This document shows positions 1 to 64,000 of a stretch of DNA of 64,000 nt, in pieces. The DNA comes from Deltaproteobacteria bacterium (lineage in GTDB: Bacteria > Desulfobacterota > Binatia > HRBIN30 > JACQVA1). The translations under genes and the position numbers were made by a program. The notes under the pieces are model-generated. The model was not told where the DNA came from, did no database searches, and saw nothing but the letters and a program-made list of their open reading frames with translations. Each line of letters opens with the position of its first letter. Position 1 is the stretch's first letter. The stretch covers positions 62,001 through 126,000 of the forward strand of contig JACOST010000014.1 in the NCBI GenBank assembly GCA_016178705.1. The letters run 5' to 3'.

Positions 1-24
1 ACCTGGGGGAGTTTGCACGAGAAA

Positions 25-163
25 GGCCCTCGATACGTTCGCTCCGCTCACACTCGGGCAAACGGATTTTGGGAGACTGTGAAAAAACCATCCGTCTCCC
101 CGAGTAGCCGCCCTGAGTAGAAGCCGAAGGCTTCGTATCGAAGGGCGGCGTATCGAGGGGCCC
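25..163. repeat. Long imperfect palindromic intergenic repeat, family A
   Basis: The outer arms at 25-37 and 149-163 are inverted copies (GGCCCTCGATACG against CGTATCGAGGGGCCC). Inside are nested inverted pairs: CTCGGG near 53-58 against CCCGAG near 99-104, and GCCGCCCT at 107-114 against AGGGCGGC at 142-149. The left half recurs in diverged form at 60245-60325, so this is a dispersed element rather than a one-off terminator. No protein is supported here. It ends about 100 bases before metH and could influence metH transcription. Confidence 0.75.
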
Positions 164-270
164 TACTTGTGCGAGGCCGATGCGTGCCGCCGCGGTCGTT
201 GACGCGCGTTGAAACACCCTGCCATTCAGGCTTGGAATTCCGCGCGCCGACAGGCTACAGGTATGGGTCT

Positions 271-3200
271 ATGGCAGCACCGATCGACCGCACTTCCCTG
301 CTCCGTGCCGCGCTGGCCGAGCGCATCCTCGTGCTCGATGGCGCCACAGGTACCGCCATCCAGGCGATGGACCTCACCGCCGACGACTTTGGCGGGCCGG
401 CGCTTGAAGGCTGCAACGAGAATCTCGTACTGACGCGCCCCGATGCCATTCGGCGCATGCATCAGAGCTACATCGACGCCGGCGCCGACTTGATCGAGAC
501 CGATACGTTTGGGGGGACGCGCATCGTCCTCGCCGAGTACGGGTTGCATGACAAGGCCTACGAGATCAACTACGCGGCCACGCGCATCGCGCGGGAAGTT
601 GCGGACGCGGCGTCGACGGCCGATCGGCCGCGCTTCGTGGTCGGCTCGATGGGGCCCGGCACGAAGACCATCTCGGTGACCGGCGGCATCAACTTCGAAG
701 GCGTCCGCGCGGCCTACGCGGAGCAAGCTGCGGGTTTGCTCGATGGCGGCGCCGACGTGCTGTTCCTCGAAACCCAGCAGGATACCCTCAACGTCAAGGC
801 GTCGCTGCTCGGCATCGACGAGGTCTTCGCCAAAGCCGGCCGCACGCTGCCCGTCGTGCTCACGGTCTCGATCGAAACCATGGGCACGATGCTGGCGGGT
901 CAACCGATCGAGTCGCTCTATGTCTCGGTTGAGCATCGCGACCTGTTCGGCATCGGCATGAACTGCGCCACCGGGCCTGACTTCATGACCGATCATCTGC
1001 GCACGCTGGCGGAGATCTCGCGCTTTCCGATCGTGTGCTTCCCCAACGCCGGCTTGCCCGACGAGGATGGAAACTACAACGAGCTGCCGCCGATGCTGGC
1101 GAAGAAGATCGAACGCTTCTGCGCCGAGGGCTGGATCAACGTCATCGGCGGCTGTTGCGGCACGACCGCCGAACACATCCGCATGATCGCACAGGTTGTC
1201 GCGAAGTATCCGCCACGCAAACCAGTCACGGTGAAGCGTTGTGTCGTGTCGGGCATCGACACCCTTGTCATCGATCAAGACACCCGCCCGGTGATCGTCG
1301 GCGAGCGCACCAACGTGCTCGGCAGCCGCAAGTTCAAGCAGCTCATCGCCGACGGCAAAGTCGAAGAGGCGTCGGAGGTCGGCCGCCAACAGGTGCGCAA
1401 AGGCGCGCACATCCTCGATGTGTGTTTGCAGGACCCTGACCGCGTTGAAGTCGCCGACGTGACCGCGTTTCTCGAAATGGAGGTGAAGAAGGTCAAGGTC
1501 CCGCTGATGATCGACTCCACCGACGCCAACGTGATCGAAGAGGCGCTCAAGCGGACGCAGGGCAAGTCGCTGATCAACTCGATCAACCTCGAAGACGGCG
1601 AAGAGCGCTTCCAGCGCGTCGTCCCGCTGGCGCGCACCTACGGCGCCGCGCTCGTGGTCGGCTGCATCGACGACGACAAACAGCAGGCACAAGCGATCAC
1701 GCGCGAGCGCAAACTGGCCATCGCGCAACGCTCGTATGATCTGCTCACCAAGAAATACGGCGTGCCCGCGGAAGACATCATCTTCGACGCGCTAGTCTTC
1801 CCGGTCGGCACCGGCGACAAGAACTACATCGGCTCGGGCGTCGAAACGATCGAAGGCATTCGCCTGATCACGCAACACCTGCCCGACACCAAGACTATCC
1901 TCGGGGTGTCGAACGTATCGTTCGGGCTGCCGACCGCCGGCCGCGAGGTGCTCAACTCGGTCTTCCTCTACCACTGCGTGCAGGCCGGGCTCGATCTGGC
2001 GATCGTCAACTCGGAGAAGCTCGAACGCTATCCGTCAATTCCAGAAGAAGAGCGGCGCCTCGCCGAGGATCTGATCTGGTGGCGCGGCGACGATCCGATC
2101 GCGGCCTTCAGCGCGCACTTTCGCACCAAGGCACCGAAGCAAACCGTCGAGCAGCGCCGCGATCTACCGCTCGACGAGCGCATCGCTCTCTACATCCTCG
2201 AAGGCTCGAAGGACGGGCTGTACGCTGACCTCGACGAAAAATTGAAAACGCATCGTCCGCTCGAAATCATCAACGGACCGCTGATGGCCGGCATGGACGA
2301 AGTCGGCCGACTGTTCGGCGCCAACGAGATGATCGTCGCCGAGGTGTTGCAGTCGGCCGAAGCGATGAAGGCGGCAGTGTCCCACCTCGAACCGCACATG
2401 CAGAAGAGCGAGACGTCGAGCAAGGGCAAGATCGTGCTCGCAACGGTGAAGGGCGACGTCCACGACATCGGCAAGAACCTGGTCGACATCATCCTCGGCA
2501 ACAACGGCTTCGAGATTGTCAACCTCGGTATCAAGGTGCCGCCGGAAGAACTCGTCCGGGCCTACAAAGAACATCGGCCCGACGCGATCGGTCTCTCAGG
2601 ACTGCTGGTGAAGTCGGCGCAGATGATGGTGATCACCGCGCAGGATCTGAAGGTCGCGGGCATCAGTTGCCCGATTCTGGTGGGCGGCGCCGCGCTGTCG
2701 AATCGCTTCACCCGATTGAAGATTGCACCGCAGTACGACGGACTCGTCGCCTACGCCAACGACGCGATGACGGGACTCGACCTGGCCAATCGGCTGATGG
2801 AACCGACGCGGCGCGAAGAACTCGTCGCCAAGCTGGCGCGGGATACGACCCAGATCGAAGTTGAGATTGGCAAGCGCGCCGAGGGCGTGGCGCCGGCGGT
2901 CGCGCCAAAGGCGAACGTGCGCCGCGATCACGACATCCCGACGCCCCCGGATCTCAAACTCCACGTCATTCACAACTACGACCTTGATGAAATCTTCCGC
3001 TTCATCAACCCGGTGATGCTCTACACCCGCCACCTCGGCTTCAAAGGCAAGATCGAAGACGCGCTCGCACGCGGCGACGCCAAGGCTCGCGAGCTGATCG
3101 AACAAGTCGACGCGGTCGAAGCGATCATGTTGCCGCGCCCCGACATCACTGCGAACGCGGTGTTCAAATTTTTCCGCGCCGCATCCGAGGATGAAACGCT

Positions 3201-3795
3201 GCACATCCTCTCGCCCGACGGCAAGGACGTGATCGAATCGTTTCACTTCGGCCGTCAGACGGTGAACGAAGGTCTCTGCCTAGCCGACTACACGCTGCCG
3301 CGTGGCGATCGGCCCGACTATGTCGGCCTGCTCACGACGACCGTCGGCCCCGGCGTGCGCCAGCTCGCCGAAGAGTGGAAGAATGCGGGGCAGTACCTGC
3401 GCTCGCACATTCTGCAGATCCTCGCACTCGAAGGCGCGGAAGCGTTCGCCGAGCTGCTGCACCAGAAGATCCGCGAGATGTGGGGATTCGCCGACGCACC
3501 GGGGACGACGACCAAGGATTTGTTCAAAGTGAAGTACCGCGGCATTCGCGTGTCGTTCGGCTATCCCGCCTGTCCGCGGCTGGAAGATCAAGAACAGTTA
3601 TTCCGCCTGCTCGAAGTCACCAAGTCCATTGGCGTCGAGCTAACCGAAGGCTACATGATGGACCCGGAAGGTTCCGTCAGCGCGCTGGTGTTCCATCACC
3701 CCGACGCGAAGTATTTCTCGCTCACCCCCGACGATACCGAACGCTTGGAGCGACAACTCGACGACGAGGAGCAAGCGGGCGCTGCGGCCCCCTGA
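271..3795 (+). CDS. metH: Cobalamin-dependent methionine synthase
   Basis: Transfers the methyl group of 5-methyltetrahydrofolate to homocysteine through methylcobalamin, giving methionine; cytoplasmic. The 1174 residues show the full MetH order: homocysteine domain with zinc ligands C232, C295 and C296; pterin domain starting near residue 340 (IVGERTN); cobalamin domain with D729-x-H731-x-x-G734; and a C-terminal reactivation domain with GYPACP. E. coli MetH is slightly longer (1227). I chose the ATG at 271 because homology starts just after it; an in-frame GTG at 169 would add 34 residues lying in repeat-derived sequence. It stands alone, with metF about 24 kb away. I recognised no cobalamin or SAM riboswitch upstream. 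Confidence 0.97.
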   Translation: MAAPIDRTSLLRAALAERILVLDGATGTAIQAMDLTADDFGGPALEGCNENLVLTRPDAIRRMHQSYIDAGADLIETDTFGGTRIVLAEYGLHDKAYEINYAATRIAREVADAASTADRPRFVVGSMGPGTKTISVTGGINFEGVRAAYAEQAAGLLDGGADVLFLETQQDTLNVKASLLGIDEVFAKAGRTLPVVLTVSIETMGTMLAGQPIESLYVSVEHRDLFGIGMNCATGPDFMTDHLRTLAEISRFPIVCFPNAGLPDEDGNYNELPPMLAKKIERFCAEGWINVIGGCCGTTAEHIRMIAQVVAKYPPRKPVTVKRCVVSGIDTLVIDQDTRPVIVGERTNVLGSRKFKQLIADGKVEEASEVGRQQVRKGAHILDVCLQDPDRVEVADVTAFLEMEVKKVKVPLMIDSTDANVIEEALKRTQGKSLINSINLEDGEERFQRVVPLARTYGAALVVGCIDDDKQQAQAITRERKLAIAQRSYDLLTKKYGVPAEDIIFDALVFPVGTGDKNYIGSGVETIEGIRLITQHLPDTKTILGVSNVSFGLPTAGREVLNSVFLYHCVQAGLDLAIVNSEKLERYPSIPEEERRLAEDLIWWRGDDPIAAFSAHFRTKAPKQTVEQRRDLPLDERIALYILEGSKDGLYADLDEKLKTHRPLEIINGPLMAGMDEVGRLFGANEMIVAEVLQSAEAMKAAVSHLEPHMQKSETSSKGKIVLATVKGDVHDIGKNLVDIILGNNGFEIVNLGIKVPPEELVRAYKEHRPDAIGLSGLLVKSAQMMVITAQDLKVAGISCPILVGGAALSNRFTRLKIAPQYDGLVAYANDAMTGLDLANRLMEPTRREELVAKLARDTTQIEVEIGKRAEGVAPAVAPKANVRRDHDIPTPPDLKLHVIHNYDLDEIFRFINPVMLYTRHLGFKGKIEDALARGDAKARELIEQVDAVEAIMLPRPDITANAVFKFFRAASEDETLHILSPDGKDVIESFHFGRQTVNEGLCLADYTLPRGDRPDYVGLLTTTVGPGVRQLAEEWKNAGQYLRSHILQILALEGAEAFAELLHQKIREMWGFADAPGTTTKDLFKVKYRGIRVSFGYPACPRLEDQEQLFRLLEVTKSIGVELTEGYMMDPEGSVSALVFHHPDAKYFSLTPDDTERLERQLDDEEQAGAAAP

Positions 3796-3873
3796 TCCGA
3801 AGGGTGAAGGTCCCGGCGGGCGGCAGAGCGAGCGCTTGGGAGTGCCTAGCCGTTGCGGTATGGTGAGCGCACG

Positions 3874-4107
3874 ATGGTATCGACCAAAGAGCGCGACCAC
3901 TTTCGTCTGATCCAGCAAGCCGAGGAAGAGCTGAACCAAGACGCGATTCGAGCCTGCGCGCGGCGCTCGCCCGAAGAGAACATCGTGCTCGGCCTGGCAT
4001 TGAGCGAGTTTGCCGCCTCATTTGGTGCGGATCGCCGCCGCCCGGACGAGGTTGCGCCGATTCAGTTGTGGCGCAACCGGTACCACAACAAATCGAAAGG
4101 CCCGTGA
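3874..4107 (+). CDS. Small helical protein of unknown function, partner of the nucleotidyltransferase
   Basis: A 77-residue charged protein, probably helical, that I do not recognise. It starts MVSTKERDHF and contains a QQAEEELNQDAIR helix; no signal peptide or membrane segment is visible. Its TGA overlaps the GTG start of the next gene by four bases (GTGA at 4104-4107), so the two are almost certainly translationally coupled. A small protein coupled to a stand-alone nucleotidyltransferase resembles toxin-antitoxin architecture, but no catalytic or DNA-binding motif supports a function. A TTG at 3853 could extend it by seven residues; the ATG is preferred. Confidence 0.7.
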   Translation: MVSTKERDHFRLIQQAEEELNQDAIRACARRSPEENIVLGLALSEFAASFGADRRRPDEVAPIQLWRNRYHNKSKGP

Positions 4108-4685
4108 CCAGTCCCACGCTGGATTTGCGCAGCGCCTTCGCTGCCATTGCTAACACCCTCTCGGAGGAAAAAATCGCCCATGCGTTCATCGGCGCATTGC
4201 CGGTTCTCGCGTGGGGCAGGGTCCGCGCGACCACGGACATCGACGTGGTCGTCGTGGTCGAGGATAACTGGGAACGATTGTCCGCCGCGTTGAAGGCGCT
4301 GGGAGTCGAGCAGCACAAGCAAATCGGGCCCGCCGATGAAACCGACTCGCTGCCGGACGTCGCGGTGTTCTACACGTCCGGCGACTCGCCAGTGCGTATC
4401 GACGTCTTCATCGCTAAGACGCAATTTGAACAAGCCGTCGTTGCGACGGCCCGCCACGCGACCGCGCTGGATGTCAGCGTTCGATTGGCTCGACCGGAAG
4501 CGTCGATCATCTACAAGCTATTGGCTCAGCGCCGCCGGGATCTCGACGACATCGACGGCATTTTCGAAGCGCGACGGATCGCGAACGATCCGCTCGATTG
4601 GCGGTTTCTTGAGCATTGGTCCGCCGAGTGGGGAATTGAGGATCGCTTGGCTCCCTATCGAGTGCGGTACGGACCGAGCGAGTGA
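4104..4685 (+). CDS. Polymerase-beta-fold nucleotidyltransferase (AbiEii/DUF6036-like)
   Basis: A 193-residue member of the nucleotidyltransferase superfamily. The metal-binding carboxylates are visible: D45 and D47 in TTDIDVVV, and D100 in VRIDVF, after a glycine-bearing segment (AWGRVRA) where the usual GG/GS motif lies. The C-terminal part (IIYKLLAQRRRDLDDIDG) is the helical region typical of this group, found in AbiE-type toxins and in uncharacterised addiction-like pairs. The GTG start at 4104 overlaps the stop of the upstream small gene. A longer reading from 4068 would overlap that gene by 40 bases and is less likely. Substrate unknown. Confidence 0.82.
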   Translation: MTSPTLDLRSAFAAIANTLSEEKIAHAFIGALPVLAWGRVRATTDIDVVVVVEDNWERLSAALKALGVEQHKQIGPADETDSLPDVAVFYTSGDSPVRIDVFIAKTQFEQAVVATARHATALDVSVRLARPEASIIYKLLAQRRRDLDDIDGIFEARRIANDPLDWRFLEHWSAEWGIEDRLAPYRVRYGPSE

Positions 4686-4711
4686 GCGCGTCCTTGAGGA
4701 AAGAGAAGCAC

Positions 4712-5119
4712 ATGAACGATCGACAAGCACAGCTCCTTCGCGCAGCATTTCTCGCCGGCGCGGTGACGGACGCATTGGCCGTCATTCCGATGCTCTTTCC
4801 ACCCATGGCGCGACTGCTGTGGGGCTTCGAGGATTTCGGCGGGCCGTACCGATTTGCGATGGGATACGGTGCGTCGCTGATGGCGGCGTGGACGGCATTG
4901 CTCGTCTGGGCCTACCAGCGTCCCGTCGAGCGAGCATTCGTGGCTGCGCTGACGGTGTTCGTGATCTACGGCTTGGCTGCAACCGAGATTGTCGCCGTAA
5001 TGTCCGGCGTGCTCCCCGCGTGGCGAATGATTCCCACTTGGGCGCTGCAGGCGATTCTCCTATGTCTGTTCGCCTCGGCGTATCACTACCCGCTGCTCCG
5101 GCGGCGGGTCGCTGCGTAG
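4712..5119 (+). CDS. Small four-helix integral membrane protein
   Basis: A 135-residue protein with about four hydrophobic spans, near residues 8-30, 50-70, 75-100 and 110-130. It carries a purine-rich ribosome site (GAGGAAAGAG) before the ATG at 4712. It follows the nucleotidyltransferase by 26 bases on the same strand and may be cotranscribed, but it looks like a generic small membrane protein and no specific role can be read. An in-frame GTG at 4682 would add ten residues without hydrophobic character. Confidence 0.7.
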   Translation: MNDRQAQLLRAAFLAGAVTDALAVIPMLFPPMARLLWGFEDFGGPYRFAMGYGASLMAAWTALLVWAYQRPVERAFVAALTVFVIYGLAATEIVAVMSGVLPAWRMIPTWALQAILLCLFASAYHYPLLRRRVAA

Positions 5120-5152
5120 CGCGACCCGATCGGCCTATCGCTCCGGCAGAGT

Positions 5153-5392
5153 TCAACTCGCAACGCGACGTAAGGCCGTCTCGACAATTTGCGGAAGGTC
5201 GAGCGGCATGAAGAACTTGTCGGGGTAGAGGTAGTCTTCGCCGGATTCGTCGATCACACGAACCAGACCGTGCATCGCGGCGTTGGCATCCGGGAGAGCG
5301 CGGTAGATCTTGCGCAACTCCAGAGACGCCGCGTAGCCAGTATTGCGAACGCAAACGACGAAACGCTTCTTCCTTGCAGTTGTCGGCGGCAT
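5153..5392 (-). CDS. Conserved-looking small protein downstream of xylA
   Basis: A 79-residue soluble protein starting MPPTTARKKRFVVCVRN. The pattern RFVVCVRN-GY-ASLELRKIY with a later GLVRVIDESGEDYLYP is coherent and looks like a compact single domain. The ATG at 5392 has GGAGGA six bases upstream, inside the 3' end of xylA. A GTG at 5398 that overlaps the xylA stop is an alternative. Tight coupling to xylA suggests cotranscription, not a shared function. I cannot assign a role. Confidence 0.7.
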   Translation of the reverse strand: MPPTTARKKRFVVCVRNTGYAASLELRKIYRALPDANAAMHGLVRVIDESGEDYLYPDKFFMPLDLPQIVETALRRVAS

Positions 5393-5394
5393 GC

Positions 5395-6717
5395 TCACTC
5401 CTCCGCTACCCGGTTCACCAAATTCTCTAGCATCTCCTGTCGTCCCGATCGGGGCTGGGGCTCGACGCGGTTTTCGATCACATGCTTGGATAGATCGGCG
5501 AGACTCTTCTTGCCGGCTAGGATGTCTCGCCCGAGCGCATCGTCCCAGCGCGCGTAACGCTCCTTGACGAAGTCGGCGAGGTTACCGTCCTCGATCAGCC
5601 GCGCGACGCGCAGGAGACTGCGGGCTACCGTGTCGATGCCGCCGATGTGGGCGTGGAAGAGATCCTCGGGATCGAGACTCTGTCGCCGCAGTTTGGCGTC
5701 GAAGTTGAACCCACCGGTCGTCAAACCGCCGGCCTGGAGGATCGTGTACAGAGCGAGCGTGATGTCGTCGGCGCTGTTGGGAAACTGATCGGTATCCCAG
5801 CCGAGCTGCGGATCGCCGCGGTTGATATCGACGCTGCCGAGCAGGTCGTTGGCGGCCGCATAGGCCAGCTCGTGTTGAAAGCTATGACCAGCCAACGTCG
5901 CGTGATTGACCTCGATGTTGAGCTTGATCTCGCGCTCGAGTCCGAACTTGCGCAAGAAGGCGTGCACGGCCGCGGCGTCGTGGTCGTACTGGTGCTTCGT
6001 CGGCTCCATCGGTTTGGGCTCGATGAGAATCGTCCCGGTGAAACCAATCCGATGCTTGTGCTCGACGACCAGTTGCATGAAGCGGCCGAGCTGCTCGCTT
6101 TCGCGGCGCAGGTCGGTATTGAGCAGCGTGTCGTAGCCCTCGCGCCCGCCCCACAGCACGTAATTCGCGCCGCCGAGTCGATGCGTGACGTCGAGCGCTT
6201 GCTTCACCTGCGCGGCCGCGTAGGCAAAGACATCAGGGTCCGGGTTGGTGGCGGCACCGGCGGCGTAGCGCGGATGACTGAACAAGTTGGCCGTGCCCCA
6301 CAGCAACTTGACGCCGGTGCGTTGCATCGCGACCTCGATGCGCTCGACCATCCGATCGAGATTGGCATTGCTCTCGCGTAACGTCGCGCCTTCCGGGGCG
6401 GCATCGCGGTCGTGAAACGTGAAGAACGGCGCACCGAGCTTGGCGAAGAATTCGAAGGCGACCTCGGTCTTGCGCTCCGCCAGTATCATCGGCTCGCCCG
6501 CGCCGAACCATGGGCGGTCGAAAACGTCGGCGCCAAACATATCGGCACCCGCCCAACAGAACGTGTGCCAGTAGCACACCGCGAAACGGAGATGGTCCTC
6601 CATCCGCTTGCCCAACACCACGCGGTCGCGATCGTAGTAGCGGAAGGCGAGCGGGTTCACGCTCTGCGTGCCTTCAAAGCGGATGGCGTCGATGCGCGGG
6701 AAAAATGGTTCCGTCAT
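5395..6717 (-). CDS. xylA: Xylose isomerase
   Basis: Interconverts D-xylose and D-xylulose (also glucose and fructose); cytoplasmic, metal-dependent. Its 440 residues match the class II enzyme (E. coli XylA is also 440). Visible signatures are the catalytic FHDRD segment (H102, D105), WGGREGY, the metal-ligand region [26 protein letters not shown] and [16 protein letters not shown]. The ATG at 6717 begins the homologous region; upstream in-frame sequence is repeat-derived. No xylulokinase or xylose transporter is adjacent. The nearest sugar kinase, at 34.8 kb, looks more like the LsrK branch of FGGY kinases. Confidence 0.96.
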
Positions 6718-6774
6718 GACGGCCGGTCTCGTACTACGCGGCTCGGTTGGCTTCAATCCGAAGAAAAGAACTCG

Positions 6775-6861
6775 ACGCAAGGTCGCCAGGACGCAAGGGG
6801 GGAAGTGAACTCCCTTCGCGGCATCCTGGCTTTGCGTCTTCGCGTCCTTGCGACTTTGCGT
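6775..6861. repeat. Inverted repeat, family B
   Basis: The arm at 6775-6794 pairs with 6842-6861 at 18 of 20 positions (GCGTCCTTGCGACTTTGCGT on the right). It sits between xylA and the SnoaL-like gene. Inverted repeats of this composition are commonly seen between genes of uncultured bacteria. The hairpin could end or attenuate transcription, but it lacks a T tract. Confidence 0.75.
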
Positions 6862-6894
6862 TGAAGCATTTCCTGATGCGGAGCAAGGACCCAC

Positions 6895-7311
6895 TCACGA
6901 CGTCAGTTGCCGGAGGATGGTGGCGGAATCGAAGTAGACGCGCTCGCAGATCAAGCCGGTCGCGTCGAAGATAAAGAACGCCGTCATGCGGCAACGAAAC
7001 GATCGCCCGGTGGGCTCGATCCCAAGCAGCGGACCCTTGTGCGTGCCGAGCAGCCAGAACTCCACGATCACCGCGTCCTCGGCATGCCGCAGCGCGATCA
7101 GCTCATTGCGCTGGTCAGGAAATGCGGTGCGACTTTCGCGGAAGTAGGCCTGCACCTCCGCGAGACCATCGTAGGTCCGATCGGTCGCGATGATCTCGTA
7201 GCGCGGATGGGAGAACGTCGCGATCGTGGCCGCGTAGTCATGCACGTTCTCGGCTTCCATGTGGCGCCGCACGAGCTGTTCGCGGCGTTCTCGCTCTTCC
7301 ATTGGCGTCAT
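6895..7311 (-). CDS. SnoaL-like / NTF2-fold protein
   Basis: A 138-residue protein of the SnoaL/ketosteroid-isomerase (NTF2) superfamily. The pattern HMEAENVHDYAATIATFSHPRYE, a central EVQAYFRESRTAFPD and the late TGRSFRCRMTAFFIF follow the usual strand-helix order of SnoaL-type ester cyclases and isomerases. Members bind small hydrophobic substrates in an alpha+beta cone, and many act on polyketides or steroids. The ATG at 7311 is chosen; a second Met lies three codons on. It lies 41 bases after the acyl-CoA dehydrogenase gene on the same strand, probably in one transcript. Substrate unknown. Confidence 0.8.
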   Translation of the reverse strand: MTPMEERERREQLVRRHMEAENVHDYAATIATFSHPRYEIIATDRTYDGLAEVQAYFRESRTAFPDQRNELIALRHAEDAVIVEFWLLGTHKGPLLGIEPTGRSFRCRMTAFFIFDATGLICERVYFDSATILRQLTS

Positions 7312-7352
7312 CTCGTCCTCCGTTTCACTGCACGATGTTCGAGCGCGGCCGC

Positions 7353-8534
7353 TCACACCCAACGTGGCTGCACATCGAGCGGGATGCCGAGCGCCAGTTT
7401 GCCGATCATTTCGAGCAGCCAGGAGTGGGTGTACGGATGCAAGGTACCGGCGCGCACGTCGCGATAGAGCCGCTCGATCGGATAGCGACGAAAGATGCTC
7501 GGCCCGCCCATCGCTTGCATCGCCATCGTGACCACGTCGAGCGCGGTGGTGGTGGCGAAGTACTGCGGCGCGGTCACCTTCGGCAGCAGTTGATCGCCGA
7601 AATCGGCGCCATGCGCGAGTTCGTACGCGGTCTTGAAAATGAACGCGCGCGCGGCTTCGAGCTTGATGTGCATCTCCGCCACGGTGAATTGAATGCCCGG
7701 CAGGCTGGCGATGGTTGCCGGTAACGGATGCAGTGTGCGCTGCTTCACGTAGTCGACGACGAAGTCGAACGCCGCTCCAGCGATGCCGATGTAGACCGAC
7801 GCGATCCCCAACGCGTACCAGGGCAGGCTCTGCAACCCGCCTTCGACGCCGGCGCCTTCGTCACCGATCAGACACTCGTCGGCAATGAATGCATCGGTGA
7901 ACTGGATGTCGTGACTACCGGTGGCACGCATCCCCATCGCGTCCCAGGTTTCGATGATCTCCATGCCCGCGATGCCGCGCTCGGCGGCAAGCGTCACCGT
8001 GCCGGACAATCCTGGCTGCGAAAATCCTTCGAGCCGTGCATTGAATAGGAAGTAGCGCAGAATCGGCGCGAGGGTGCAGAAATACTTTCGGCCGCTGACA
8101 CGGTAGCCCCCAGCGACTTTGCGCGCGGTCACTAGCGGCGATCCCAAGCTGGCACTCGGCTCCGAAATGCTGCTGGCGATCACCGCGCCTTCCCGCACGA
8201 CGCTGTCGACGACGCGTTGCCGAAAGGGCTCGCGAAACAACCGCAACCCGCCACCGAGGTTGTAGAGATGCATGTTCGCCCCAAGGGCAGTTGCGCCGCT
8301 GCCGCAGGCGAGCTGCTCCTGCACCAGACAGAAATCGTGGATCGAAATGCCCCGCCCGCCGAGCGCGGTTGGAATCGTCAGCGCGAGATAACCTTCGCGG
8401 TGGAGATCGGCGAAGTCGTCGAACGGAAACGATGCGTCGCGGTCGTGCCGCGCCGCGCGTTCGGCGCACCGCGCCGCCAGCCGCCGCGCCAACGTGACCA
8501 ACGCCTGCTGCTCCGCGTTCAGCAATGCTTGCAT
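7353..8534 (-). CDS. Acyl-CoA dehydrogenase family protein
   Basis: A 393-residue FAD enzyme of the acyl-CoA dehydrogenase superfamily. The N-terminal helical domain includes DDFADLHREGYLALTIP, a middle strand domain contains SISEPSASLGSPLVTARK, and the helical C-terminal domain has QAMGGPSIFRRYPIERLYRD. GRKYFCTLAPILRYFL in the middle domain and the short C-terminus recall the DszC/flavin-monooxygenase-like side branch, so oxidation of a non-standard substrate is possible. It probably leads an operon with the SnoaL-like gene. Confidence 0.88.
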   Translation of the reverse strand: MQALLNAEQQALVTLARRLAARCAERAARHDRDASFPFDDFADLHREGYLALTIPTALGGRGISIHDFCLVQEQLACGSGATALGANMHLYNLGGGLRLFREPFRQRVVDSVVREGAVIASSISEPSASLGSPLVTARKVAGGYRVSGRKYFCTLAPILRYFLFNARLEGFSQPGLSGTVTLAAERGIAGMEIIETWDAMGMRATGSHDIQFTDAFIADECLIGDEGAGVEGGLQSLPWYALGIASVYIGIAGAAFDFVVDYVKQRTLHPLPATIASLPGIQFTVAEMHIKLEAARAFIFKTAYELAHGADFGDQLLPKVTAPQYFATTTALDVVTMAMQAMGGPSIFRRYPIERLYRDVRAGTLHPYTHSWLLEMIGKLALGIPLDVQPRWV

Positions 8535-9142
8535 GCGACCGGCATCGTAGTCGGAGCGGCGATCAGAGACAACGATGCGGAAAGGACGTGCTGGTAAGTG
8601 ATCCGAGATGCCGAGATGAATTGATCCAAAGCCGCCCGAGCATCTGTCGAACTCGCTGACCCGCTAAGAGAGAGATGCGGTGCTGCTGGGTGGCGGGTCG
8701 GTTTTGAGACGTGCAGAAAATTGTCATCCTGAGCCCTTCGACTTCGCTCAGGATAAACTCCGCGAAGGATCTCTCCGGACCCGCGCAACGCGAAGAGAGA
8801 TTCTTCGCCCGGCTCAGAATGACACGATGGGTTGATCTGGTTGTTTGCAAAATGCCCACTCCCTGCTGCTGGCCGCACTTGACGGCGTTTCGTGGATCAT
8901 GGCAATGGTCCTGTCGGGCTCAGGGCTCCACTTGAAAAGTGTGCGGCGATAGCAAGCGGCGCACGCTTCTTATGCAACCGAGGGCAGTACGCGAGATGCG
9001 CAACGGCAAGCAAGGGCGCCGCAAGAAGAACCGTCGCGGTGAGCGGCAACGGACCGCGGCAGCAAACCAAGCACCGGTTGCCTCGTTTCGGTAGTCGGTT
9101 CGGACGTCGAAATGTAGTTAGCGCAACTCGGAGCAGGGGTGC
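8535..9142. other. 608-base intergenic region without a supported gene
   Basis: Between the divergent acyl-CoA dehydrogenase and SLATT-like genes. It contains one repeat (8723-8823, listed separately) and an inverted pair around 9040-9090 (GGCAACGG against CCGGTTGCC). Frames open on either strand are short and lack ribosome sites or recognisable domains. The regulatory region for the SLATT-like gene must lie here, but no strong promoter hexamer pair was found. Confidence 0.6.
8723..8823. repeat. Palindromic intergenic repeat, family C
   Basis: The termini GTCATCCTGAGCC and GGCTCAGAATGAC are inverted, and a hairpin CCTGAGC / GCTCAGG with the loop CCTTCGACTTC lies inside. Read on the minus strand it gives a peptide beginning CHSEPGEESL, a translation product well known from intergenic repeats of many uncultured bacteria and not a real protein. 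Boundaries are clear. Confidence 0.85.
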
Positions 9143-9712
9143 ATGGGGATGGATCAGCCAACGAAGGAACCGGTGGGACCGATAGCAGCCGAGCGGCAAT
9201 CGCGAGACGAACTGTGGTTGGGTGCTTTCGAAACCTATTACACGGCGTATTTCGAGGAGCTGATGGCGGCGAGGCTGGTGACATGGTGGCAAAGGGTAGA
9301 TGACGTTACGAAAGTGTTGGTAGCCCTTACCGCCTCGGGTTCAGCGGTGGCGGGCTGGAGCCTGTGGAACCAGGAGTACTACAAGAACTTTTGGGTAGCA
9401 GCCGCGGGGATCGCGGCCGTGCTGTCCATTGTTCACGCTGCGCTTGGAGTTCCGGCAAAGCTCAAGGACCACACTGGCATTCAGCGGCGCTTTGCATCTT
9501 TGCGGACGGACTTGGAAACGTTCCGATACCGAATGCGGATCAGCCCTTCCTTTCCCGTCAAGGACTTCACAGAGATGTTTGCGACCTTCCGCAAGCGTCT
9601 GGGCGACGAAGTGCAGTTGCTGCAGACTGACCTGCTGTCAACTGATGGCCTTCAAGAGAGAGTGCAAGATCGGCTGAACGTGATTCTTCAGGCTGAACTC
9701 GAACAGCCCTAG
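9143..9712 (+). CDS. SLATT-like two-helix membrane protein
   Basis: A 189-residue protein. An N-terminal cytosolic helix (LWLGAFETYYTAYFEEL) is followed by two membrane spans at about 55-74 and 83-103 joined by a short turn, and then by a long charged helical tail. This layout, and a tail of the form KDHTGIQRRFASLRTDLETF, matches the SLATT family of two-helix proteins, predicted to form pores or act as effectors in nucleotide-signalling defence systems. No synthetase (SMODS/CD-NTase) or SLOG gene is adjacent. Codon use seems less GC-rich than the neighbours. A proline-rich micro-ORF and an attC-like hairpin follow directly, suggesting a gene cassette. The family call is inference from topology and pattern. 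Confidence 0.68.
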   Translation: MGMDQPTKEPVGPIAAERQSRDELWLGAFETYYTAYFEELMAARLVTWWQRVDDVTKVLVALTASGSAVAGWSLWNQEYYKNFWVAAAGIAAVLSIVHAALGVPAKLKDHTGIQRRFASLRTDLETFRYRMRISPSFPVKDFTEMFATFRKRLGDEVQLLQTDLLSTDGLQERVQDRLNVILQAELEQP

Positions 9713-9728
9713 TGCAGAGGAGGAAGAC

Positions 9729-9800
9729 ATGCCCGTGAGGGGAACGCCACCAAAACCTATCCCAAGACCGCGCCCCAGGCCTGACCCCGGGCACCGCTAA
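9729..9800 (+). CDS. 23-residue proline-rich micro-protein
   Basis: The ATG at 9729 is preceded at good spacing by an excellent ribosome site (GAGGAGGAAG). The frame encodes MPVRGTPPKPIPRPRPRP followed by DPGHR and TAA. Ten of its 23 residues are proline and five are arginine. It starts 16 bases after the SLATT-like stop, and its TAA lies in the left core of the attC-like hairpin, as is common for cassette genes. It could be a cationic peptide, an immunity or regulatory peptide, or the remnant of a longer gene. No homology is claimed; the ribosome site and position are the evidence. Confidence 0.45.
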   Translation: MPVRGTPPKPIPRPRPRPDPGHR

Positions 9801-9857
9801 CCCCTGCATGCAGCGGACGCGCAAGGAGACGCGCGCCGCTGATGCAGAGCGTTGGAG
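9795..9857 (+). other. Integron attC-like recombination site
   Basis: A 63-base imperfect palindrome starting CGCTAAC and ending GTTGGAG. The left arm (AACCCCTGCATGCAGCGG) pairs with the right arm (CCGCTGATGCAGAGCGTT) through CTGCAT and CAGCGG, leaving one unpaired G in the left arm. AAC...GTT ends, an extrahelical base and a small loop are attC features. The outer cores only partly match RYYYAAC and GTTRRRY, and no integron integrase is in the window. It may be a stranded or degenerate site. Confidence 0.5.
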
Positions 9858-9872
9858 ACGCGGAGCAGCCAC

Positions 9873-10373
9873 ATGTCGGAACAGGCCAATCCAAGAGTTC
9901 GACCGTTTGCCGAACGTCTGCACTTCATACCGCGCCTCATCGTTCGCCACCCGCAAGCGCTACTGGTCCGATTGTTCCGAAACTACATCGAGCGCGCGCC
10001 AGGCTGGGTGTTGCTGACGACGAAGGGCCGCAAGACCGGACTCCCTCGGGAAGTGCTGCTTCCTTGCGAGCGGTTCGACAACCGCGTGCTGGTCATCTCC
10101 ACCTACGGGTGGCGCTCGAACTGGATGCGTAACATTCAGAGTCATCCGGAGGTTCGTATTACCTGCGAGGGCCAGACGATGGACGGCCGGGCGGATATCA
10201 TCGAGGCGGTGCTCGTGCGGCAGGAGCTGGTGTCAGCCCATCCCTTCTTTGTTCCGTTCCCGACCCACCTTCTCAATGCGATTCACCGCACGATCCTGCG
10301 ACCGCTGTGGGTTCCATTTCTCCGCTGGTGGGTCCGCCGCCGGCCAGTGGTCGTGATCCACGTCCGCCAATAA
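9873..10373 (+). CDS. Deazaflavin (F420)-dependent nitroreductase-family protein (Ddn-like)
   Basis: A 166-residue split-beta-barrel protein of the Ddn/DUF385 family. The diagnostic pattern is visible: WVLLTTKGRKTGLPREVLL, then VISTYGWRSNWMRNIQSHP and VRITCEGQTMDGRAD. Family members bind F420 or flavin and reduce quinones, nitro compounds or unsaturated ketones. The ATG at 9873 lies 15 bases beyond the attC-like site; upstream in-frame sequence runs into that hairpin. The last third contains a hydrophobic, basic segment (TILRPLWVPFLRWWVRRR) that could associate with the membrane. Confidence 0.85.
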   Translation: MSEQANPRVRPFAERLHFIPRLIVRHPQALLVRLFRNYIERAPGWVLLTTKGRKTGLPREVLLPCERFDNRVLVISTYGWRSNWMRNIQSHPEVRITCEGQTMDGRADIIEAVLVRQELVSAHPFFVPFPTHLLNAIHRTILRPLWVPFLRWWVRRRPVVVIHVRQ

Positions 10374-10535
10374 GTGAGCGCGCGCCGGTTGCGTTGCGTG
10401 GCTCGCGTGAGGGGGGAACGAGCGTTCCATCTCCGCAGCAACCGATGGAGCACGCCAGCCGGTCATGCCCGCGACGCAGCCTTCCCGTTGGCAGCCGCAT
10501 CGTGCTTGCGGCATTCTCGCAACGAGGTGAGAAGC

Positions 10536-10768
10536 ATGGCGCACACAGCGATCGCTGAGCCACCGGGGTTCGCGGAACTTACCAAGGCCGAGCAGGTGCG
10601 CTACCTGCAGGCGCTCTGGGATCGTATTGCCGAGAAACCCGGAGATCTCCCAGTTCCGGAAAGCCACCGCGGGTCGCGGAGGAACGATTTGCTGAATTCT
10701 GCCGCGATCCGACACGTGCTCACTCGGCATACGAAGTCCTCGACCGTCTGGCCAAGAAGCGGCAGTGA
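10536..10768 (+). pseudogene. Frameshifted antitoxin of the addiction-module (TIGR02574-like) family
   Basis: From the ATG at 10536 the frame gives a typical antitoxin start: ELTKAEQVRYLQALWDRIAE, then LPVPESHR. At 10671-10672 one base seems to be missing, since the +1 frame continues the family pattern (VAEERFAEFCRDPTRA, SAYEVLDRLAKKRQ) to the TGA at 10766-10768. Restoring one base would give the usual HREVAEE reading. As it stands, the 5' frame runs on unrelated to 10802. The gene is either mutated or hit by a sequencing or assembly error. Its stop overlaps the GTG of the next toxin-like frame. Confidence 0.75.
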
Positions 10769-10896
10769 GCGAATATCGGTTGATCTCGGAACCGCCCGCT
10801 GATGCCGATGTAGCGGCGAGACTCGTCATGTACGAGCGCTGCCTGGTAACCGGACGGACGCGCTTGACCCCCTTATGGGTCATAGACCATACTTGA
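10765..10896 (+). pseudogene. Truncated RelE/ParE-type toxin remnant
   Basis: A GTG at 10765 overlaps the antitoxin stop (GTGA), the usual arrangement for this toxin-antitoxin class. The first 18 codons (MSEYRLISEPPADADVAA) resemble the start of ParE-like toxins. After that the reading no longer matches and ends at 43 residues, under half the usual length of about 95. The 3' end is replaced by the promoter region of the BrnT gene. It is presumably inactive. Confidence 0.65.
10864..10893 (+). promoter_or_regulatory. Promoter with operator-like inverted repeat before brnT
   Basis: A -35 box TTGACC at 10864-10869 and a -10 box CATACT at 10888-10893 are separated by 18 bases. Between and over them lies an inverted repeat TGACCC-N6-GGGTCA (10865-10870 and 10877-10882), a likely binding site for the XRE antitoxin that would give autorepression. 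The -10 box ends only nine bases before the brnT ATG, so the transcript would be nearly leaderless. Confidence 0.6.
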
Positions 10897-10902
10897 GGTG
10901 CG

Positions 10903-11193
10903 ATGCCGACGGTGGTGGAAGGGGACTTCGAGTGGGACTCCGCCAAGGCTGAGTCGAACCTCGCGAAGCACGGCATATCCTTTCCGGAAGCCGCCACGGT
11001 TTTCGCGGATCCCATGGCGGTGTATCTCGACGACGGATCAGGAATGGGCAGCATGGTGGTGATAGGAACCTCGCTGCGCGAGCGTCTGCTCTACGTGGTG
11101 CACGTCGAGCGTGGCGCCCGCGATCGGATCATCAGCGCAAGGTCCGCCACTGCCACGGAGCGCACCGTCTATGACAGCGGAGGTCGAAGATGA
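10903..11193 (+). CDS. brnT: BrnT-family ribonuclease toxin
   Basis: A 96-residue toxin of the BrnT family (RelE-like fold, RNA cleavage). The family pattern is clear: FEWDSAKAESNLAKHGISF, EAATVFADPMAV, then LLYVVHVERGARDRIISARSAT. BrnT toxins are normally paired with a ribbon-helix-helix BrnA antitoxin. Here the partner overlapping by four bases (ATGA at 11190-11193) carries an XRE-type helix-turn-helix instead. Full length, with no visible lesion. An operator-like promoter lies directly upstream. Confidence 0.9.
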   Translation: MPTVVEGDFEWDSAKAESNLAKHGISFPEAATVFADPMAVYLDDGSGMGSMVVIGTSLRERLLYVVHVERGARDRIISARSATATERTVYDSGGRR

Positions 11194-11567
11194 GCACCGC
11201 AGCCAAACGCCGAAATGTTTCCGTCTTGGAGCCTGTTCGAATCCTGGGACGCGGTCTTCGGGCTCAGAGAGGAGTACACCTCACGATCCGCGCGGTCCGT
11301 GAGGCAGTCGGAAAGACGCAGATCGACGTTGCCGCCGACTCGGCAATGGACCAGTCGGACGTCTCTCGGCTCGAGGGTCGAGAGGACTTCGAGGATTGTC
11401 TCGTGTCCACGCTCCGCCGGTACGTTGGCGCCCTCGGTGGGCAGCTTGAGCTGGTGGCGTCCTTTGATGACAAGAAAATCATCCTGACGGGAAGCCAGCC
11501 GGGAGCGGCGGGCGGGCCGGCCAACAAGGCGTTGCCGCGCAGGAGCCGGCGACCGACCCGCCGCTGA
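11190..11567 (+). CDS. XRE-family antitoxin paired with BrnT
   Basis: A 125-residue protein with a helix-turn-helix of the XRE class (TIRAVREAVGKTQIDVAADS, then MDQSDVSRLEGREDF). It is followed by the STLRRYVGALGGQLELVASF segment typical of antitoxins of RelE-like toxins, and a basic Gly/Pro/Arg-rich tail that may be disordered until toxin binds. It overlaps brnT by four bases and very likely neutralises BrnT and represses the promoter at 10864-10893. It stands in the place of the usual BrnA. Confidence 0.85.
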   Translation: MSTAAKRRNVSVLEPVRILGRGLRAQRGVHLTIRAVREAVGKTQIDVAADSAMDQSDVSRLEGREDFEDCLVSTLRRYVGALGGQLELVASFDDKKIILTGSQPGAAGGPANKALPRRSRRPTRR

Positions 11568-11783
11568 ACACCGTCACTGATTAATCTCCACAGTAGCAGC
11601 CGGTGTTTGCGCATTCGCGTGCGGCCACCTTGATGAATTTCGCGCAGCCTCACGGCCAGACGACGCAAATGATCGACAGGTAGGGAGAACGCGACAACCG
11701 GTATCGCGTGATAGGGCGTTCCCGTCTTCCGTTGGCTGGTGTTCTGTGCTCTCTGTACGGTGAACTCGCGATAGGAGCCTGCC

Positions 11784-12686
11784 ATGCCACGCGCCGAACT
11801 CACCGGGTTGTTCGACATGATGCGGTCGATGCCGCCGGCGCAATCGATCGTCGAGATGCGCGCCACGATGGAGGTGTCGGCTGACTTCATCAACGCGAAC
11901 CCGCCTTCCGTCGCGGGAGTCGAAGCGGGCGTCGAGATCGGTGGCGCCGTACGCGCCGACATCATCGTGCCACCGGGTACGCCACCGTTCCCCGTGGTGA
12001 TCTACTTGCACGGCGGCGGCTGGTCGATCGGCAGCCCGGCGACGCACCGCAAGCTGGCGCGGCAGTTGTGCGCAGGCGCCGGCGTCGTGGTGGTCAACGT
12101 CGACTACCGCCTCGCGCCGGAGCATCCGTTCCCGACGCCGCTCGACGACTGCGTCGCTGCGGCGCGGTGGACGCGAGCAAACGTCAAGACCTTCGGCGGC
12201 GATCCCGCTCTCCTCGCCATCGGCGGCGATTCAGCGGGTGGCAATCTGTCCGCCGCGGTCATCAACGATCTCCGCGACGACATCCAATTTCGCGCGGCAT
12301 TATTGATCTATGGCGCGTTCGATCTGTTGGCGTCGCGGCGCGACTACGACAAGTGGGCACCGGAGGAAGACCCGGTCCTTCCCAAGCGCTCGATGGACAT
12401 GATGCTCGCCGCGTATCTCACCGGTGGCGCGTCGACCGACGATGCGCGCGTCAGCCCGATCCACGCCGACCTGCGTCACTTTCCTCCCGCGTGTCTGTTG
12501 TGCGGCACGTGGGACCCGTTGCTCGGCGATTCGCGCGCATTGCACGCCAAGTTGAAAGGACTCGGCCGCGAGTCAGTGCTGCACGAGTACGAGGCCATGC
12601 CGCACGCATTCGTGCAGTTGCCGTGCACGGAAGCCGACGCCGCGCTCGCAACCGGATGTGAGTTCTTGCGTATGAAACTCCGCTGA
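11784..12686 (+). CDS. Alpha/beta hydrolase, hormone-sensitive-lipase family esterase
   Basis: A 300-residue esterase or lipase of the HSL family. The oxyanion-hole motif HGGGWSIG lies near residue 76. The nucleophile is S150 in GGDSAGG, the acid is D244 in WDP and the general base is H274 in MPHAF. These are all the catalytic residues, at normal spacing. No signal peptide, so intracellular. The ATG at 11784 is used. It precedes an F420-type monooxygenase gene, so the pair may act on hydrophobic esters, but substrate is not readable. Confidence 0.93.
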   Translation: MPRAELTGLFDMMRSMPPAQSIVEMRATMEVSADFINANPPSVAGVEAGVEIGGAVRADIIVPPGTPPFPVVIYLHGGGWSIGSPATHRKLARQLCAGAGVVVVNVDYRLAPEHPFPTPLDDCVAAARWTRANVKTFGGDPALLAIGGDSAGGNLSAAVINDLRDDIQFRAALLIYGAFDLLASRRDYDKWAPEEDPVLPKRSMDMMLAAYLTGGASTDDARVSPIHADLRHFPPACLLCGTWDPLLGDSRALHAKLKGLGRESVLHEYEAMPHAFVQLPCTEADAALATGCEFLRMKLR

Positions 12687-12722
12687 TCAGCCATACGCCA
12701 TCAGCCACCAGCCATCAGCCAA
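12687..12722. repeat. Short intergenic repeat, family F
   Basis: Overlapping copies of a CCATCAGCCA unit follow the esterase stop. The 18-mer GCCATACGCCATCAGCCA at 12690-12707 recurs exactly at 53433-53450, next to the start of another luciferase-like gene. Confidence 0.8.
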
Positions 12723-12743
12723 CCGACCGAAGGGAGATCAGAC

Positions 12744-13724
12744 ATGGAATACGGACTGCAAGTCGGCAACGTTGAATTCCCACAGCTCCACGACATCGCT
12801 CAAACCGCCGAAGGGCTTGGCTTTCATGCGATCATGATGCCCGACCACATTGTCGCCGAAGGTCCCGAGCGGCAGTTCGATCCCCATCATCTCTCTTATG
12901 ATCCGATGGTGATGGTGGCGGTGATGGCCGCCGCGACGAAGAAAATTCAGGTCGGCCATCTCGTGTTGTGCAATCTCTTCCGCCATCCCGTGATCACCGC
13001 GCAGAGTCTGAACTCGCTCGATCGCCTCAGCGGCGGTCGCCTGTTCGCCGGCCTCGGCACCGGGTGGACCGAGCGCGAGTTTAAGATGACCGGCATCCAG
13101 TTCCCGGACATCACCACCCGTTTGCGCATGCTCGATGAAGCGCTGACCGTCATCCGATCGCTGTGGACCAAGGAAGAGACGACGTTCGCGGGCGAGTTCT
13201 ACCACTTGAAGGATGCGATTCTCTTCCCCAAACCGGTGCAGAAGCCACATCCGCCGATTCTCCTGGGCGGCGGCGGCAAAGGCTTGCTGCGCCTGGCCGC
13301 CAAGCATGCCGACATCATCAACATCATTTCCGACGCCGGGAAACCCGGGTACATCAAGATGGAGAATGTGCAGAAGCTCACGAACGATGCGTTCCGCGCA
13401 AAGGTGCAGTTCGTCCGCAACGAGGCGAAGCAGCACGGCCGCGACGGCGCCAAGATCCGCATCAGCAACGTTCTCTTCACCGCCATCGTCACCGACTCGG
13501 CCGCCGCGACCAAATCGATGGCCGAAGGCATGGCGCCGATGTTCGGCACAACCCCCGAAGGGCTGCTGCAATCGCCGATGGCGCTGCTCGGCACACCCGA
13601 GGAGTGCATCAAGGAGCTCAAGCGTCGGCAGCGTGAATGGGACGTCTCGCAAGTGATCTTTTCGGGTGCCCTCGGCGAGTTGGGGCTGAAGCGCGTGGCG
13701 GAAGAAGTAATGCCGCACGTGTGA
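12744..13724 (+). CDS. LLM-class (F420- or flavin-dependent) oxidoreductase
   Basis: A 326-residue TIM-barrel protein of the bacterial luciferase-like superfamily. Typical segments are GFHAIMMPDHI, VGHLVLCNLFRHPVI, LDRLSGGRLFAGLGTGW and PPILLGGGGKG. Close relatives in Actinobacteria and Binatota use F420, which fits the Ddn-like gene nearby, but FMN cannot be excluded. A ribosome site GAAGGGAG precedes the ATG. The aldo/keto reductase gene follows by 35 bases and is probably cotranscribed. Confidence 0.92.
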   Translation: MEYGLQVGNVEFPQLHDIAQTAEGLGFHAIMMPDHIVAEGPERQFDPHHLSYDPMVMVAVMAAATKKIQVGHLVLCNLFRHPVITAQSLNSLDRLSGGRLFAGLGTGWTEREFKMTGIQFPDITTRLRMLDEALTVIRSLWTKEETTFAGEFYHLKDAILFPKPVQKPHPPILLGGGGKGLLRLAAKHADIINIISDAGKPGYIKMENVQKLTNDAFRAKVQFVRNEAKQHGRDGAKIRISNVLFTAIVTDSAAATKSMAEGMAPMFGTTPEGLLQSPMALLGTPEECIKELKRRQREWDVSQVIFSGALGELGLKRVAEEVMPHV

Positions 13725-13759
13725 CACGCGATAGCGAGCATCTCAGCAAGGAGGGTGCA

Positions 13760-14635
13760 ATGGAAGCGATGCCGTTCGGACACACCGGCCATGGCAGCAC
13801 GCGCGTGATCTTCGGTGCGGCCGCGCTTGGCGGCATGAAACAAGAGAAGGCCGATCAGATTCTTGCGATCCTGCTTGAGTACGGCATCAACCACATCGAC
13901 ACCGCCGCGTCGTACGGCGAGTCGGAGCTCCGCGTCGGGCGGTGGATGGAGCAGCATCGCGACCGCTTCTTTCTCGCCACTAAGACGGGCGACCGCACGT
14001 ACGCAGGTGCGCGCGACAGTCTACGCCGCTCGCTCGAACGTCTGCGCGTCCAGCGCGTCGACATGATCCAGCTTCACAACTTGGTCGACGAGTCCGAGTG
14101 GACGACGGCGATGGGCCCCGGCGGCGCGCTCGAAGCGCTGATCGAAGCGCGCGAGCAGGGGCTGGTGCGTTTCATCGGCGTCACCGGCCACGGCACGCGC
14201 GTCGCCGCCATGCATCGGCGCAGCCTCGAACGGTTCGCCTTCGACTCGGTGCTGCTGCCGTACCACTTCACCATGATGAACGAAGCGGAATACGCGGCGG
14301 ACTTCGAAGCATTGATGTCGATCTGCCGCGAGCGCGGCGTCGCCGTCCAAACGATCAAGTCGGTGGCGCGGCGGCGCTGGCAAGACGACACTGCCCGCCG
14401 ATTCAGTTGGTATGAGCCGCTCAGAGACCCCGACGCCATCCGCCGCGGGGTGCACTTTGTGCTCAGTCGCCCCGGGCTATTCCTCAACACATCGAGCGAC
14501 GCCACCATCTTGCGCCACATCTTGGACGCGGCCGTGGAAAAGAGCGAGACACCAGCCCGCGCCGCGCTCGAAGCCGACGTCGCCCGCTATGCGATGGAGC
14601 CGCTCTTCGTCCGTGGCGTATCGGATTCGATTTAG
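13760..14635 (+). CDS. Aldo/keto reductase
   Basis: A 291-residue NADPH-dependent aldo/keto reductase barrel. The catalytic tetrad is visible: D and Y in HIDTAASYGESE, K in LATKTGDR and H in MIQLHNL. It starts at the ATG at 13760, with AAGGAGG six bases upstream; longer readings overlap the preceding gene and are not needed. Position behind the LLM oxidoreductase suggests reduction of a carbonyl made in the same pathway. Substrate unknown. Confidence 0.92.
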   Translation: MEAMPFGHTGHGSTRVIFGAAALGGMKQEKADQILAILLEYGINHIDTAASYGESELRVGRWMEQHRDRFFLATKTGDRTYAGARDSLRRSLERLRVQRVDMIQLHNLVDESEWTTAMGPGGALEALIEAREQGLVRFIGVTGHGTRVAAMHRRSLERFAFDSVLLPYHFTMMNEAEYAADFEALMSICRERGVAVQTIKSVARRRWQDDTARRFSWYEPLRDPDAIRRGVHFVLSRPGLFLNTSSDATILRHILDAAVEKSETPARAALEADVARYAMEPLFVRGVSDSI

Positions 14636-14642
14636 AGTCCTC

Positions 14643-14784
14643 ACCACCGAGGCACCGAGATCACAGAGGTCGGACACTGAGAAACCAAGTGATACCGCAG
14701 TTCAACGGAAACGACCGGTCGGTATCCGCCACTCGGAAAAGTTCTCTCGGTGTGCCATCTCGGTGCCCTCTGTGCCTCGGTGGT
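14643..14784. repeat. Long-armed inverted repeat, family D
   Basis: The left arm at 14643-14669 starts ACCACCGAGGCA. The right arm at 14767-14784 ends TGCCTCGGTGGT, giving 12 perfect pairs, and CAGAGG/CCTCTG pair after a nine-base bulge. The centre is about 100 bases. A related CGTCTCGGCGGTGAA string occurs near 56840. Elements of this wording are common between genes in environmental genomes. It lies between the aldo/keto reductase and the next hydrolase and could separate their transcripts. Confidence 0.75.
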
Positions 14785-14812
14785 TGGCTGTTCTCTTCCG
14801 ACTTCGAATAGT

Positions 14813-15589
14813 ATGCCCTACGTCGACCGCAACGGCGTCCGCATCTACTACGAGGACCGCGGCGCGGGTCCAGCGATCCTACTGACTCACGGCTACACGG
14901 CGACGCTGCGGATGTGGGATCGGCAAGTCGACGCGTTCGCCGATCGCTACCGAATGATTTGTTGGGACATGCGCGGCCACGGCGAGTCCGACAGCCCGGA
15001 CGACGCCGGTGCCTATTCGCACGCCGCGACCGTAGCCGACATGACCGCGATCCTCGACACCTGCGGTGTCGCCGAAGCCATCGTCGGTGGGCTGTCGCTC
15101 GGCGGCTTCATGTCGTTGGCGTTCCATCTGGCCCATCGCGATCGCGTTCGGGCGCTGATGCTGTTCGACACCGGACCCGGGTACAAGAAGGACGACGGGC
15201 GGGCGCAGTGGAATCGTCTGGCCGAAAGTTACGCCGCGCGCTTTGAAGCGCAGGGGCTCGCCGCGCTCGGAAATAGCTCCGAGGTGCGCGTTGCGAAACA
15301 CCACTCGGCCCAAGGTCTCGCCCACGCCGCGCGCGGCATGTTGGCGCAGCGCGACGCCGCCGTGATCGAAGCGCTGCCGCACATCGCCGTACCGACGCTG
15401 CTGCTCGCGGGCGCCAACGACAAACCGTTTCTCGCCGGGATGGATTACATGGCGGCCAAGATTCCGACCGCGACTAAGGTGCTCATCGATGACGCCGGCC
15501 ATGCACCCAACATCGAGCAGCCCGCCGCGTTCAACGAGGCGGTCGCGAGTTTCCTCGCTCGCGCGGTGCTTAGCTCTGCGCTGCCGTGA
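14813..15589 (+). CDS. Alpha/beta-fold hydrolase
   Basis: A 258-residue hydrolase of the haloperoxidase / 3-oxoadipate-enol-lactonase-like group. The catalytic residues are S95 in GLSLGG, D203 in GANDKP and H230 in AGHAPN. The oxyanion region is LLTHGYTA. The ATG at 14813 begins the homologous MPYVDRNGVRIYYEDRG; in-frame sequence upstream comes from the family D repeat. The 3' end overlaps the convergent kinase-like gene by 20 bases. Substrate unknown. Confidence 0.9.
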   Translation: MPYVDRNGVRIYYEDRGAGPAILLTHGYTATLRMWDRQVDAFADRYRMICWDMRGHGESDSPDDAGAYSHAATVADMTAILDTCGVAEAIVGGLSLGGFMSLAFHLAHRDRVRALMLFDTGPGYKKDDGRAQWNRLAESYAARFEAQGLAALGNSSEVRVAKHHSAQGLAHAARGMLAQRDAAVIEALPHIAVPTLLLAGANDKPFLAGMDYMAAKIPTATKVLIDDAGHAPNIEQPAAFNEAVASFLARAVLSSALP

Positions 15590-16226
15590 CGATCACATTG
15601 CACGCATGCTCGGGGGTGAGCACGTCGGTGTTGATGACGATGTCGTAGTGTGTCGGCAACTCGTCCTTGACACTGTAAAAGCGCTGAAAGTAGTCGCGCC
15701 GCTCGCGATCGGATGCGGCGATGGCGGTGGTGGCGTCTGCGGCGCTGATGGTTTGCGCCGCCGCCAAGCGCTGGGCGCGAGTCGCGGGTGATGCGGTCAC
15801 CAGTACGCGCAGCACGCCTGCGGTCCCGGCGAGCGCGAGCGATGCGGCGTGGGCGACGATCACCGCGTTGCCGGCGCTCGCCACTTCATGGATGGCGGCG
15901 CGGATGAGCACGCGCATGTCGTCATCGGTGGCGTGATAGCCGGTCGGCTCGGGCGCGGCGAAAACTTCGAGCGGTATGCCGGTCGCCAGCGTCACCGGAC
16001 CGGCCAACTCCTGCGCCGCGGCCAGCTTATCCAGTAACCGTTGCAACAACGGCCGGCGATGTTCGGCGGCAGCAACCAGTTTGGGATCGACCTGCGCGTG
16101 ATGCGCCGCGCGCGTGATGATCTGCTCATCGATGTAGCGAAAGGCCAACCGCTGCGCGACCGTCTCGCCGATGGTCTCACCTCCGGCGGCGATTGCGCGC
16201 GAGATACAGACGACTCGAAAACTCAT
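15570..16226 (-). CDS. Cytidylate kinase-like family protein
   Basis: A 218-residue P-loop-fold protein like the cytidylate-kinase-like group (AAA_26). It begins VVCISRAIAAGGETIGETVA, where the glycine-rich loop resembles the modified P-loop of this group. FRYIDEQIITRAA follows, and a late DRERRDYFQRFY region contains the lid arginines. Its ligand is unknown; it is not the housekeeping Cmk. The 3' end overlaps the convergent hydrolase gene by 20 bases. Confidence 0.8.
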   Translation of the reverse strand: MSFRVVCISRAIAAGGETIGETVAQRLAFRYIDEQIITRAAHHAQVDPKLVAAAEHRRPLLQRLLDKLAAAQELAGPVTLATGIPLEVFAAPEPTGYHATDDDMRVLIRAAIHEVASAGNAVIVAHAASLALAGTAGVLRVLVTASPATRAQRLAAAQTISAADATTAIAASDRERRDYFQRFYSVKDELPTHYDIVINTDVLTPEHACNVIVTAAQS

Positions 16227-16418
16227 CCCATACTCCCCTGCTTCCGTCAGCTACGCCGTCAAAATGTCAGACGAGTTCCGGCGATGCAATGATGGAGTGG
16301 CCCGCCATCTGTTAGAGCGACGATCTCGGGGCCCGACAGGCCGCGGGAATGCTTGCACCGCTCATGCGGGACGCAGAATGCGAATCTCCCGAGCCATACG
16401 CACCCGCGTTGAGTCTCC

Positions 16419-17930
16419 CTACGGTTTCGGCTTGCACGTCAGCGTGAGAACATCGATGTCGGCCGGCCGCGGTCGGAGGCTGACCGGATCTTTCGAGGGT
16501 GATGCCGACACCACAATCACCTTATGCCCAGGCAGAAGGCGGCCGGCCGCATTTCTGACTGGCACTTGAACGGCGGCAAAGCTCGTGCACGAGTTTGCGG
16601 TCGTGAGTGGTGGGCTGAAGCCAACGAATCGTCCGCTACAGCGTCCGTTGCCACTGCCGGGTGTGGAATCGCAGTCGCTCGGCGCCGCGCAGAACTGTCC
16701 GTGCATCGGCCCGCCGTTGATGCACGAGCCGCGGATCAAGCCACCGAGGCCGCTCGACGCACCCTCAAACGCATCACGGTTGCCCGTGTCGACGGCATCG
16801 CGCGGTTTGATCTCATTCGGCAGCAGCAGTTTGATCCGCTCCACGTCCGTTGCCGTGCAAGCGAGCCGGTGCTCGTCCGCATTGAGGCAGAGCGCAACAT
16901 GGAAGGTACACACGCCATCACCCATCGCCGCACCAAAGTCGCACAGCGGATCGTCGTCGACACAGTCGAGGGAATGTTTCGGCCGCCCAAACCGATCGAC
17001 AGTTGGCACCGGCTCGAGCAGCCACTCGCTGACGCAGTCGTTCTTCGCCAGCCCGCCGCCGGGACTCAGTTCACTCTGGCACGTCGCGGAGCAGCCATCG
17101 CCGCTCGTTGTATTGCTGTCATCGCATTGTTCACCCGGGTCGACCGTCCCGTTGCCACACAAGGGCGACAGGAACCCGCCTCGAACCGCGCGAGCGAGGT
17201 TGTAGTCGGTCTTGCTCGGCGCGCTCAGGATACCGACGTTGTAGCACTCGAGCCATGCCGCGCTCGGCGATCCGATGACAGTGGAGGCGGCCCAGTCGTG
17301 CAGTGGCGGACCGCAACTACACTCTTGCGTAACGCCGGCGCCATCGATCGTACAGCCGGCGTTGCCGCTACTATCAGGCATTCCACCGGTCGTGCCGCAG
17401 TTGGTGTTGAACGCCGCCGGCACGCACGGGACAAGATCCGCCCACACCGCGCAGCCTGGTACGGTCAAATCCACGATGCTCTCGATCTCCGCCGGCTGTC
17501 CCGTAGAGCCGTTGCCGGCTGATGCGGGCAGCCGCCAATCCTGGTGTCCCGCAAACGCGGCGCTGTTCAGTCCGGCGAGGAGCACGGTAAAGGCGCTCCC
17601 ATCCATGGCCGTGCCTGTGCTGCTCCACTGATAGTTGTTGTTCAGGTCGTGGATGCCCCCGGCGTTGTCTTTCTTCTCCCAGACGAGACAGGTCTGCCGG
17701 TCGGTGATCGTCCCATCGCCGTTGTCCACGTACCGCGGCGACGCACTCAAATCCGCCGCGCAGGGACCGCACGTGCCGCCTAAGCAAATCAGGGCGTGGG
17801 GCGAATCTGTGCCCGCATCGCAGGTCGTACCGTCCGGCTTGCCTACGCACGTCACACCCCGCGCCACTTGCGCAGTGCTGAACAGCGCGACAGACAAGGC
17901 CAGTGTCAGTTGGAACCATCTTCGACCCAT
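16419..17930 (-). CDS. Secreted Cys-rich protein with DUF1566 (Lcl) and DUF4215 repeats
   Basis: A 503-residue exported protein. A signal peptide (WFQLTLALSVALFSTAQVAR) is followed by a DUF1566/Lcl_C domain (YVDNGDGTITDRQTCLVWEK, HQDWRLP). Then comes a Myxococcus-type Cys-rich repeat (CGNGTVDPGEQCDD, SGDGCSATC), and a long C-terminal domain that includes SCINGGPMHGQFC. It is probably a calcium-dependent or disulfide-stabilised surface protein, but no enzyme motif is visible. The ATG at 17930 is chosen because the signal peptide starts there. Confidence 0.88.
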   Translation of the reverse strand: MGRRWFQLTLALSVALFSTAQVARGVTCVGKPDGTTCDAGTDSPHALICLGGTCGPCAADLSASPRYVDNGDGTITDRQTCLVWEKKDNAGGIHDLNNNYQWSSTGTAMDGSAFTVLLAGLNSAAFAGHQDWRLPASAGNGSTGQPAEIESIVDLTVPGCAVWADLVPCVPAAFNTNCGTTGGMPDSSGNAGCTIDGAGVTQECSCGPPLHDWAASTVIGSPSAAWLECYNVGILSAPSKTDYNLARAVRGGFLSPLCGNGTVDPGEQCDDSNTTSGDGCSATCQSELSPGGGLAKNDCVSEWLLEPVPTVDRFGRPKHSLDCVDDDPLCDFGAAMGDGVCTFHVALCLNADEHRLACTATDVERIKLLLPNEIKPRDAVDTGNRDAFEGASSGLGGLIRGSCINGGPMHGQFCAAPSDCDSTPGSGNGRCSGRFVGFSPPLTTANSCTSFAAVQVPVRNAAGRLLPGHKVIVVSASPSKDPVSLRPRPADIDVLTLTCKPKP

Positions 17931-18007
17931 GAACGCACTCCTTGACGCTGATTCTGAGCGCGTATAGGCACGGTGGCAAGCGGTAAATCTTGTCGGCGGA
18001 AGGATGC

Positions 18008-18895
18008 TCACAGCCGCGCGGACGGCGCGATGATGTGCTCTCCCAACCACTCGACGGCGGAGCGGACCTGATCGGGTGTCTCGGAGATCGGCAAGAGGTG
18101 CACCACTTCGTCGACGCCGAGGTCGCGGTAGCGTTTCATCGAATCGAGGCCGCGCGCGGGCTGTGTGTACGGCGAGATCGTGATCGACACGTCTGTGCGT
18201 GAACGACCCCGGCGATTGAGCAGGCGGTCGAGGGCCGCCAATCGCTCGGTGGTCATTTCCGGCGTGAGGTTCCAACCGAACCAGCCTTGGCCGATGTCGG
18301 TGACGCGGCGTAGCGCGGGATCGCTTTCGCCGCCGAAGATGATCGGCGGATGCGGCTGCTGCACGGGCTTCGGCGCCATGTGCACCGGTGGTAGCGTGTA
18401 AAACTCATCGGCGTAACTCGCCTCGTCCTGCGTCCACAGACGGCGCATGATTTCGAGATACGCGCGCGTCCGCTGCGCGCGCCGCTCGAACGGCATCTCC
18501 AACGCATCGAACTCTTCTTTGAGCCAACCGATGCCGACGCCGAAGTCGACGCGGCCGTTCGACAGCACATCGAGCCCGGCGACCATCTTCGCCGTGTACA
18601 CGGGGTTTCGCTGCGGCACGAGGCAGATGCCGGTGCCGAGTCGCACGGTCTTGGTGACCGCGGCGAGAAAGCTCAGCACGGTGAACGGATCACCGAGTCC
18701 GCCAGCGGAGGGATCGAGCGGAAAGCGCCCATCGTCGGAGTAGGGATACTGCGACTCGTAGGCATCGACGAGCACGACGTGTTCAGGTGCCCACAGACTG
18801 GCGGCGCCGACCTGCTCCGCCGTTTCGGCGAGCGCGCGCAAGAATTCGGGCCGGTTGCCGGCGCCGAATGTCGGAAGAAAAATGCCGATCTTCAC
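18008..18895 (-). CDS. LLM-class F420-dependent oxidoreductase
   Basis: A 295-residue luciferase-like barrel. It starts KIGIFLPTFGAGNRPEF and contains SLWAPEHVVLVD, VRLGTGICLVPQRNP, LSNGRVDFGVGIGWLKEEF and PPIIFGGESDPALRR, in the order of actinobacterial F420-dependent subfamilies. The GTG start at 18895 overlaps the TGA of the upstream phosphatase by four bases (GTGA), so the two are coupled. Cofactor and substrate are inferred. Confidence 0.9.
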   Translation of the reverse strand: MKIGIFLPTFGAGNRPEFLRALAETAEQVGAASLWAPEHVVLVDAYESQYPYSDDGRFPLDPSAGGLGDPFTVLSFLAAVTKTVRLGTGICLVPQRNPVYTAKMVAGLDVLSNGRVDFGVGIGWLKEEFDALEMPFERRAQRTRAYLEIMRRLWTQDEASYADEFYTLPPVHMAPKPVQQPHPPIIFGGESDPALRRVTDIGQGWFGWNLTPEMTTERLAALDRLLNRRGRSRTDVSITISPYTQPARGLDSMKRYRDLGVDEVVHLLPISETPDQVRSAVEWLGEHIIAPSARL

Positions 18896-19671
18896 CGTCG
18901 CCCTCCCAAGTTGGGTTGATGTCGCACGAGATCGAGGATCTCGTCGTGGACACGGCCGTTGGTGGCGAGCGCGGTGCCGGTATAGATCGACGGCACCCCG
19001 GCGAAGTCGGTGAAGCGGCCGCCGGCTTCTTCGATGATGATCTTCAGCGCGGCCATGTCCCACGGTTTGAGATCGATCTCGATCATCGCTTCGGCTTGGC
19101 CGCGCGCGACGAAGGTGTGGCCGAAATAGTCGCCATAGCCGCGCTGGCGTCCGCTGCGTTCGACGAGTTGCTCGAACGCCGGCCAATAACCGGCCCGTCG
19201 CAAGACGTTGAGGCCGCCGAACACGATCATCGACTCGCGCAGGGTGGCGCGGTCGGAGACGTGGATGGGTCCAGACTTGTCGAAAGCGCCGTGGCCCTTC
19301 TGCGCATACAGTAGGTCGTCAATCGCCGGCGCGTAGATCACTCCGAGGATGATCTCGCCTTCCTCTTCAAGCCCGATAAGCGTAGCGAAATAGGGAATGC
19401 CGCGGATGAAGCTCTTGGTGCCGTCGATCGGATCGACGATCCAACGCGCGCCCGCGCCCTCGCGCGTGCCGAATTCTTCGCCGACCACACCGTAGTCAGG
19501 GAACGCCTTGGTGAGGACCTCGACGATGCGTCGTTCGCATTCGCGGTCGGCGACCGTTACCGGTGAGTGGTCGGCCTTCCGTTCGACCGTGAGCGCCGTA
19601 CGGAAATATTTCAACGCGATCTCGCCGGCGGCGCGCGCGGCGGCAATCGCGATCTCCAATCGTTTGTCCAT
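18892..19671 (-). CDS. Inositol-monophosphatase-family phosphatase, HisN-type
   Basis: A 259-residue Mg-dependent phosphatase. The metal-binding signatures are clear: the E of VVGEEFG, WIVDPIDGTKSFIRG, and the late LKPWDMAALKIIIEEAGG. The combination, including the PYFATLIGL stretch after the DPIDGTK motif, is closest to HisN histidinol-phosphatases, but inositol or other phosphate esters are possible and no other his gene is nearby. It overlaps the LLM gene and follows the acyltransferase gene by 4 bases. Confidence 0.85.
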   Translation of the reverse strand: MDKRLEIAIAAARAAGEIALKYFRTALTVERKADHSPVTVADRECERRIVEVLTKAFPDYGVVGEEFGTREGAGARWIVDPIDGTKSFIRGIPYFATLIGLEEEGEIILGVIYAPAIDDLLYAQKGHGAFDKSGPIHVSDRATLRESMIVFGGLNVLRRAGYWPAFEQLVERSGRQRGYGDYFGHTFVARGQAEAMIEIDLKPWDMAALKIIIEEAGGRFTDFAGVPSIYTGTALATNGRVHDEILDLVRHQPNLGGRR

Positions 19672-19675
19672 GGTG

Positions 19676-20797
19676 CTACCCTAACACACGAGCGACGGCG
19701 GTGTTGACGCTGCGCTCGATGGCCATCGACAGCAACGCAAGCACGGCGGTGGCGACGATCGCGATAACAACGAAAGTCGGTAACTCACGGCCCTGCATCG
19801 AGTGACCCAGCCAGATCATGTACGGCTGGTGCAGCAGATACAGGCCGTACGAATAGAAGCCGACGCGCGCGAGCGGCGACTGAATCAAGGGGATACGTTC
19901 CAACCACTTCGCCACATTGGCCATGATGAGCAACAGGCCGCAGCCGATCAGACCGTCCGCGAACACGTAGAGGAGCAGTCCGTCGTTCGCGTACAGTCCA
20001 GCGGTGTAGAGAACGATCCCCGCCAGCGCGGCCATTGGCGAGAGTAGGCGCGCTTCGGTGGCGACGCGCGCCCGCGCGTAGGCCGCGCCCAACACGATGC
20101 CGACGGTGAACTCGAAGAGCCGGCACGTGAACAGCGCGCCGAGTAGGAACGCACCGCTGTATTCCGATGGCCACACGATCAGGATGAGGTAGCGACTCAC
20201 CATCGTGATCGCCGCGCTGGCGACGAGGAACCAGCGCGTGCCCAGCCGCTCGCGCAGCATATGGAGCAGGGGGAATACGAGATAGAGTTCCAGCAGCAAT
20301 CCGAAGTACCACCACGCGGCGTTGGCGTAGTAGAAGATCGTGGTGAGCGGCACGACGCGATCGCCGAGGAAGCTGAGGATGAAGCGATAGTCGATCGCCT
20401 CGATGTGCACTTGCGATGGCGACACCAGATAGATGAGATGCGCGGTCCAGTAGAGCGGGAACAGACGGAGCAGGCGGCTGCGGTACCAGCCGCGCCAAGC
20501 GATCGGTGTGTTGCGGCGGGTAACGGAGAAAGCGAGCGCGAAGCCGCTCAGGACAATGAACACGCCGACCGCGTGAAAGCCGAGTGAGGAGAAGCCAAAG
20601 AAGGCGGCGCGAGCGATGCAGCCTAACCCGGCGCTGTGGGTCTGCTCGCAGACTTGCGCAACGAATCCATCATCGAGCGGCCACGGGTAGCGACTATCGG
20701 CGAAACTCCGAAAGGCGTGGAAATAAACGATCCACAGGATCGATAACCCCTTCACCGTGTCGGGCCAGACGATGCGCTCGGCCGCGCCCATGGCCAT
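19676..20797 (-). CDS. Acyltransferase 3 family membrane protein (OafA/YrhL-like)
   Basis: A 373-residue integral membrane acyltransferase. It begins with the family motif KGLSILWIVYFHAF, continues with GVFIVLSGFALAF and the arginine-rich WYRSRLLRLFPLYWT, and has about ten hydrophobic spans. Members transfer acetyl or other acyl groups to sugars of lipopolysaccharide, peptidoglycan or secreted polysaccharides. It is the first of three tightly packed genes with the HisN-type phosphatase and LLM oxidoreductase. Acceptor unknown. Confidence 0.9.
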   Translation of the reverse strand: MAMGAAERIVWPDTVKGLSILWIVYFHAFRSFADSRYPWPLDDGFVAQVCEQTHSAGLGCIARAAFFGFSSLGFHAVGVFIVLSGFALAFSVTRRNTPIAWRGWYRSRLLRLFPLYWTAHLIYLVSPSQVHIEAIDYRFILSFLGDRVVPLTTIFYYANAAWWYFGLLLELYLVFPLLHMLRERLGTRWFLVASAAITMVSRYLILIVWPSEYSGAFLLGALFTCRLFEFTVGIVLGAAYARARVATEARLLSPMAALAGIVLYTAGLYANDGLLLYVFADGLIGCGLLLIMANVAKWLERIPLIQSPLARVGFYSYGLYLLHQPYMIWLGHSMQGRELPTFVVIAIVATAVLALLSMAIERSVNTAVARVLG

Positions 20798-21140
20798 GGC
20801 GGCAGCTGGCTAGTTGAGGCTGGTCGCCCCTCGCCGGCACGGCGAGGATCCGTCAACGGTTGGTAGGCAACTAGTGCGTGGTGCGTGCGAGAAACGCGCC
20901 ACCGCTACGAACGGTTCGAGCAAAGCGGTCAGCTCCCCCTAAGCATCACAAGCGCGGAGTTACCGTAACCCCGTGATGCGATCGGTGTCAACCGAGGACA
21001 GACCCTGTTGTCGTGACTCGGGATTGGTGAGTCGTGAGTCTGAGCCTCCGCCCGGACCCTCCTAAACCTCGGGTCATGCTCAGAGGAGGGACCACTGCGG
21101 CCTTGCACCCATTGCCACGCCGGACTAATTGAACGCGACG
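20798..21140. other. 343-base divergent intergenic region with hairpin and repeat
   Basis: No gene is supported. It contains a perfect 8-bp hairpin at 20829-20847 (CCTCGCCG-GCA-CGGCGAGG). A family G stretch of GTGACTCG / GTGAGTCGTGAGTC units lies at 21010-21042, resembling 38086-38160. Promoters for the divergent acyltransferase and acyl-CoA dehydrogenase genes should lie here, but no convincing hexamer pair was found. Confidence 0.6.
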
Positions 21141-22313
21141 ATGCGTTACGATTTCACTCCCGAGCAACTCGCCTGGCGCGACGAAGTGCGCGCGTTCATC
21201 AAAGAGCATCTCACTGCGGTGATGCTCGATGAGTCGCGCGAGTCGGGGAACGAAGGGCACGGGCCGCTGGCGAAGGAATTCATTCTCAAGCTGCGCGATC
21301 GCGGTTGGTGGGGGTTGCCGTGGCCGAAGGAATACGGCGGGCTCGGTCGCTCGGCGATCGAGCAGTGGATCTTCGTCGATGAACTCGAGGGTGCGGGCGC
21401 ACCGATGCTGCCGCTGACGGTCACGTCGGTGGCGCCAACGATCATGCGCATCGGCACCGAAGCGCAGAGGCAGCATTGGCTCCCGCGCATCAAGAACGCC
21501 GAGATCGAGTTCGCGCTGGGCTACTCCGAATCGGAGGCCGGCACCGACCTCGCGGCGCTGCGCACGCGCGCCGTCCTCGATGGGGACGAGTGGGTCATCA
21601 ACGGCCACAAGATGTGGAACACCCACGCGCATATGGCGACGCACAACTGGCTCGCCGTACGAACTGAACCCGACGCGCCCAAGCACAAGGGCATCTCGAT
21701 GATGATCGTACCGATGGACGCCCCAGGCGTCACGGTGCAAGGCATAACAGTGTGGCCGGGGTTGCGTACCAACGCGCTGTTCCTCGACAATGTGCGCGTG
21801 CCGCGCGACTACTTGATCGGCGAGCGCGGCATGGGCTTCTACTACGCGGCCATGGCGCTCAACTTTGAACGACTCAGCATCGGCTCGGTGGCGATGACTC
21901 GCCGTTACTTCCGCGAATTGGTCGCCCATGTGCGCGAGACGAACATCGACGGCCGGCCGCTGCGCGAAGATCCGTGGGTGCGCGAACGGCTCGCACGCTT
22001 GGCTGTCGACATCGAAGCCGCGCGCATGCTCGGCCTCGAAACCGCGTGGGCACTGGACGAGGGGCGGGTCCCCGCCGCGGAGTCGTCGATGGCGAAGATT
22101 TTCGTCAGCGAGTTGTCGCAACGCGTGGCCGATACCGGCAGCGAGATCCTGGGCTTGGCGGGCCAACTCCATCCTGAAGAACCGTGCTCGCCGCTGCATG
22201 GCCGCTTGCAGTGGCTCTACCGCACCGCTCCGTTGCTGGCATTCGGCGGCGGCACGAACGAAGTGCAGCGCACCATCATCGCGTTGATGGGCTACGGTCT
22301 GCCGCGCAAGTAG
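21141..22313 (+). CDS. Acyl-CoA dehydrogenase
   Basis: A 390-residue acyl-CoA dehydrogenase. It starts MRYDFTPEQLAWRDEVRAFI and shows FALGYSESEAGTDLAALRTR, GHKMWNTHAHMATHNW and the C-terminal FGGGTNEVQRTIIALMGYG, so both FAD- and substrate-binding parts are complete. ATG at 21141 chosen over an upstream TTG. It is 17 bases upstream of purC, and a second acyl-CoA dehydrogenase follows purC. The two dehydrogenase genes may encode subunits of a heteromeric enzyme, as in steroid side-chain degradation, but that is inference from pairing. Confidence 0.93.
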   Translation: MRYDFTPEQLAWRDEVRAFIKEHLTAVMLDESRESGNEGHGPLAKEFILKLRDRGWWGLPWPKEYGGLGRSAIEQWIFVDELEGAGAPMLPLTVTSVAPTIMRIGTEAQRQHWLPRIKNAEIEFALGYSESEAGTDLAALRTRAVLDGDEWVINGHKMWNTHAHMATHNWLAVRTEPDAPKHKGISMMIVPMDAPGVTVQGITVWPGLRTNALFLDNVRVPRDYLIGERGMGFYYAAMALNFERLSIGSVAMTRRYFRELVAHVRETNIDGRPLREDPWVRERLARLAVDIEAARMLGLETAWALDEGRVPAAESSMAKIFVSELSQRVADTGSEILGLAGQLHPEEPCSPLHGRLQWLYRTAPLLAFGGGTNEVQRTIIALMGYGLPRK

Positions 22314-22330
22314 CCGATCTCCGGGAACGT

Positions 22331-23209
22331 ATGGACACGCTTTTCGAATCGCGTCTCACGTCATTGCCGTTGTTGTTTCGCGGCAAGGTGCGCGACATCT
22401 ATGATGCCGGGCAGTACCTCTTGCTGGTTGCCAGCGATCGTTTGTCTGCGTTCGATGTCGTGTTGCCCACGCCGATTCCGGAGAAGGGCCGCATCCTCAC
22501 TGAGCTGTCGCTGCTCTGGTTCGCGCGAATGAAGGATCTCGTTCCCAACCACGTCGTGTCGACCGACGTGAGCCCCTACGTTCGCGATGCTGCCGAACGC
22601 GCGCCGATCGAAGGGCGAACGGTCGTGTGTCGCAAGGCCGAGCCGCTCAAGATCGAGACCATCGTGCGCGGCTACTTGGCCGGAACCGGTTGGAAGGACT
22701 ACCAGCGCGACGGTGCGGTATGTGGCGTGCAGCTACCGGGGGGATTGCGTGAAGCGGACAAACTGCCCGAGCCGATCTTCACTCCGTCGACCAAGGCGCC
22801 GCGCGGGCAGCACGACGAGAACATCAGTTTCGATCAGGCCGCCGAAATCGTCGGCCGCAGTCGCGCCGAGCAGGTGCGCGAACTGTCGCTGAAAGTCTAC
22901 CGCGCCGCGGCCGAGTACGCCGAGAAACGCGGCCTCATCATCTGCGACACCAAGTTCGAATGGGGACTGATCGACGACTCGCTGATCTTGATCGACGAAC
23001 TGCTCACACCCGATTCGTCGCGTTTCTGGCCGCGCGATCAATGGCGTCCGGGCAGCACACCACCGAGCTTCGATAAGCAACCGGTGCGCGACTACCTCGA
23101 ATCAATCGGCTTCAACAAGCAGCCGCCGGCGCCCGAGTTGCCACCGGCAATCGCGCGCCAAACAACCGAGCGCTATCGCGAAGCGTTGGTACGGCTGAGG
23201 GGATACTGA
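22331..23209 (+). CDS. purC: Phosphoribosylaminoimidazole-succinocarboxamide synthase
   Basis: Joins CAIR and aspartate using ATP in purine synthesis (SAICAR synthetase). The 292 residues show FRGKVRDIYDAG, LLVASDRLSAFDVVLPTPIP, the ETIVRGYLAGTGWKDY segment, and late LIDELLTPDSSRFWP. The length matches the longer bacterial form rather than the 237-residue E. coli one. The ATG at 22331 follows GAACG weakly. It is unusual to find it between two acyl-CoA dehydrogenase genes, all closely spaced. Confidence 0.96.
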   Translation: MDTLFESRLTSLPLLFRGKVRDIYDAGQYLLLVASDRLSAFDVVLPTPIPEKGRILTELSLLWFARMKDLVPNHVVSTDVSPYVRDAAERAPIEGRTVVCRKAEPLKIETIVRGYLAGTGWKDYQRDGAVCGVQLPGGLREADKLPEPIFTPSTKAPRGQHDENISFDQAAEIVGRSRAEQVRELSLKVYRAAAEYAEKRGLIICDTKFEWGLIDDSLILIDELLTPDSSRFWPRDQWRPGSTPPSFDKQPVRDYLESIGFNKQPPAPELPPAIARQTTERYREALVRLRGY

Positions 23210-23215
23210 CAACCG

Positions 23216-24310
23216 ATGCGTCTCGCACCGACACCCGAGCAGGCCGAGCTGAAGGCGGCGGTCCGCCGCTTTTGCGATGAGCAGATCAATCCCGAGCGGC
23301 TGACCGCGTGGGCGCGCACGCCACGCGGGATCGCCGAGAGTACGTGGCGCGCGATCGCGGCGCTCGGCTGGTTCGGACTGGCACTCCCGACCGAATGCGG
23401 CGGCAGCGGGCAAAGTGTGATCGAACTCGGTTGTCTGCTCGAAGAGTGCTCGCGTGGCTTGGTGCCGCTGGCAGTGATCGCGGCCATCCGCGGTGCCCGC
23501 GCCTTGGCGCAGCTCGATGCCGGCAGCACGGAACTCGCCGACGCGGCGCGCGGCGAGCGGACGGTGACGCTCGCGCTTGACGAACGGCAGTGCCGCGAGC
23601 CGGCGAACTTTGCCACGCGCATCGAGACGCGCGGCACCACCACCGTGGTGAACGGCGAGAAGTGGTACGTCGCCGACGCCGCGCACGCCGACTGGCACAT
23701 CGTGGCCGCCCGCGACGGCGGCGATCTTGCGCTCGTGCTCGTCGCGGTTGAGCCACAATCCGTGACACCGCTGCGCAGCTTCGATGGCGCACCACAAGGA
23801 GTCGTTGCCTACCGCAACACGCCGGTGCTCCGCCGGCTCAGCGCGCCCGGGCACGGCACTGCAGCGCTGCGTGGGCTGCGGCACGAACAGCGAGCACTCG
23901 CCCTCGCCGAGCAGCTCGGCACCATGAGCGCGGCACTCGACATGACCGTCGCCTACGTCAAGGAGCGCGAACAGTTTGGACAGAAGATCGCCGTGTTCCA
24001 AGCTGTGCAGCATCAGATCGCCGATGCCGGCATGGACTACACGGCGGCGCGCAACTTGGCGTGGCAAGCCATCACGCGACTCGCAGCCGGCACAGAAGAG
24101 GGTACTGAGTTGGACACTGCCGCCGCGTTCATCGGGCCAGCGTGCAAACGACTCACGCTTAGCGCGCATCATCTGCACGGCGGCGCCGGCTACGTGGTCG
24201 AACACCCGCTGCACTGGCACGCCGAGCGCGCGCAAGCGTTGTCCATCCGCTACACGCCCGAGGCGCCGGCACTCGCACGCATCGCGGCCGCGTTGCTCGG
24301 GGAGTTGTAA
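23216..24310 (+). CDS. Acyl-CoA dehydrogenase family protein (short FadE-like)
   Basis: A 364-residue acyl-CoA dehydrogenase fold. It starts MRLAPTPEQAELKAAVRRF, has VAYVKEREQFGQKIAVFQAV and ends with HLHGGAGYVVEHPLHWHAER. The middle region departs from the usual motifs (LALDERQCREPANFATRIE), as in the non-FAD-binding alpha subunits of heteromeric ChsE/FadE pairs. It starts six bases after purC, and the upstream acyl-CoA dehydrogenase could be its partner. Function as a subunit is inference. Confidence 0.85.
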   Translation: MRLAPTPEQAELKAAVRRFCDEQINPERLTAWARTPRGIAESTWRAIAALGWFGLALPTECGGSGQSVIELGCLLEECSRGLVPLAVIAAIRGARALAQLDAGSTELADAARGERTVTLALDERQCREPANFATRIETRGTTTVVNGEKWYVADAAHADWHIVAARDGGDLALVLVAVEPQSVTPLRSFDGAPQGVVAYRNTPVLRRLSAPGHGTAALRGLRHEQRALALAEQLGTMSAALDMTVAYVKEREQFGQKIAVFQAVQHQIADAGMDYTAARNLAWQAITRLAAGTEEGTELDTAAAFIGPACKRLTLSAHHLHGGAGYVVEHPLHWHAERAQALSIRYTPEAPALARIAAALLGEL

Positions 24311-24319
24311 GCCGTAGCC

Positions 24320-25495
24320 GTGAAACGCAACGCGCTGTCGGTCCTGCTACGCGAGCTGGCCGTTCATCTGCGCGCGGCCAAGTACACGCCGGATGCACTC
24401 GCCGAGCGGCTCGGCATTCGCGTGCCCGACGATATCGGACCGCTCAATCACGCCGCCGCAATCGAGCGGCTGCGCGACGACACGTCGGCCGCGGCCACAC
24501 TCACCCGCCTGTTCTTCCTCGAAGTCGACGAATCGCCCGGGCACGTCCTCGATGCACCCACACAAGACGCGATGCGCGCCGCGGGCCTGCTGCGCACACG
24601 CCATCGCCGCATCACGCCGCGACTCCGGCTCGATCCGATCGGCGATCAGTGGCTGCTCTCGGATCTCCGTTTCCGTTCGCCCGATCCACGCGCGCTCGGC
24701 TTACCGGCAGGCGATCCGGTGTATCCGCCGAGTAGCGATTCGTTGCTGTTGCGTGACGCAGTGGTGTGTCCCGATGCCAATCGCGTGCTCGACTTGTGTA
24801 CCGGCTCCGGCGTGCAAGCTCTGTCGGTCGCGGTCCATTGTCGGGACGTCGTCGCGGTCGATGTGAGTGCGCGAGCGGCGGCGATGACGCGAGCCAACGC
24901 GGCCCTCAACTGCGTCACCAACATCGAAGTGCGAGTCGGCGATCTGTATGGGCCTGTAGCGGGCGAGCGTTTCGATCTGGTCATGGCCAATCCGCCGTTC
25001 GTCCCTTCACCGTATCGGAGGGGTCCAGCGTATCACTCGGGGGGCCCGACTGGTGCGCGCGTGCTCAAACGCATCGTCGCAGGCCTCGCTGAAGTCCTCC
25101 AACCCGCAGGCCGGTTCTTTGCCGTGTCGCACCTCGCCTTGCGCGACCGCGAAACCGCAGCCGATGTCGTGCGCCCCTGGTTCGGTAATTTTCCCGGTCG
25201 TGCACTCGCGTTGGTACTAGAACGCGGATCGGCGATCGACCTTGCGGCGGCGCAAGCACTGTTCGCACTCAACGCCGGACTCGCCGCCTATGCCGCCGAA
25301 GTCCACCGCTGGGTTGCCTACCTTCGTCGCCATCGCGTCCGCGAGGTGATCCTGGTGCTGCTGGTCGCCGAGCGCGGCGGGCGGCGCCGCGCGGTGGAAG
25401 TCATCGAGGCATTGCAACGCACCTTGCCGTTGCCGCTCTCCCACCCGCCGCGTCATCATATCGAGCAATGGCTCGCCACCTTGATCCGGCGATAG
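24320..25495 (+). CDS. SAM-dependent methyltransferase with NPPF motif
   Basis: A 391-residue protein. An N-terminal helical part of about 140 residues precedes a class I methyltransferase domain with DLCTGSGVQALSVAV (motif I) and VMANPPFVPSP, the NPPF catalytic motif of enzymes that methylate amide or exocyclic amino nitrogen. This two-part layout is seen in HemK/PrmC-like or RlmG-like enzymes. GTG start at 24320, nine bases after the preceding stop, so probably one operon with purC and the dehydrogenases. The target is not readable. Confidence 0.85.
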   Translation: MKRNALSVLLRELAVHLRAAKYTPDALAERLGIRVPDDIGPLNHAAAIERLRDDTSAAATLTRLFFLEVDESPGHVLDAPTQDAMRAAGLLRTRHRRITPRLRLDPIGDQWLLSDLRFRSPDPRALGLPAGDPVYPPSSDSLLLRDAVVCPDANRVLDLCTGSGVQALSVAVHCRDVVAVDVSARAAAMTRANAALNCVTNIEVRVGDLYGPVAGERFDLVMANPPFVPSPYRRGPAYHSGGPTGARVLKRIVAGLAEVLQPAGRFFAVSHLALRDRETAADVVRPWFGNFPGRALALVLERGSAIDLAAAQALFALNAGLAAYAAEVHRWVAYLRRHRVREVILVLLVAERGGRRRAVEVIEALQRTLPLPLSHPPRHHIEQWLATLIRR

Positions 25496-25650
25496 CCTAG
25501 ATTCAACGATTCAGCGATAGCCCTTGACGCGCGCGACCGGACGCCGGACAATCCAATTGAAGTTGGGTGCGGGCGGGGCTGGAGCAACACGTCCCTGAGC
25601 AACAATCAGTGAGTCGGGGGCGTCTCTCGAAGCGAGGGAGGAGCGGGCCG

Positions 25651-26109
25651 ATGACGACACTGCACGACATCATGCGCGAAGGATTCTTGTTCGTGGTGCA
25701 ACGCACAGCGCCGGTGGCGCATGCGGTGCGCGAGATGACCGACAACAACGTCGGCATCGTCGCCATCCTCGACGGCGACCGGCTGGTCGGGGTGTTCTCC
25801 GAGCGCGACGTGGTCCGCCGCGTGGTTGCCAAGGGACTCGACCCCGCCATTGTACGCGTCGGTGATGTCATGACGCACGAGCTGATCGTTGCCGACGAGA
25901 ACGAGGACTGTCACGCCGCGATGCGGAAGATGGATCAGGGAAACATCCGCCATCTCCCGGTGGTCCGCCAAGGAAAGTTGGTGTCGATGTTGTCGGTGCG
26001 CGATCTGATGCGCGTCGACATGCAGCGCCTGGGCGATGAGATCAAGTTTCTGCACGAATACCTCTACACCGTCCCGCCCGAGCTCGGAGCCGCCGGCGAG
26101 CACAAGTGA
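25651..26109 (+). CDS. Two-CBS-domain protein
   Basis: A 152-residue stand-alone pair of CBS domains. The first contains APVAHAVREMTDNNVGIVAIL and GVFSERDVVRRVV; the second contains DCHAAMRKMDQGNIRHLPVV and MLSVRDLMRVD. Such pairs bind adenosine nucleotides and act as energy sensors or regulators. ATG at 25651, with GGGAGGAG upstream. A perfect hairpin just after the stop probably ends transcription. Confidence 0.92.
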   Translation: MTTLHDIMREGFLFVVQRTAPVAHAVREMTDNNVGIVAILDGDRLVGVFSERDVVRRVVAKGLDPAIVRVGDVMTHELIVADENEDCHAAMRKMDQGNIRHLPVVRQGKLVSMLSVRDLMRVDMQRLGDEIKFLHEYLYTVPPELGAAGEHK

Positions 26110-26129
26110 GCCAGTGCTCTACTAGATGA

Positions 26130-26149
26130 GGCGACGCGAGCGCGTCGCC
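26130..26149 (+). terminator. Perfect 9-bp GC-rich hairpin after the CBS gene
   Basis: GGCGACGCG at 26130-26138, the loop AG, and CGCGTCGCC at 26141-26149, 20 bases after the CBS stop. It lacks a T tract, so it is a stem-type or weak terminator at best. Confidence 0.5.
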
Positions 26150-26230
26150 GGCGCCGCTCCCCTAGTCGCTTGCGCTCGTCTGGTCGCGCCGCTCTTGCCT
26201 CAACCGGGGATACGAGACAAAAGAGAGGTT

Positions 26231-27025
26231 GTGGCTACCGTCGCAGTTGCCCAACGTGAGGCCGAGTCGCACGCCGACGTGCGCATTCCCGATGCCATCT
26301 TGACTGACGTGAACACGGGTCGGTTCGACGACTGGTCGGCGGAACAGATTCTGACCTGGGGTCTCGATACCTTCGCGCCGCGGATCGCGTTGTCCGCTAG
26401 TTTTGGCTCGCCCGAGGGTCTCGTCATCCTCGACATGATGCACAAGCTCCGGCCCACCGCCACGCGCGTGTTTACGCTCGACACCGGGCGCATGTTCCAA
26501 GAGACCTACGAGCTCATGGATCGCGTGCGCAACCGCTACCAGATCGAAGTCGAGGTCTACTTCCCGCGGCCGGAGGCGGTCGAGGCGATGGTGCGGCAGC
26601 ACGGGCTCAATTTGTTCTACGACTCGGTGGCGTTGCGCCAGAAGTGCTGCGGCGTGCGCAAAGTGGAGCCGCTGCAACGGGCGATGCGCGATCTCGATGC
26701 CTGGATCGCCGGACTGCGGCCCACGCAGTCGGTTACCCGCACGGCGGTGCGCAAGGTCGAGGTCGACGATGTCCACGGCGGCCGGCTGAAACTCAACCCG
26801 CTTGCCGACTGGTCGAAGGACGACGTCTGGGCATACATCGACAAACACAACGTGCCGGTCAATGCATTGCACGCAAAAGGCTTCCCCTCAGTCGGTTGCT
26901 TGCCGTGCACGCGCGCCATCGAGCCGGGCGAAGACGAACGCGCGGGACGCTGGTGGTGGGAGAATGCCGCCACTCGCGAGTGCGGCATTCACACTGGCTA
27001 CGAAGAGCAGGGGTCGGGAATCTGA
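26231..27025 (+). CDS. cysH: Adenylylsulfate (APS) reductase, assimilatory
   Basis: Reduces adenylylsulfate to sulfite with thioredoxin. The 264-residue sulfonucleotide reductase has the four [4Fe-4S] cysteines of the APS-specific branch: C139-C140 in QKCCGVRK, and C223/C226 in GCLPCTR. The catalytic C-terminal cysteine is C251 in ECGIH, and the binding loop SASFGSPEG is present. Together these support APS rather than PAPS as substrate. GTG at 26231 is the likely start; upstream frame is unrelated. It points toward the convergent metF pair and fits a sulfur-amino-acid neighbourhood. Confidence 0.92.
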   Translation: MATVAVAQREAESHADVRIPDAILTDVNTGRFDDWSAEQILTWGLDTFAPRIALSASFGSPEGLVILDMMHKLRPTATRVFTLDTGRMFQETYELMDRVRNRYQIEVEVYFPRPEAVEAMVRQHGLNLFYDSVALRQKCCGVRKVEPLQRAMRDLDAWIAGLRPTQSVTRTAVRKVEVDDVHGGRLKLNPLADWSKDDVWAYIDKHNVPVNALHAKGFPSVGCLPCTRAIEPGEDERAGRWWWENAATRECGIHTGYEEQGSGI

Positions 27026-27026
27026 C

Positions 27027-27121
27027 GATTGCGGAATGCGGATTTTCGATTGCGGATTGAAGTATCAGACTCTTCTTCTCCGAATCCGCATTCCGCAATC
27101 CCCAATCCGCATTCCGCAATT
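27027..27121. repeat. Inverted repeat, family E (GATTGCGGAATGCGGATT)
   Basis: A perfect 18-base inverted pair lies at 27027-27044 and 27083-27100, and a further near-identical copy of the right arm at 27104-27121. It sits between the convergent cysH and the small metF-linked gene. Related sequence occurs at 58925-59001, and inside coding sequence at 38404-38457. Confidence 0.9.
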
Positions 27122-27366
27122 CACCGGGGTTCCGTGTCGTAGTCCGCGAGTTGCGGAGGGTCCTCATCCACCCACACCATGTGCGCGCCGCAGTGCAGGC
27201 ACAGCGCGTCGAGATAGGACACCCCGCGGACGCTGCCAAGCGGCAGACGCTGGCGGTGTTTGCGGCCGTTGCCGTCTTCGCAGATGTGGAGCAGCAGCCG
27301 CCCTTTGGCCCCGACCGGCATGCGGCGCGGCGGCTGCAACGGCGTGAAGGTGATGATCGTCGCCAT
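27121..27366 (-). CDS. Small protein with CxxC zinc-ribbon-like motif, downstream of metF
   Basis: An 81-residue protein. The first part is basic and strand-like (IITFTPLQPPRRMPVGAKG), and a CLHCGAH motif occurs near residue 56. Only one CxxC pair is present, so a full zinc ribbon would need other ligands or a dimer. It starts 6 bases after the metF stop and is surely cotranscribed. Function unknown. Its stop abuts the family E repeat. Confidence 0.75.
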   Translation of the reverse strand: MATIITFTPLQPPRRMPVGAKGRLLLHICEDGNGRKHRQRLPLGSVRGVSYLDALCLHCGAHMVWVDEDPPQLADYDTEPR

Positions 27367-27372
27367 AGTTGG

Positions 27373-28239
27373 CTAATTCCGCAGCTCGGCGAGAATGGTG
27401 CGGGTCGCTGGCGACTGATTGAGCGTATAGAAGTGAATGCCGGGCGCGCCACCGGCTAGCAGCTCGCGACACTGCGCCAAGGCGTGCTCGACGCCCACGG
27501 CGCGCACCCGCTCCTCATCGTCCGCGACCGCGTGCAGCCGAGCGCGCAACGACTCCGGGATCCGCGCGCCACACATCACCGTCATCCGCTCGATCTGCGC
27601 CACGTTGGTGATCGGCATGATGCCCGGCACGATCGGGATGCTGATCCCGCCTGCGCGCGCGCGCTCAACGAAGGCGAAGTAGTCCCTCGTATCAAAGAAT
27701 AGCTGGGTGATGATGAATTCCAATCCCGCACCAACCTTGCGCGCCAGATGTTCGAGTCCTTGCGCCAGATCGCGGCACTCGGGGTGACCCTCCGGATAGC
27801 AGGCGCCGCCGAGCGCAAACGGGTCGTCGCGCTCGCGAATGAAGGCCACCAGCTCCGCGGCGTAACCAAAGCCGTCCGCCGAGCGCCGGAAGTCCGGCTG
27901 ATCGCGCGGCGCGTCGCCACGCAGCGCTAGCACATTCTCGATGCCGCCGGCGCGCAATTGGTCGAGTTCGGCCGCGAGTTGGGCGCGGCTCGATCCGACA
28001 CAGGTGAGATGGGCCATCGCCTCGATGCCGACTTCCTGCTTGATGTGCGTCACCCACTCGACCGTCTTATCGCGAATCGAGCCGCCGGCGCCGCAGGTCA
28101 CCGACACGAAGGCGGGCTCCAATTCGCGCAGCGCGGCGATGGTGCGAAACAGCGCCTCCTCGCCAGCGGCCGTTTTGGGGGGGAAGAACTCGAAGGAGAA
28201 CACTGGCTCGCTGCGGCCAAACAGTTCAGGAATCTTCAC
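27373..28239 (-). CDS. metF: Methylenetetrahydrofolate reductase
   Basis: Reduces 5,10-methylene- to 5-methyl-tetrahydrofolate, the methyl donor for MetH; FAD-dependent and cytoplasmic. The 288 residues show FSFEFFPPKT with the catalytic glutamate, VTCGAGGSIRDKTVEW, AHLTCVGSS, ENVLALRGDAP and FIITQLFFDTRDYFAF. The GTG at 28239 is chosen because homology starts with KIPELFGR; a longer reading would add 12 unrelated residues. It heads a two-gene unit with the CxxC protein. Confidence 0.96.
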   Translation of the reverse strand: MKIPELFGRSEPVFSFEFFPPKTAAGEEALFRTIAALRELEPAFVSVTCGAGGSIRDKTVEWVTHIKQEVGIEAMAHLTCVGSSRAQLAAELDQLRAGGIENVLALRGDAPRDQPDFRRSADGFGYAAELVAFIRERDDPFALGGACYPEGHPECRDLAQGLEHLARKVGAGLEFIITQLFFDTRDYFAFVERARAGGISIPIVPGIMPITNVAQIERMTVMCGARIPESLRARLHAVADDEERVRAVGVEHALAQCRELLAGGAPGIHFYTLNQSPATRTILAELRN

Positions 28240-28292
28240 CGCGCAAACATAAAGCACACCGCCACTACCAAGCAAACAGAGGCCGCGCGGCC

Positions 28293-28321
28293 TTGATTCC
28301 GTAGGGCGAGGAACGTAGATT
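28293..28321 (+). promoter_or_regulatory. Candidate sigma-70 promoter for the OmpA-family gene
   Basis: TTGATT at 28293-28298 and TAGATT at 28316-28321 are separated by 17 bases, in the divergent region between metF and the OmpA-family gene. The distance to the gene start is about 70 bases. Confidence 0.5.
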
Positions 28322-28394
28322 GCCTACGACTTGTCATCGCAGGCGGAACCGGCGATCGGAAGCGCCCGCCTGACACGAAGAAGGAGGGACGGCA

Positions 28395-29759
28395 ATGAAC
28401 CTGGCGCGGCGGGTTGGGGTGTTGATGGTCGTCACAGCGCTCGGGGCTGGCGCTACGCATCAAGCGTTCGCTGGCGCAACATTGACCGGCGAGACTGGCT
28501 TGGTCACCGTTCCGACAACGGAAGTGCTGAAGTCATGGAACGTCCGCGTTGGCGTCTACGGTGACGGTGAGATCGAGACTGACCCGTCCATCGGCGATCG
28601 CGATCTCGATCGCGTCGACTTCAGCCTCGCCGCCGGCTTGCTGGAAAATCTCGAGGTCTACAGCCACATCCCCGTCCTCTTCTTCAGCAAAACCGATCCG
28701 GTCAGCGGCCCGAGCGGGACCACCGTGGGCCACACGTCCTCCACCACCACCAACGGCGGGCTGCGCTTTGGACTGAAGTACCGTCTCTTAAATGAAGATG
28801 ACGGCGCCCCGGTCAGCTTTGCCCTGTTGGGCGACATCGTGGTCGGCATTGGCAACAACAATGTGCCCGCGATCCAAGACCGCACGACAGCCTTCAGCCG
28901 CCGCGAGACCTACGAAGTCATGGGGATTCTCGATCGCACGCTGTGGACCACTCGCAGCGGTGACGACGGGGTGCTGACGTTGAACGCGGGCGGCTTGTTC
29001 TTCGACAAGCCCGCCGGCTATTCGTTCGACAATCAGGGTACCGAGTTCCGCCGCCAGTTCGAGGGGCCGAACACCACGTTCCAAGCGCCGTTCGAGTTTG
29101 CCGCCGCCCTCAAGGCGCCCGTGGCCAGCACGCCGTACGGACGCTTCGCGTGGCTGGAAGAGTTCCGCGGCAATACCGGGACGGTCAAGGAGCTGCACGG
29201 GTCCATCCCGATGCAGTTGTTCTCCGGCGCTCGCTGGACGCTGCCCGGACAAACCGGCTTAGCGATTCAGGGTGGGCTCGATTTCGGATTGAGCAGCATC
29301 CTCGACCAGTACCGTTTCATCGCCGGGGCATCGTGGCAAACGCCATCGCCGCCACCGCCGCCGGTCGTCGTGCCGCCGCCGCCGCCACCACCGCCGCCGC
29401 CACCGCCAGCGCCACCAGTCAAGAAGAAGATCGTCCTGCGCGGAGTCAACTTCGACTACAACAAGGCTGACATCCGCCCCGACTCCATACCGACGCTGAA
29501 GGAGGCCGCCGCTACGTTGAAAGAGAACCGCGACATCGCCATCGTCGCGATCGGGTACACCGATTCGAGCGGCAGCGAGGAATACAATCTGAAACTGTCG
29601 CTGCGCCGCGCCAATGCCGTGCGCGACTATCTGGTCAAGCTCGGCGTCGCGGCCAGCCGAATGACCGTGGTAGGCAAAGGCATGAGTCAGCCCGTTGCAA
29701 GCAATGACACCGACGAGGGCCGCGCCCAGAACCGACGCGTCGAATTGAAAATAGAGTAG
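28395..29759 (+). CDS. OmpA-family outer membrane protein with polyproline linker
   Basis: A 454-residue exported protein. A signal peptide (ending near ATHQAFA) precedes a beta-barrel-like domain of about 290 residues. A stretch of about 20 residues, mostly proline, follows, and then a C-terminal OmpA peptidoglycan-binding domain (VNFDYNKADIRPDS, GYTDSSGSEEYNLKLSLRRA, QNRRVELKIE). It is probably an outer-membrane protein tethered to the cell wall. AAGGAGGGA precedes the ATG. A small exported protein follows. Confidence 0.93.
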   Translation: MNLARRVGVLMVVTALGAGATHQAFAGATLTGETGLVTVPTTEVLKSWNVRVGVYGDGEIETDPSIGDRDLDRVDFSLAAGLLENLEVYSHIPVLFFSKTDPVSGPSGTTVGHTSSTTTNGGLRFGLKYRLLNEDDGAPVSFALLGDIVVGIGNNNVPAIQDRTTAFSRRETYEVMGILDRTLWTTRSGDDGVLTLNAGGLFFDKPAGYSFDNQGTEFRRQFEGPNTTFQAPFEFAAALKAPVASTPYGRFAWLEEFRGNTGTVKELHGSIPMQLFSGARWTLPGQTGLAIQGGLDFGLSSILDQYRFIAGASWQTPSPPPPPVVVPPPPPPPPPPPPAPPVKKKIVLRGVNFDYNKADIRPDSIPTLKEAAATLKENRDIAIVAIGYTDSSGSEEYNLKLSLRRANAVRDYLVKLGVAASRMTVVGKGMSQPVASNDTDEGRAQNRRVELKIE

Positions 29760-29770
29760 AGGATGTAGCA

Positions 29771-30178
29771 ATGAAGATCGGTACCATTTTGGTCGCAAGC
29801 GTGTTGCTGGCGCAGACAGCGGCACGCCCGACCCTCGCCGCGGACACGCCGGCGGAGAAGTTCGATGTGTTCTGCGCTGAATGGATGCACAAGTTGGAGG
29901 TGCGCGAACGCGACAACCAACGCCAGATCCACTGGGTACCGAACGGCCAAGGCGTCGAGGGGCAGTATGTCGGCTACAGCAGCGAACATGTCTGCAAGGT
30001 CAAACCGCAAGCCGACGCCAAGGCCCCACCGGTCGGGATCATCATCTACACCGAGTATCGCTACCAAAAGCGGGGCAACGATGCCGTGCTCGCCGAGAGC
30101 ACGGCACCACAGGCGATCGAAGCGACCGAGGTGACCGAGATCTTTCGCTACGGCAAGAAGGGACAGTGGGAATACTGA
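29771..30178 (+). CDS. Small exported protein of unknown function
   Basis: A 135-residue protein with a signal peptide (MKIGTILVASVLLAQTAA, cleaved near TLAAD). The mature part is about 110 residues with two cysteines (VFCAEW, EHVCKVK), which may form a disulfide, and ends with GKKGQWEY. It is 11 bases after the OmpA-family gene and probably cotranscribed. I do not recognise the family. Confidence 0.75.
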   Translation: MKIGTILVASVLLAQTAARPTLAADTPAEKFDVFCAEWMHKLEVRERDNQRQIHWVPNGQGVEGQYVGYSSEHVCKVKPQADAKAPPVGIIIYTEYRYQKRGNDAVLAESTAPQAIEATEVTEIFRYGKKGQWEY

Positions 30179-30179
30179 A

Positions 30180-30230
30180 GTGGAGCGGGCGCACACCGTG
30201 TAGACCTTCTCTACAGTTTGCGCCCGCCAC
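30180..30230 (+). terminator. Strong hairpin terminator after the small exported gene
   Basis: A long stem just after the stop. GTGG and CGGGCGCA on the left pair with TGCGCCCG and CCAC on the right around small bulges, and an inner stem TGTAGA/TCTACA lies within. There is no clear T tract. Confidence 0.6.
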
Positions 30231-30256
30231 TCCCGGCTTCACGTGCCACGCCACCA

Positions 30257-30778
30257 ATGTCCGTCATTCGTCAGATCTTCAAGGGCCTGGTTCTCGACGT
30301 ACGCCTGGAACGGGCCACTCTGCCAACCGGAATGACACTCGATCTTGAAATGGTCCGCCATCCCGGCGCCGCCGCAGTGGTGGCGGTGAACGAGCACAGT
30401 GAAGTGACGTTGTTGCACCAGTACCGTCACGCCACCGGCGGCTTCATCTGGGAAATCCCGGCGGGTAAACTCGACGACAACGAATCGCCCGAGCACTGCG
30501 CGGCGCGCGAGCTACAAGAGGAAGCGGGGTTGCACGCCGGCGAACTGATTCGCCTCGGGGCGATCTTCACCGCGCCAGGATTTTGCGACGAGAAGATCCA
30601 TCTGCTCCTGGCGCGCAACCTCAGCCCCGTGGCGCAGCAACTCGAAGCGGACGAAGTGCTCACGATCGACCACTTCTCCATGCAACAAGCGCTGGCGATG
30701 ATTCGCGCGGGCGCGATCGAAGACGCCAAGAGCATCGCCGGTCTGCACCACGCGGCGGCGTATCTCGGCATCGCGTAA
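30257..30778 (+). CDS. NUDIX hydrolase, ADP-ribose pyrophosphatase-like
   Basis: A 173-residue NUDIX protein. The Nudix box is complete: G at the end of EIPAGK, then five residues to the E of DDNE, then the REL-QEE-AG sequence (AARELQEEAGLHAGE). HQYRHATGGFIWEIPAGK is the hallmark of ADP-ribose and related nucleotide-sugar hydrolases. ATG at 30257. The YchF-like gene starts 30 bases downstream. Substrate class inferred. Confidence 0.92.
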   Translation: MSVIRQIFKGLVLDVRLERATLPTGMTLDLEMVRHPGAAAVVAVNEHSEVTLLHQYRHATGGFIWEIPAGKLDDNESPEHCAARELQEEAGLHAGELIRLGAIFTAPGFCDEKIHLLLARNLSPVAQQLEADEVLTIDHFSMQQALAMIRAGAIEDAKSIAGLHHAAAYLGIA

Positions 30779-30808
30779 CTCGCCGGCTGCGGCACAAGGA
30801 TCACACGC

Positions 30809-31861
30809 ATGAAAGTTGGCATCGTCGGGTTTGCGCGCGCCGGCAAGACCACCATCTTCAACGCGCTGACGGGATTGCATGCCGCCGTCGGCGGCTACAC
30901 CGATCCCGGCAAACCGAATCTCGGCACCATCAAGGTACCCGACCCGCGCATCGACCGCCTCAGTGAGATGTTCACGCCGCGCAAGACCACGTATGCCGAG
31001 ATTGTTTTTGTCGACTTCCCCGGCGGCACCGGCGACAACGGCGGCAGTGCGCTGGACGCGGCGGCGATCGTGCAAATGCGTGACGCCGATGCGCTGGTGC
31101 AGATCGTGCGTGGCTTCACCGACCCGATCAGCGGCGACGCTGCGGCGCCCGCGCGCGACATCGAGAACTTTCGTAGCGAGTTGATTCTCGCCGACCTCGC
31201 GGTGATCGAGAAACGGATCGAGCGGCTCAAAAGGGAAAAAGGTAAGGAGCGCGAGCACGACTTGTTGCAGCGCTGCCAGCAGGCCTTGGAGGCCGAACAA
31301 CCGCTGCGCAGTGTGTCCCTGGCGCCTGAGGAGGAGCGCGCGCTCGCCGGGTTCGGTTTCCTCAGCCGCGCGCCGCTCTTGGTGGTGCTCAACGTTGGCG
31401 AGGCCGATGCCACCACCGCGCTGCCCGCCGACGTGCAAACCGTCCTGACCCGCGACGGCATCAGCGGGCTCGTGTTATGCGGCCAGATCGAAATGGAGGT
31501 CGCCGCGCTCGACGCAGTCGACCGCGCACCGTTTCTCGCCGATCTCGGCATCACGGAGCCCGCCCGTGACCGCTTCATTCGCGCCGCCTACGGGCTGCTC
31601 GACCTGATCAGCTTTCTCACCGCCGGCGAAGACGAAGTGCGCGCGTGGACGATCAAGCGTGGTACCCCCGCCGTGAAGGCGGCGGGCAAGATCCACAGCG
31701 ACATCGAGCGCGGCTTCATCCGCGCCGAAGTCGTCCACTACGACGACTTTGTCACGCACGGCAGCGACGCCAAGTGCCGCGAGGCCGGCAAACTGCGCCT
31801 CGAAGGCAAAGAGTATGTCGTCCGCGACGGCGACATCACTCACTTCCGCTTCAACGTGTGA
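30809..31861 (+). CDS. YchF-like Obg-family ATPase
   Basis: A 350-residue P-loop protein of the YchF branch of Obg GTPases. The P-loop is GFARAGKTTIFNALTG and the switch-II motif is DFPGG. At the base-specificity position it has N195-V-G-E198 (LNVGEAD), the NxxE sequence by which YchF prefers ATP over GTP. A coiled-coil-like charged segment lies near residue 140. The C-terminal TGS-like domain (VRAWTIKRGTPAVKAAGKIH) is complete. YchF binds ribosomes and affects translation and stress response. Confidence 0.9.
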   Translation: MKVGIVGFARAGKTTIFNALTGLHAAVGGYTDPGKPNLGTIKVPDPRIDRLSEMFTPRKTTYAEIVFVDFPGGTGDNGGSALDAAAIVQMRDADALVQIVRGFTDPISGDAAAPARDIENFRSELILADLAVIEKRIERLKREKGKEREHDLLQRCQQALEAEQPLRSVSLAPEEERALAGFGFLSRAPLLVVLNVGEADATTALPADVQTVLTRDGISGLVLCGQIEMEVAALDAVDRAPFLADLGITEPARDRFIRAAYGLLDLISFLTAGEDEVRAWTIKRGTPAVKAAGKIHSDIERGFIRAEVVHYDDFVTHGSDAKCREAGKLRLEGKEYVVRDGDITHFRFNV

Positions 31862-31945
31862 ACCGCGGTCGGCCGCTTGGACCCTCCGCTTCGACCATTC
31901 GGGCAACGGCAGCGCCAAACCGAGCGAATGGCGGCGCGAACTGAC

Positions 31946-31975
31946 TTGACAAACAAGGCGGTGGCCGACTAGCTT
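31946..31975 (+). promoter_or_regulatory. Candidate sigma-70 promoter before the dockerin-tailed gene
   Basis: A perfect -35 box TTGACA at 31946-31951 and TAGCTT at 31970-31975, with an 18-base spacer. The gene starts about 90 bases downstream after AAGGAGGAG. Confidence 0.55.
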
Positions 31976-32065
31976 TCTCGCGTTGCTCGTGCGAGGCCAT
32001 CTCGCCACCAGCAGCACACTACAGCAAACATCGATGTCGATTTCCGAAGCCAAGGAGGAGAGCGT

Positions 32066-33721
32066 ATGAGAGTCAGTCACCTTCGATGGAGAACGCCATG
32101 CGTGGTGCTCGCTGCCACGCTGGCGCTCTGGGCAGCGCCGCACGGCGCATGGGCGGTGTGCGGCGACGCGGTGGTCGACAGCGGCGAGGACTGCGACGAC
32201 GGCGGCACTTGTCCGAGCGGTGATCACGCCGGGGCGCGTTGCCCGGCCAGCGTGACCGACGGCGTGGACTGTGGCGCGGACATTGTCTGCAAACCCGCCG
32301 GCGGTGATGGTTGCGCGGCGAACTGCACCACCGAAACTCGCCGGACTTTCGCTTACGCCCCCGGCACGACCTTCTCGCGCATTCAGGGCGCCGCGCTCGG
32401 ATTGACGTTTCCCATCCTTGGCAGCCAAGTGCTAACGACCAGCTCGCACCCCGACGCAAACGGCAACTACGCGGTCGTGATCAAAGCCGATGATGTCCAC
32501 ATCCAACCGATCAAAGTTGGCTCCCCGGGCAACCTGTGCGCGTGCGTGCGCGGGCAGGCCGTCAAGACCTGCGGCGGCGGCCCGACCGGTCGCCAGTGCA
32601 CGTTCGACCAACACATTTGCGATGGCAAAAACGAAGGGCCCTGTCTGTTCATCCACGGGCCGGGCAATTCAGCCTCTGGAAAAATCGGCTGCGGGGTCAA
32701 TGGCCTCTCACCGATCGATGTTGATCTCACTCAAGATCACAACATCCGTTTTTCCGATCCCAGTGCCGACTGCACCGGCCCCGGGCAAATCGAGGATCAC
32801 GTCGATGAAGGCGCGTGCAACGGCGCCGTGCAAGTCACGACGTCGGGTGACGGGCCAGCGGGTTCGGCGTTGCTACTCAATTCGCTCAACATTCAAACCC
32901 TGCCCGACGGTGGGTCCTGCAACGCGGAGCCGAAGATCAGGGTTTGCAAAGGCGGCAGCGCCAACAAGGCCGACTGCACGAACAATCCTGCAGTCTGCGT
33001 AGGTGGCGAGTGCATCACCAATCCAGCAGTCACCAGTATCTGCATCCATGGGGTCAACCCCGGTGACAAGTGCACCGGCAATCCCGCCGCCTGCGATGGT
33101 GGCGAATGCGTTCCCGCCAAGGGCTTGGATGGCATCGCCTGCACGGATGACGATCCGATCACCGCGCTAACCGCAACGGTGCCATTGACGACCGGGCTCG
33201 CCTCGTCGTCGGTTTTGGATGTCAACAATAGCGAAGGGATTATCTTGGGCCCGGGCCAAGAGTGTCCGGTCGGCAACGACCCGCCGACGCTGTGCCTCGC
33301 CTCGCAGCAAGGGGCGCCGTTTAGCTGCGACGCGCTCGCGGCGAATCCCACCGGTGGTACCGGCGGCGCCAAGTTTGGGAGCGCGTTCCCGGCGCTCCAC
33401 AACGTCATCGGCGACTTGATCGTTTCCACGTCGCTGGCGGCGCCGGTCGAACAGCCGGTCAACACCGCGACGCCGACGCCGACGAGTACAACGGCTCCGA
33501 CCACGACGCCGACGACGCCAACGACGGGCACCTGCGTCGGCGACTGCGGCAATGACGGCGCGGTCACCGTCGAAGAGTTGATTCGGGGTGTGAACATCGC
33601 GCTCGGAGTTGCACCACTCAGCGATTGTCCGCAGTTCGATGCCGACCACAGCACGGACGTGACAGTCGAGGAGTTGATCCAAGGCGTGAACATCGCGCTG
33701 ACCCACTGCCCCGCGGCCTAA
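32066..33721 (+). CDS. Secreted Cys-rich protein with C-terminal dockerin-like repeats
   Basis: A 551-residue exported protein. A signal peptide ending near APHGAWA is followed by a Cys-rich region (VCGDAVVDSGEDCDDG) resembling DUF4215. A long middle domain has further Cys clusters (CIHGVNPGDKCTGNPAACDG), then a Thr/Pro linker, then two dockerin-like EF-hand repeats: DCGNDGAVTVEELIRGVNIA and FDADHSTDVTVEELIQGVN. No cohesin or cellulosome gene is in the window. The tail may anchor or pair proteins on the surface. A strong promoter and ribosome site precede it. Confidence 0.9.
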   Translation: MRVSHLRWRTPCVVLAATLALWAAPHGAWAVCGDAVVDSGEDCDDGGTCPSGDHAGARCPASVTDGVDCGADIVCKPAGGDGCAANCTTETRRTFAYAPGTTFSRIQGAALGLTFPILGSQVLTTSSHPDANGNYAVVIKADDVHIQPIKVGSPGNLCACVRGQAVKTCGGGPTGRQCTFDQHICDGKNEGPCLFIHGPGNSASGKIGCGVNGLSPIDVDLTQDHNIRFSDPSADCTGPGQIEDHVDEGACNGAVQVTTSGDGPAGSALLLNSLNIQTLPDGGSCNAEPKIRVCKGGSANKADCTNNPAVCVGGECITNPAVTSICIHGVNPGDKCTGNPAACDGGECVPAKGLDGIACTDDDPITALTATVPLTTGLASSSVLDVNNSEGIILGPGQECPVGNDPPTLCLASQQGAPFSCDALAANPTGGTGGAKFGSAFPALHNVIGDLIVSTSLAAPVEQPVNTATPTPTSTTAPTTTPTTPTTGTCVGDCGNDGAVTVEELIRGVNIALGVAPLSDCPQFDADHSTDVTVEELIQGVNIALTHCPAA

Positions 33722-33750
33722 GTCGGCAACCGGTCAAACTACGCAACACC

Positions 33751-33776
33751 GAAGAGGGGGCTCCTGCCCCCTCTTC
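33751..33776. terminator. Bidirectional hairpin terminator between convergent transcripts
   Basis: A perfect 11-bp stem: GAAGAGGGGGC at 33751-33761, the loop TCCT, then GCCCCCTCTTC at 33766-33776, followed by GCGTTT. It lies between the dockerin-tailed gene and the DUF309 gene and can serve both directions. Confidence 0.85.
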
Positions 33777-33793
33777 GCGTTTCAACACGTGCT

Positions 33794-34138
33794 TCAGGCT
33801 GCGTAACGCAGCACGGGGGGCGACAGCGCAGCTCCCGCCGCACCGCGGATGCGCGCCAAATCGGCCGCGACCGCCACGCAGAATGCAGTCAGATCGAGGC
33901 CCATCGAGCGGGGCAAACTCATCTGCAAGCGGGCGAGCCCGCGGGTTAGCAGTTTGACCGCGCCCGCCGGCACTCCGGCTTCATCCTTGAGATAGCCCGC
34001 CGCAATCTGGATGAGCCCCTGCACTGCGACGCGCTCATCACCGACCAAGTCGTTCCAGAGTTGCTCCCAGATCTCGTGCGCGGCGAAGAAATCGCCGGCG
34101 TTGAACAACGTCACCCCGGCGCGCAGTCGATCATCCAT
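33794..34138 (-). CDS. DUF309-family protein
   Basis: A 114-residue all-helical protein. The signature FNAGDFFAAHEIWEQLWND followed by VAVQGLIQIAAGYLKDE marks DUF309, in which a conserved Glu/His pair suggests a metal site. The biochemical function is not known. It ends the TetR/dehydrogenase/kinase/esterase operon, just before the terminator at 33751-33776. Confidence 0.88.
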   Translation of the reverse strand: MDDRLRAGVTLFNAGDFFAAHEIWEQLWNDLVGDERVAVQGLIQIAAGYLKDEAGVPAGAVKLLTRGLARLQMSLPRSMGLDLTAFCVAVAADLARIRGAAGAALSPPVLRYAA

Positions 34139-34169
34139 CGTTCGCTTCGGGCCAAATGATGAGATCGCG

Positions 34170-34841
34170 CTAGATCCGCACGATCGGCGACAGCACCTTC
34201 TCCTGCAACCACTCGACCAGATCGCCCAGACTGCTCGGGTTGATCTCGTGGCCCATGTCGTACTCCCGATAGGTGACGGGGACGCGCAACCCGCGCAATG
34301 CTTCCACCGACTCGCGGGCGCGCGCGACGTCGATCAGTTCGTCGCGCGTGCCATGCTGCACCAGCGTCGGCAACCGGTCGTGCGCTGCGGCGCTGAACTG
34401 CTGCGCGAGAGCGGCCGGTAGCCACGAACTGAGCGCGGCCAGACCGGCGAAGCGCTCGGGCTGCGCCAACGCCAGTGCGTACGCCACTACCCCACCCTGA
34501 CTGAAGCCCAGCATGACCAACTTCTTGCGATCGATCGCATAGCGCGTCAGCGCCGCATCGATGAACGTGCGCAGCGATCCGATCGCGGCACTGAACTGCC
34601 CGGGATCAGGCGGCGCCCCCATCGTGATCGGAAACCATCCGTAGCCGTGGCCGTACTCCGGCGACGGACCGAGCGGCACAGTGATCGGCCCCTGCGGACA
34701 AATCACTTGAAACTCGCCGCGCGCCAACACCGGCGCCAGTCCCAACAGATCGAGTGCGTTGGCGCCCCATCCGTGCAACGCAAGGATCGTCGGATGCGGG
34801 CCATCGCCCTCCGGTTCGAACACGGCGTGAATCAGGTTCAT
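34170..34841 (-). CDS. Phospholipase/carboxylesterase-family alpha/beta hydrolase
   Basis: A 223-residue serine hydrolase like YpfH and EstB-type carboxylesterases. The nucleophile lies in LGFSQGG, the oxyanion loop in LHGWGAN, the acid in GTRDELID and the base in YDMGHEI. Intracellular. Its start nearly abuts the kinase stop (one base between), so it is surely in the same operon. Substrate unknown; it might release the sugar-like substrate of the kinase from an ester. Confidence 0.9.
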   Translation of the reverse strand: MNLIHAVFEPEGDGPHPTILALHGWGANALDLLGLAPVLARGEFQVICPQGPITVPLGPSPEYGHGYGWFPITMGAPPDPGQFSAAIGSLRTFIDAALTRYAIDRKKLVMLGFSQGGVVAYALALAQPERFAGLAALSSWLPAALAQQFSAAAHDRLPTLVQHGTRDELIDVARARESVEALRGLRVPVTYREYDMGHEINPSSLGDLVEWLQEKVLSPIVRI

Positions 34842-34842
34842 G

Positions 34843-36345
34843 TCAGATGCTCATATTGTCCAATGCGTCGTACAACTCGCGCCATCTCGCATATCCCATC
34901 GCGAACTGCTCCGCACGCGCCGAGTCGGGCGCTTCGTCGTGATGGTGCACCATCGCCGCCACCGCCGCGCGCAAATCGGCATAGAGACCCATTCCCGTGG
35001 CGGCCAAGATAGCGCAACCCAGCGGCGCGCTCTCCGGCTCGGTGGCGATGCGCACCGGCAGGCCGACGATGTCGCGGATCAACGTCATCAGCGCGCGGCT
35101 CCGCGACAGGCCACCACTGAGGAACAGCGCCGTCGTGCGCGTCGTCGTCAGCGCTTCGATTTGCGCGAGGTTGGCCCGAATCGCGTAGCCGACGCTCTCC
35201 ATGAACGCGCGCACCAACGCAGCGCGGTCGGGACGCAGGTGCATCGCAGGGAAGGGAAACAGCAACCCGCCCGGCTTGTTCGGCCGCATCTTGTTGAGAT
35301 CGAACACCGACGGCCCGACGAAGGCGGCGGCCTCGATGGCCGGCGTCTCCGCTGCCCACGTCTCGCCGAGCGCGTAGCGTTCGGCCGGCGAGCGATCGCC
35401 CGCGACCAGTTCGAGCAACCATTGATAGGCGTCGCCGGTGTCGCCGGTGTTGCTCTCGATCACCCAACGGTCGGGCACCACGTGACAGCCGGCCCACAGA
35501 TTCGCTGCGGGATCGAACAGCGGCGCCGCCACCACGCTCTGCACTGGAGTCGTCGTCCCGAGCGTCGCCGCGGTATCGCCGGCGTCGATCGCGCCCGCGC
35601 CGAGCAGCGAGCACTGCGTGTCGGCGCCACCAACCAGAACCGGCGTGCCGGCCAACAATCCGCTCTGCGCCGCCGCGGCCGCCGTCACCGCGCCCACCCG
35701 CGTGCCCGGGAGCACGACCGGCGGCAGGATGTGCGCGGGAATATCGAAGCGATCGAGTATCTCGCTCGACCACGCGCGGGCGCGCAGATCGAACAGCATC
35801 GACTCGGTCGCATTCGACGGCTCCGCGGTCAGCACACCGCTGAGTTGATAGGTCAGCCAATCGCTGATCATCAACAGGTGCGCCACCGGCCGTGGGTCGT
35901 GTTTGCGAAACCACAGGTAGCGCGCGATCGGGAAAATGAACGGCGCCGAGTGTCCGGTGATCTGGTGTAGCCGCTCGGGGCCGAGTGTGCCGAGTACCTC
36001 CATCCCTTCAGCGAAACCCCGCGCATCGAGGTTGGGGCCAGCATAGATCTCGTGTCCCGCCGCATCGAGGAATACGCAGCCTTCGCGTTGACTGGTGCAG
36101 GCCACCCCGGCCACGTCGCGCGGAGCAACGTGGGCGGCAGCCAGCGCCGCCTGCACGCAGCGGCACAGCGCAGCCCAAAACGCGGCGGGCTCGAAGGCGA
36201 AGCCTTTGACGAACGGGATCGCTGGATCACGAATCAGTTCGTACGACCACGCCTCGCGCTGCGACGCGAGCGCGCGCCCGGTGCCATCGAACACCGTGCA
36301 TTTGCCACCGCCGGTGCCGGCGTCGAGCGCTACCAGGACGGACAT
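34843..36345 (-). CDS. FGGY-family carbohydrate kinase, LsrK-like branch
   Basis: A 500-residue sugar kinase of the FGGY family. The phosphate loop is ALDAGTGGGK, and TSQREGCVFLD and GPNLDARG are closest to autoinducer-2 kinase LsrK and relatives rather than xylulokinase. Later GGADTQCSLLGAGA and LFLSGGLSRSRALM complete the ATP site. Preceded by a 2-hydroxyacid dehydrogenase gene (16 bases) and followed by an esterase gene. No lsr transport genes are present, so the substrate is probably a sugar, polyol or sugar acid rather than AI-2. Confidence 0.9.
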   Translation of the reverse strand: MSVLVALDAGTGGGKCTVFDGTGRALASQREAWSYELIRDPAIPFVKGFAFEPAAFWAALCRCVQAALAAAHVAPRDVAGVACTSQREGCVFLDAAGHEIYAGPNLDARGFAEGMEVLGTLGPERLHQITGHSAPFIFPIARYLWFRKHDPRPVAHLLMISDWLTYQLSGVLTAEPSNATESMLFDLRARAWSSEILDRFDIPAHILPPVVLPGTRVGAVTAAAAAQSGLLAGTPVLVGGADTQCSLLGAGAIDAGDTAATLGTTTPVQSVVAAPLFDPAANLWAGCHVVPDRWVIESNTGDTGDAYQWLLELVAGDRSPAERYALGETWAAETPAIEAAAFVGPSVFDLNKMRPNKPGGLLFPFPAMHLRPDRAALVRAFMESVGYAIRANLAQIEALTTTRTTALFLSGGLSRSRALMTLIRDIVGLPVRIATEPESAPLGCAILAATGMGLYADLRAAVAAMVHHHDEAPDSARAEQFAMGYARWRELYDALDNMSI

Positions 36346-36361
36346 CAGTGGGAGTGCGCGC

Positions 36362-37363
36362 TCAGCGCAGTACCTCGGGATTCGCGACGTGCGCCGGCCG
36401 TTCGCCGCGCAGGTGGCGCTCGATACCGTCGACGATGATCTCGGTTTGATGACGGATGACGTCGCGCGTCGCCCCGCCGAGGTGCGGTGAGACGATACAG
36501 TTGGGCAACTGCACGAAGCGATTGTCCGGCTGCACCGGCTCATCGCGGAAGACATCGAGCGCGACGCCGGCGATGCGGCCGCTGTGCGCCGCTTCGTAGA
36601 GCGCATCGTCGTCGACGATCGAGGCGCGCGCCAGATTGAGGAACAGCGCCCCGGGCTTCATCCGCTCGATGCGGGCGCGGCTGACCAACCCGAACGTCTC
36701 AGGCATCTCCGGGCAATGAACCGTGACGATGTCCGCGTCGCTCATCAACGTATCGAGATCCACCGCCCGCGCCCCGGCGCTCGTAATCTTCTCTGCGGAC
36801 ACAAACGGATCGTACACCAGGATGGTGCTACCAAACCCTTGCAGGCGTCGCGTCACCGCGCGGCCGATCGCCCCGAAGCCGACGACGCCGACCGTCACCC
36901 CACCAAGTTCGAAGCCGCCGTAGTCGCCGTACACCGTGAGATAGTCCTTGGTGCTGGCGAAGCGCATCTGCCCGCCCTTGAGCAGGGTGTTGACGGTGTA
37001 GACGTGGCGCGCCAGGCAGAGCATGTGCGCGAGCGTGAGATCGGCGACCGCATCGGCGTTCCGACCGGGTGCGAACAGCACTGGGATACCTTTCGCGGTC
37101 GCCCGATCGAGACCGATGTTAATGGGATCGCCACGGCAGCAGCCGATCAGTTTGAGATCGCAGGCATCGAGCACTTCATCATGCACGAGGTCAGCCTCGA
37201 CGATCAGCACGTCGGCCCGATGCTGTTTGATCAGCGCCGCGAACTTGCTGCCGTCGAAGTGGATCTTCTGATTGACGCGCCAGTCTTCGTGCACGACTTC
37301 CATGAGCCGGCGCAGTCGCGCGAGGCCATCGGGATGAAATGAGGCGGTGATGAACGCTTTCAC
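36362..37363 (-). CDS. D-isomer-specific 2-hydroxyacid dehydrogenase
   Basis: A 333-residue NAD-dependent dehydrogenase of the D-2-hydroxyacid family, similar to SerA/phosphoglycerate dehydrogenase. The Rossmann motif is VGVVGFGAIGRAV, the catalytic Arg/Glu/His region contains LNLARASIVDDDAL and VSPHLGGATRDV. GTG start at 37363. It sits between the TetR regulator and the FGGY kinase, all spaced under 20 bases, so it probably acts on an intermediate of that pathway; substrate not readable. Confidence 0.92.
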   Translation of the reverse strand: MKAFITASFHPDGLARLRRLMEVVHEDWRVNQKIHFDGSKFAALIKQHRADVLIVEADLVHDEVLDACDLKLIGCCRGDPINIGLDRATAKGIPVLFAPGRNADAVADLTLAHMLCLARHVYTVNTLLKGGQMRFASTKDYLTVYGDYGGFELGGVTVGVVGFGAIGRAVTRRLQGFGSTILVYDPFVSAEKITSAGARAVDLDTLMSDADIVTVHCPEMPETFGLVSRARIERMKPGALFLNLARASIVDDDALYEAAHSGRIAGVALDVFRDEPVQPDNRFVQLPNCIVSPHLGGATRDVIRHQTEIIVDGIERHLRGERPAHVANPEVLR

Positions 37364-37380
37364 GACGACTCCGCGGTTGA

Positions 37381-38016
37381 CTAACGCAACGCCAGCGTCT
37401 TGACCAGATTGATGAGGTAGCTGCGCACGCGCTTGCGCAGCTCCGGCGTGCGCACGCTGCCGCCGAGCAAGCTGGTGTATTGGCGGCTATCGAGCAGGAA
37501 GATCAGGAGGACACTATAGATCGTCAGCATGAACAGTTGCGAGTCCGCGTCCTTCATCTTGCGGCCGGCCATTTCGTTGTGAAGGCTGGCGAACACCTTC
37601 CACGACGGGATGAGGATGTCGCGTTCGATTTCGACCTGTGAGGCATCGCTCTCGAGCAGCCGGCGCACCATCAGCTTGGGGATGTTGGGATTGTCGGCGA
37701 AGAAATCGAACAGCCGTCCCATCGCCGTATCGACCACCGTGCGGCTCGCGGCCGGGTCCGCGATGTGCGCTGGGATCGAGGTGCGGACCAATTCGACGAT
37801 GCGGTCGTAGATGTTTTGGAAGACCGCGAAGTAGAGCGTCTCCTTCGACTCCCAGTGATAGTGCAGGCTGGAGATGTTGACGCCGGCCTGCGCCGCGATC
37901 TCACGCGTCGAGGCCCCTTCGAAGCCCTTGCTCGCGAACACCTGTTCGGCGGCCGAGAGAATGCGCGCCTTCGTCGACGACGGAGCCTCGCGGGCTTTCT
38001 GCAGAGCGGAGCGCAC
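37381..38016 (-). CDS. TetR/AcrR-family transcriptional regulator
   Basis: A 211-residue regulator. An N-terminal helix-turn-helix (ARILSAAEQVFASKGFEGAS, then TREIAAQAGVNISSLHYHW) is followed by a helical ligand-binding domain. GTG start at 38016. It is the first gene of the run with dehydrogenase, kinase, esterase and DUF309 genes, and likely senses the pathway substrate and controls its own operon. No obvious operator palindrome was picked out in the repeat-filled region upstream. Confidence 0.9.
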   Translation of the reverse strand: MRSALQKAREAPSSTKARILSAAEQVFASKGFEGASTREIAAQAGVNISSLHYHWESKETLYFAVFQNIYDRIVELVRTSIPAHIADPAASRTVVDTAMGRLFDFFADNPNIPKLMVRRLLESDASQVEIERDILIPSWKVFASLHNEMAGRKMKDADSQLFMLTIYSVLLIFLLDSRQYTSLLGGSVRTPELRKRVRSYLINLVKTLALR

Positions 38017-38085
38017 GATGAATCCAGTGATTAGAGCAATTGACCCAGCGGCTTTTACGCAATCCGCGCACAGGGTGTCAAGGTG

Positions 38086-38160
38086 GCGAGACGTGAGGTG
38101 TGAAGCGTGAGGCGTGAGTCGGGCTCGGGTTCGTGAGTCGTGTTCGTGACTCGTGTTCGT
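38086..38160. repeat. Degenerate short-unit repeat, family G
   Basis: Runs of GTGAGGTGTGAAGCGTGAG and TTCGTGAGTCGTGTTCGTGA units between the TetR and cyclase genes. The GTGAGTCGTGAGTC-type unit also occurs at 21010-21042. No coding frame. Confidence 0.7.
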
Positions 38161-41100
38161 CAGGAGAATTGATCGAGCAACGTCTTCGCCTCAATGAGGT
38201 CGCGCGTGTCGAAGCCTTCGGTGAACCAGGCGTAGATTGGCGCGAGGAGGTCGCGCGCTTCGGCGCGCTTGCCCCGGTTGCGCCAGAGCCGCGCAAGGCT
38301 GGTGGCGGCGCGCAGCTCGAGGGACTTCGCCTCCTGCCTGCGCGCGAGGTCGAGGGCGCGGTGGAAGCATGCTTCCGCTTCCGATCGCGGATCGCGAATT
38401 TCTGATTGCGGATTGGCGGAGGGGGAATCCGCACTCCGCAATCGCCAATCCGCAATCAAAATCTCCCCCTGGAGCCGATACAGCTCCGCCTCGTACCAGC
38501 GCTCGGAGTTCTTTTCCGCGAGCGCCAAGGCGCCCGTGAGCAGGGGAAGCACTTGGGCCGTTTGTCCGGCAGAGGTGTGAATCTCCGACGCCAGCGCCAG
38601 CACCCAGGTTGTGCCCAACTCCTGTCCTGCACTGGCCAGCGTCGACGTGGACTGCTCCAGCAAGGGCAGGGCGCCAACCGTGTCTGCGCGTGCGGCCAAT
38701 GACCACGCGCGCAGCACCAGCCCGACGCCGAGCCACACGGGGAAGCCCTGCTCGGTCGACAGGGCGACCGCGTCCCCGGCCCACGTTCCGGCGAGCTCGT
38801 GATCGCGGCGGAACTGATGAATTCCGGCGGCGATAGCGGTTGCCCACGCCAAACTGAACTGATGAGCACTACGGCGCGCCGACGCAACGGCGTCGTTGAT
38901 CTGGGCAACCGCCTGATCCGGATAGCCGACAAACCAGAGAGCCATTGCGAGATAACACCGGGCCGTCGTCTCCGGGTCCGATCCGTAGGTGAGCGCGGAG
39001 GGCGAGTGACGGTCGAAGTCGTACAAGGAAATGGCGTGCTCACAGCGACTCCGCGCTGTCGTGAACTCACCCATCCAGAGCGCCGTGCCACCTTCGGCCC
39101 ACGCCGCCTGCAACTGCAAGTCGCGGTCGTGCACCGCATCTGCCAGCTGCGAGAGCGAGCCAGCCATTTGCTTGGCCGTGCGCAGATCGCCGCGCACCAG
39201 GTAGAAGCGCCACAGACCATGGAGCACCGGGAAGATGTGCGGCGTCTCGCCGAGACTCTCACAGAGTTCGCGCGCCCGCGCATAGGTCGCCCCCGCCTCC
39301 GGCGAGCTGATCCCCTTCACGGCCTGCTGCGGTACGCCCAATGCGAGCTGCAACTCCAGCTCGCGTTGCGCGCGCCCGGGACTCTCGGGCATCTCGAGCG
39401 TGATCTGCAGCGCGCGTTGGAAGTGGTTGATCGCCTCGAGATTGGCGGAGCGCAGCGTCGCCCGCTCGCCGGCCCGCCGCCAATACTCGATGGCGGAGGC
39501 GGCGATGCCGGCTTCGCCATAGTGGTAGGCGAGCAGCTCCGGCTGCGCCGCGACGGTCTCCGGAAAGCGCTCCTCCAATGCCTTCGCCACTCCGCGGTGG
39601 TACTGCAGCCGCTTGGTGCGCAGCAACGAGTAGTATGCCGCCTCCTGGATGAGGGTGTTCTTGAACGTGTAGGTGGCGTGCGGTGGGCTTCCACGCTGAT
39701 AGAGGAGCTCCGCGTGCACCAGTTCCGTCAGCGCCTGGTCCAGGGATTCCTGACCGAGGGGTGACAGGGCAGCCAGCAGCTCGTAGGTGAACTCGCGGCC
39801 GAGGGTCGCGCCCAGTTGCGCCACTTCCTTGCTCGGGCCCAGCCGATCGAGCCGCGCCATGAGCGAGTCTTGCAAGGTGGACGGAATGGCCAACGCCGGC
39901 AACGAGCCGCGCAGCTCGAAGCGCTCGCCGCGATCCTCGAGTTGACCCGACTCCAGCACCATCTTGGTCAGCTCCTCGACAAAGAGCGGCACGCCGTCGG
40001 TCTTGGCGACCAGTTGCTCGGTCACCGCCTTCGGCAACGGCTTGCCCGCCACGCTGGTCGCCATGCTGATGGACTGTGTGCGTGTGAGGCGGGGCACGGT
40101 GAGCTGCGAGAGATGCGAGCGCGGCGCCCATGGCGGGTGAAAGTTCGGGCGGAAGGTGAACACCAGCAGCGCCGCCACCGTTGGCACCTGCTCGACCAGC
40201 ATGCTCAGCAATTCGACCGTCGAGGGATCGACCCAATGCAGGTCTTCGACGACGAGGACAATCGGCTGCGCCGTGCTCAGCGCGAAGAACCACGTGACCA
40301 GCGCCTCCAGTGTCTTGCGCCGCAGTGCCTCTGGGCTCAGTACCAGCGGCGGCACGCTTTCCGGCAGCGGTAACGAGAGCAGTGAGGTAAACAGCGGCAG
40401 CGCCTCGGGTACAGAGAAGCCGCCGTAGTGGAGACCCGCTTCCAGCCGAGCGATCTTGTCCGCCACGGAATGCTCGGGCGCGAAGAGCAATCCCTGCTCC
40501 AGCAACTCGACGACAGGGTAGAGGGCAGAGTTCTCATGATACGGCGAACAGCGACATTCGAGCCAGCTGTGTGCATGCTCGGCGAGCCGCTCGCGCAACA
40601 CCTGCAGCAGCCGCGACTTGCCCATGCCGGCATCGCCGGAAATGAGCGCGACCTGTCCGCGACCGTCCTGGACGTGCTCCCACAAATCGAGCAGCAATCC
40701 GACCTGCTGCTGCCGGCCCACCAAAGGGGTCAGCGTGCCGGCGTTGGCCAGGTCGAGACGACTGCGCATGCCACTGGTGCGTACCGCGCGGAAGAGCTGC
40801 ATGGGCTCGGACACGCCCTTCAGCTCGTGGCGTCCCAGGTCTTCGAGCACGAAGACCCCGGTCACCAGGCGGCGCGTCGCGTCGCTGATGACCACGGTGT
40901 TCGGTGCCGCGACGCCCTGCAGTCGCGCGGCCAGGTTCGGCGTATCACCGACGATCGCGCCCTCCTCACGGGACGAGCCAGCACCGAAATCGCTCACCAC
41001 CACCAGACCGGTATGCACCCCCACGCGGACGGCGAGTGGACGATCGCGCATCTGTGGCACGCGCTCTTGCGCGCGCGCGTTCAGGAGCGGGAGGTCCACC

Positions 41101-41576
41101 AGCATACCCAACGCGGCAGTGATCGCCCGCACCGGGTCGTCCTCGTGCGCCTGTGGATAGCCGAAGTAGACGAGCACGCCGTCGCCGAGATATTTGGCGA
41201 TGTGCCCGTCAAGCCGTCTGACTACCTCGTCGACCATCTCATAGTAGGCGCGAACGACCTCACCCATTTCTTCGGGATCGAGGCGCGCGCTCAGCTCCGT
41301 CGAGCCGACCAAATCGCAGAACAGCACAGTGAGCTGGCGGCGCTCGCCAGAAGGCAGGTTGCTCGTTGTTAGGTTGTTGGTTGTCAGGTTGGGATCGGAA
41401 CTGCCTACTGCCGTCTGCCCACTGCCTACGACTTGGGCGCCACAGCCCGAACAGAATCTCGCCTGCGGGTTCAACTCGCGACCGCAGCTCGGGCACATCG
41501 CGGTCAGCGCCCCGCCGCAGGCTTCGCAGAACCGCGCATCGGCGGCATGTTCCGCCTGGCATTGGGGGCACTGCAT
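38160..41576 (-). CDS. Zinc-ribbon / class III nucleotide cyclase / AAA ATPase / TPR regulator
   Basis: A 1138-residue multidomain protein. Residues 1-45 carry two CxxC zinc ribbons (MQCPQCQAEHAADARFCEAC). A class III adenylate/guanylate cyclase domain at about 75-260 includes LTVLFCDLVGSTELSARLDP. An AAA ATPase follows at about 285-650, with P-loop SGDAGMGKSRLLQ and VLVVEDLHWVDPS. The rest is TPR-like helical repeats. Such proteins are thought to be signal sensors producing cyclic nucleotides. Two segments are repeat-derived: the ribbon-to-cyclase linker (residues about 50-70) and an insert at about 1040-1064 between TPR helices. It is full length otherwise, and the frame stays open through both inserts. 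Confidence 0.93.
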   Translation of the reverse strand: MQCPQCQAEHAADARFCEACGGALTAMCPSCGRELNPQARFCSGCGAQVVGSGQTAVGSSDPNLTTNNLTTSNLPSGERRQLTVLFCDLVGSTELSARLDPEEMGEVVRAYYEMVDEVVRRLDGHIAKYLGDGVLVYFGYPQAHEDDPVRAITAALGMLVDLPLLNARAQERVPQMRDRPLAVRVGVHTGLVVVSDFGAGSSREEGAIVGDTPNLAARLQGVAAPNTVVISDATRRLVTGVFVLEDLGRHELKGVSEPMQLFRAVRTSGMRSRLDLANAGTLTPLVGRQQQVGLLLDLWEHVQDGRGQVALISGDAGMGKSRLLQVLRERLAEHAHSWLECRCSPYHENSALYPVVELLEQGLLFAPEHSVADKIARLEAGLHYGGFSVPEALPLFTSLLSLPLPESVPPLVLSPEALRRKTLEALVTWFFALSTAQPIVLVVEDLHWVDPSTVELLSMLVEQVPTVAALLVFTFRPNFHPPWAPRSHLSQLTVPRLTRTQSISMATSVAGKPLPKAVTEQLVAKTDGVPLFVEELTKMVLESGQLEDRGERFELRGSLPALAIPSTLQDSLMARLDRLGPSKEVAQLGATLGREFTYELLAALSPLGQESLDQALTELVHAELLYQRGSPPHATYTFKNTLIQEAAYYSLLRTKRLQYHRGVAKALEERFPETVAAQPELLAYHYGEAGIAASAIEYWRRAGERATLRSANLEAINHFQRALQITLEMPESPGRAQRELELQLALGVPQQAVKGISSPEAGATYARARELCESLGETPHIFPVLHGLWRFYLVRGDLRTAKQMAGSLSQLADAVHDRDLQLQAAWAEGGTALWMGEFTTARSRCEHAISLYDFDRHSPSALTYGSDPETTARCYLAMALWFVGYPDQAVAQINDAVASARRSAHQFSLAWATAIAAGIHQFRRDHELAGTWAGDAVALSTEQGFPVWLGVGLVLRAWSLAARADTVGALPLLEQSTSTLASAGQELGTTWVLALASEIHTSAGQTAQVLPLLTGALALAEKNSERWYEAELYRLQGEILIADWRLRSADSPSANPQSEIRDPRSEAEACFHRALDLARRQEAKSLELRAATSLARLWRNRGKRAEARDLLAPIYAWFTEGFDTRDLIEAKTLLDQFS
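38404..38457. repeat. Family E palindrome inside the cyclase/ATPase coding sequence
   Basis: A perfect 15-base inverted pair (GATTGCGGATTGGCG at 38404-38418, complement at 38443-38457), the same word type as the intergenic repeats at 27027-27121 and 58925-59001. In the gene it encodes the low-complexity stretch LRSADSPSANPQSEIRDPR. It adds roughly 18-25 residues between GEIL and AEACFHRAL without breaking the frame. Confidence 0.85.
41366..41429. repeat. Repeat-derived linker in the cyclase/ATPase coding sequence
   Basis: Two blocks of short direct repeats inside the coding region: TTGTTAGGTTGTTGGTTGTC at 41366-41385, and CTGCCTACTGCCGTCTGCCC at 41401-41420 with a further CTGCCTAC unit. They encode the linker GQTAVGSSDPNLTTNNLTTS between the zinc ribbons and the cyclase domain. 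The wording looks like intergenic repeat families, not like conserved protein. Confidence 0.7.
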
Positions 41577-41660
41577 GGTGCCGCTGATCTCCCAGATCGA
41601 TCACGACGCTGTCAAGCGCGCCATCACCGTTCGGCCGGCAGGCTGTCGCTTCCGAAGCCA

Positions 41661-41689
41661 TTGACTTGAAAAATCACGGTGGCTAGAAG
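41661..41689 (+). promoter_or_regulatory. Candidate promoter for the acidic mini-protein and dtd
   Basis: TTGACT at 41661-41666 and TAGAAG at 41684-41689 with a 17-base spacer. A perfect 7-bp hairpin (GTGGCGA-GT-TCGCCAC) lies in the leader near 41733-41748. Confidence 0.55.
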
Positions 41690-41789
41690 CGGCCGGGATG
41701 CGGGCGCCTCAGGCTCATGTGCTCGCGCCGCGCGGTGGTGGCGAGTTCGCCACGCGGCCCTATTCCCGCAGCGGCACGGAGGAGACGAC

Positions 41790-41951
41790 ATGACTGACTG
41801 GCTGGACGCAAAGCGGCGCGAGGAAGACGATGAGGACCCAGACGATCTCGACGAGTTGGACGAGGACGACGACGACGCGGACGGTGACGATTGGGATGAC
41901 GATGACGAAGATGACGATGATGACGACGACGAGGATCTTGACGACGAGTGA
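41790..41951 (+). CDS. 53-residue highly acidic mini-protein
   Basis: It starts MTDWLDAKRREEDDEDP; from residue 11 on it is nearly all aspartate and glutamate. GGAGGAG sits at ideal spacing before the ATG at 41790, and a candidate promoter lies 100 bases upstream. It is 16 bases before dtd on the same strand. Low complexity means homology searches will be uninformative. Such tails can bind metal, basic proteins or nucleic-acid-binding partners. The ribosome site and operon position support it being expressed. Confidence 0.65.
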   Translation: MTDWLDAKRREEDDEDPDDLDELDEDDDDADGDDWDDDDEDDDDDDDEDLDDE

Positions 41952-41967
41952 CCGCTAACGAGAATTC

Positions 41968-42438
41968 ATGCGCGCGGTCGTGCAACGCGTGCGCGAAGCC
42001 AGCGTCAGCGTTGACGGCCGACGCATCGCGGCGATCGGTCCGGGGCTGATGGTGCTGCTCGGTGTGGGTACCGATGATTCTGAAGCCGACGCCGGTTGGC
42101 TCGCAGACAAGGTGGTCAATTTACGAATCTTCGAAAATTCTGACGGAAAATTTGATCGCTCCGTGCTCGACGTGGGCGGCGCGGTGTTGCTGGTCTCGCA
42201 GTTCACGCTCTATGGCGACACCAGCAAAGGCCGCCGCCCATCATTCAGCGCAGCGGCACAACCCGAACGGGCTGCGCCGCTGTGCGAAGCGGTCGCCGCG
42301 CGAATGCGCCACCACGGCGTTCACGTCGAAACGGGTCGGTTCGGCGCGCACATGGACGTGGCACTGGTGAACAACGGACCGGTCACCATCTGGCTCGACA
42401 GCGCGCAGACGGATCGCGGCGCTGCGGCGAAGCATTAG
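41968..42438 (+). CDS. dtd: D-aminoacyl-tRNA deacylase
   Basis: Removes D-amino acids (and glycine) mischarged on tRNA. The 156 residues carry the two hallmark motifs: [17 protein letters not shown], and [11 protein letters not shown] with the cross-subunit cis-proline loop. It starts [17 protein letters not shown], as in the family. Length is slightly over the usual 145. It is followed nine bases on by a DUF1285-like gene and then by trmL. Confidence 0.96.
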
Positions 42439-42446
42439 GACGGACA

Positions 42447-42908
42447 ATGCCGCGCGCGGGTTTCTATGCGATCGCATCGTCCCGCATCACGTTCGGGCGC
42501 GATGGACGCTGGTATTCCGACGGCGAGCCGATCGTCAACCAACGCATCGCCGAGTTGTTCAGCCGCCACATCACTCGCCATCCGGACGGCGGCTATCAGA
42601 TCGTCATGGGCGACGAACGCGCGCGCATCGAGGTGGACGACACCCCGTTCGTAGTGATCTCCGTTGGCGGCAACCGGGATGAGGGCTTTACGATCCGACT
42701 GAACGATGGCAGCGAGGAATCGCTCGCGGCTGCGACGTTGCGGGTGGGCGACGATCAATCCTTGTCGTGCACCGTCAAGAACGGCAGCGAACGCGCGCGC
42801 TTCTTGCGCGCCGCGCACCACCAACTCTCGCCCTTCATCGACGAAGTCGCGCCGGGGCGATACGCGCTCCGCTGCCGCGGCAGCGAACACCCCATTGCCC
42901 ACGTCTGA
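42447..42908 (+). CDS. DUF1285-like protein
   Basis: A 153-residue protein. The stretch FGRDGRWYSDGEPIVNQRIA, then LFSRHITRHPDGGYQIVMGD and VDDTPFVVISVG matches the DUF1285 pattern of a two-domain beta-rich fold. No biochemical role is known for the family. ATG at 42447. Its 3' end overlaps the start of trmL by 14 bases, so it is in one operon with dtd and trmL. Confidence 0.75.
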   Translation: MPRAGFYAIASSRITFGRDGRWYSDGEPIVNQRIAELFSRHITRHPDGGYQIVMGDERARIEVDDTPFVVISVGGNRDEGFTIRLNDGSEESLAAATLRVGDDQSLSCTVKNGSERARFLRAAHHQLSPFIDEVAPGRYALRCRGSEHPIAHV

Positions 42909-43392
42909 ATCCTCGCGGCCCGATCCGCTGCTGCACGTCGTGCTGGTGCAGCCGGAGATTCCGCCCAACACCGGCAGCATCGCCCGCTTGTGTGCGGCAA
43001 CGAATCTGCGTTTGCATCTAGTCGGCCCACTCGGCTTCTCACTCGAAGACCGCTACCTCAAGCGCGCCGGGCTCGACTATTGGCCGTTCGTCGATCTCCG
43101 TACCTACCCCGATGTGGATGCCTTCCACGCCGAACACGGCAGCGGACGTTTCGTGCTGTTTTCCGCGCGCGCCGCGCACTCCTATCTCGCAGCCCGGCAC
43201 ACGCCCGGTTCTTACCTGCTCTTCGGCAGCGAGACGCGCGGCCTGCCGGCGCCGCTATTGGCCGCGCATCGCGACGCAACCTTCACCATCCCGATCTTCA
43301 ATCCCAACGTGCGCAGTCTCAACCTCTCCAACGCGGTGTCGATCGTCGTGTACGACGCGTTGCGACAACTCGGGCGGTTGCCGATCGAGTAG
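42895..43392 (+). CDS. trmL: tRNA (cytidine(34)-2'-O)-methyltransferase
   Basis: A 165-residue SPOUT-class methyltransferase that methylates the wobble ribose of tRNA-Leu. Motifs visible: VLVQPEIPPNTGSIARLCA, LVGPLGFSLEDRYLKRAGLD, LLFGSETRGLPAPLL and IPIFNPNVRSLNLSNAV with the knot SAM site. No ATG lies near the start of homology. TTG at 42895, overlapping the DUF1285-like gene by 14 bases, is the best choice. Confidence 0.92.
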   Translation: MPTSESSRPDPLLHVVLVQPEIPPNTGSIARLCAATNLRLHLVGPLGFSLEDRYLKRAGLDYWPFVDLRTYPDVDAFHAEHGSGRFVLFSARAAHSYLAARHTPGSYLLFGSETRGLPAPLLAAHRDATFTIPIFNPNVRSLNLSNAVSIVVYDALRQLGRLPIE

Positions 43393-43460
43393 GAGATTCT
43401 CCGAACAACTCACAGCTTGCCGGCGGGCCAGTCGCGTGCCACCGTGGTGGACAATGAACG

Positions 43461-43964
43461 CTACGACTGCGCCTGAGGCGGGAAGCCGAGTTGTTGCAAC
43501 TCGGCGCGGATGTGGGCGGCGTGCGTGGCACCCCAATACACGCGGCGACAGCGCGGGCACCGAACGAAGCGCGTCTGCGTCGCCAGCACATACTCCGGCA
43601 CGCATGACCGAACATCATCCGGTGCCACCCCACACAGCGGTAGATTGCAGCGCACGCAGCGCGTCAGCAGCCCGGCGTACGGATCGATGGCGTAGGTGTG
43701 CAGCACCTGCTGCAGCTGCGCTCGAAAGTGATCGCTCTCGATGAAGAGCAGCGGCGGCTTCTCGCTGAAGCGACACACGCGCCGATCGCGTGTCAGCAAC
43801 ACACGCCCCTCGGCGTGCGCCGCGCGCAGCAGCGCGCTGTCCTGCCACTCGGGTCGATACACCGTATCGATGCCGAGCACGCGCAACCACGTCGCCAATC
43901 GACCGAGCATGCGATCGGCGATGAATTTCACTGCCGGCGCTGCCGTCTCCATCATCTCTGTCAT
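43461..43964 (-). CDS. Mut7-C RNAse-domain protein
   Basis: A 167-residue protein of the Mut7-C (PIN-like) family. The N-terminal part (KFIADRMLGRLATWLRVLGI, then LLRAAHAEGRVLLTRDR) has the acidic residues of a PIN-like nuclease. The C-terminal part is a zinc ribbon with CVRC and CPRC pairs. It may act on RNA, but activity for bacterial members is not well established. Convergent with trmL. Confidence 0.88.
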   Translation of the reverse strand: MTEMMETAAPAVKFIADRMLGRLATWLRVLGIDTVYRPEWQDSALLRAAHAEGRVLLTRDRRVCRFSEKPPLLFIESDHFRAQLQQVLHTYAIDPYAGLLTRCVRCNLPLCGVAPDDVRSCVPEYVLATQTRFVRCPRCRRVYWGATHAAHIRAELQQLGFPPQAQS

Positions 43965-44050
43965 GACGCCGCGACACCATACACCATCGTTCGTTCGCTG
44001 GCAGCGCCCACGGCCGACACTGGGCGGCGCACGGCCGAATCGGTTCTGAG

Positions 44051-45505
44051 ATGGCCCGCGTCGTTCGTGTCGGCATCGTCGTCGTTTGGCTCGCGCTCAT
44101 GGGCGCGCTGCTGCGCGAGCGCTTCACGGCGGTACCGGCACCCGAGCCCGTACCCACCACCGCGGCGACGTTGCATGCCGGCGAGGAGTGGCAGAACGTT
44201 TTTCACGGCGAGCAGAAGATCGGCTACGTGCAGCAACGCACGATGTCCATCGACGGTGGCTTTCAATTCGACGAACACTCGCTACTGCGCCTGGTGATGA
44301 TGAACGAGCCGCAAACCGTGCGCACGATCATCAGCGGCCGCACCGATGCGCACTACGCGCTGCAGCAATTCACCTTCGAGTTGAGCAGCGGCGTCGGCAC
44401 GCTGCGCGTACGGGGCAACGTCGCCGGCGACGTACTCGATTTGACGATGGCCACCGGCAGCGATGAGTCGACCCAGCAGATCCCGCTGAAGGGTCCCGTG
44501 TATCTATCCGCGACGTTGCGCAATGTGGTGGCCGCCGACGAGTTGCGCGCGGGTCGCGAGTTTCAATTGCAGGTATTCGATCCCGCCGCGATGAAGAACG
44601 ACATCACCCACGTGACCATCGAGCAACGCGAGGTGGTGCCGCAAGCCACGGACGGCACACAAGCGTGGCGCGTGCGCGAAGAGTTTCACGGCATCAAGAC
44701 TACCGCGTGGGTCGACGACTCCGGCACCGTATTGCGCGAGGAAGGCCCGCTGGGCCTGGTGCTGGTGCGCACCGACGCCAACGATGCGCTGCACGGCCGC
44801 TGGGGTGAGGCGGCCGCCCTCGATTTGATTCAGACCGTCGCGGTGCCGGTCACGACGTTGATCGACAAGCCGCGCGACCTGGACTTCCTGCGCTTCCGCT
44901 TGCGCGGCATCGATCTCGATCAGGTACCCAACGATGCCCGCCAGCGCCGCAGCGGCGACAGTTGGACGATTACGCGCGAAGACCTGCACACCACTCGAAC
45001 CTATCCCCTGCCCTACACCGGCAACGACCATCGTGCGGACCTCGCCGCTACCCCATTGCTGCAAATCGATCATCCGCGCGTGCGCAGCGCCGCCACCGAG
45101 GCACTGCGAGGCGAATCCGACGCCACCCACGCCGTGTCGCGTCTGCTGCAATGGATCGGCGGATACATGAAGCAAGTGCCGACCGTGAGCATTCCCAACG
45201 CGCTGCAGGTGCTCGATGAGCGCCAAGGTGATTGCAATGAGCACGCCGTGCTGTTCGCCGCACTCGCGCGCGCCGCCGGCTTACCGACGCGCGTCGCCGC
45301 CGGCGTCGTCTACCTCGAGGGCGCGTTCTACTACCACGCGTGGGATGAAGTGTGGCTGGGCGAGTGGGTGGCGGTCGATCCGACGTTCGGGCAATTTCCC
45401 GCCGATCCGACCCACATCAAGTTCGTGCAGGGCGGACCGGAAGAGCAATTCGAAATTCTCCCGGTGATCGGACGACTCGGGATCGACGTCCTGGCTTCGG
45501 GTTGA
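44051..45505 (+). CDS. Membrane-anchored transglutaminase-like protein
   Basis: A 484-residue protein with an N-terminal anchor (RVGIVVVWLALMGALL). A long beta-rich region of about 300 residues precedes a transglutaminase-like core with all three catalytic residues: C395 in GDCNEHA, H429 in YHAWDEVW and D443 in AVDPTFG. Bacterial members act as proteases or amidases at the envelope rather than cross-linkers. Divergent from the Mut7-C gene and convergent with the phosphatase gene. Confidence 0.92.
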   Translation: MARVVRVGIVVVWLALMGALLRERFTAVPAPEPVPTTAATLHAGEEWQNVFHGEQKIGYVQQRTMSIDGGFQFDEHSLLRLVMMNEPQTVRTIISGRTDAHYALQQFTFELSSGVGTLRVRGNVAGDVLDLTMATGSDESTQQIPLKGPVYLSATLRNVVAADELRAGREFQLQVFDPAAMKNDITHVTIEQREVVPQATDGTQAWRVREEFHGIKTTAWVDDSGTVLREEGPLGLVLVRTDANDALHGRWGEAAALDLIQTVAVPVTTLIDKPRDLDFLRFRLRGIDLDQVPNDARQRRSGDSWTITREDLHTTRTYPLPYTGNDHRADLAATPLLQIDHPRVRSAATEALRGESDATHAVSRLLQWIGGYMKQVPTVSIPNALQVLDERQGDCNEHAVLFAALARAAGLPTRVAAGVVYLEGAFYYHAWDEVWLGEWVAVDPTFGQFPADPTHIKFVQGGPEEQFEILPVIGRLGIDVLASG

Positions 45506-45550
45506 GACGCAACCGCCAGCCCTCACGGGGTGGAAGCCTGTGTCACCACC

Positions 45551-46066
45551 TCATTTGCCAATCACATACCGCGCTTCGAGAACGGTCATGTACGGCAGAC
45601 AGTGCCGGCGCTCCTTCATCAAATCGCGCGCCGCCGACAGCGGCAGCGCCCGATGCACGTGCAGATACGCAATGGCGACCGTCGGCGCGCGATTGAACCC
45701 GGCGTTGCAGTGCAGGTAGACACACTCACCATCGCGCACGAGCCGGGCGAGGCGATCCACCACGGCGTCGAGCCGGGCCGCGAGAACTTCCATGTCCCCG
45801 TCGGGAATCGCGACGCGGTGAAAGCCGAGACCATGCTGGCGATACACCAGTTGCATTTCCTCGATATCCAAACCCTTGCTCGCCAGGTCGGCATCGTCCT
45901 GCAGGTTGACGACCGCGGTGACGCCATGTTCGTCGCGCAGCCACTGCGCATCGTCCGGGGTTGGATACTCACCGACGAAGAGATTGGGGACGATCAGCGA
46001 CAGGCTGGGCCGACCGCCACTGCGGCCCGCCGGACCCGCAAAGCGCCAGAACGGAGTGAGCATCAT
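45551..46066 (-). CDS. Dual-specificity protein phosphatase
   Basis: A 171-residue phosphatase. The P-loop motif HC120-NAGFN-R126 is complete (HCxxxxxR), and the preceding IVPNLFVGEYPTPDDAQWL and VTAVVNLQDDADL follow the DSP pattern. The general-acid aspartate is probably in IPDGDME. Start at the Met-Met pair near 46066; a far longer in-frame extension upstream has no homology. Divergent from the patatin gene. Confidence 0.9.
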   Translation of the reverse strand: MMLTPFWRFAGPAGRSGGRPSLSLIVPNLFVGEYPTPDDAQWLRDEHGVTAVVNLQDDADLASKGLDIEEMQLVYRQHGLGFHRVAIPDGDMEVLAARLDAVVDRLARLVRDGECVYLHCNAGFNRAPTVAIAYLHVHRALPLSAARDLMKERRHCLPYMTVLEARYVIGK

Positions 46067-46165
46067 CAACGTGGTTAGCTCGTCGGCAGCCCGCGCGCAA
46101 CGCCGTGGCGGCGACGCGAGCAAGACGGTCTTAGGACTTCGTAGCGCCACGAGACTAGATTGTTC

Positions 46166-46192
46166 TTGACAGCGGCCATTCGCCTCTAGTAC
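46166..46192 (+). promoter_or_regulatory. Possible promoter before the patatin gene
   Basis: Consensus -35 TTGACA at 46166-46171 and TAGTAC at 46187-46192. The 15-base spacer is short, so this is tentative. Confidence 0.35.
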
Positions 46193-46300
46193 GAGCCTCA
46201 CACAATCTGATTCACGGCCGCGGCTGACCGATCGAGGGGCACGGCAACCTGCTCGCACGGCCGACTGCGGCATTCCGAGGCGACACCACCGGAGGGCGCC

Positions 46301-49300
46301 ATGAGCGACAACGCTGCGGTCAGCTTCAAGACAGTCTGGGACAAGGAACGCGAAGCAATTGCGGCCGCGCGCCAGCGGCGCGCGCAGGACAGCGGAACGC
46401 CACTGCTGCCCGACGCGAAAGATCCCGTCGGCCTCGCCTTCTCGGGCGGCGGCATTCGCAGCGCCACATTCAACCTCGGCGTGCTGCAAGGCCTCGCGGA
46501 GCTCGCCGTGTTGCCACGCATCGACTACCTCTCGACCGTGTCCGGTGGTGGATACATCGGCAGTTGGTTGACCGCCTGGATCTACCATCAACACGGCGTG
46601 CGAAACGTCTACCGTCGGTTGGAGCCGAAGGCGGCGAGCGTCGCCGAGCCCGACGGCGCGCGCGAGGTGACGTTTCTACGCGCGTACAGCAACTATCTCA
46701 CCCCGCGCACCGGGGCGTTCGGCGCGGATACGTGGACGGCGGTGTCCACGTACATGCGCAATCTCCTCTTGAACCTGACAATCCTGATCGGCGCCACCGC
46801 GGTGCCACTACTGCTCCCGCGCGCCGCCATGCGTGGACTGCTGTGGTTCTACTTCGAAAGCCCCATGTCGGCCGCTCTGATCGCGATTCTCTTGCTCGCC
46901 ATCGCCAGCTTCTTCATCGGCAGAAATTTGGCCGGCGTGGCGCGTTCGAGCGGCGCCTACCCGCGCGATGCGTCGCAAACGGCGATTCAGCTCTCGATCG
47001 TGCTACCGATTCTGCTCGCGGCGTATGTAGCTAGTTGCGCGGGGCTGTGGTTCGGCAGCGGCGCGCCCCTGCCCGTGTCGCTGGCCTGGATGCAGTTGGG
47101 CGCCGCCTATCCGCGCTCGTGGCGTTTTGCCCTCCTCGGCGGCGCGTGCGTGTATTCCTTCTTTTCGTTTCTGGCCTTCGTCGGGAGTCGCAGCATCGCG
47201 GCACCAGCCCCCGATGCAGCCGACCAGCAGGCACGCGCTGCCACGCCCACAACCAAACGAGCCGACGACGGCCGTCGATCAATGTGGCGGTGGACCGTCG
47301 GTTCGGCTCCGCTGGCGGGGGCAATCGGTGGCGTCATCCTCCTCAGCTTCGGCAAGCTCGCCTTCACCGCGACGGTGCCACTGTCAAACCTCGGCTACTT
47401 CGGCACGCTCATCTGGGGCGCACCCGCTGTGGTTGGCGCCATTACCCTCGCCGTCATCGTGCACATCGGGCTGATGGGGTTGAGTCAGGCCGAACTCGCC
47501 CGCGAGTGGTGGAGTCGACTGGGCGGCTGGCTGCTGATCTACACCCTGGTCTGGATCGCCCTGTGCTCGATGACCTTCTACGCCCCGTACGCGTTGGCGT
47601 GGTTGGCAGTGCATTGGGCGCGTCTCACGTCCGGTCTCACCGTCGCGTGGGTGGCCTCGACTGTCGGCGGACTGTTGGCGGGCCACAGCGCGCAGACCGG
47701 CGCACGCAACGACAACCCGTGGCTCGAACGGCTCGCCGCGGTGGCGCCCTATGTGTTCATCGTTGGCCTGCTCAGCGGACTCTCGCTGGGCATCCACGTG
47801 ATGCTGGTGCGCTGGAGCGTCACCGACGCGATTACCCTGGCTCGGCTCGCGGAGAACCATTGGGATCTCATGTGGCTGACGACGAACTGGTGGTTCCTCT
47901 TCACTGCGTTCGTGCTGGCGGGGGCAGCCATGAGCCTATCGGCGCGTGTCGACATCAATCATTTTTCGCTCCACATGCTGTATCGCAACCGCCTCGTTCG
48001 CGCCTATCTGGGCGCGTCGAACCCGCACCGCCACCCGCAGCCCTTCACGGGATTCGATCGCGACGACGACGTCGAGCTGCGCGAGCTGGCCGCGCATCCC
48101 GGCCCGTATCCGATCATCAACGCGGCGCTCAACTTGGTCTCTGGCGATCAGCTGGCGTGGCAGCAGCGCAAGGCGTCGTCATTTGTGCTCACGCCGCTGC
48201 ACTGTGGTGCAGAGGATGTCGGCTACCGCGCCACCGGCAAGTACGCCGGCGGCAACCTCACCCTAGGCACCGCGGTCGCGATCTCGGGCGCGGCCGCCAA
48301 TCCGAACATGGGCTATCACTCGTCGCCGCCGCTCGCCTTCCTGATGACGGTGTTCAACGTGCGGCTCGGCTGGTGGGCCGGCAATCCCGCGCATCAGCAC
48401 GCCTGGCAGTTGGCTGGTCCTCGGTTCGGCCTGCGCTACCTGGTCGACGAACTGCTGGGGTTGACGGATGAAGCGTCGGCGTTCGTCAACCTGTCCGACG
48501 GCGGTCATTTCGAAAATCTCGGCATCTACGAATTAGTGCGCCGCCGCTGCCGCTTCATCATCGCCTGCGATGGCGGCCAGGATGGCGATCTCACGTTCGA
48601 AGATCTCGGCAATGCGATTCGCAAGTGCCGCACCGATCTCGCCACCGATATCCGCATCGATGTCACCCCGCTCCGCAAGCAGGCTGATTCGGTGCGCAGC
48701 TCGTGGCACTGCGCCGTCGGCAGAATTCACTACCCCGATGAGCCGAGCGGGACCCTCGTCTATCTGAAGGCATCGTTGACCGGCGATGAACCCACCGACG
48801 TGCTCAACTACGCCAGCGTCAATCCCGAATTCCCCCATCAGCCCACCGGCGATCAATGGTTCGACGAGTCGCAGTTCGAAAGCTATCGCGCGCTCGGGTG
48901 CCACATCGCGACGACCGTCTTCGAGCCCGCCCAGGCGGAGACGAGCAATGAAGCGCTCTTCGTCACGCTGCACCAGAATTGGTATCCGCCGAGTTCGCCT
49001 GGCACCGCGCTGTTCACCAAACACACCGCGAAATTTGATGTGCTCATCGAGCGGCTGCGCCAGGATCCCACGCTGCAATTTCTCGATGCGCAGATCTACC
49101 CGCAGTGGGACGTGCTCACGCGTGCCGATGCGCGGCCAATTCAGCTCTGGCTACCCACGACGTACGACGAACTGCGCAACGGCTTCTACTTCTGCTGCGA
49201 GCTGATCCAACTGATGGAAGACGCGTATCTCGAACTCTGCCTGGATAGCGAGTACGCGCATCCGGACAACCGCGGGTGGATGAATCTGTTCAAGCACTGG

Positions 49301-49867
49301 GCGTGGTCGGGCATGCTGCGGACGACCTGGGCGATGTGCGCCAGTACCTATGGCGCGCGCTTCCAGACCTTCTGCGATCGGCGCCTCGACCTCGGTATCG
49401 GAGAGGTAGTCATCACAGAGGCCACGGGTGCCGTTGTTCCTGAGCTGAACTCGGTGGAGATCGAGTTGATCCGGTATCTCCCACCACCAACGAACGAAGC
49501 GCCGGTGCGCCGGATCTTTCTCCTCCAGATGGCGGTGCAGGCGCCGCCGGACGATCCCACGCGCGACACCAGCAGGCCGCCGACAAACAGCGCCGCCGGC
49601 CCTTCCCTGCGCCTGACCTTCGGCTTCACCGTCGTTGACAGCGCGCAGCGATCTCAACCCGGCAAGATCGTCTACTTCCGCGTACAGGATCACTTGCGCA
49701 AGATGGGCCTGGCCCGCTTGGCGTTGGGCAAGCTCCTGACGACGAAGGGCCTCACCCTCGACGGCGTCGAGCCGGTCACCATGCCGACGGACGCGTCTGA
49801 GGTTCCACGCGACGAAGACTTGCGGCACTTCAAGCGTCTATTCGAGTCAGCGAAGCGCGAGAAGTAA
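46301..49867 (+). CDS. Patatin-like phospholipase with large membrane insert
   Basis: A 1188-residue protein. An N-terminal patatin half has the glycine-rich oxyanion loop GLAFSGGGIRSATFNLG and a nucleophile region LSTVSGGGYIGSW (S81). The catalytic aspartate D733 is in NLSDGGHFENLGIYEL. Between them lies an insert of about 650 residues, with around nine or ten hydrophobic spans (residues about 150-550). Both dyad residues are present, so lipid hydrolase activity at the membrane is likely. The remaining C-terminal part (about 750-1188) has no motif I recognise. ATG at 46301, with GGAGGGCGCC upstream. Confidence 0.9.
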   Translation: MSDNAAVSFKTVWDKEREAIAAARQRRAQDSGTPLLPDAKDPVGLAFSGGGIRSATFNLGVLQGLAELAVLPRIDYLSTVSGGGYIGSWLTAWIYHQHGVRNVYRRLEPKAASVAEPDGAREVTFLRAYSNYLTPRTGAFGADTWTAVSTYMRNLLLNLTILIGATAVPLLLPRAAMRGLLWFYFESPMSAALIAILLLAIASFFIGRNLAGVARSSGAYPRDASQTAIQLSIVLPILLAAYVASCAGLWFGSGAPLPVSLAWMQLGAAYPRSWRFALLGGACVYSFFSFLAFVGSRSIAAPAPDAADQQARAATPTTKRADDGRRSMWRWTVGSAPLAGAIGGVILLSFGKLAFTATVPLSNLGYFGTLIWGAPAVVGAITLAVIVHIGLMGLSQAELAREWWSRLGGWLLIYTLVWIALCSMTFYAPYALAWLAVHWARLTSGLTVAWVASTVGGLLAGHSAQTGARNDNPWLERLAAVAPYVFIVGLLSGLSLGIHVMLVRWSVTDAITLARLAENHWDLMWLTTNWWFLFTAFVLAGAAMSLSARVDINHFSLHMLYRNRLVRAYLGASNPHRHPQPFTGFDRDDDVELRELAAHPGPYPIINAALNLVSGDQLAWQQRKASSFVLTPLHCGAEDVGYRATGKYAGGNLTLGTAVAISGAAANPNMGYHSSPPLAFLMTVFNVRLGWWAGNPAHQHAWQLAGPRFGLRYLVDELLGLTDEASAFVNLSDGGHFENLGIYELVRRRCRFIIACDGGQDGDLTFEDLGNAIRKCRTDLATDIRIDVTPLRKQADSVRSSWHCAVGRIHYPDEPSGTLVYLKASLTGDEPTDVLNYASVNPEFPHQPTGDQWFDESQFESYRALGCHIATTVFEPAQAETSNEALFVTLHQNWYPPSSPGTALFTKHTAKFDVLIERLRQDPTLQFLDAQIYPQWDVLTRADARPIQLWLPTTYDELRNGFYFCCELIQLMEDAYLELCLDSEYAHPDNRGWMNLFKHWAWSGMLRTTWAMCASTYGARFQTFCDRRLDLGIGEVVITEATGAVVPELNSVEIELIRYLPPPTNEAPVRRIFLLQMAVQAPPDDPTRDTSRPPTNSAAGPSLRLTFGFTVVDSAQRSQPGKIVYFRVQDHLRKMGLARLALGKLLTTKGLTLDGVEPVTMPTDASEVPRDEDLRHFKRLFESAKREK

Positions 49868-49876
49868 GGAAGGGTG

Positions 49877-50554
49877 CTACTCCAGCGCGCCGCCTTCGAG
49901 CAACGCCAACACGTCTCTGTACATGCCGCGTTTGAGCGCGCCGTAGGTGGCGCGGTCCTTGTCGGCGAGCGCAGCGGCGCGGGCGATGGCGCGCGGGAGG
50001 ACATCGGCCGCCGCCACCGCGTCGTCGACGATGCCGCGCTGCTGCGCATCGGCGCCACCGATGCGGGCGCCGGTGAAAATCATGTCGCGGCAGGTGGCCA
50101 TGTTCGTCCGACTCTTGATCAGCGCCGTCATCCCGGGTGCGAGCGGAAATTTGATGTCGATCTCGTTGAAGCAAATGAAGCCGCGATCGGCGCGCATGAC
50201 GCGGAAGTCGTGCGCGAACGCCAGCATCCCGCCCGCCGCGAACGCATGCCCATTGATCGCCGCCACGGTCGGCAGCGGGAACGCCATCACCCGGCCGAGG
50301 AACTTGAGCACCGCGCTGATGAACGCCCCGCCCTCACTGGCCCCGTCACCCGACAACCACGCCAGATCGAGTCCGTTCGAATAGAACTTTTCCTGACCGC
50401 CAGTGGTCACCAGCGCGGCGGGACCGCTCGAAGGCTCGATCACGTCAAGCGCGGCGTTGAACGCATCAAGAAACGAACGATTGAATCGGTTCTCGCCCGC
50501 AGCCATCGTGAGCACCCACACCGAATCTTCCCGTCGCAAATCGATCAACCCCAT
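49877..50554 (-). CDS. Enoyl-CoA hydratase/isomerase family protein
   Basis: A 225-residue crotonase-fold protein. The CoA-binding oxyanion residues are in KFYSNGLDLAWL and in NGHAFAAGGMLAFAHDFRVM, and FNEIDIKFPLAPG lies in the active-site region. The short length and pattern most resemble Delta(3),Delta(2)-enoyl-CoA isomerases known from plants and some bacteria. It would act in unsaturated fatty-acid breakdown. Convergent with the patatin gene, 9 bases apart. Confidence 0.9.
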   Translation of the reverse strand: MGLIDLRREDSVWVLTMAAGENRFNRSFLDAFNAALDVIEPSSGPAALVTTGGQEKFYSNGLDLAWLSGDGASEGGAFISAVLKFLGRVMAFPLPTVAAINGHAFAAGGMLAFAHDFRVMRADRGFICFNEIDIKFPLAPGMTALIKSRTNMATCRDMIFTGARIGGADAQQRGIVDDAVAAADVLPRAIARAAALADKDRATYGALKRGMYRDVLALLEGGALE

Positions 50555-50685
50555 GCACTGCTCCTTCGTCGCAGAGAACCGTCATCCCGTAGATTCATCC
50601 GGCACGCAACCGGTGCGGCCACTTTTTCCCCTTCTCTGTCGATCAGGCGTGGTGTATTCGATGCCCTAGTAAGTCGGAGGTTTGC

Positions 50686-52284
50686 ATGAGTGCATGGTCT
50701 GAGCGAACTCATCGCAGGCATCTCGCGTTTTCGACGCTGGTGCTCGTCGCACTCGGCGCCGGCCGCGTCGGTGCCCAAGTCAACGTCCTCACTCACCACA
50801 ACGACAACGGGCGCACGGGTCTCAATGACCAAGAAACAACGCTCACTCCCGCTAACGTCAACCCGACGCAGTTCGGCAGGAAATTTCTGCACACCGTTGA
50901 CGGCTATGTCTATGCGCAGCCGCTCTACGTCTCGAACGTCACCATTCCGGGAAAGGGCGTTCACAATGCCGTGTACGTCGCCACGGAGCACAACAGCGTC
51001 TACGCATGGGACGCCGACGATGCCAGCGGCCCGAATCGGACGCCGCTGTGGAAAGTCAGCTTCCTCGGCCGCGGCGTCACGATCGTGCCCTATCGCACCA
51101 CGGGCACCGACGACATCATCCCCGAAATCGGCATCACCGGCACACCGGTCATCGACATCGGCACCGGTACGCTCTACGTCGTCGCGAAAACGCGCGAGCG
51201 TTTGACTTACGTGCAGCGGCTGCACGCCCTCGACATCACGACCGGAGCGGAGAAGTTCGGCGGCCCGGTTGAGATCACCGCATCGGTGCCGGGCACCGGT
51301 GACGGCAGCGACGGCACCGACGTGCCGTTCAATGCGTTGCGGGAAAATCAGCGCCCCGGGCTCTTGTTGCTCAACGGTGTCGTGTACCTTGCCTGGGCGT
51401 CGCACGGTGACAACGGCCCGTACCACGGTTGGGTGATCGGCTACGATGCCACCTCGCTCGCGCAAGTGGCCGTCTACAACGCGACGCCGAACGGCGGTCT
51501 CGGCGGCATCTGGCAGAGCGGCGCCGGGCCGGCCGCCGACAGCGCCGGCAACATCTATTTTGAGACCGGCAACGGCACTTTCGACGCCCAGCTCAGCGGC
51601 ACCAACTTCGGCGACAGCCTGGTGAAACTCAATTCGAGCGGTGGCCTTTCGGTCGCCGACTACTTCACGCCGTACAACCAGGACGTCCTCAACGCCGCCG
51701 ATGCCGACTTCGGTTCCGGCGGTGCGATGCTGTTGCCGGATCAACCTGGGTTGCATCCGCACTTGGTGGTGGCGTGCGGAAAGGAAGGCACTATCTACCT
51801 GGTCGACCGCGACACCATGGGGCACTTCCACGCCTTCGACAACAGCCAGATCGTGCAGTCATTGGAGAGTGCCGTTGGTGGTACTTGGAGTACGCCAGCC
51901 TATTGGAACGGTATGGTGTACTACATCGGCACCGGCGATTCGCTCAAAGCGTTCCAGCTCATCAGTGGGATGCTGTCGAGCACACCGGTGGCCCAATCCC
52001 CCGACGGCTTTGGATACCCCAGCGCCACACCGTCGGTTTCAGCGAACGGCAACAGCAACGCCATCGTCTGGGCACTCGAGGTAAGCAATTTCGGGCGCAG
52101 ACTGCCCGCGGTGCTGCGGGCGTACGACGCCAGCGACGTCTCGCACGAGCTGTATAGCAGCGACCAAGCCGCACGCCGGCGTGACTGGGCAGGCGGTGCG
52201 GTGAAGTTCACGGTGCCAACGATCGCCAACGGGAAGGTGTACGTCGGCGGTTTCCACCGACTGACCGTGTACGGCTTGTTGTGA
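50686..52284 (+). CDS. Exported PQQ-like beta-propeller protein
   Basis: A 532-residue exported protein. The signal peptide ([16 protein letters not shown]) is followed by blades with the quinoprotein-like [18 protein letters not shown] and [20 protein letters not shown]. No catalytic dehydrogenase residues or heme motif are evident, so it may be a structural propeller or binding protein rather than an alcohol dehydrogenase. TCGGAGG precedes the ATG. It lies between two convergent neighbours and appears monocistronic. Confidence 0.85.
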
Positions 52285-52300
52285 CGTCACCCCTCCCGAG

Positions 52301-53398
52301 TTACGTCGCGCCCGAGCGTGTTCCCGTGCGCAACTGCGGGAGGATGTAGCGCCCCACGTAGTCGCATTCGGACGCGTGCGGATAGCCGGAGAGAATGAAC
52401 CCGCTAATTCCCAAGTCGATGTAGACCCGCAGCTTCCGCAACACTTGGTCGGGATCGCCCACCAACGCGGCGCCGCAGCCGCTGCGGGCGCGGCCGATGC
52501 CGGTCCAGAGGTGATCTTCAACGAAGCCCTCGTTGTCTGCCTGCTCGCGCATCATCGCCTGCGTGCGCACCCCCACCGACGCGTGATCGAGCGAGCGCCG
52601 GCGAATCTCCTCGCCGATACGATCGTCCAGGCGGCTGACCAGCCGGCGCGCATAGGCGCGTGCCTCGGCTTCGGTCTCGCGCACAATCATGTGGACCCGA
52701 TAGCCAAACTGCACGCTGCGGCCAACCCGCGCGGCGCGCGCCCGCATATCGTCGAGCAGCGTACGGAGTTGGGACAGTGGTTCCGGCCACATCAGAAAGA
52801 CGTCCGCCTCTTCCGCCGCCACCGCCCGCGCATCGTCTGAGAGTCCGCCAAAATAGAACAGCGGCGATCGCCCCGACACGGTGCGTACCGCTGGTGGGTC
52901 GATCTCGAGTTGATAGAACTCCCCGCGGTGACACACCGGCTCGCCATTTAACAACGCGCGCAAAATCTGCATGCACTCGTGCGTGCGCTGATAGCGCGGC
53001 GCCGACGGCAACGGTGCGCCGGGCAGATCGCTCGAAATGATGTTGATCGTCAACCGCCCGTCGAGCAGGCGGTCGAGCGTCGCCAGTTGCCGCGCCAGTT
53101 GCGGCGGAAACATTTTCCCGCATCGCACTGCCACCAGCAGGCGAATCCGCGAGGTCAGCGGCGCGACCGCGCTGGCGAACGCGACGCTGTCGATGCCCAA
53201 TGCATAGCCGGACGGACATAGAATGTTGTCGAAGCCATTCGCTTCGGCCCGCAACAGAATGTCGCGGCAATGTGGGAACGAGCTGCGCAACGCCGCATCG
53301 GGTACACCGAGATATTCGTAGTCGTCGTCGCAGAGCGGACAGAACCAAGCGATTTCGACTGGCTGATGGCTGATCGCCAATGGCTGATTGTTGTTCAT
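52301..53398 (-). CDS. LLM-class monooxygenase (SsuD-like)
   Basis: A 365-residue luciferase-like protein resembling alkanesulfonate monooxygenase. It shows IAWFCPLCDDDYEYLGVPDA, LLDGRLTINIISSDLPG and PLFYFGGLSDDARAVAAEEA. The only plausible start, ATG at 53398, and the first 13 residues (MNNNQPLAISHQP) are encoded by a family F repeat; homologous sequence starts at VEIAW. The real domain is otherwise complete. FMN or F420 dependence cannot be settled. Divergent from the Gfo/Idh/MocA gene. Confidence 0.88.
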   Translation of the reverse strand: MNNNQPLAISHQPVEIAWFCPLCDDDYEYLGVPDAALRSSFPHCRDILLRAEANGFDNILCPSGYALGIDSVAFASAVAPLTSRIRLLVAVRCGKMFPPQLARQLATLDRLLDGRLTINIISSDLPGAPLPSAPRYQRTHECMQILRALLNGEPVCHRGEFYQLEIDPPAVRTVSGRSPLFYFGGLSDDARAVAAEEADVFLMWPEPLSQLRTLLDDMRARAARVGRSVQFGYRVHMIVRETEAEARAYARRLVSRLDDRIGEEIRRRSLDHASVGVRTQAMMREQADNEGFVEDHLWTGIGRARSGCGAALVGDPDQVLRKLRVYIDLGISGFILSGYPHASECDYVGRYILPQLRTGTRSGAT

Positions 53399-53452
53399 GA
53401 GCAGACCGAACATCGCGACCGTCCAACCATATGCCATACGCCATCAGCCATA
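53361..53452. repeat. Family F inverted repeat at the start of the SsuD-like gene
   Basis: GGCTGATGGCTGAT at 53361-53374 is inverse to CCATCAGCCA in 53428-53452. The 18-mer at 53433-53450 is identical to 12690-12707. The left arm lies inside the coding sequence. Confidence 0.85.
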
Positions 53453-53504
53453 TGCGAGACCACCTGTGCTGCCGTCGAATCGTTCTGGTAGGATGCGAGC
53501 CGTG

Positions 53505-54590
53505 ATGACCACACAGAGTACGCAAGAACCCATCCGCTTCGGCATCATCGGCACCGGCATGATGGGCTGCGAACACATTCTGAACATCGGCTTGATCCCC
53601 GATGCGACGGTCACCGCGATCGCCGACAGCAACGAGACCAGCCGTGGCTGGGGCCGTTCAATCGCCGGCGACTGCGTCGAGGTGTACGCCGACTACCGCG
53701 ATCTGTTGCAGCGCGCACCGATCGACGCGGTAGTTATCGCGACGCCGAACTTCACTCACTACGACGTACTGCAAGACGTCTTCCGCACCCGCAAGCACGT
53801 GCTGGTCGAGAAGCCGCTGTGCACGACGGTCGAGCACTGCCAGCGCATCGTCGACGCCGCCGGCGCGCATCCCGGCGTCGTCTGGGTCGGGATGGAGTAT
53901 CGCTACATGCGCGCGGTCGCGCGCCTGATCGAGGAGGTCCACGCCGATGCGGTCGGCCAGCTGCGCATGCTGGCGATCCGCGAGCATCGCTTCCCGTTCT
54001 TGACCAAGGTGGACGATTGGAATCGTTTCAACCGCAACACCGGCGGCACGCTGGTGGAGAAGTGTTGCCACTTCTTCGATCTGATGAATCTCATCACGCG
54101 CCAGCGGCCGCTGCGCGTCTACGCCTCCGGCGCGCACAGCGTGAACCATCGCGACGAACGCTACGACGGCGAGATGCCCGACATCATCGACAACGCCTAC
54201 GTCATCGTCGACTATGATAGCGGCACCCGCGCGCTGCTCGACCTGTGCATGTTCGCCGAGAACTCCACCAACGAAGTCGAGATCGCGGCGACCGGCGATC
54301 GCGGCAAGATCGAGGCGTTCATCCCCGCGCACCGCCTGGTCCACACGCACCGCAATGGCGCACCGCAGACGACGCTGGCATTCGAGGTCGATCCGCGCGT
54401 TCAAGGCGCCGGGGCGCATCACGGATCGACTTACTTCGAACACGTCGGTTTCATCGCCGCGATCCGCGCCGGCGGCACACCCGCCGTCAGCGTGGTGGAC
54501 GGTGCGCGCGCCGTCGCGGTCGGCGCCGCCGCCGAGCAATCCATCCGCGAACATCGCCCCGTCGAGTTGCGCGAACTGTGGGCGTGGTGA
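53505..54590 (+). CDS. Gfo/Idh/MocA-family oxidoreductase
   Basis: A 361-residue NAD(P)-dependent oxidoreductase. The N-terminal Rossmann fold has FGIIGTGMMGCEHI, then VIATPNFTHYDV and the hallmark HVLVEKPLC. The C-terminal domain has NTGGTLVEKCCHFFDLMNL, where the GG...H region marks the catalytic area. Members oxidise or epimerise sugars and cyclitols. Start uncertain among ATG 53493, GTG 53502 and ATG 53505; the last is chosen. The acyltransferase gene follows by 16 bases. Confidence 0.92.
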   Translation: MTTQSTQEPIRFGIIGTGMMGCEHILNIGLIPDATVTAIADSNETSRGWGRSIAGDCVEVYADYRDLLQRAPIDAVVIATPNFTHYDVLQDVFRTRKHVLVEKPLCTTVEHCQRIVDAAGAHPGVVWVGMEYRYMRAVARLIEEVHADAVGQLRMLAIREHRFPFLTKVDDWNRFNRNTGGTLVEKCCHFFDLMNLITRQRPLRVYASGAHSVNHRDERYDGEMPDIIDNAYVIVDYDSGTRALLDLCMFAENSTNEVEIAATGDRGKIEAFIPAHRLVHTHRNGAPQTTLAFEVDPRVQGAGAHHGSTYFEHVGFIAAIRAGGTPAVSVVDGARAVAVGAAAEQSIREHRPVELRELWAW

Positions 54591-54606
54591 GCGGCCTGAG
54601 GCGTCG

Positions 54607-55683
54607 ATGTTCGCCACCTGGCGCCGCCGGATTGTTTCGATCCCGTTCTACCTCGGCCTCTGCGTCGTCTTGCTCGCGGCGTTTCCGCTGCTGATCATCC
54701 CGCTGGCCGTCGTCGATCTGGCGCGCGGCAGTCCATGGGTGCTGGTACGCTGCCTCAGCTTTGCAACGTTCTATCTGTGCTGTGAAGTCATCGGCATCGT
54801 CGTCAGCTTCGCCTTCTGGCTGGCGCAACTCGTATCGGCGGTACGCGACCGCGGGCGCTACCTCGCTCGTCATCTCGCGCTGCAACGCTGGTGGGCGCGC
54901 ACACTCTATTGGGGCGCCGAGCGCATCTTCAGCATGCGCACCGAAGTGGAAGGCGACGCCGACATCGGCGACGGACCGATCATCCTGTTCATCCGCCACG
55001 CGAGCATGGGCGACACGCTGCTCCCCGCCGTCATTCTGTCGGATCGACACGGCTATGCACTACGCTACGTGCTCAAGCGCGAGCTGCTGTGGGACCCGTG
55101 CCTCGACGTGGTCGGCAATCGGTTGCCCAACTACTTCGTCCGCCGCGGATCGGGCGAGAGCGCACACGAGATCGCCGAAGTGCGGCGGCTCATGGAGCAT
55201 CTCGGAGCGCGCGAAGGCGTGCTCATCTATCCAGAGGGCACGCGTTTCACGGCGGCGAAGCACGATCGAGCCATCGCGCGGCTGGAGCAAAGCGGGCAGA
55301 CCGAACTCGCGGCCCGCGCCCGCACCTTTCGAAACATCTTGCCGCCGCGGCTAGGCGGGCCGTTGGCTTTGCTCGAAGGCAATCAGAACGCCGACGCCGT
55401 GTTTTGTGCGCACGTCGGATTCGAAGGTGCGGCCACGATAGGCGCGCTGCTCAGCGGCTCGCTCGTCGGGCAAGTGATCCGCGTGCGCTTCTGGCGCGTA
55501 CCGTTCGCTGCAATCCCACGCGACCGGGCGGCGCAGATTACGTGGCTGTACGACCAGTGGGCGCGCGTCGATGCGTTCGTCAGGCGGCACGCGCGGTGCC
55601 TCTCTAGTGTGTCGGCAGTGGCACCGAGGCGTGAGACCGATGTAGATGCCGACGCGGACCGGGAGAAGAGGCCTCCTCCCTAA
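54607..55683 (+). CDS. 1-acylglycerol-3-phosphate acyltransferase-like (PlsC) membrane protein
   Basis: A 358-residue acyltransferase. Two hydrophobic spans lie at about 10-35 and 50-80. The catalytic HX4D is at H131-ASMG-D136, and the second motif YPEGTRF is near residue 208. This fits phospholipid acyltransferases of the LPLAT family. The C-terminal about 30 residues are charged and probably disordered. ATG at 54607, 16 bases after the oxidoreductase stop, so possibly cotranscribed. Confidence 0.92.
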   Translation: MFATWRRRIVSIPFYLGLCVVLLAAFPLLIIPLAVVDLARGSPWVLVRCLSFATFYLCCEVIGIVVSFAFWLAQLVSAVRDRGRYLARHLALQRWWARTLYWGAERIFSMRTEVEGDADIGDGPIILFIRHASMGDTLLPAVILSDRHGYALRYVLKRELLWDPCLDVVGNRLPNYFVRRGSGESAHEIAEVRRLMEHLGAREGVLIYPEGTRFTAAKHDRAIARLEQSGQTELAARARTFRNILPPRLGGPLALLEGNQNADAVFCAHVGFEGAATIGALLSGSLVGQVIRVRFWRVPFAAIPRDRAAQITWLYDQWARVDAFVRRHARCLSSVSAVAPRRETDVDADADREKRPPP

Positions 55684-55993
55684 CCTCCGCTCGCGGAGAT
55701 GCTCGCAGAGGAGGGTATCCGAACCTCGTCAGCCACCGCGCTCGCAAAGGAGGGGATCCGAGTTCCCGGTACTGTCCGACCGGACAGTACCGAGTTCCCT
55801 CCTCTGTTGCCATTTCCGGCAACGGCGGGCTAGGGTGGTGGAGGTGCTCGTTAGCGCCGCGCGCACCGCTGGCGGTGACTAACGTTGAGGTGCGTCGACC
55901 TGTCCGGCTGCGGTCGCGCAGAAGCGCACTGAAGGAGGGCGCAGCAAGCAGCGCCCCTACCGAACGCACTGGCCAAGCGAAAACCTGACGGCA
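55684..55993. other. 310-base intergenic region with direct repeats and a perfect palindrome
   Basis: Two imperfect direct copies of about 28 bases, GCTCGCAGAGGAGGGTATCC then GCTCGCAAAGGAGGGGATCC, occupy about 55710-55765. A perfect palindrome at 55768-55791 (GGTACTGTCCG-AC-CGGACAGTACC) is flanked on both sides by CCGAGTTCCC. Near 55933-55956 a GGGCGCAGCAAGCAGCGCCC hairpin occurs, a word common in environmental bacterial intergenic repeats. No gene supported. Confidence 0.7.
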
Positions 55994-56557
55994 CTAGTTG
56001 GCACTGACACAGGCGCGTTGGATCGCGCGCAGCATGATGATGCGGATCAAGCCGCTGAAGGGTCGGATCAGGCTCCAGTAGACGGCGAACTTGCGCTGGC
56101 TCGCGACGTCCGCGCACACCACCCGCGTCTCTGTCGAGACGATCACGGGTTGCCCGGGTGCGGTTTGATCGACCGTGAAGTTCCACACTGCTTTCGCCAA
56201 CCCGGGTGGGAGCGGGTCGCTGAAGTACTCGGAGCGAAACGGTTCGACGTTACCAGTGGGTCGCCAGAATCGTCCGACGACTCCCAGGACGACCTCGCGT
56301 CCGGGCTCTTCGGCAAGCAATGCGAAGCCGTTGTCGATGATGGTCTGCAGAGTGAAGGACTGCCGCGGTCTCGGGGTTGGGTCACGACGGAAGAGCAGGC
56401 TCGGCAGCGACCGGATCCAGAGTAGTCCCTTGATCAACGACGAGGAGCCGAAGTCGGTGGTCCAGATAGCGCGGTATGCGATCTGGGGAGTGGTGTGCAC
56501 CTCGATGCGATGGCGCTCGATGAAATGCGGGTCGGGGGCGAATCGGTCGAGAAGCAT
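55994..56557 (-). CDS. Conserved hypothetical protein, possibly SRPBCC-like
   Basis: A 187-residue protein starting MLLDRFAPDPHFIERHRIEV. Later segments VVGRFWRP, VSTETRVVCADVASQRKFAV and YWSLIRPFSGLIRIIML suggest a strand-rich domain ending with a hydrophobic helix. The TETR-x-F-x-x-YW-x-x-I-x-P-x-S pattern looks conserved. It resembles polyketide-cyclase/SRPBCC folds in a general way, but I do not claim the family. AGGAGGAAC precedes the ATG. Confidence 0.72.
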   Translation of the reverse strand: MLLDRFAPDPHFIERHRIEVHTTPQIAYRAIWTTDFGSSSLIKGLLWIRSLPSLLFRRDPTPRPRQSFTLQTIIDNGFALLAEEPGREVVLGVVGRFWRPTGNVEPFRSEYFSDPLPPGLAKAVWNFTVDQTAPGQPVIVSTETRVVCADVASQRKFAVYWSLIRPFSGLIRIIMLRAIQRACVSAN

Positions 56558-56867
56558 GACAGTTCCTCCTTCGTGTTCTCCGCAGTGGTCCTCTCTGCGT
56601 CCGGCTTTGGACAAATCCGGTACGAGCCGCTGCCCGCCGTCGGCAGCGGTTGAAACCGCGCGATACAAACAGCGCCAAACCTGCCTTCGCAGGCTCCCAC
56701 CCTGCCACCGCCGATGCTTTCGGGCGGGGCGAGGAGTCGCCGGAGGGCGACTTGGTGTTCCGCCTAGCGCGCAAATTCATTTGCCGCGTCGGCCGGTCGC
56801 GCTCTTCGACTTTGTGCGCAAAGCCCCCTCCGCGTCTCGGCGTCTCGGCGGTGAATTCCTTCTGCCG
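56558..56867. other. 310-base intergenic region
   Basis: No gene supported. A perfect 7-bp hairpin at 56735-56752 (AGTCGCC-GGAG-GGCGACT) may end the antiporter transcript. A CGTCTCGGCGTCTCGGCGG string near 56830-56850 resembles family D repeats. The promoter of the minus-strand hypothetical gene must lie next to 56558. Confidence 0.55.
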
Positions 56868-58175
56868 CTACGACTTGCCACGCGCGAACGACCACCGCAG
56901 CAGCGGCGGCGTCACCAGCGTGGTGATCATCACCATGATGACGATGGACGAAAACTCTTCGGGATCAATCACTGGCTTGCCGTCGATCAACATGGCCGCG
57001 CCGATGTTGCCGAAGATCAGCCCGACTTCGCCGCGCGGAATCATTCCAATGCCGACCGCCAACCGGTTGATCCCGCGCTCGCGTACACCGAGGGCGCACA
57101 CTTGCTTGCCGATGAGCGCCGCCGCCGTCAGCACCGCGGCGAATTCCACGACGTGGAAGTTCCCCATCCCCTGCAGATCGACCAGCAAACCCATGCGCAC
57201 GAAGAACAGCGGCACCAAGAATGTCACCAACGGACTGAGGGTCTCGTGCAACGTCGTGCCGCCGTGCGCGCGGAAGGCCTCGGCATGGTCATCGATGATC
57301 AAACCGGCGGCAAACGCGCCGACGATCGGCGCCAACCCAACCTGATGCGCGAGATAGGCGAGTAGGAAGCACATCAGGAGCGAGGTGGTCAGCAGCATCC
57401 CGCGCACGCGGAAGCGCGCTGCCAGTCGCAGCACAACCGGTGATGCGACATATCCGATCGCCACCGAACCGGCGACGAAACCAAACGCCTTGCCCACGAT
57501 CAGCGCCACCATCCCGACCGACACGCCGGCGCCGCCGCCGGCCGCGGCGGTGATGAGTCCGGTGACCGTGGCCAGCACGACCAACGCCAACACGTCATCG
57601 ATGACCGCCGCACCGAGCACGATCCGCGCTTCCCGCGTCTGGCTGCGTCCGAGATCTTGCAGCACGCGCGCGGTGATCCCAACACTAGTCGCTGACAGCG
57701 TGGCACCGACAAACAAGTGGAAGTAAAACGAAGCGCCGGGCCGAAACCATTCGCTGACCCCCAGCCCGAGAATCATCGGCACTACCACGCCGAGCACCGC
57801 CACCAACAGCGACGACAACCCGACCGACAACATCTCTCGCAGATTGGACTCGAGCCCGACTTCGAACAGCAACAAGATGACGCCAAGCTCGGCCAGCAAC
57901 TCGATAGCGAAGTCGTCCTTCAAATGATCGAGTCGCTCGAATCCAATCAGGCCCAGATTGCCGAGCACGACCCCGAACAGCAGCTCGCCGAGCACGGCTG
58001 GCTGGCCGAGGCGCTCGAACAAATCGCCACCGAGCTTCGCCACCAGCAGCAAGACCACCAGCGCGATCAACACCGGCGCGATCACGCTGTCGTGGCCAGC
58101 GTCGACCGCACCGCTGGCAACCGCGACAGCAGGACACGCCGCCACCATCACGGTGCCGACTAGCAAGCGCGTCAT
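56868..58175 (-). CDS. Monovalent cation:proton antiporter-2 (Kef/NapA-type)
   Basis: A 435-residue CPA2 antiporter with a signal-like first helix and about twelve further spans. Typical segments are LGQPAVLGELLFGVVLGNLG, LFVGATLSATSVGITARVL, GAAVIDDVLALVVLA with the ion-binding DD, and VGLIFGNIGAAM. No C-terminal RCK/TrkA-N domain, so it is probably a Na+ or K+/H+ exchanger of the NapA kind rather than full-length KefB/C. ATG at 58175. It follows rpiA by 46 bases on the same strand. Confidence 0.92.
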   Translation of the reverse strand: MTRLLVGTVMVAACPAVAVASGAVDAGHDSVIAPVLIALVVLLLVAKLGGDLFERLGQPAVLGELLFGVVLGNLGLIGFERLDHLKDDFAIELLAELGVILLLFEVGLESNLREMLSVGLSSLLVAVLGVVVPMILGLGVSEWFRPGASFYFHLFVGATLSATSVGITARVLQDLGRSQTREARIVLGAAVIDDVLALVVLATVTGLITAAAGGGAGVSVGMVALIVGKAFGFVAGSVAIGYVASPVVLRLAARFRVRGMLLTTSLLMCFLLAYLAHQVGLAPIVGAFAAGLIIDDHAEAFRAHGGTTLHETLSPLVTFLVPLFFVRMGLLVDLQGMGNFHVVEFAAVLTAAALIGKQVCALGVRERGINRLAVGIGMIPRGEVGLIFGNIGAAMLIDGKPVIDPEEFSSIVIMVMITTLVTPPLLRWSFARGKS

Positions 58176-58221
58176 GGATGAGAAAGGCGAGACGCGGCAT
58201 TGGCGCCGCGATGCAGCACCG

Positions 58222-58905
58222 CTACTCACGCCGCAATTCTCGCACACCGCTGCCTTCGCCCACCAACACACAATCCGTCATATCGAGGAACAGTCCGGTT
58301 CCGACGACGCCGGGGATGGCGCGGATGTCACGTTCGATTCGGTGCGGATCGAGCAGCGGTTCGATCGCGCAGTCCAGAATGTGATTGCCGCTGTCGCTGA
58401 CGAACGGCTGGCCGCTGTTGATGCGCACGTGCGGACGGCATCCGAGCTTTGCCAATTGACGCGCGCAGAACGGCGCCGCGAACGGGATCACTTCGACCGG
58501 CAGCTTGCCGCGCTGGCCGAGCACCGGCACCAGCTTCTCGGCGCCCACCAGAATGACTTCCAAGCGCGACGCCGCCGCGACGATCTTCTCCGGCACCAGC
58601 GCACCGCCGTAGCCCTTGATCAGATTGAGTTGCGGATCGACTTCGTCAGCGCCGTCGATGGTGACGTCGATCCCCTCGACATCGCCCAACCCGACCAGCG
58701 TAATGCCATACCGCTGCGCCACCGCCGCCGTCGCCTTCGACGTCGGCACACCAGTCACTCGCAGGAGCCCTTGCTGTACCCGTTCACCGAGCGCTTCGAC
58801 AAACGCCGTCGCCGCGCGCCCGGTACCCAACCCCACCACCATCCCGTCGGCAACGAACTCCAAAGCGCGCCGCGCCACCGCCGCAAGAACCGGATCGCTA
58901 TTCAT
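58222..58905 (-). CDS. rpiA: Ribose-5-phosphate isomerase A
   Basis: Interconverts ribose-5-phosphate and ribulose-5-phosphate. The 227 residues show VGLGTGRAATAFVEALGER, TSKATAAVAQRYGI, DVTIDGADEVDPQLNLIKGYG (acid and substrate loop) and late VGTGLFLDMTDCVLVG. E. coli RpiA is 219. ATG at 58905, with GGAGG at good spacing; a longer in-frame reading upstream is family E repeat. Antiporter gene downstream. Confidence 0.96.
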   Translation of the reverse strand: MNSDPVLAAVARRALEFVADGMVVGLGTGRAATAFVEALGERVQQGLLRVTGVPTSKATAAVAQRYGITLVGLGDVEGIDVTIDGADEVDPQLNLIKGYGGALVPEKIVAAASRLEVILVGAEKLVPVLGQRGKLPVEVIPFAAPFCARQLAKLGCRPHVRINSGQPFVSDSGNHILDCAIEPLLDPHRIERDIRAIPGVVGTGLFLDMTDCVLVGEGSGVRELRRE

Positions 58906-58924
58906 TTCGCCTCCATATCCGAAC

Positions 58925-59001
58925 TCTCCATTCCGCAATCCGCATTCCGCAACATTCCGCATTCCCCCAGTCGGCAATCTACAATCCGAAATCCGCAATC
59001 A
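58925..59001. repeat. Family E repeats upstream of rpiA
   Basis: Several ATTCCGCAATCCGCATTCCG words lie between the CoA transferase and rpiA genes, matching 27027-27121 and the coding copy at 38404-38457. Confidence 0.85.
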
Positions 59002-60195
59002 GATGACTCCGTCCGCCCGCAGCGCGGCAATCTCGCCGTCGCTCAATCCAAGCAGGTCGGCGTAGACTTCGTGATTGTGTTCACCCAACTTTGGCGCGCC
59101 GCGCGCGATGCGTCCAGGGGTTTCCGAGAGACGCGGATACACCGCCTGCATGCGCAGCGGACCGATGGTCGGATCGTCGACCGTCACGATGTCCTCGCGC
59201 GCCGCGTAGTGCGGGTCGGCCGCGATATCGGCAATCGAGTAGGCGCGCGTCACCGGCACCTGGGCGGGGATCAGGATCGCTTCGATCTCGGCGGCGGTGT
59301 GTCGTTTCACCCACTCGCCGACGATACCGTTGATCTCGTCCGCATGCGCCACCCGCGCACTGAGCGAACCGAAGCGAGCATCGGTGAGCAGATCTTCGCG
59401 ACCCAGCGCGCGCGCGAGGCGCGGGAACAGGCCGTCGCCGGCGGCGACGATGCAGACGAACTCGCCGTCTTTGGTCTCCCAGTTGTCGAGCGGCGCGGAG
59501 TTGCGCAGGCGATTGCCTTCGCGCTCGCGCACGACCCCGAGGCGATCGTAGCTGGTCATCGTGTGTTCGAGGATGCGGAAGATCGATTCGTACAGCGCCA
59601 CATCGATCGACTGGCCGCCGCCGCGGTGCACGTCGCGATGATAGAGCGCCATCATGATCGCAAACGCGTTAAACACGGCGGTGAGGTAGTCCGAAATGAT
59701 GACGCCTGGGCGGACCGGTGGACGGTCGCGATAGCCGGTGAGGTAGAGCAAACCGCCGAAGCCGATGCCATTGCGATCGAGCCCGGGCCGATCGCGATAC
59801 GGTCCGCTCTGCCCGTACACCGATGCGCGCGCGAGAATGAGGTTGGGATTGATTGCGCGCAGGGTGTCGAAGCCGAGGTTCCACCCTTCGAGCGTGCCGG
59901 GCTGGAAATTCTCCACCGCGACATCCGACACGGCGATCAACTGTTTCAGCAGCGCTTGCCCGCGCGGCGTGCGCAGATCGAGCGTGATCGATTTCTTGTT
60001 GCGCCCTTCGACCGCCCACCACAGCGAGTAGTCGCCGACGAACGGGCCGATGCTGCGCATGAAGTCGCCGCTGCCGGGGAGTTCGACCTTGATGACCTCG
60101 GCGCCGAAGTCGCCGAGCAACGTCGCCGCAAACGGCGCGGCGATGCGCGTCCCAAGATCCAAAATGCGAAGGCCAGCGAGTGGGAGGGTCGACAC
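58999..60195 (-). CDS. CaiB/BaiF-type (family III) CoA transferase
   Basis: A 398-residue family III CoA transferase. It starts LPLAGLRILDLGTRIAAPFA, has FGAEVIKVELPGSGDFMR, and then NKKSITLDLRTPRGQALL. The catalytic aspartate of the family is probably the D of PGLDRNGIGFGGLLYLTG. GTG start at 60195. Upstream lies a family A repeat and a chrA remnant. Donor and acceptor acids are unknown. Confidence 0.93.
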   Translation of the reverse strand: MSTLPLAGLRILDLGTRIAAPFAATLLGDFGAEVIKVELPGSGDFMRSIGPFVGDYSLWWAVEGRNKKSITLDLRTPRGQALLKQLIAVSDVAVENFQPGTLEGWNLGFDTLRAINPNLILARASVYGQSGPYRDRPGLDRNGIGFGGLLYLTGYRDRPPVRPGVIISDYLTAVFNAFAIMMALYHRDVHRGGGQSIDVALYESIFRILEHTMTSYDRLGVVREREGNRLRNSAPLDNWETKDGEFVCIVAAGDGLFPRLARALGREDLLTDARFGSLSARVAHADEINGIVGEWVKRHTAAEIEAILIPAQVPVTRAYSIADIAADPHYAAREDIVTVDDPTIGPLRMQAVYPRLSETPGRIARGAPKLGEHNHEVYADLLGLSDGEIAALRADGVI

Positions 60196-60244
60196 GCACG
60201 TTCTCTACTAAACCTGGTGCGGGGTGCAAAGGCTTCGCAGAAAA

Positions 60245-60325
60245 GGGCCCTCGACACGATCGCTGCGCGATCTACTCGGGCAAAGGGTCTTGGGGAGGTA
60301 GTGAGAGCGAAGAACCCCGAGTAGC
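60245..60325. repeat. Diverged left half of family A repeat
   Basis: GGGCCCTCGACACGATCGCT, then CTACTCGGGCAAAGGGTCTT and CCCCGAGTAGCA, in the same order as in 25-105. The right half seen at 106-163 is missing. It directly abuts the stop of the chrA remnant. Confidence 0.8.
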
Positions 60326-60327
60326 AC

Positions 60328-60417
60328 TCAGTGACCTACGAGGCCGACCGCCGCACCGCCAAGCACCAGTCGAACGGAACCGACGCGCCGCCATCCGAGC
60401 AGCAGAAGACTTGCGAC
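60328..60417 (-). pseudogene. Truncated duplicate of the chrA 3' end
   Basis: About 29 codons, LLLLGWRRVGSVRLVLGGAA then VGLVGH and stop, match the end of intact chrA (LLLLGWRRVSSAWLVLGGAV then VGLVLR). DNA identity to 61476-61565 is about 85% by eye. It has the same orientation as chrA and lies on the other side of the nitronate monooxygenase gene, so the two copies form a direct repeat about 1.15 kb apart. It has no start of its own. Confidence 0.85.
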
Positions 60418-60451
60418 CCCGAGTTCATTGCCCGCCTGGCGCGTGGCGAGA

Positions 60452-61453
60452 TCAGTGTGGCCGCGTGAGCGCGCGCAAAGTTTCTTCGGCTTCGCGCGCA
60501 ATCTGCGCAACGATGTCGGCCGCCGGCCGCACGTCGCGGATCAGTCCGCACGACTGCCCGGCGTAGAGCACGGTCTTCTCGACCTCGCCAGTGAAACCGG
60601 TTCCCGCCGGCATTGAGGCATAGCGCGGCACCGGGATCTTCAGCTCACCCAGGCGCAACTCGCCGATGATTTCGCCCTCGTGTGGGCGCTCCCCGCTCGG
60701 CGGGCGTCCCGCTCGTTCCCATTCATCGATGACGCTGTTGCGCAGCGCGCGGTGCGGGGCGTTTGGCCAGCCGAAGTCGAACAGCGTCGTATGAACCGTG
60801 TCGTCCGCCGAGGCGCGGACAACGCGCTGCTTGTACTCGGGGAGCGCGCCGGATTCTTCGGACGCAAGAAAACGCGTACCAAGCGCGGCGCCGGCGGCGC
60901 CCAAGGCCAGCACCGCGGCCACGCCACGGCCGTCGGCGATACCGCCGGCCGCAATCACCGGCACCGGCCGCACGGCATCGACAACCAACGGTGTAAACAC
61001 CATCGTCGTGATGCCGCCGCGCACGTGCCCCCCGGCCTCGACGCCCTGCGCTTCGATCAGGTCCGCGCCCGCGTCGACCGCAGCCTGCGCCTCTCGAACC
61101 GAACCCACTTGCACGATCACCTTCATCCCCGCCCGATGGGCGGATTCGACGTAAGGCGCCGGATCGCCCCAGAACAACGACAGCAGTGGCACGCGGGCTT
61201 CAATGCACACCTCGGCCTGCCCCGGCTGCAAAACCGGCAACAGCAGATTGACCCCGAACGGCTTGTCAGTGAGCGCACGCACTTGTTCGATCTGCGCGCG
61301 CAGTAACTCTGGCGGAACGCCGCCGGCGGCGAGCATGCCCATCCCGCCCGCGTTCGACACCGCCGCCACCAACTCAGGCGACGACACGCCGCCCATCTGC
61401 GACTGCATGATCGGATGGCGCAGCCCGAATATCTTCGTGAATGTGGTTTCCAT
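60452..61453 (-). CDS. Nitronate monooxygenase / FabK-like FMN enzyme
   Basis: A 333-residue FMN barrel of the 2-nitropropane dioxygenase (NMO) family. Signatures are HPIMQSQMGGVSSPELVAAV, QGVEAGGHVRGG with the FMN-site His, and VPVIAAGGIADGRGVAAVL then GTRFLASEES. Such enzymes detoxify nitronates; related ones act as enoyl-ACP reductases. ATG at 61453. It follows chrA by 22 bases, so it is probably cotranscribed. Flanked by the two copies of the chrA 3' end. Confidence 0.9.
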   Translation of the reverse strand: METTFTKIFGLRHPIMQSQMGGVSSPELVAAVSNAGGMGMLAAGGVPPELLRAQIEQVRALTDKPFGVNLLLPVLQPGQAEVCIEARVPLLSLFWGDPAPYVESAHRAGMKVIVQVGSVREAQAAVDAGADLIEAQGVEAGGHVRGGITTMVFTPLVVDAVRPVPVIAAGGIADGRGVAAVLALGAAGAALGTRFLASEESGALPEYKQRVVRASADDTVHTTLFDFGWPNAPHRALRNSVIDEWERAGRPPSGERPHEGEIIGELRLGELKIPVPRYASMPAGTGFTGEVEKTVLYAGQSCGLIRDVRPAADIVAQIAREAEETLRALTRPH

Positions 61454-61475
61454 CGCGATCCCCTATTGGCTTTGC

Positions 61476-62612
61476 TCAGCGCAATACCAGGCCGACCACC
61501 GCGCCGCCAAGCACCAGCCACGCGGAACTGACGCGCCGCCATCCGAGCAGCAGGAGACTCGTGACCGCTAGCGCCGCGGTCGGCAGATCGATCACGGCGG
61601 TTCGCCCGAGGTACCACGTCACCGCCGCCATGAGCGCGAGCGAGCCGACGTTGACGCCGTCGAGCAGCGCAGCGGCCGTCGGCGACTGGCGCAGGCGCGG
61701 AATCAGTGGACCGCTGACCGCGACAAAGAAGAACGCGGGAAGAAAGATGCCGACGGTGGCGATCAGCGCACCGAGTGGTCCCGCCAATACGTACCCGATG
61801 AAGGTCGCGGTGGTGAACACCGGCCCGGGCGTCACTTGCCCCACAGCCGTCGCGTCGAGCAGTTGCGCTTCGGTGAGCCAGCCCCAGCGTACGACCAGAT
61901 CGGCGCGTAGGAACGCCAGCAGCACGTAGCCGCTGCCGAATAACACCGAGCCGACTTTGAGGAAGAACAAACCGAGCGCCCACAACCCGAACGGCGCGGC
62001 GGCCGTGGTAGCGGCCAGTGGCAGCGCGACGACTGCCGGTGCGCCACCGCCACTGCCATTGATTGACCGCTTCGTCACCATCGACGCTGCGCCCGCCAGT
62101 GCCAGGACGAGCAGTTCGTCCACACCGGCGGCGGTAAGCGCGACGGCCGCGACGCCGATCGCTGCGAGCCGCATCGATTTGATCGCCGTCCGACCCAGTC
62201 CCCACAGCGCGTGCAGCACTATCGCGATCACCACGGGCTTCATGCCGTACAACAGCGCCGCGGCCTGCGGCAGCGTTCCCAACCGCACATAGACGGCGGC
62301 GATCACCGCCACCACCAACGCCGCCGGCACGATGAAGCATACGCCCGCCACCACCAACCCAGCCCAGCCGGCCCGCAGATAGCCGACGTGGATTGCCATC
62401 TCGGTCGAGTTGGGGCCGGGGATGAGGTTGGTGGCGCCGAGGAGATCGAGGAATTGAGTTCGCGACAGCCAGCCGCGGCGGCGGACGACTTCGTCCTCCA
62501 TCATCGCGATGTGCGCCGCGGGGCCGCCGAACGCGGTGGCGCCGAGGCGGAGAAACAGCCGCGCCAGTTCGCTCAACCGCGCGGCGCGCGCATCCACGTC
62601 ACGATGCGCCAT
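61476..62612 (-). CDS. chrA: Chromate transporter, ChrA family
   Basis: A 378-residue two-domain CHR-superfamily transporter. Both halves carry the family signature: FLRLGATAFGGPAAHIAMM with LLGATNLIPGPNSTEMAIH, and LFFLKVGSVLFGSGYVLLAF with AVGQVTPGPVFTTATFIGY. About ten to twelve membrane spans. It exports chromate in known members, but sulfate-like anions are possible. Its start overlaps the upstream gene by 14 bases. Its 3' end is duplicated at 60328-60417. Confidence 0.95.
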   Translation of the reverse strand: MAHRDVDARAARLSELARLFLRLGATAFGGPAAHIAMMEDEVVRRRGWLSRTQFLDLLGATNLIPGPNSTEMAIHVGYLRAGWAGLVVAGVCFIVPAALVVAVIAAVYVRLGTLPQAAALLYGMKPVVIAIVLHALWGLGRTAIKSMRLAAIGVAAVALTAAGVDELLVLALAGAASMVTKRSINGSGGGAPAVVALPLAATTAAAPFGLWALGLFFLKVGSVLFGSGYVLLAFLRADLVVRWGWLTEAQLLDATAVGQVTPGPVFTTATFIGYVLAGPLGALIATVGIFLPAFFFVAVSGPLIPRLRQSPTAAALLDGVNVGSLALMAAVTWYLGRTAVIDLPTAALAVTSLLLLGWRRVSSAWLVLGGAVVGLVLR

Positions 62613-64000
62613 CCGCGGGCGGCTGCAAGTGCCAGATGTAGTACAGCTCAGCGTTGCTGTCGGTTTGATCGGTGCGAATCAAACGGAAGTCATTGTGCCC
62701 CTCAATCAGCAACGCGGCGGGCACGGTCAGCAGCGCTTCATCCCACGAGTCGTCGCCCGCCGGCATGTTGAACACGTCGTCGACTTTGTGGCCGTTGACT
62801 TCCAACTCATAGATGCCGCTGCCGGTGTGATCGTAGCGAATCACCACCACCAGATCGCGACTCGCGCTGATGTTGCGCGCCGACCAGCGCAACTGGTACG
62901 GCGTCCGGCGTCCGTGATCGACCAGGATGATGTCCGACAACGGCGGACGGTAGCGCAGGATCTTCTCGTGATAGTTGTGGGAGTAGGGCTGGTCGGCAGC
63001 GTGCGGTTCCTCGAACGCATGCTCGCGCTCCGAGGCTTCGTCCTCGATGTCGACCGCATCGACGATCTGGTAGGAGCGATACTTCTCGTCCAGGGTGTAG
63101 AGGTTGTGGCGCGCGGATATTCCAACGTCGCCGTAAAACACCAGCCGCGGATCTTTGCGGAGCGCAGCCACGTCGACGCGCTCGGTGTTGAGGATCGCGA
63201 TCTCGGTATAGCGACCATCCGGCAAGCGGACACTGACGCTCTCTTCGCCGGTCTTGGACGGCGACGTGTGGGCGCGTGCCAAGTGATGCGGCTCGGCAAA
63301 AAAGAGGAAGACATCGACGCCGCGCGCGCGCAACTTGTCGAAGTCGTCGAGCGAGTGTTCATGCCCCATGCGCCCGCGATTCTCGGGATCGACCGGGCTG
63401 TGCGCGATCTCCGGATCGGTGAGGCCGTGGAGATCGAGACAGTGGCGATCGCAGTAGAAAGGAATAATGCCGGCCGAGGTCGTGGCGATGACCGCATCGC
63501 GCGGCAGGACTTCCTGCAACACTTTCCCGCTGGTGCCCCAGTCCATAATGGTCGGATCGCAGTAGCGTCGCAGCAAGCCGATGCTTTCCTGTCCAGGAAC
63601 GCGCGCCTCCTTAGCAGTCTCCATACAATTCGCGGTGGCGATGGTAAGCGCCGCGCCCACGGCCAAGCCGACGAGCCAACCGTCGATGCCAAGATTGGCG
63701 ACGCCGAGATTTGCGACCCCGAGATTCGCCCCATCGGCAGGCCGGCGCCCACGAAACGCCGTCCACAACCGGTGCGCCACCACCGAGGCGCCGATGACGA
63801 TCGCCGGATAGAGCACGCCGGTCACCGGCGTGACGAAGCGCCACTCCATGAAGTCGCCGCCAAGTCGCACGACGTAAAAGAAGACGAACGCGCTCATCAG
63901 CAGCGAGCCCCACAGGAATCGCCGCACGATCCCCGCCGGCGCCAGCCACGCGCCAACAATCGCAAAGCCGAGGTACGGGAGAAACGGATACGCTCTGAGG
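62599..64000 (-). CDS. Partial membrane protein, glycosyltransferase-like (AftB/arabinofuranosyltransferase-like)
   Basis: The coding frame is open to the end of the window, so only the C-terminal about 466 residues are seen. Two or three hydrophobic spans (AYPFLPYLGFAIVGAWL, SAFVFFYVVRLGGDFM) are followed by a GGDFMEWRF motif like that of polyprenyl-phosphate-dependent glycosyltransferases (AftB-type). The rest is a large soluble domain (residues of HCLDLHGLTDPEIAHSP and others). A 15-base tandem repeat gives the pentapeptide NLGVA three times near 63691-63735. It overlaps chrA by 14 bases. Family call is inference. Confidence 0.7.
   Translation of the reverse strand, partial: LRAYPFLPYLGFAIVGAWLAPAGIVRRFLWGSLLMSAFVFFYVVRLGGDFMEWRFVTPVTGVLYPAIVIGASVVAHRLWTAFRGRRPADGANLGVANLGVANLGIDGWLVGLAVGAALTIATANCMETAKEARVPGQESIGLLRRYCDPTIMDWGTSGKVLQEVLPRDAVIATTSAGIIPFYCDRHCLDLHGLTDPEIAHSPVDPENRGRMGHEHSLDDFDKLRARGVDVFLFFAEPHHLARAHTSPSKTGEESVSVRLPDGRYTEIAILNTERVDVAALRKDPRLVFYGDVGISARHNLYTLDEKYRSYQIVDAVDIEDEASEREHAFEEPHAADQPYSHNYHEKILRYRPPLSDIILVDHGRRTPYQLRWSARNISASRDLVVVIRYDHTGSGIYELEVNGHKVDDVFNMPAGDDSWDEALLTVPAALLIEGHNDFRLIRTDQTDSNAELYYIWHLQPPADGAS
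63691..63735. repeat. Three 15-base tandem repeats within the partial gene
   Basis: Three in-frame imperfect 15-base units encode ANLGV, ANLGV and ANLGI in the region between the membrane part and the soluble domain. Confidence 0.8.

Follow-up and report, generated by a model that had tools for sequence, protein, structure and literature searches.

In the window, i.e. the whole 64,000-nucleotide stretch of DNA analyzed here, a repeat word found between genes recurs within a large coding sequence, which raises the question of what kind of element it is and how it became part of a protein. The initial annotation had placed the word at 27 kb, at 59 kb and in the gene at 38160-41576, and this was confirmed by word search: the exact 11-mer GATTGCGGATT lies at 27048 (+), 58990 (-), 38404-38414 (+) and 38447-38457 (-). 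Allowing at most one mismatch, 16 matches were found in the window, compared with 1.33 expected and a maximum of 5 in 100 shuffles. The features concerned are the following (coordinates in the window, strand where assigned, basis in brackets):

38160-41576, - strand: host gene, 1138 aa, with double zinc ribbon, cyclase, AAA_16 ATPase and TPR helices (ORF, Pfam, AlphaFold2 model)
about 38383-38462: two-arm GATTGCG heptamer element in the TPR region, corresponding approximately to residues 1039-1065 counted from the ATG (period-7 arrays 38380-38418 and 38422-38462, Tandem Repeats Finder, loop comparison)
38404-38418, + strand: left arm of a perfect 15-nt inverted pair (sequence reading, word search)
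38443-38457, - strand: right arm of the same pair (sequence reading, word search)
41357-41391: GTTGTTAG-like array, the second within the gene and the left one of a linker pair, residues about 48-74 (Tandem Repeats Finder; AlphaFold2 pLDDT below 50 at 49-75)
41395-41435: ACTGCCT array, the third within the gene and the right one of the zinc-ribbon/cyclase linker pair (Tandem Repeats Finder, lag-7 scan)
38082-38160: array from a further heptamer-like family, with GTGAGGC / TCACGAA type units, reaching from outside up to the host stop codon (Tandem Repeats Finder, lag-7 scan)
27027-27120: two-arm GATTGCG element that fills the gap between predicted convergent genes (word clusters)
58929-59000, - strand: GATTGCG array of single orientation, C-rich twice (word clusters, polarity scan)
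53356-53460: two-arm element from a different heptamer family, with GATGGCT / AGCCATA units (lag-7 scan, arm comparison)
12684-12732, - strand: single GATGGCT-family array between two predicted genes on the + strand (Tandem Repeats Finder, lag-7 scan)

The element within the host gene

The element had been described as a perfect 15-base inverted pair. The pair is indeed perfect, but it is part of longer heptamer arrays covering about 38383-38462, and Tandem Repeats Finder reports period 7 on both sides of the centre. The "palindrome" is thus two convergent arrays of the degenerate heptamer GATTGCG and no fixed palindrome. The DNA at 38390-38475 folds at -25.9 kcal/mol (z = -4.5), a value that was reached by none of 200 shuffles. 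Nor is the element the only array in the gene: two more heptamer arrays lie in the linker between zinc ribbon and cyclase (41357-41391 and 41395-41435), and another one reaches the stop codon from outside (38082-38160). The linker pair also runs from G-rich to C-rich, with different heptamers as arms. Repeats of GATTGCG translate as DCGLRIA on one strand and as RNPQSAI on the other and are, according to the genetic code, free of stop codons in every frame. Because the seven-base unit reads as one and the same cyclic seven-residue peptide in all three frames, it does not matter in which of them a stop-free strand of this kind enters a tolerant loop.

The reading frame of the host gene is intact and open over 1138 codons, in agreement with the earlier statement that the frame is kept. 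In the encoded protein, the Pfam families DZR, Guanylate_cyc and AAA_16 scored above the cut-off and TPR_12 below it, and the AlphaFold2 model has a mean pLDDT of 84.6. The extra segment of the TPR region comprises residues 1041-1066 counted from the ATG (1049-1074 in the stop-to-stop frame). In the model it spans the end of a helix (1028-1049), a stretch with a pLDDT below 50 (1052-1058) and the start of the next helix (1062-1079), so that the position proposed earlier, between a pair of TPR helices, is broadly correct; the segment's first nine residues are modeled as a prolongation of the preceding helix. Stretches with a pLDDT below 50 lie within both in-gene array sites (residues 49-75 and 1052-1058), three other short ones were found at 195-206, 270-273 and 345-348, and the model is confident elsewhere.

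Heptamer arrays in the window genome

In the 6.1 Mb genome from which the window is taken (G000), GATTGCGGATT occurs in 44 exact copies, compared with none for the reversed control word, and a search of 58 genomes, among them that of the window, found it in 49. The 44 copies form 23 clusters. Exact words on both strands are present in seven GATTGCG clusters and an eighth is completed by one-mismatch units; GATTGCG precedes CGCAATC in all eight, and many other clusters are single-armed. GATTGCG itself rarely enters genes: according to the gene prediction used, an in-gene array is present in one of the 23 clusters only, namely the window copy, and three further clusters (L100, L116 and L117) each consist of a lone word inside a predicted gene.

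An unselected sample of 464 kb from the same genome (C14:62001-326000, which holds the window, and C28:100001-300000) was scanned for tandem arrays of any family. At period 7, 39 arrays were detected, compared with three in one block shuffle, whereas periods 4, 5, 8, 10, 11 and 13 gave between one and nine arrays and period 14 gave 21. When a stricter threshold was applied, arrays of periods 6, 9, 12 and 15 were detected as well, nearly all of them within genes. Period 7 therefore dominates the non-coding tandem arrays in these 464 kb. Of the 39 arrays, 29 were called intergenic, but the better figure is 27, as genes were delimited with a simple predictor based on codon usage, which sets some starts too late, and two of the arrays (41395 and B129658) belong to genes of the host family. 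Several heptamer families coexist in the genome, among them GATTGCG/GAATGCG, GTAGGCA, GTGAGTC, GATGGCT, GGGGTTA and AAAAGTC.

The units consist of a fixed core and two to three variable positions. In 192 GATTGCG units, the number of substitutions from the first to the seventh position is 17, 9, 66, 13, 31, 66 and 39 (chi2 99.8, 6 df), and the variability is uneven in all four families analyzed (GATTGCG, GTAGGCA, GTGAGTC and GATGGCT; chi2 27-100, 6 df). This bears on one alternative, according to which the arrays are ordinary long simple-sequence repeats that arose by local slippage from a chance duplication of seven bases and then drifted, without anything moving. The available parts of the published accounts propose slippage for heptameric repeats, which many bacteria contain in excess (PMC4692102, PMC4679880); long, near-perfect arrays, as expected from slippage, do exist (G031 312686). 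A restriction of variability to certain unit positions is, however, not predicted by slippage, since uniform mutation of slipped copies would not yield it.

A general advantage of arrays in being free of stop codons was considered and rejected. Of the reading frames of the 29 arrays called intergenic, 63% are open, compared with 57% for shuffled copies and 68% for random spacers; arrays as a class are thus not unusually translatable, and the stop-free property is claimed for GATTGCG only.

Arm polarity and spacer context

The order of the arms was analyzed for 34 adjacent array pairs from three genomes. In 22 of them a G-rich array is followed by a C-rich one, a single pair is reversed (G068 297170), and 11 have the same sign or zero; in array-free spacers of 60-400 nt, the G-then-C order was found in 170 of 382. 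The hand-picked two-arm GATTGCG elements are convergent throughout (11/11), with one off-polarity unit among them. Within genes, the order determined by half-split skew could not be told apart from that of ordinary loops of these genes (28 of 38 array loops, 101 of 133 array-free loops), so that the polarity rests on the pairs between genes.

In 14 of the 22 G-then-C pairs both arms share a heptamer with at most one mismatch after rotation, and in 20 with at most two, a mark that by arithmetic is reached by about 9% of random words. Neither the 22:1 excess of convergent pairs nor the word shared by both arms is predicted by slippage. Pairs with mixed arms were also found: 41357-41435 in the window gene and G068:192698 are clear cases and B129616 seems mixed when judged by eye, all of them in zinc-ribbon/cyclase linkers. 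The similarity between arms is only marginally higher within an element than across elements (permutation p 0.044). A strict palindrome is therefore not what is maintained, and selection for a strict hairpin was rejected as an explanation.

Among spacers of at least 50 nt, those bearing arrays have a median length of 88.5 nt (n = 22, two mispredicted sites being left out), compared with 197.5 nt for array-free ones (n = 182), and in 10 of the 22 no more than 12 nt are left free next to the gene on either side. Seventeen of the 22 clusters lie at most 12 nt from a predicted gene. As sliding the clusters within their spacers already gives 16.3, an attraction to gene ends was rejected, and only the shortness and the filling of the spacers are claimed. 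One array (L136) fills the gap between tRNA-Glu and tRNA-Gln, and several arrays overlap a stop codon and are located between convergent genes.

Such positions would suit a nucleic-acid structure selected at gene ends, i.e. bidirectional terminators, RNA hairpins or G-quadruplexes, with the in-gene copy as a bystander, and GGGNATC heptamers of Xanthomonas can form quadruplexes according to the available part of that account (PMC4692102). The GATTGCG unit, however, contains no run of three G, many clusters are one-armed, and no known RNA family was matched at the gathering score of Rfam in window positions 26000-60000. Since a selected structure also leaves the arrays in protein linkers unexplained, this reading is considered very improbable.

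Arrays in a family of multidomain proteins

Within the 464 kb sample, five of the six members of the host gene family together contain ten arrays, and two RHS/YD-type reading frames account for three more; another one (53359) overlaps a predicted gene that is itself doubtful. Pfam supports the family assignment for three other members and the RHS repeats for one of the two frames. In 400 kb of genome G068, arrays were found in all five long family members, one of them read in two frames, and at the edge of a sixth, short fragment. Arrays in predicted genes outside the named families are present at G068 237412, G068 250688 and G031 235229.

Homologues were collected across the class, which is probably Binatia, in a search of 148 genomes (the window's own included), 104 of which contain them, and 90 genes (30 loci and 60 more) of the longer list were read. 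For the loop count, five of the 90 were dropped for lack of a C-terminal tail. A period-7 array was found in 15 of the remaining 85 TPR loops and in 16 of 78 zinc-ribbon/cyclase linkers, three of which (L078, L088 and L091) are not clear arrays by eye, compared with 48 of 8500 control windows from the same genes. At periods 4, 5, 6, 8, 9, 10 and 11, between zero and four TPR loops were detected, and at period 14 there were 15. In the 28 loops of at least 18 residues, which include near-copies from one genus, the autocorrelation of the DNA at lag 7 is 0.439, compared with 0.268 after shuffling, and echoes appear at lags 14, 21 and 28.

The heptamers differ even between sister genes, e.g., AAGTTTC in L013 and AGTCCAA in L047. 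L012, L042 and L049 contain three different words, whereas their sister L045 has none. Mapped on a FastTree tree, the presence of arrays requires five changes, three of which are forced by well-supported branches. The in-gene arrays are thus concentrated in a single family of large multidomain proteins, where they occupy linkers and loops and consist of heptamers that differ by genome and sister gene.

A second set consisted of 80 loci from named best homologues; the loop could be evaluated in 77 of them and the linker in 54. The window loop has 26 aa, compared with a median of 10 aa in the 77 named homologues and about 10 residues in distant ones. Loops of at most 12 residues account for 61 of the 77 and for 45 of the 85 in the class set. 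Arrays are present in six of the 77 named loops, all from three MAGs (G065, G064 and G067) that are also in the class set, so that the named set adds no new array-bearing genome; distant homologues without arrays come from Bradyrhizobium, Mycobacterium, Microvirga and others. Seven of the 54 named linkers were scored as arrays, of which the Bradyrhizobium case (L246) is just at the threshold and probably due to chance. These alignments agree with the earlier view of a tolerant loop: the site varies in length, the segment is no conserved part of the protein, and it was not found as ordinary protein in distant homologues whose genomes lack the repeat.

Array-free sites in congeners of G031

The initial annotation had further concluded that the repeat is or was mobile. 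For the window copy itself, recent movement could not be substantiated, as its nearest homologue is only about 51% identical (in the tree, L010 with 52% over 945 columns) and carries another array in its loop. Spread was observed for a different family, GTGGTTA, in another genus, which belongs to a different family of the class, is represented by seven genomes including G031 and in which loci were picked for having arrays in G031. At C1:312686, where G031 has an array of 62-66 nt, the congeners have an unrelated spacer of 21-25 nt and the array is present in none of six. For the array at 3935627, the six congeners have seven orthologous copies of the site, all without it, and the array at 4100910 is missing from five of five alignable congeners, G058 having been left out because it does not align across the site. 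In total, five loci were tried and three counted: 112378 gave broken matches and was not aligned, and 295196, where each congener has its own spacer and none has arms, was kept out of the count. No target duplication was seen at the three array-free loci, where the spacers are too diverged for a reliable comparison.

Matches to GTGGTTA number 41 in G031 and 0, 1, 2, 6, 0 and 7 in the six congeners, five of which are many-contig drafts. Lineage-specific presence is thus shown for this heptamer family in this genus, not for the window copy. Local slippage predicts neither one word at many unlinked sites (44 exact copies in the window genome; 41 matches in G031 vs. 0-7 in congeners) nor a wholly different spacer in the congeners, and it is further disfavoured by the array-free sites. 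As the origin of the element it is therefore judged unlikely.

Possible machinery

REP and REPIN sequences associated with RAYT are short inverted pairs that are mostly extragenic. A palindrome of this or of a MITE-like kind, moved as a hairpin by RAYT or another transposase and including the Rickettsia type, would agree with the inverted arms of one family and their fixed polarity, with the hairpin fold of the window element, with the lineage burst in G031 and with the six Y1_Tnp matches in the window genome; Rickettsia palindromic elements (RPEs) are also described, in the available part of the source, as landing in frame in genes (PMC10969869). Several results speak against it. No conserved sequence was seen beyond the heptamer, the target duplication expected of a transposable element was not seen in the aligned, though diverged, array-free sites, and the arms in some linkers belong to different families. 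Y1_Tnp had no match in G031, a single 4.6 Mb contig with both arrays and array-free sites, and across 58 genomes its presence is unrelated to the GATTGCGGATT count (p 0.75). A RAYT/Y1 transposase was therefore rejected as a required engine, and a transposed palindrome is regarded as quite unlikely. The unit here, a tandem heptamer showing no dependence on a Y1 transposase over these 58 genomes, also differs from REP and REPIN sequences.

Another conceivable source is a scar of Ku-dependent end joining, in which broken ends are extended by heptamers and then joined. The convergent polarity, with G-rich 3′ strands toward the centre, the different spacers without target duplication and the mixed arms in linkers would fit such a scar. 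Ku, however, had no match in G031, G018 or G051, which have arrays or many words (G051 being 84% complete), and word counts are no higher where Ku is present (median 1 with Ku and 3 without; p 0.097). Ku end joining as a requirement was thus rejected, and the Ku-dependent scar, which is largely refuted, is scarcely credible.

Proposed origin of the segment

The favoured explanation, which we regard as probable, is that the segment is a heptamer dyad, one of the degenerate period-7 repeats that form a class found throughout the genome, that it replaced a short TPR turn and now forms a passive loop, and that copies of the class spread without RAYT or Ku. In an ancestor of the host gene, a two-arm element would have replaced, or been inserted into, a turn of about ten residues between two TPR helices. 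It may have been retained because both GATTGCG strands are stop-free in all frames, because its net length keeps the frame and because the loop tolerates differences in length; at the protein level it would act as a passive loop. The spread itself may proceed by copying of heptamer units into spacers, dependent on neither RAYT nor Ku. Copying of units onto the ends of a gap would account for the polarity, for the replacement of spacers and for the occasional mixed arms.

Beyond this locus, a widespread process that is free of both transposase and Ku and writes paired heptamer arrays of fixed polarity, their G-rich 3′ strands opposed as in fused telomeres and their words lineage-specific, into gene borders and protein linkers is suggested tentatively, as a possibility that is still doubtful. 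If true, it would be an unrecognized source of bacterial spacer DNA and of new protein linkers, with cyclase/AAA/TPR proteins as a recurrent coding target. Heptamer repeats have been noted in scattered bacteria, with the mechanism unsettled. It is open to testing, as the congeneric genomes offer both array-bearing and array-free sites, together with a polarity of the arms and a burst in one lineage. How a DNA-level repeat turns into protein is seen at the coding hot spots, which also call for caution in annotation, as such loops resemble protein features but are repeat DNA.

Comparison with known repeats

Among known repeats, the convergent GGGAATC heptamers of Xanthomonas come closest; for these, the available part of the account (PMC4692102) reports conservation of positions 1-4 and 6, 70 and 75 convergent pairs in two species, and a chromosome-wide distribution that is 89-93% intergenic, with the ORF on the 5′ side being the closer neighbour (mean distance 28 nt). 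The same source mentions a heptamer repeat GGGGA(C/T)T in Nostoc. The arrays of the window genome share with the Xanthomonas type, as described there, a tandem seven-base unit with a conserved core and variable positions, and convergent pairs that are dispersed and mostly intergenic. In Xanthomonas, however, one word was studied and a quadruplex role was proposed, whereas several words coexist in the window genome. The quadruplex potential, which GATTGCG lacks for want of a GGG run, is a trait of the Xanthomonas example and not of heptamers generally. The recurrence of arrays in two linkers of one protein family is found here, unlike in the available part of the Xanthomonas account. No report of heptamer arrays recurring in protein linkers was found among titles and abstract openings, with few subscription papers covered, which is weak evidence for novelty.

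The TAACTGA repeats of marine Beggiatoaceae are likewise dispersed heptamer arrays; in the available part of the source they are common to distant phyla, and carriage by mobile elements is considered (PMC4679880). According to this source they differ in being direct repeats (169 sets, with one indirect) that lie mainly upstream of start codons, with stops in the forward frame and related words being rare.

The initial annotation had likened the element to RPEs, and as a statement of how it works this is fair: in the available part of the description, that repeat family, too, also occurs in genes, in frame, as an extra protein segment (PMC10969869), and the window gene likewise carries an in-frame segment (26 aa where the median is 10) in its open frame of 1138 codons. 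The element is nevertheless not an RPE, as length, sequence and gene range do not agree. An RPE is an element of about 150 bp with a family sequence, whereas the heptamers here cover about 75 nt and nothing shared was seen beyond the unit. RPEs also occur in many unrelated genes, whereas the in-gene copies in the 464 kb sample are mostly confined to one protein family. The cyanobacterial STRR sequences are heptanucleotide tandem arrays as well, and their heptamer words probably differ from those found here.

Heptamer arrays within genes and beside tRNA genes

In addition to the GATTGCG two-arm element, the host gene (window 38160-41576, reverse strand), which encodes the cyclase/AAA_16/TPR protein, contains two more heptamer arrays with differing words:

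Window 41357-41435, GTTGTTAG-like and ACTGCCT arrays, in the linker between zinc ribbon and cyclase

Three in-frame arrays of the GGGGTTA and GTAGGCA types were found in RHS/YD-repeat reading frames of the same genome (L126:5107-8548 = G000 C14:271107-274548), where the Pfam check covered one of the two frames. For the cyclase/AAA/TPR family, genome G065 yielded 314 first-look candidates, the highest number among the genomes listed, and has perhaps undergone a large paralogue expansion.

At locus L136, the gap between tRNA-Glu (9093-9166) and tRNA-Gln (9265-9337) is filled by a GAATGCG two-arm array (9171-9269), and at locus L114 a tRNA-Ala is located 57 nt from a GATTGCG array (3021-3069).

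Sequences between the arms and a possible further family

In two heptamer families of G000, the centre of the two-arm elements was often read by eye as CGGAG. Examples are:

Window 38416-38421, in the host gene
L110, locus in G000
L111, locus in G000
B58578, two-arm element in G000

In genome G031, a stretch of about 110 nt lies between flanking heptamer arms (L173:15196-15397 = G031 C1:295196-295397). Its two parts of about 55 nt have matches at many other sites in G031 and its congeners, and the stretch may be a REP-like element.

Furthermore, a 40-nt inverted pair of CACCGAG-like units (80% complementary, spacing 62 nt) is located at window 14643-14784 and perhaps represents another family of the same kind as the heptamer elements.
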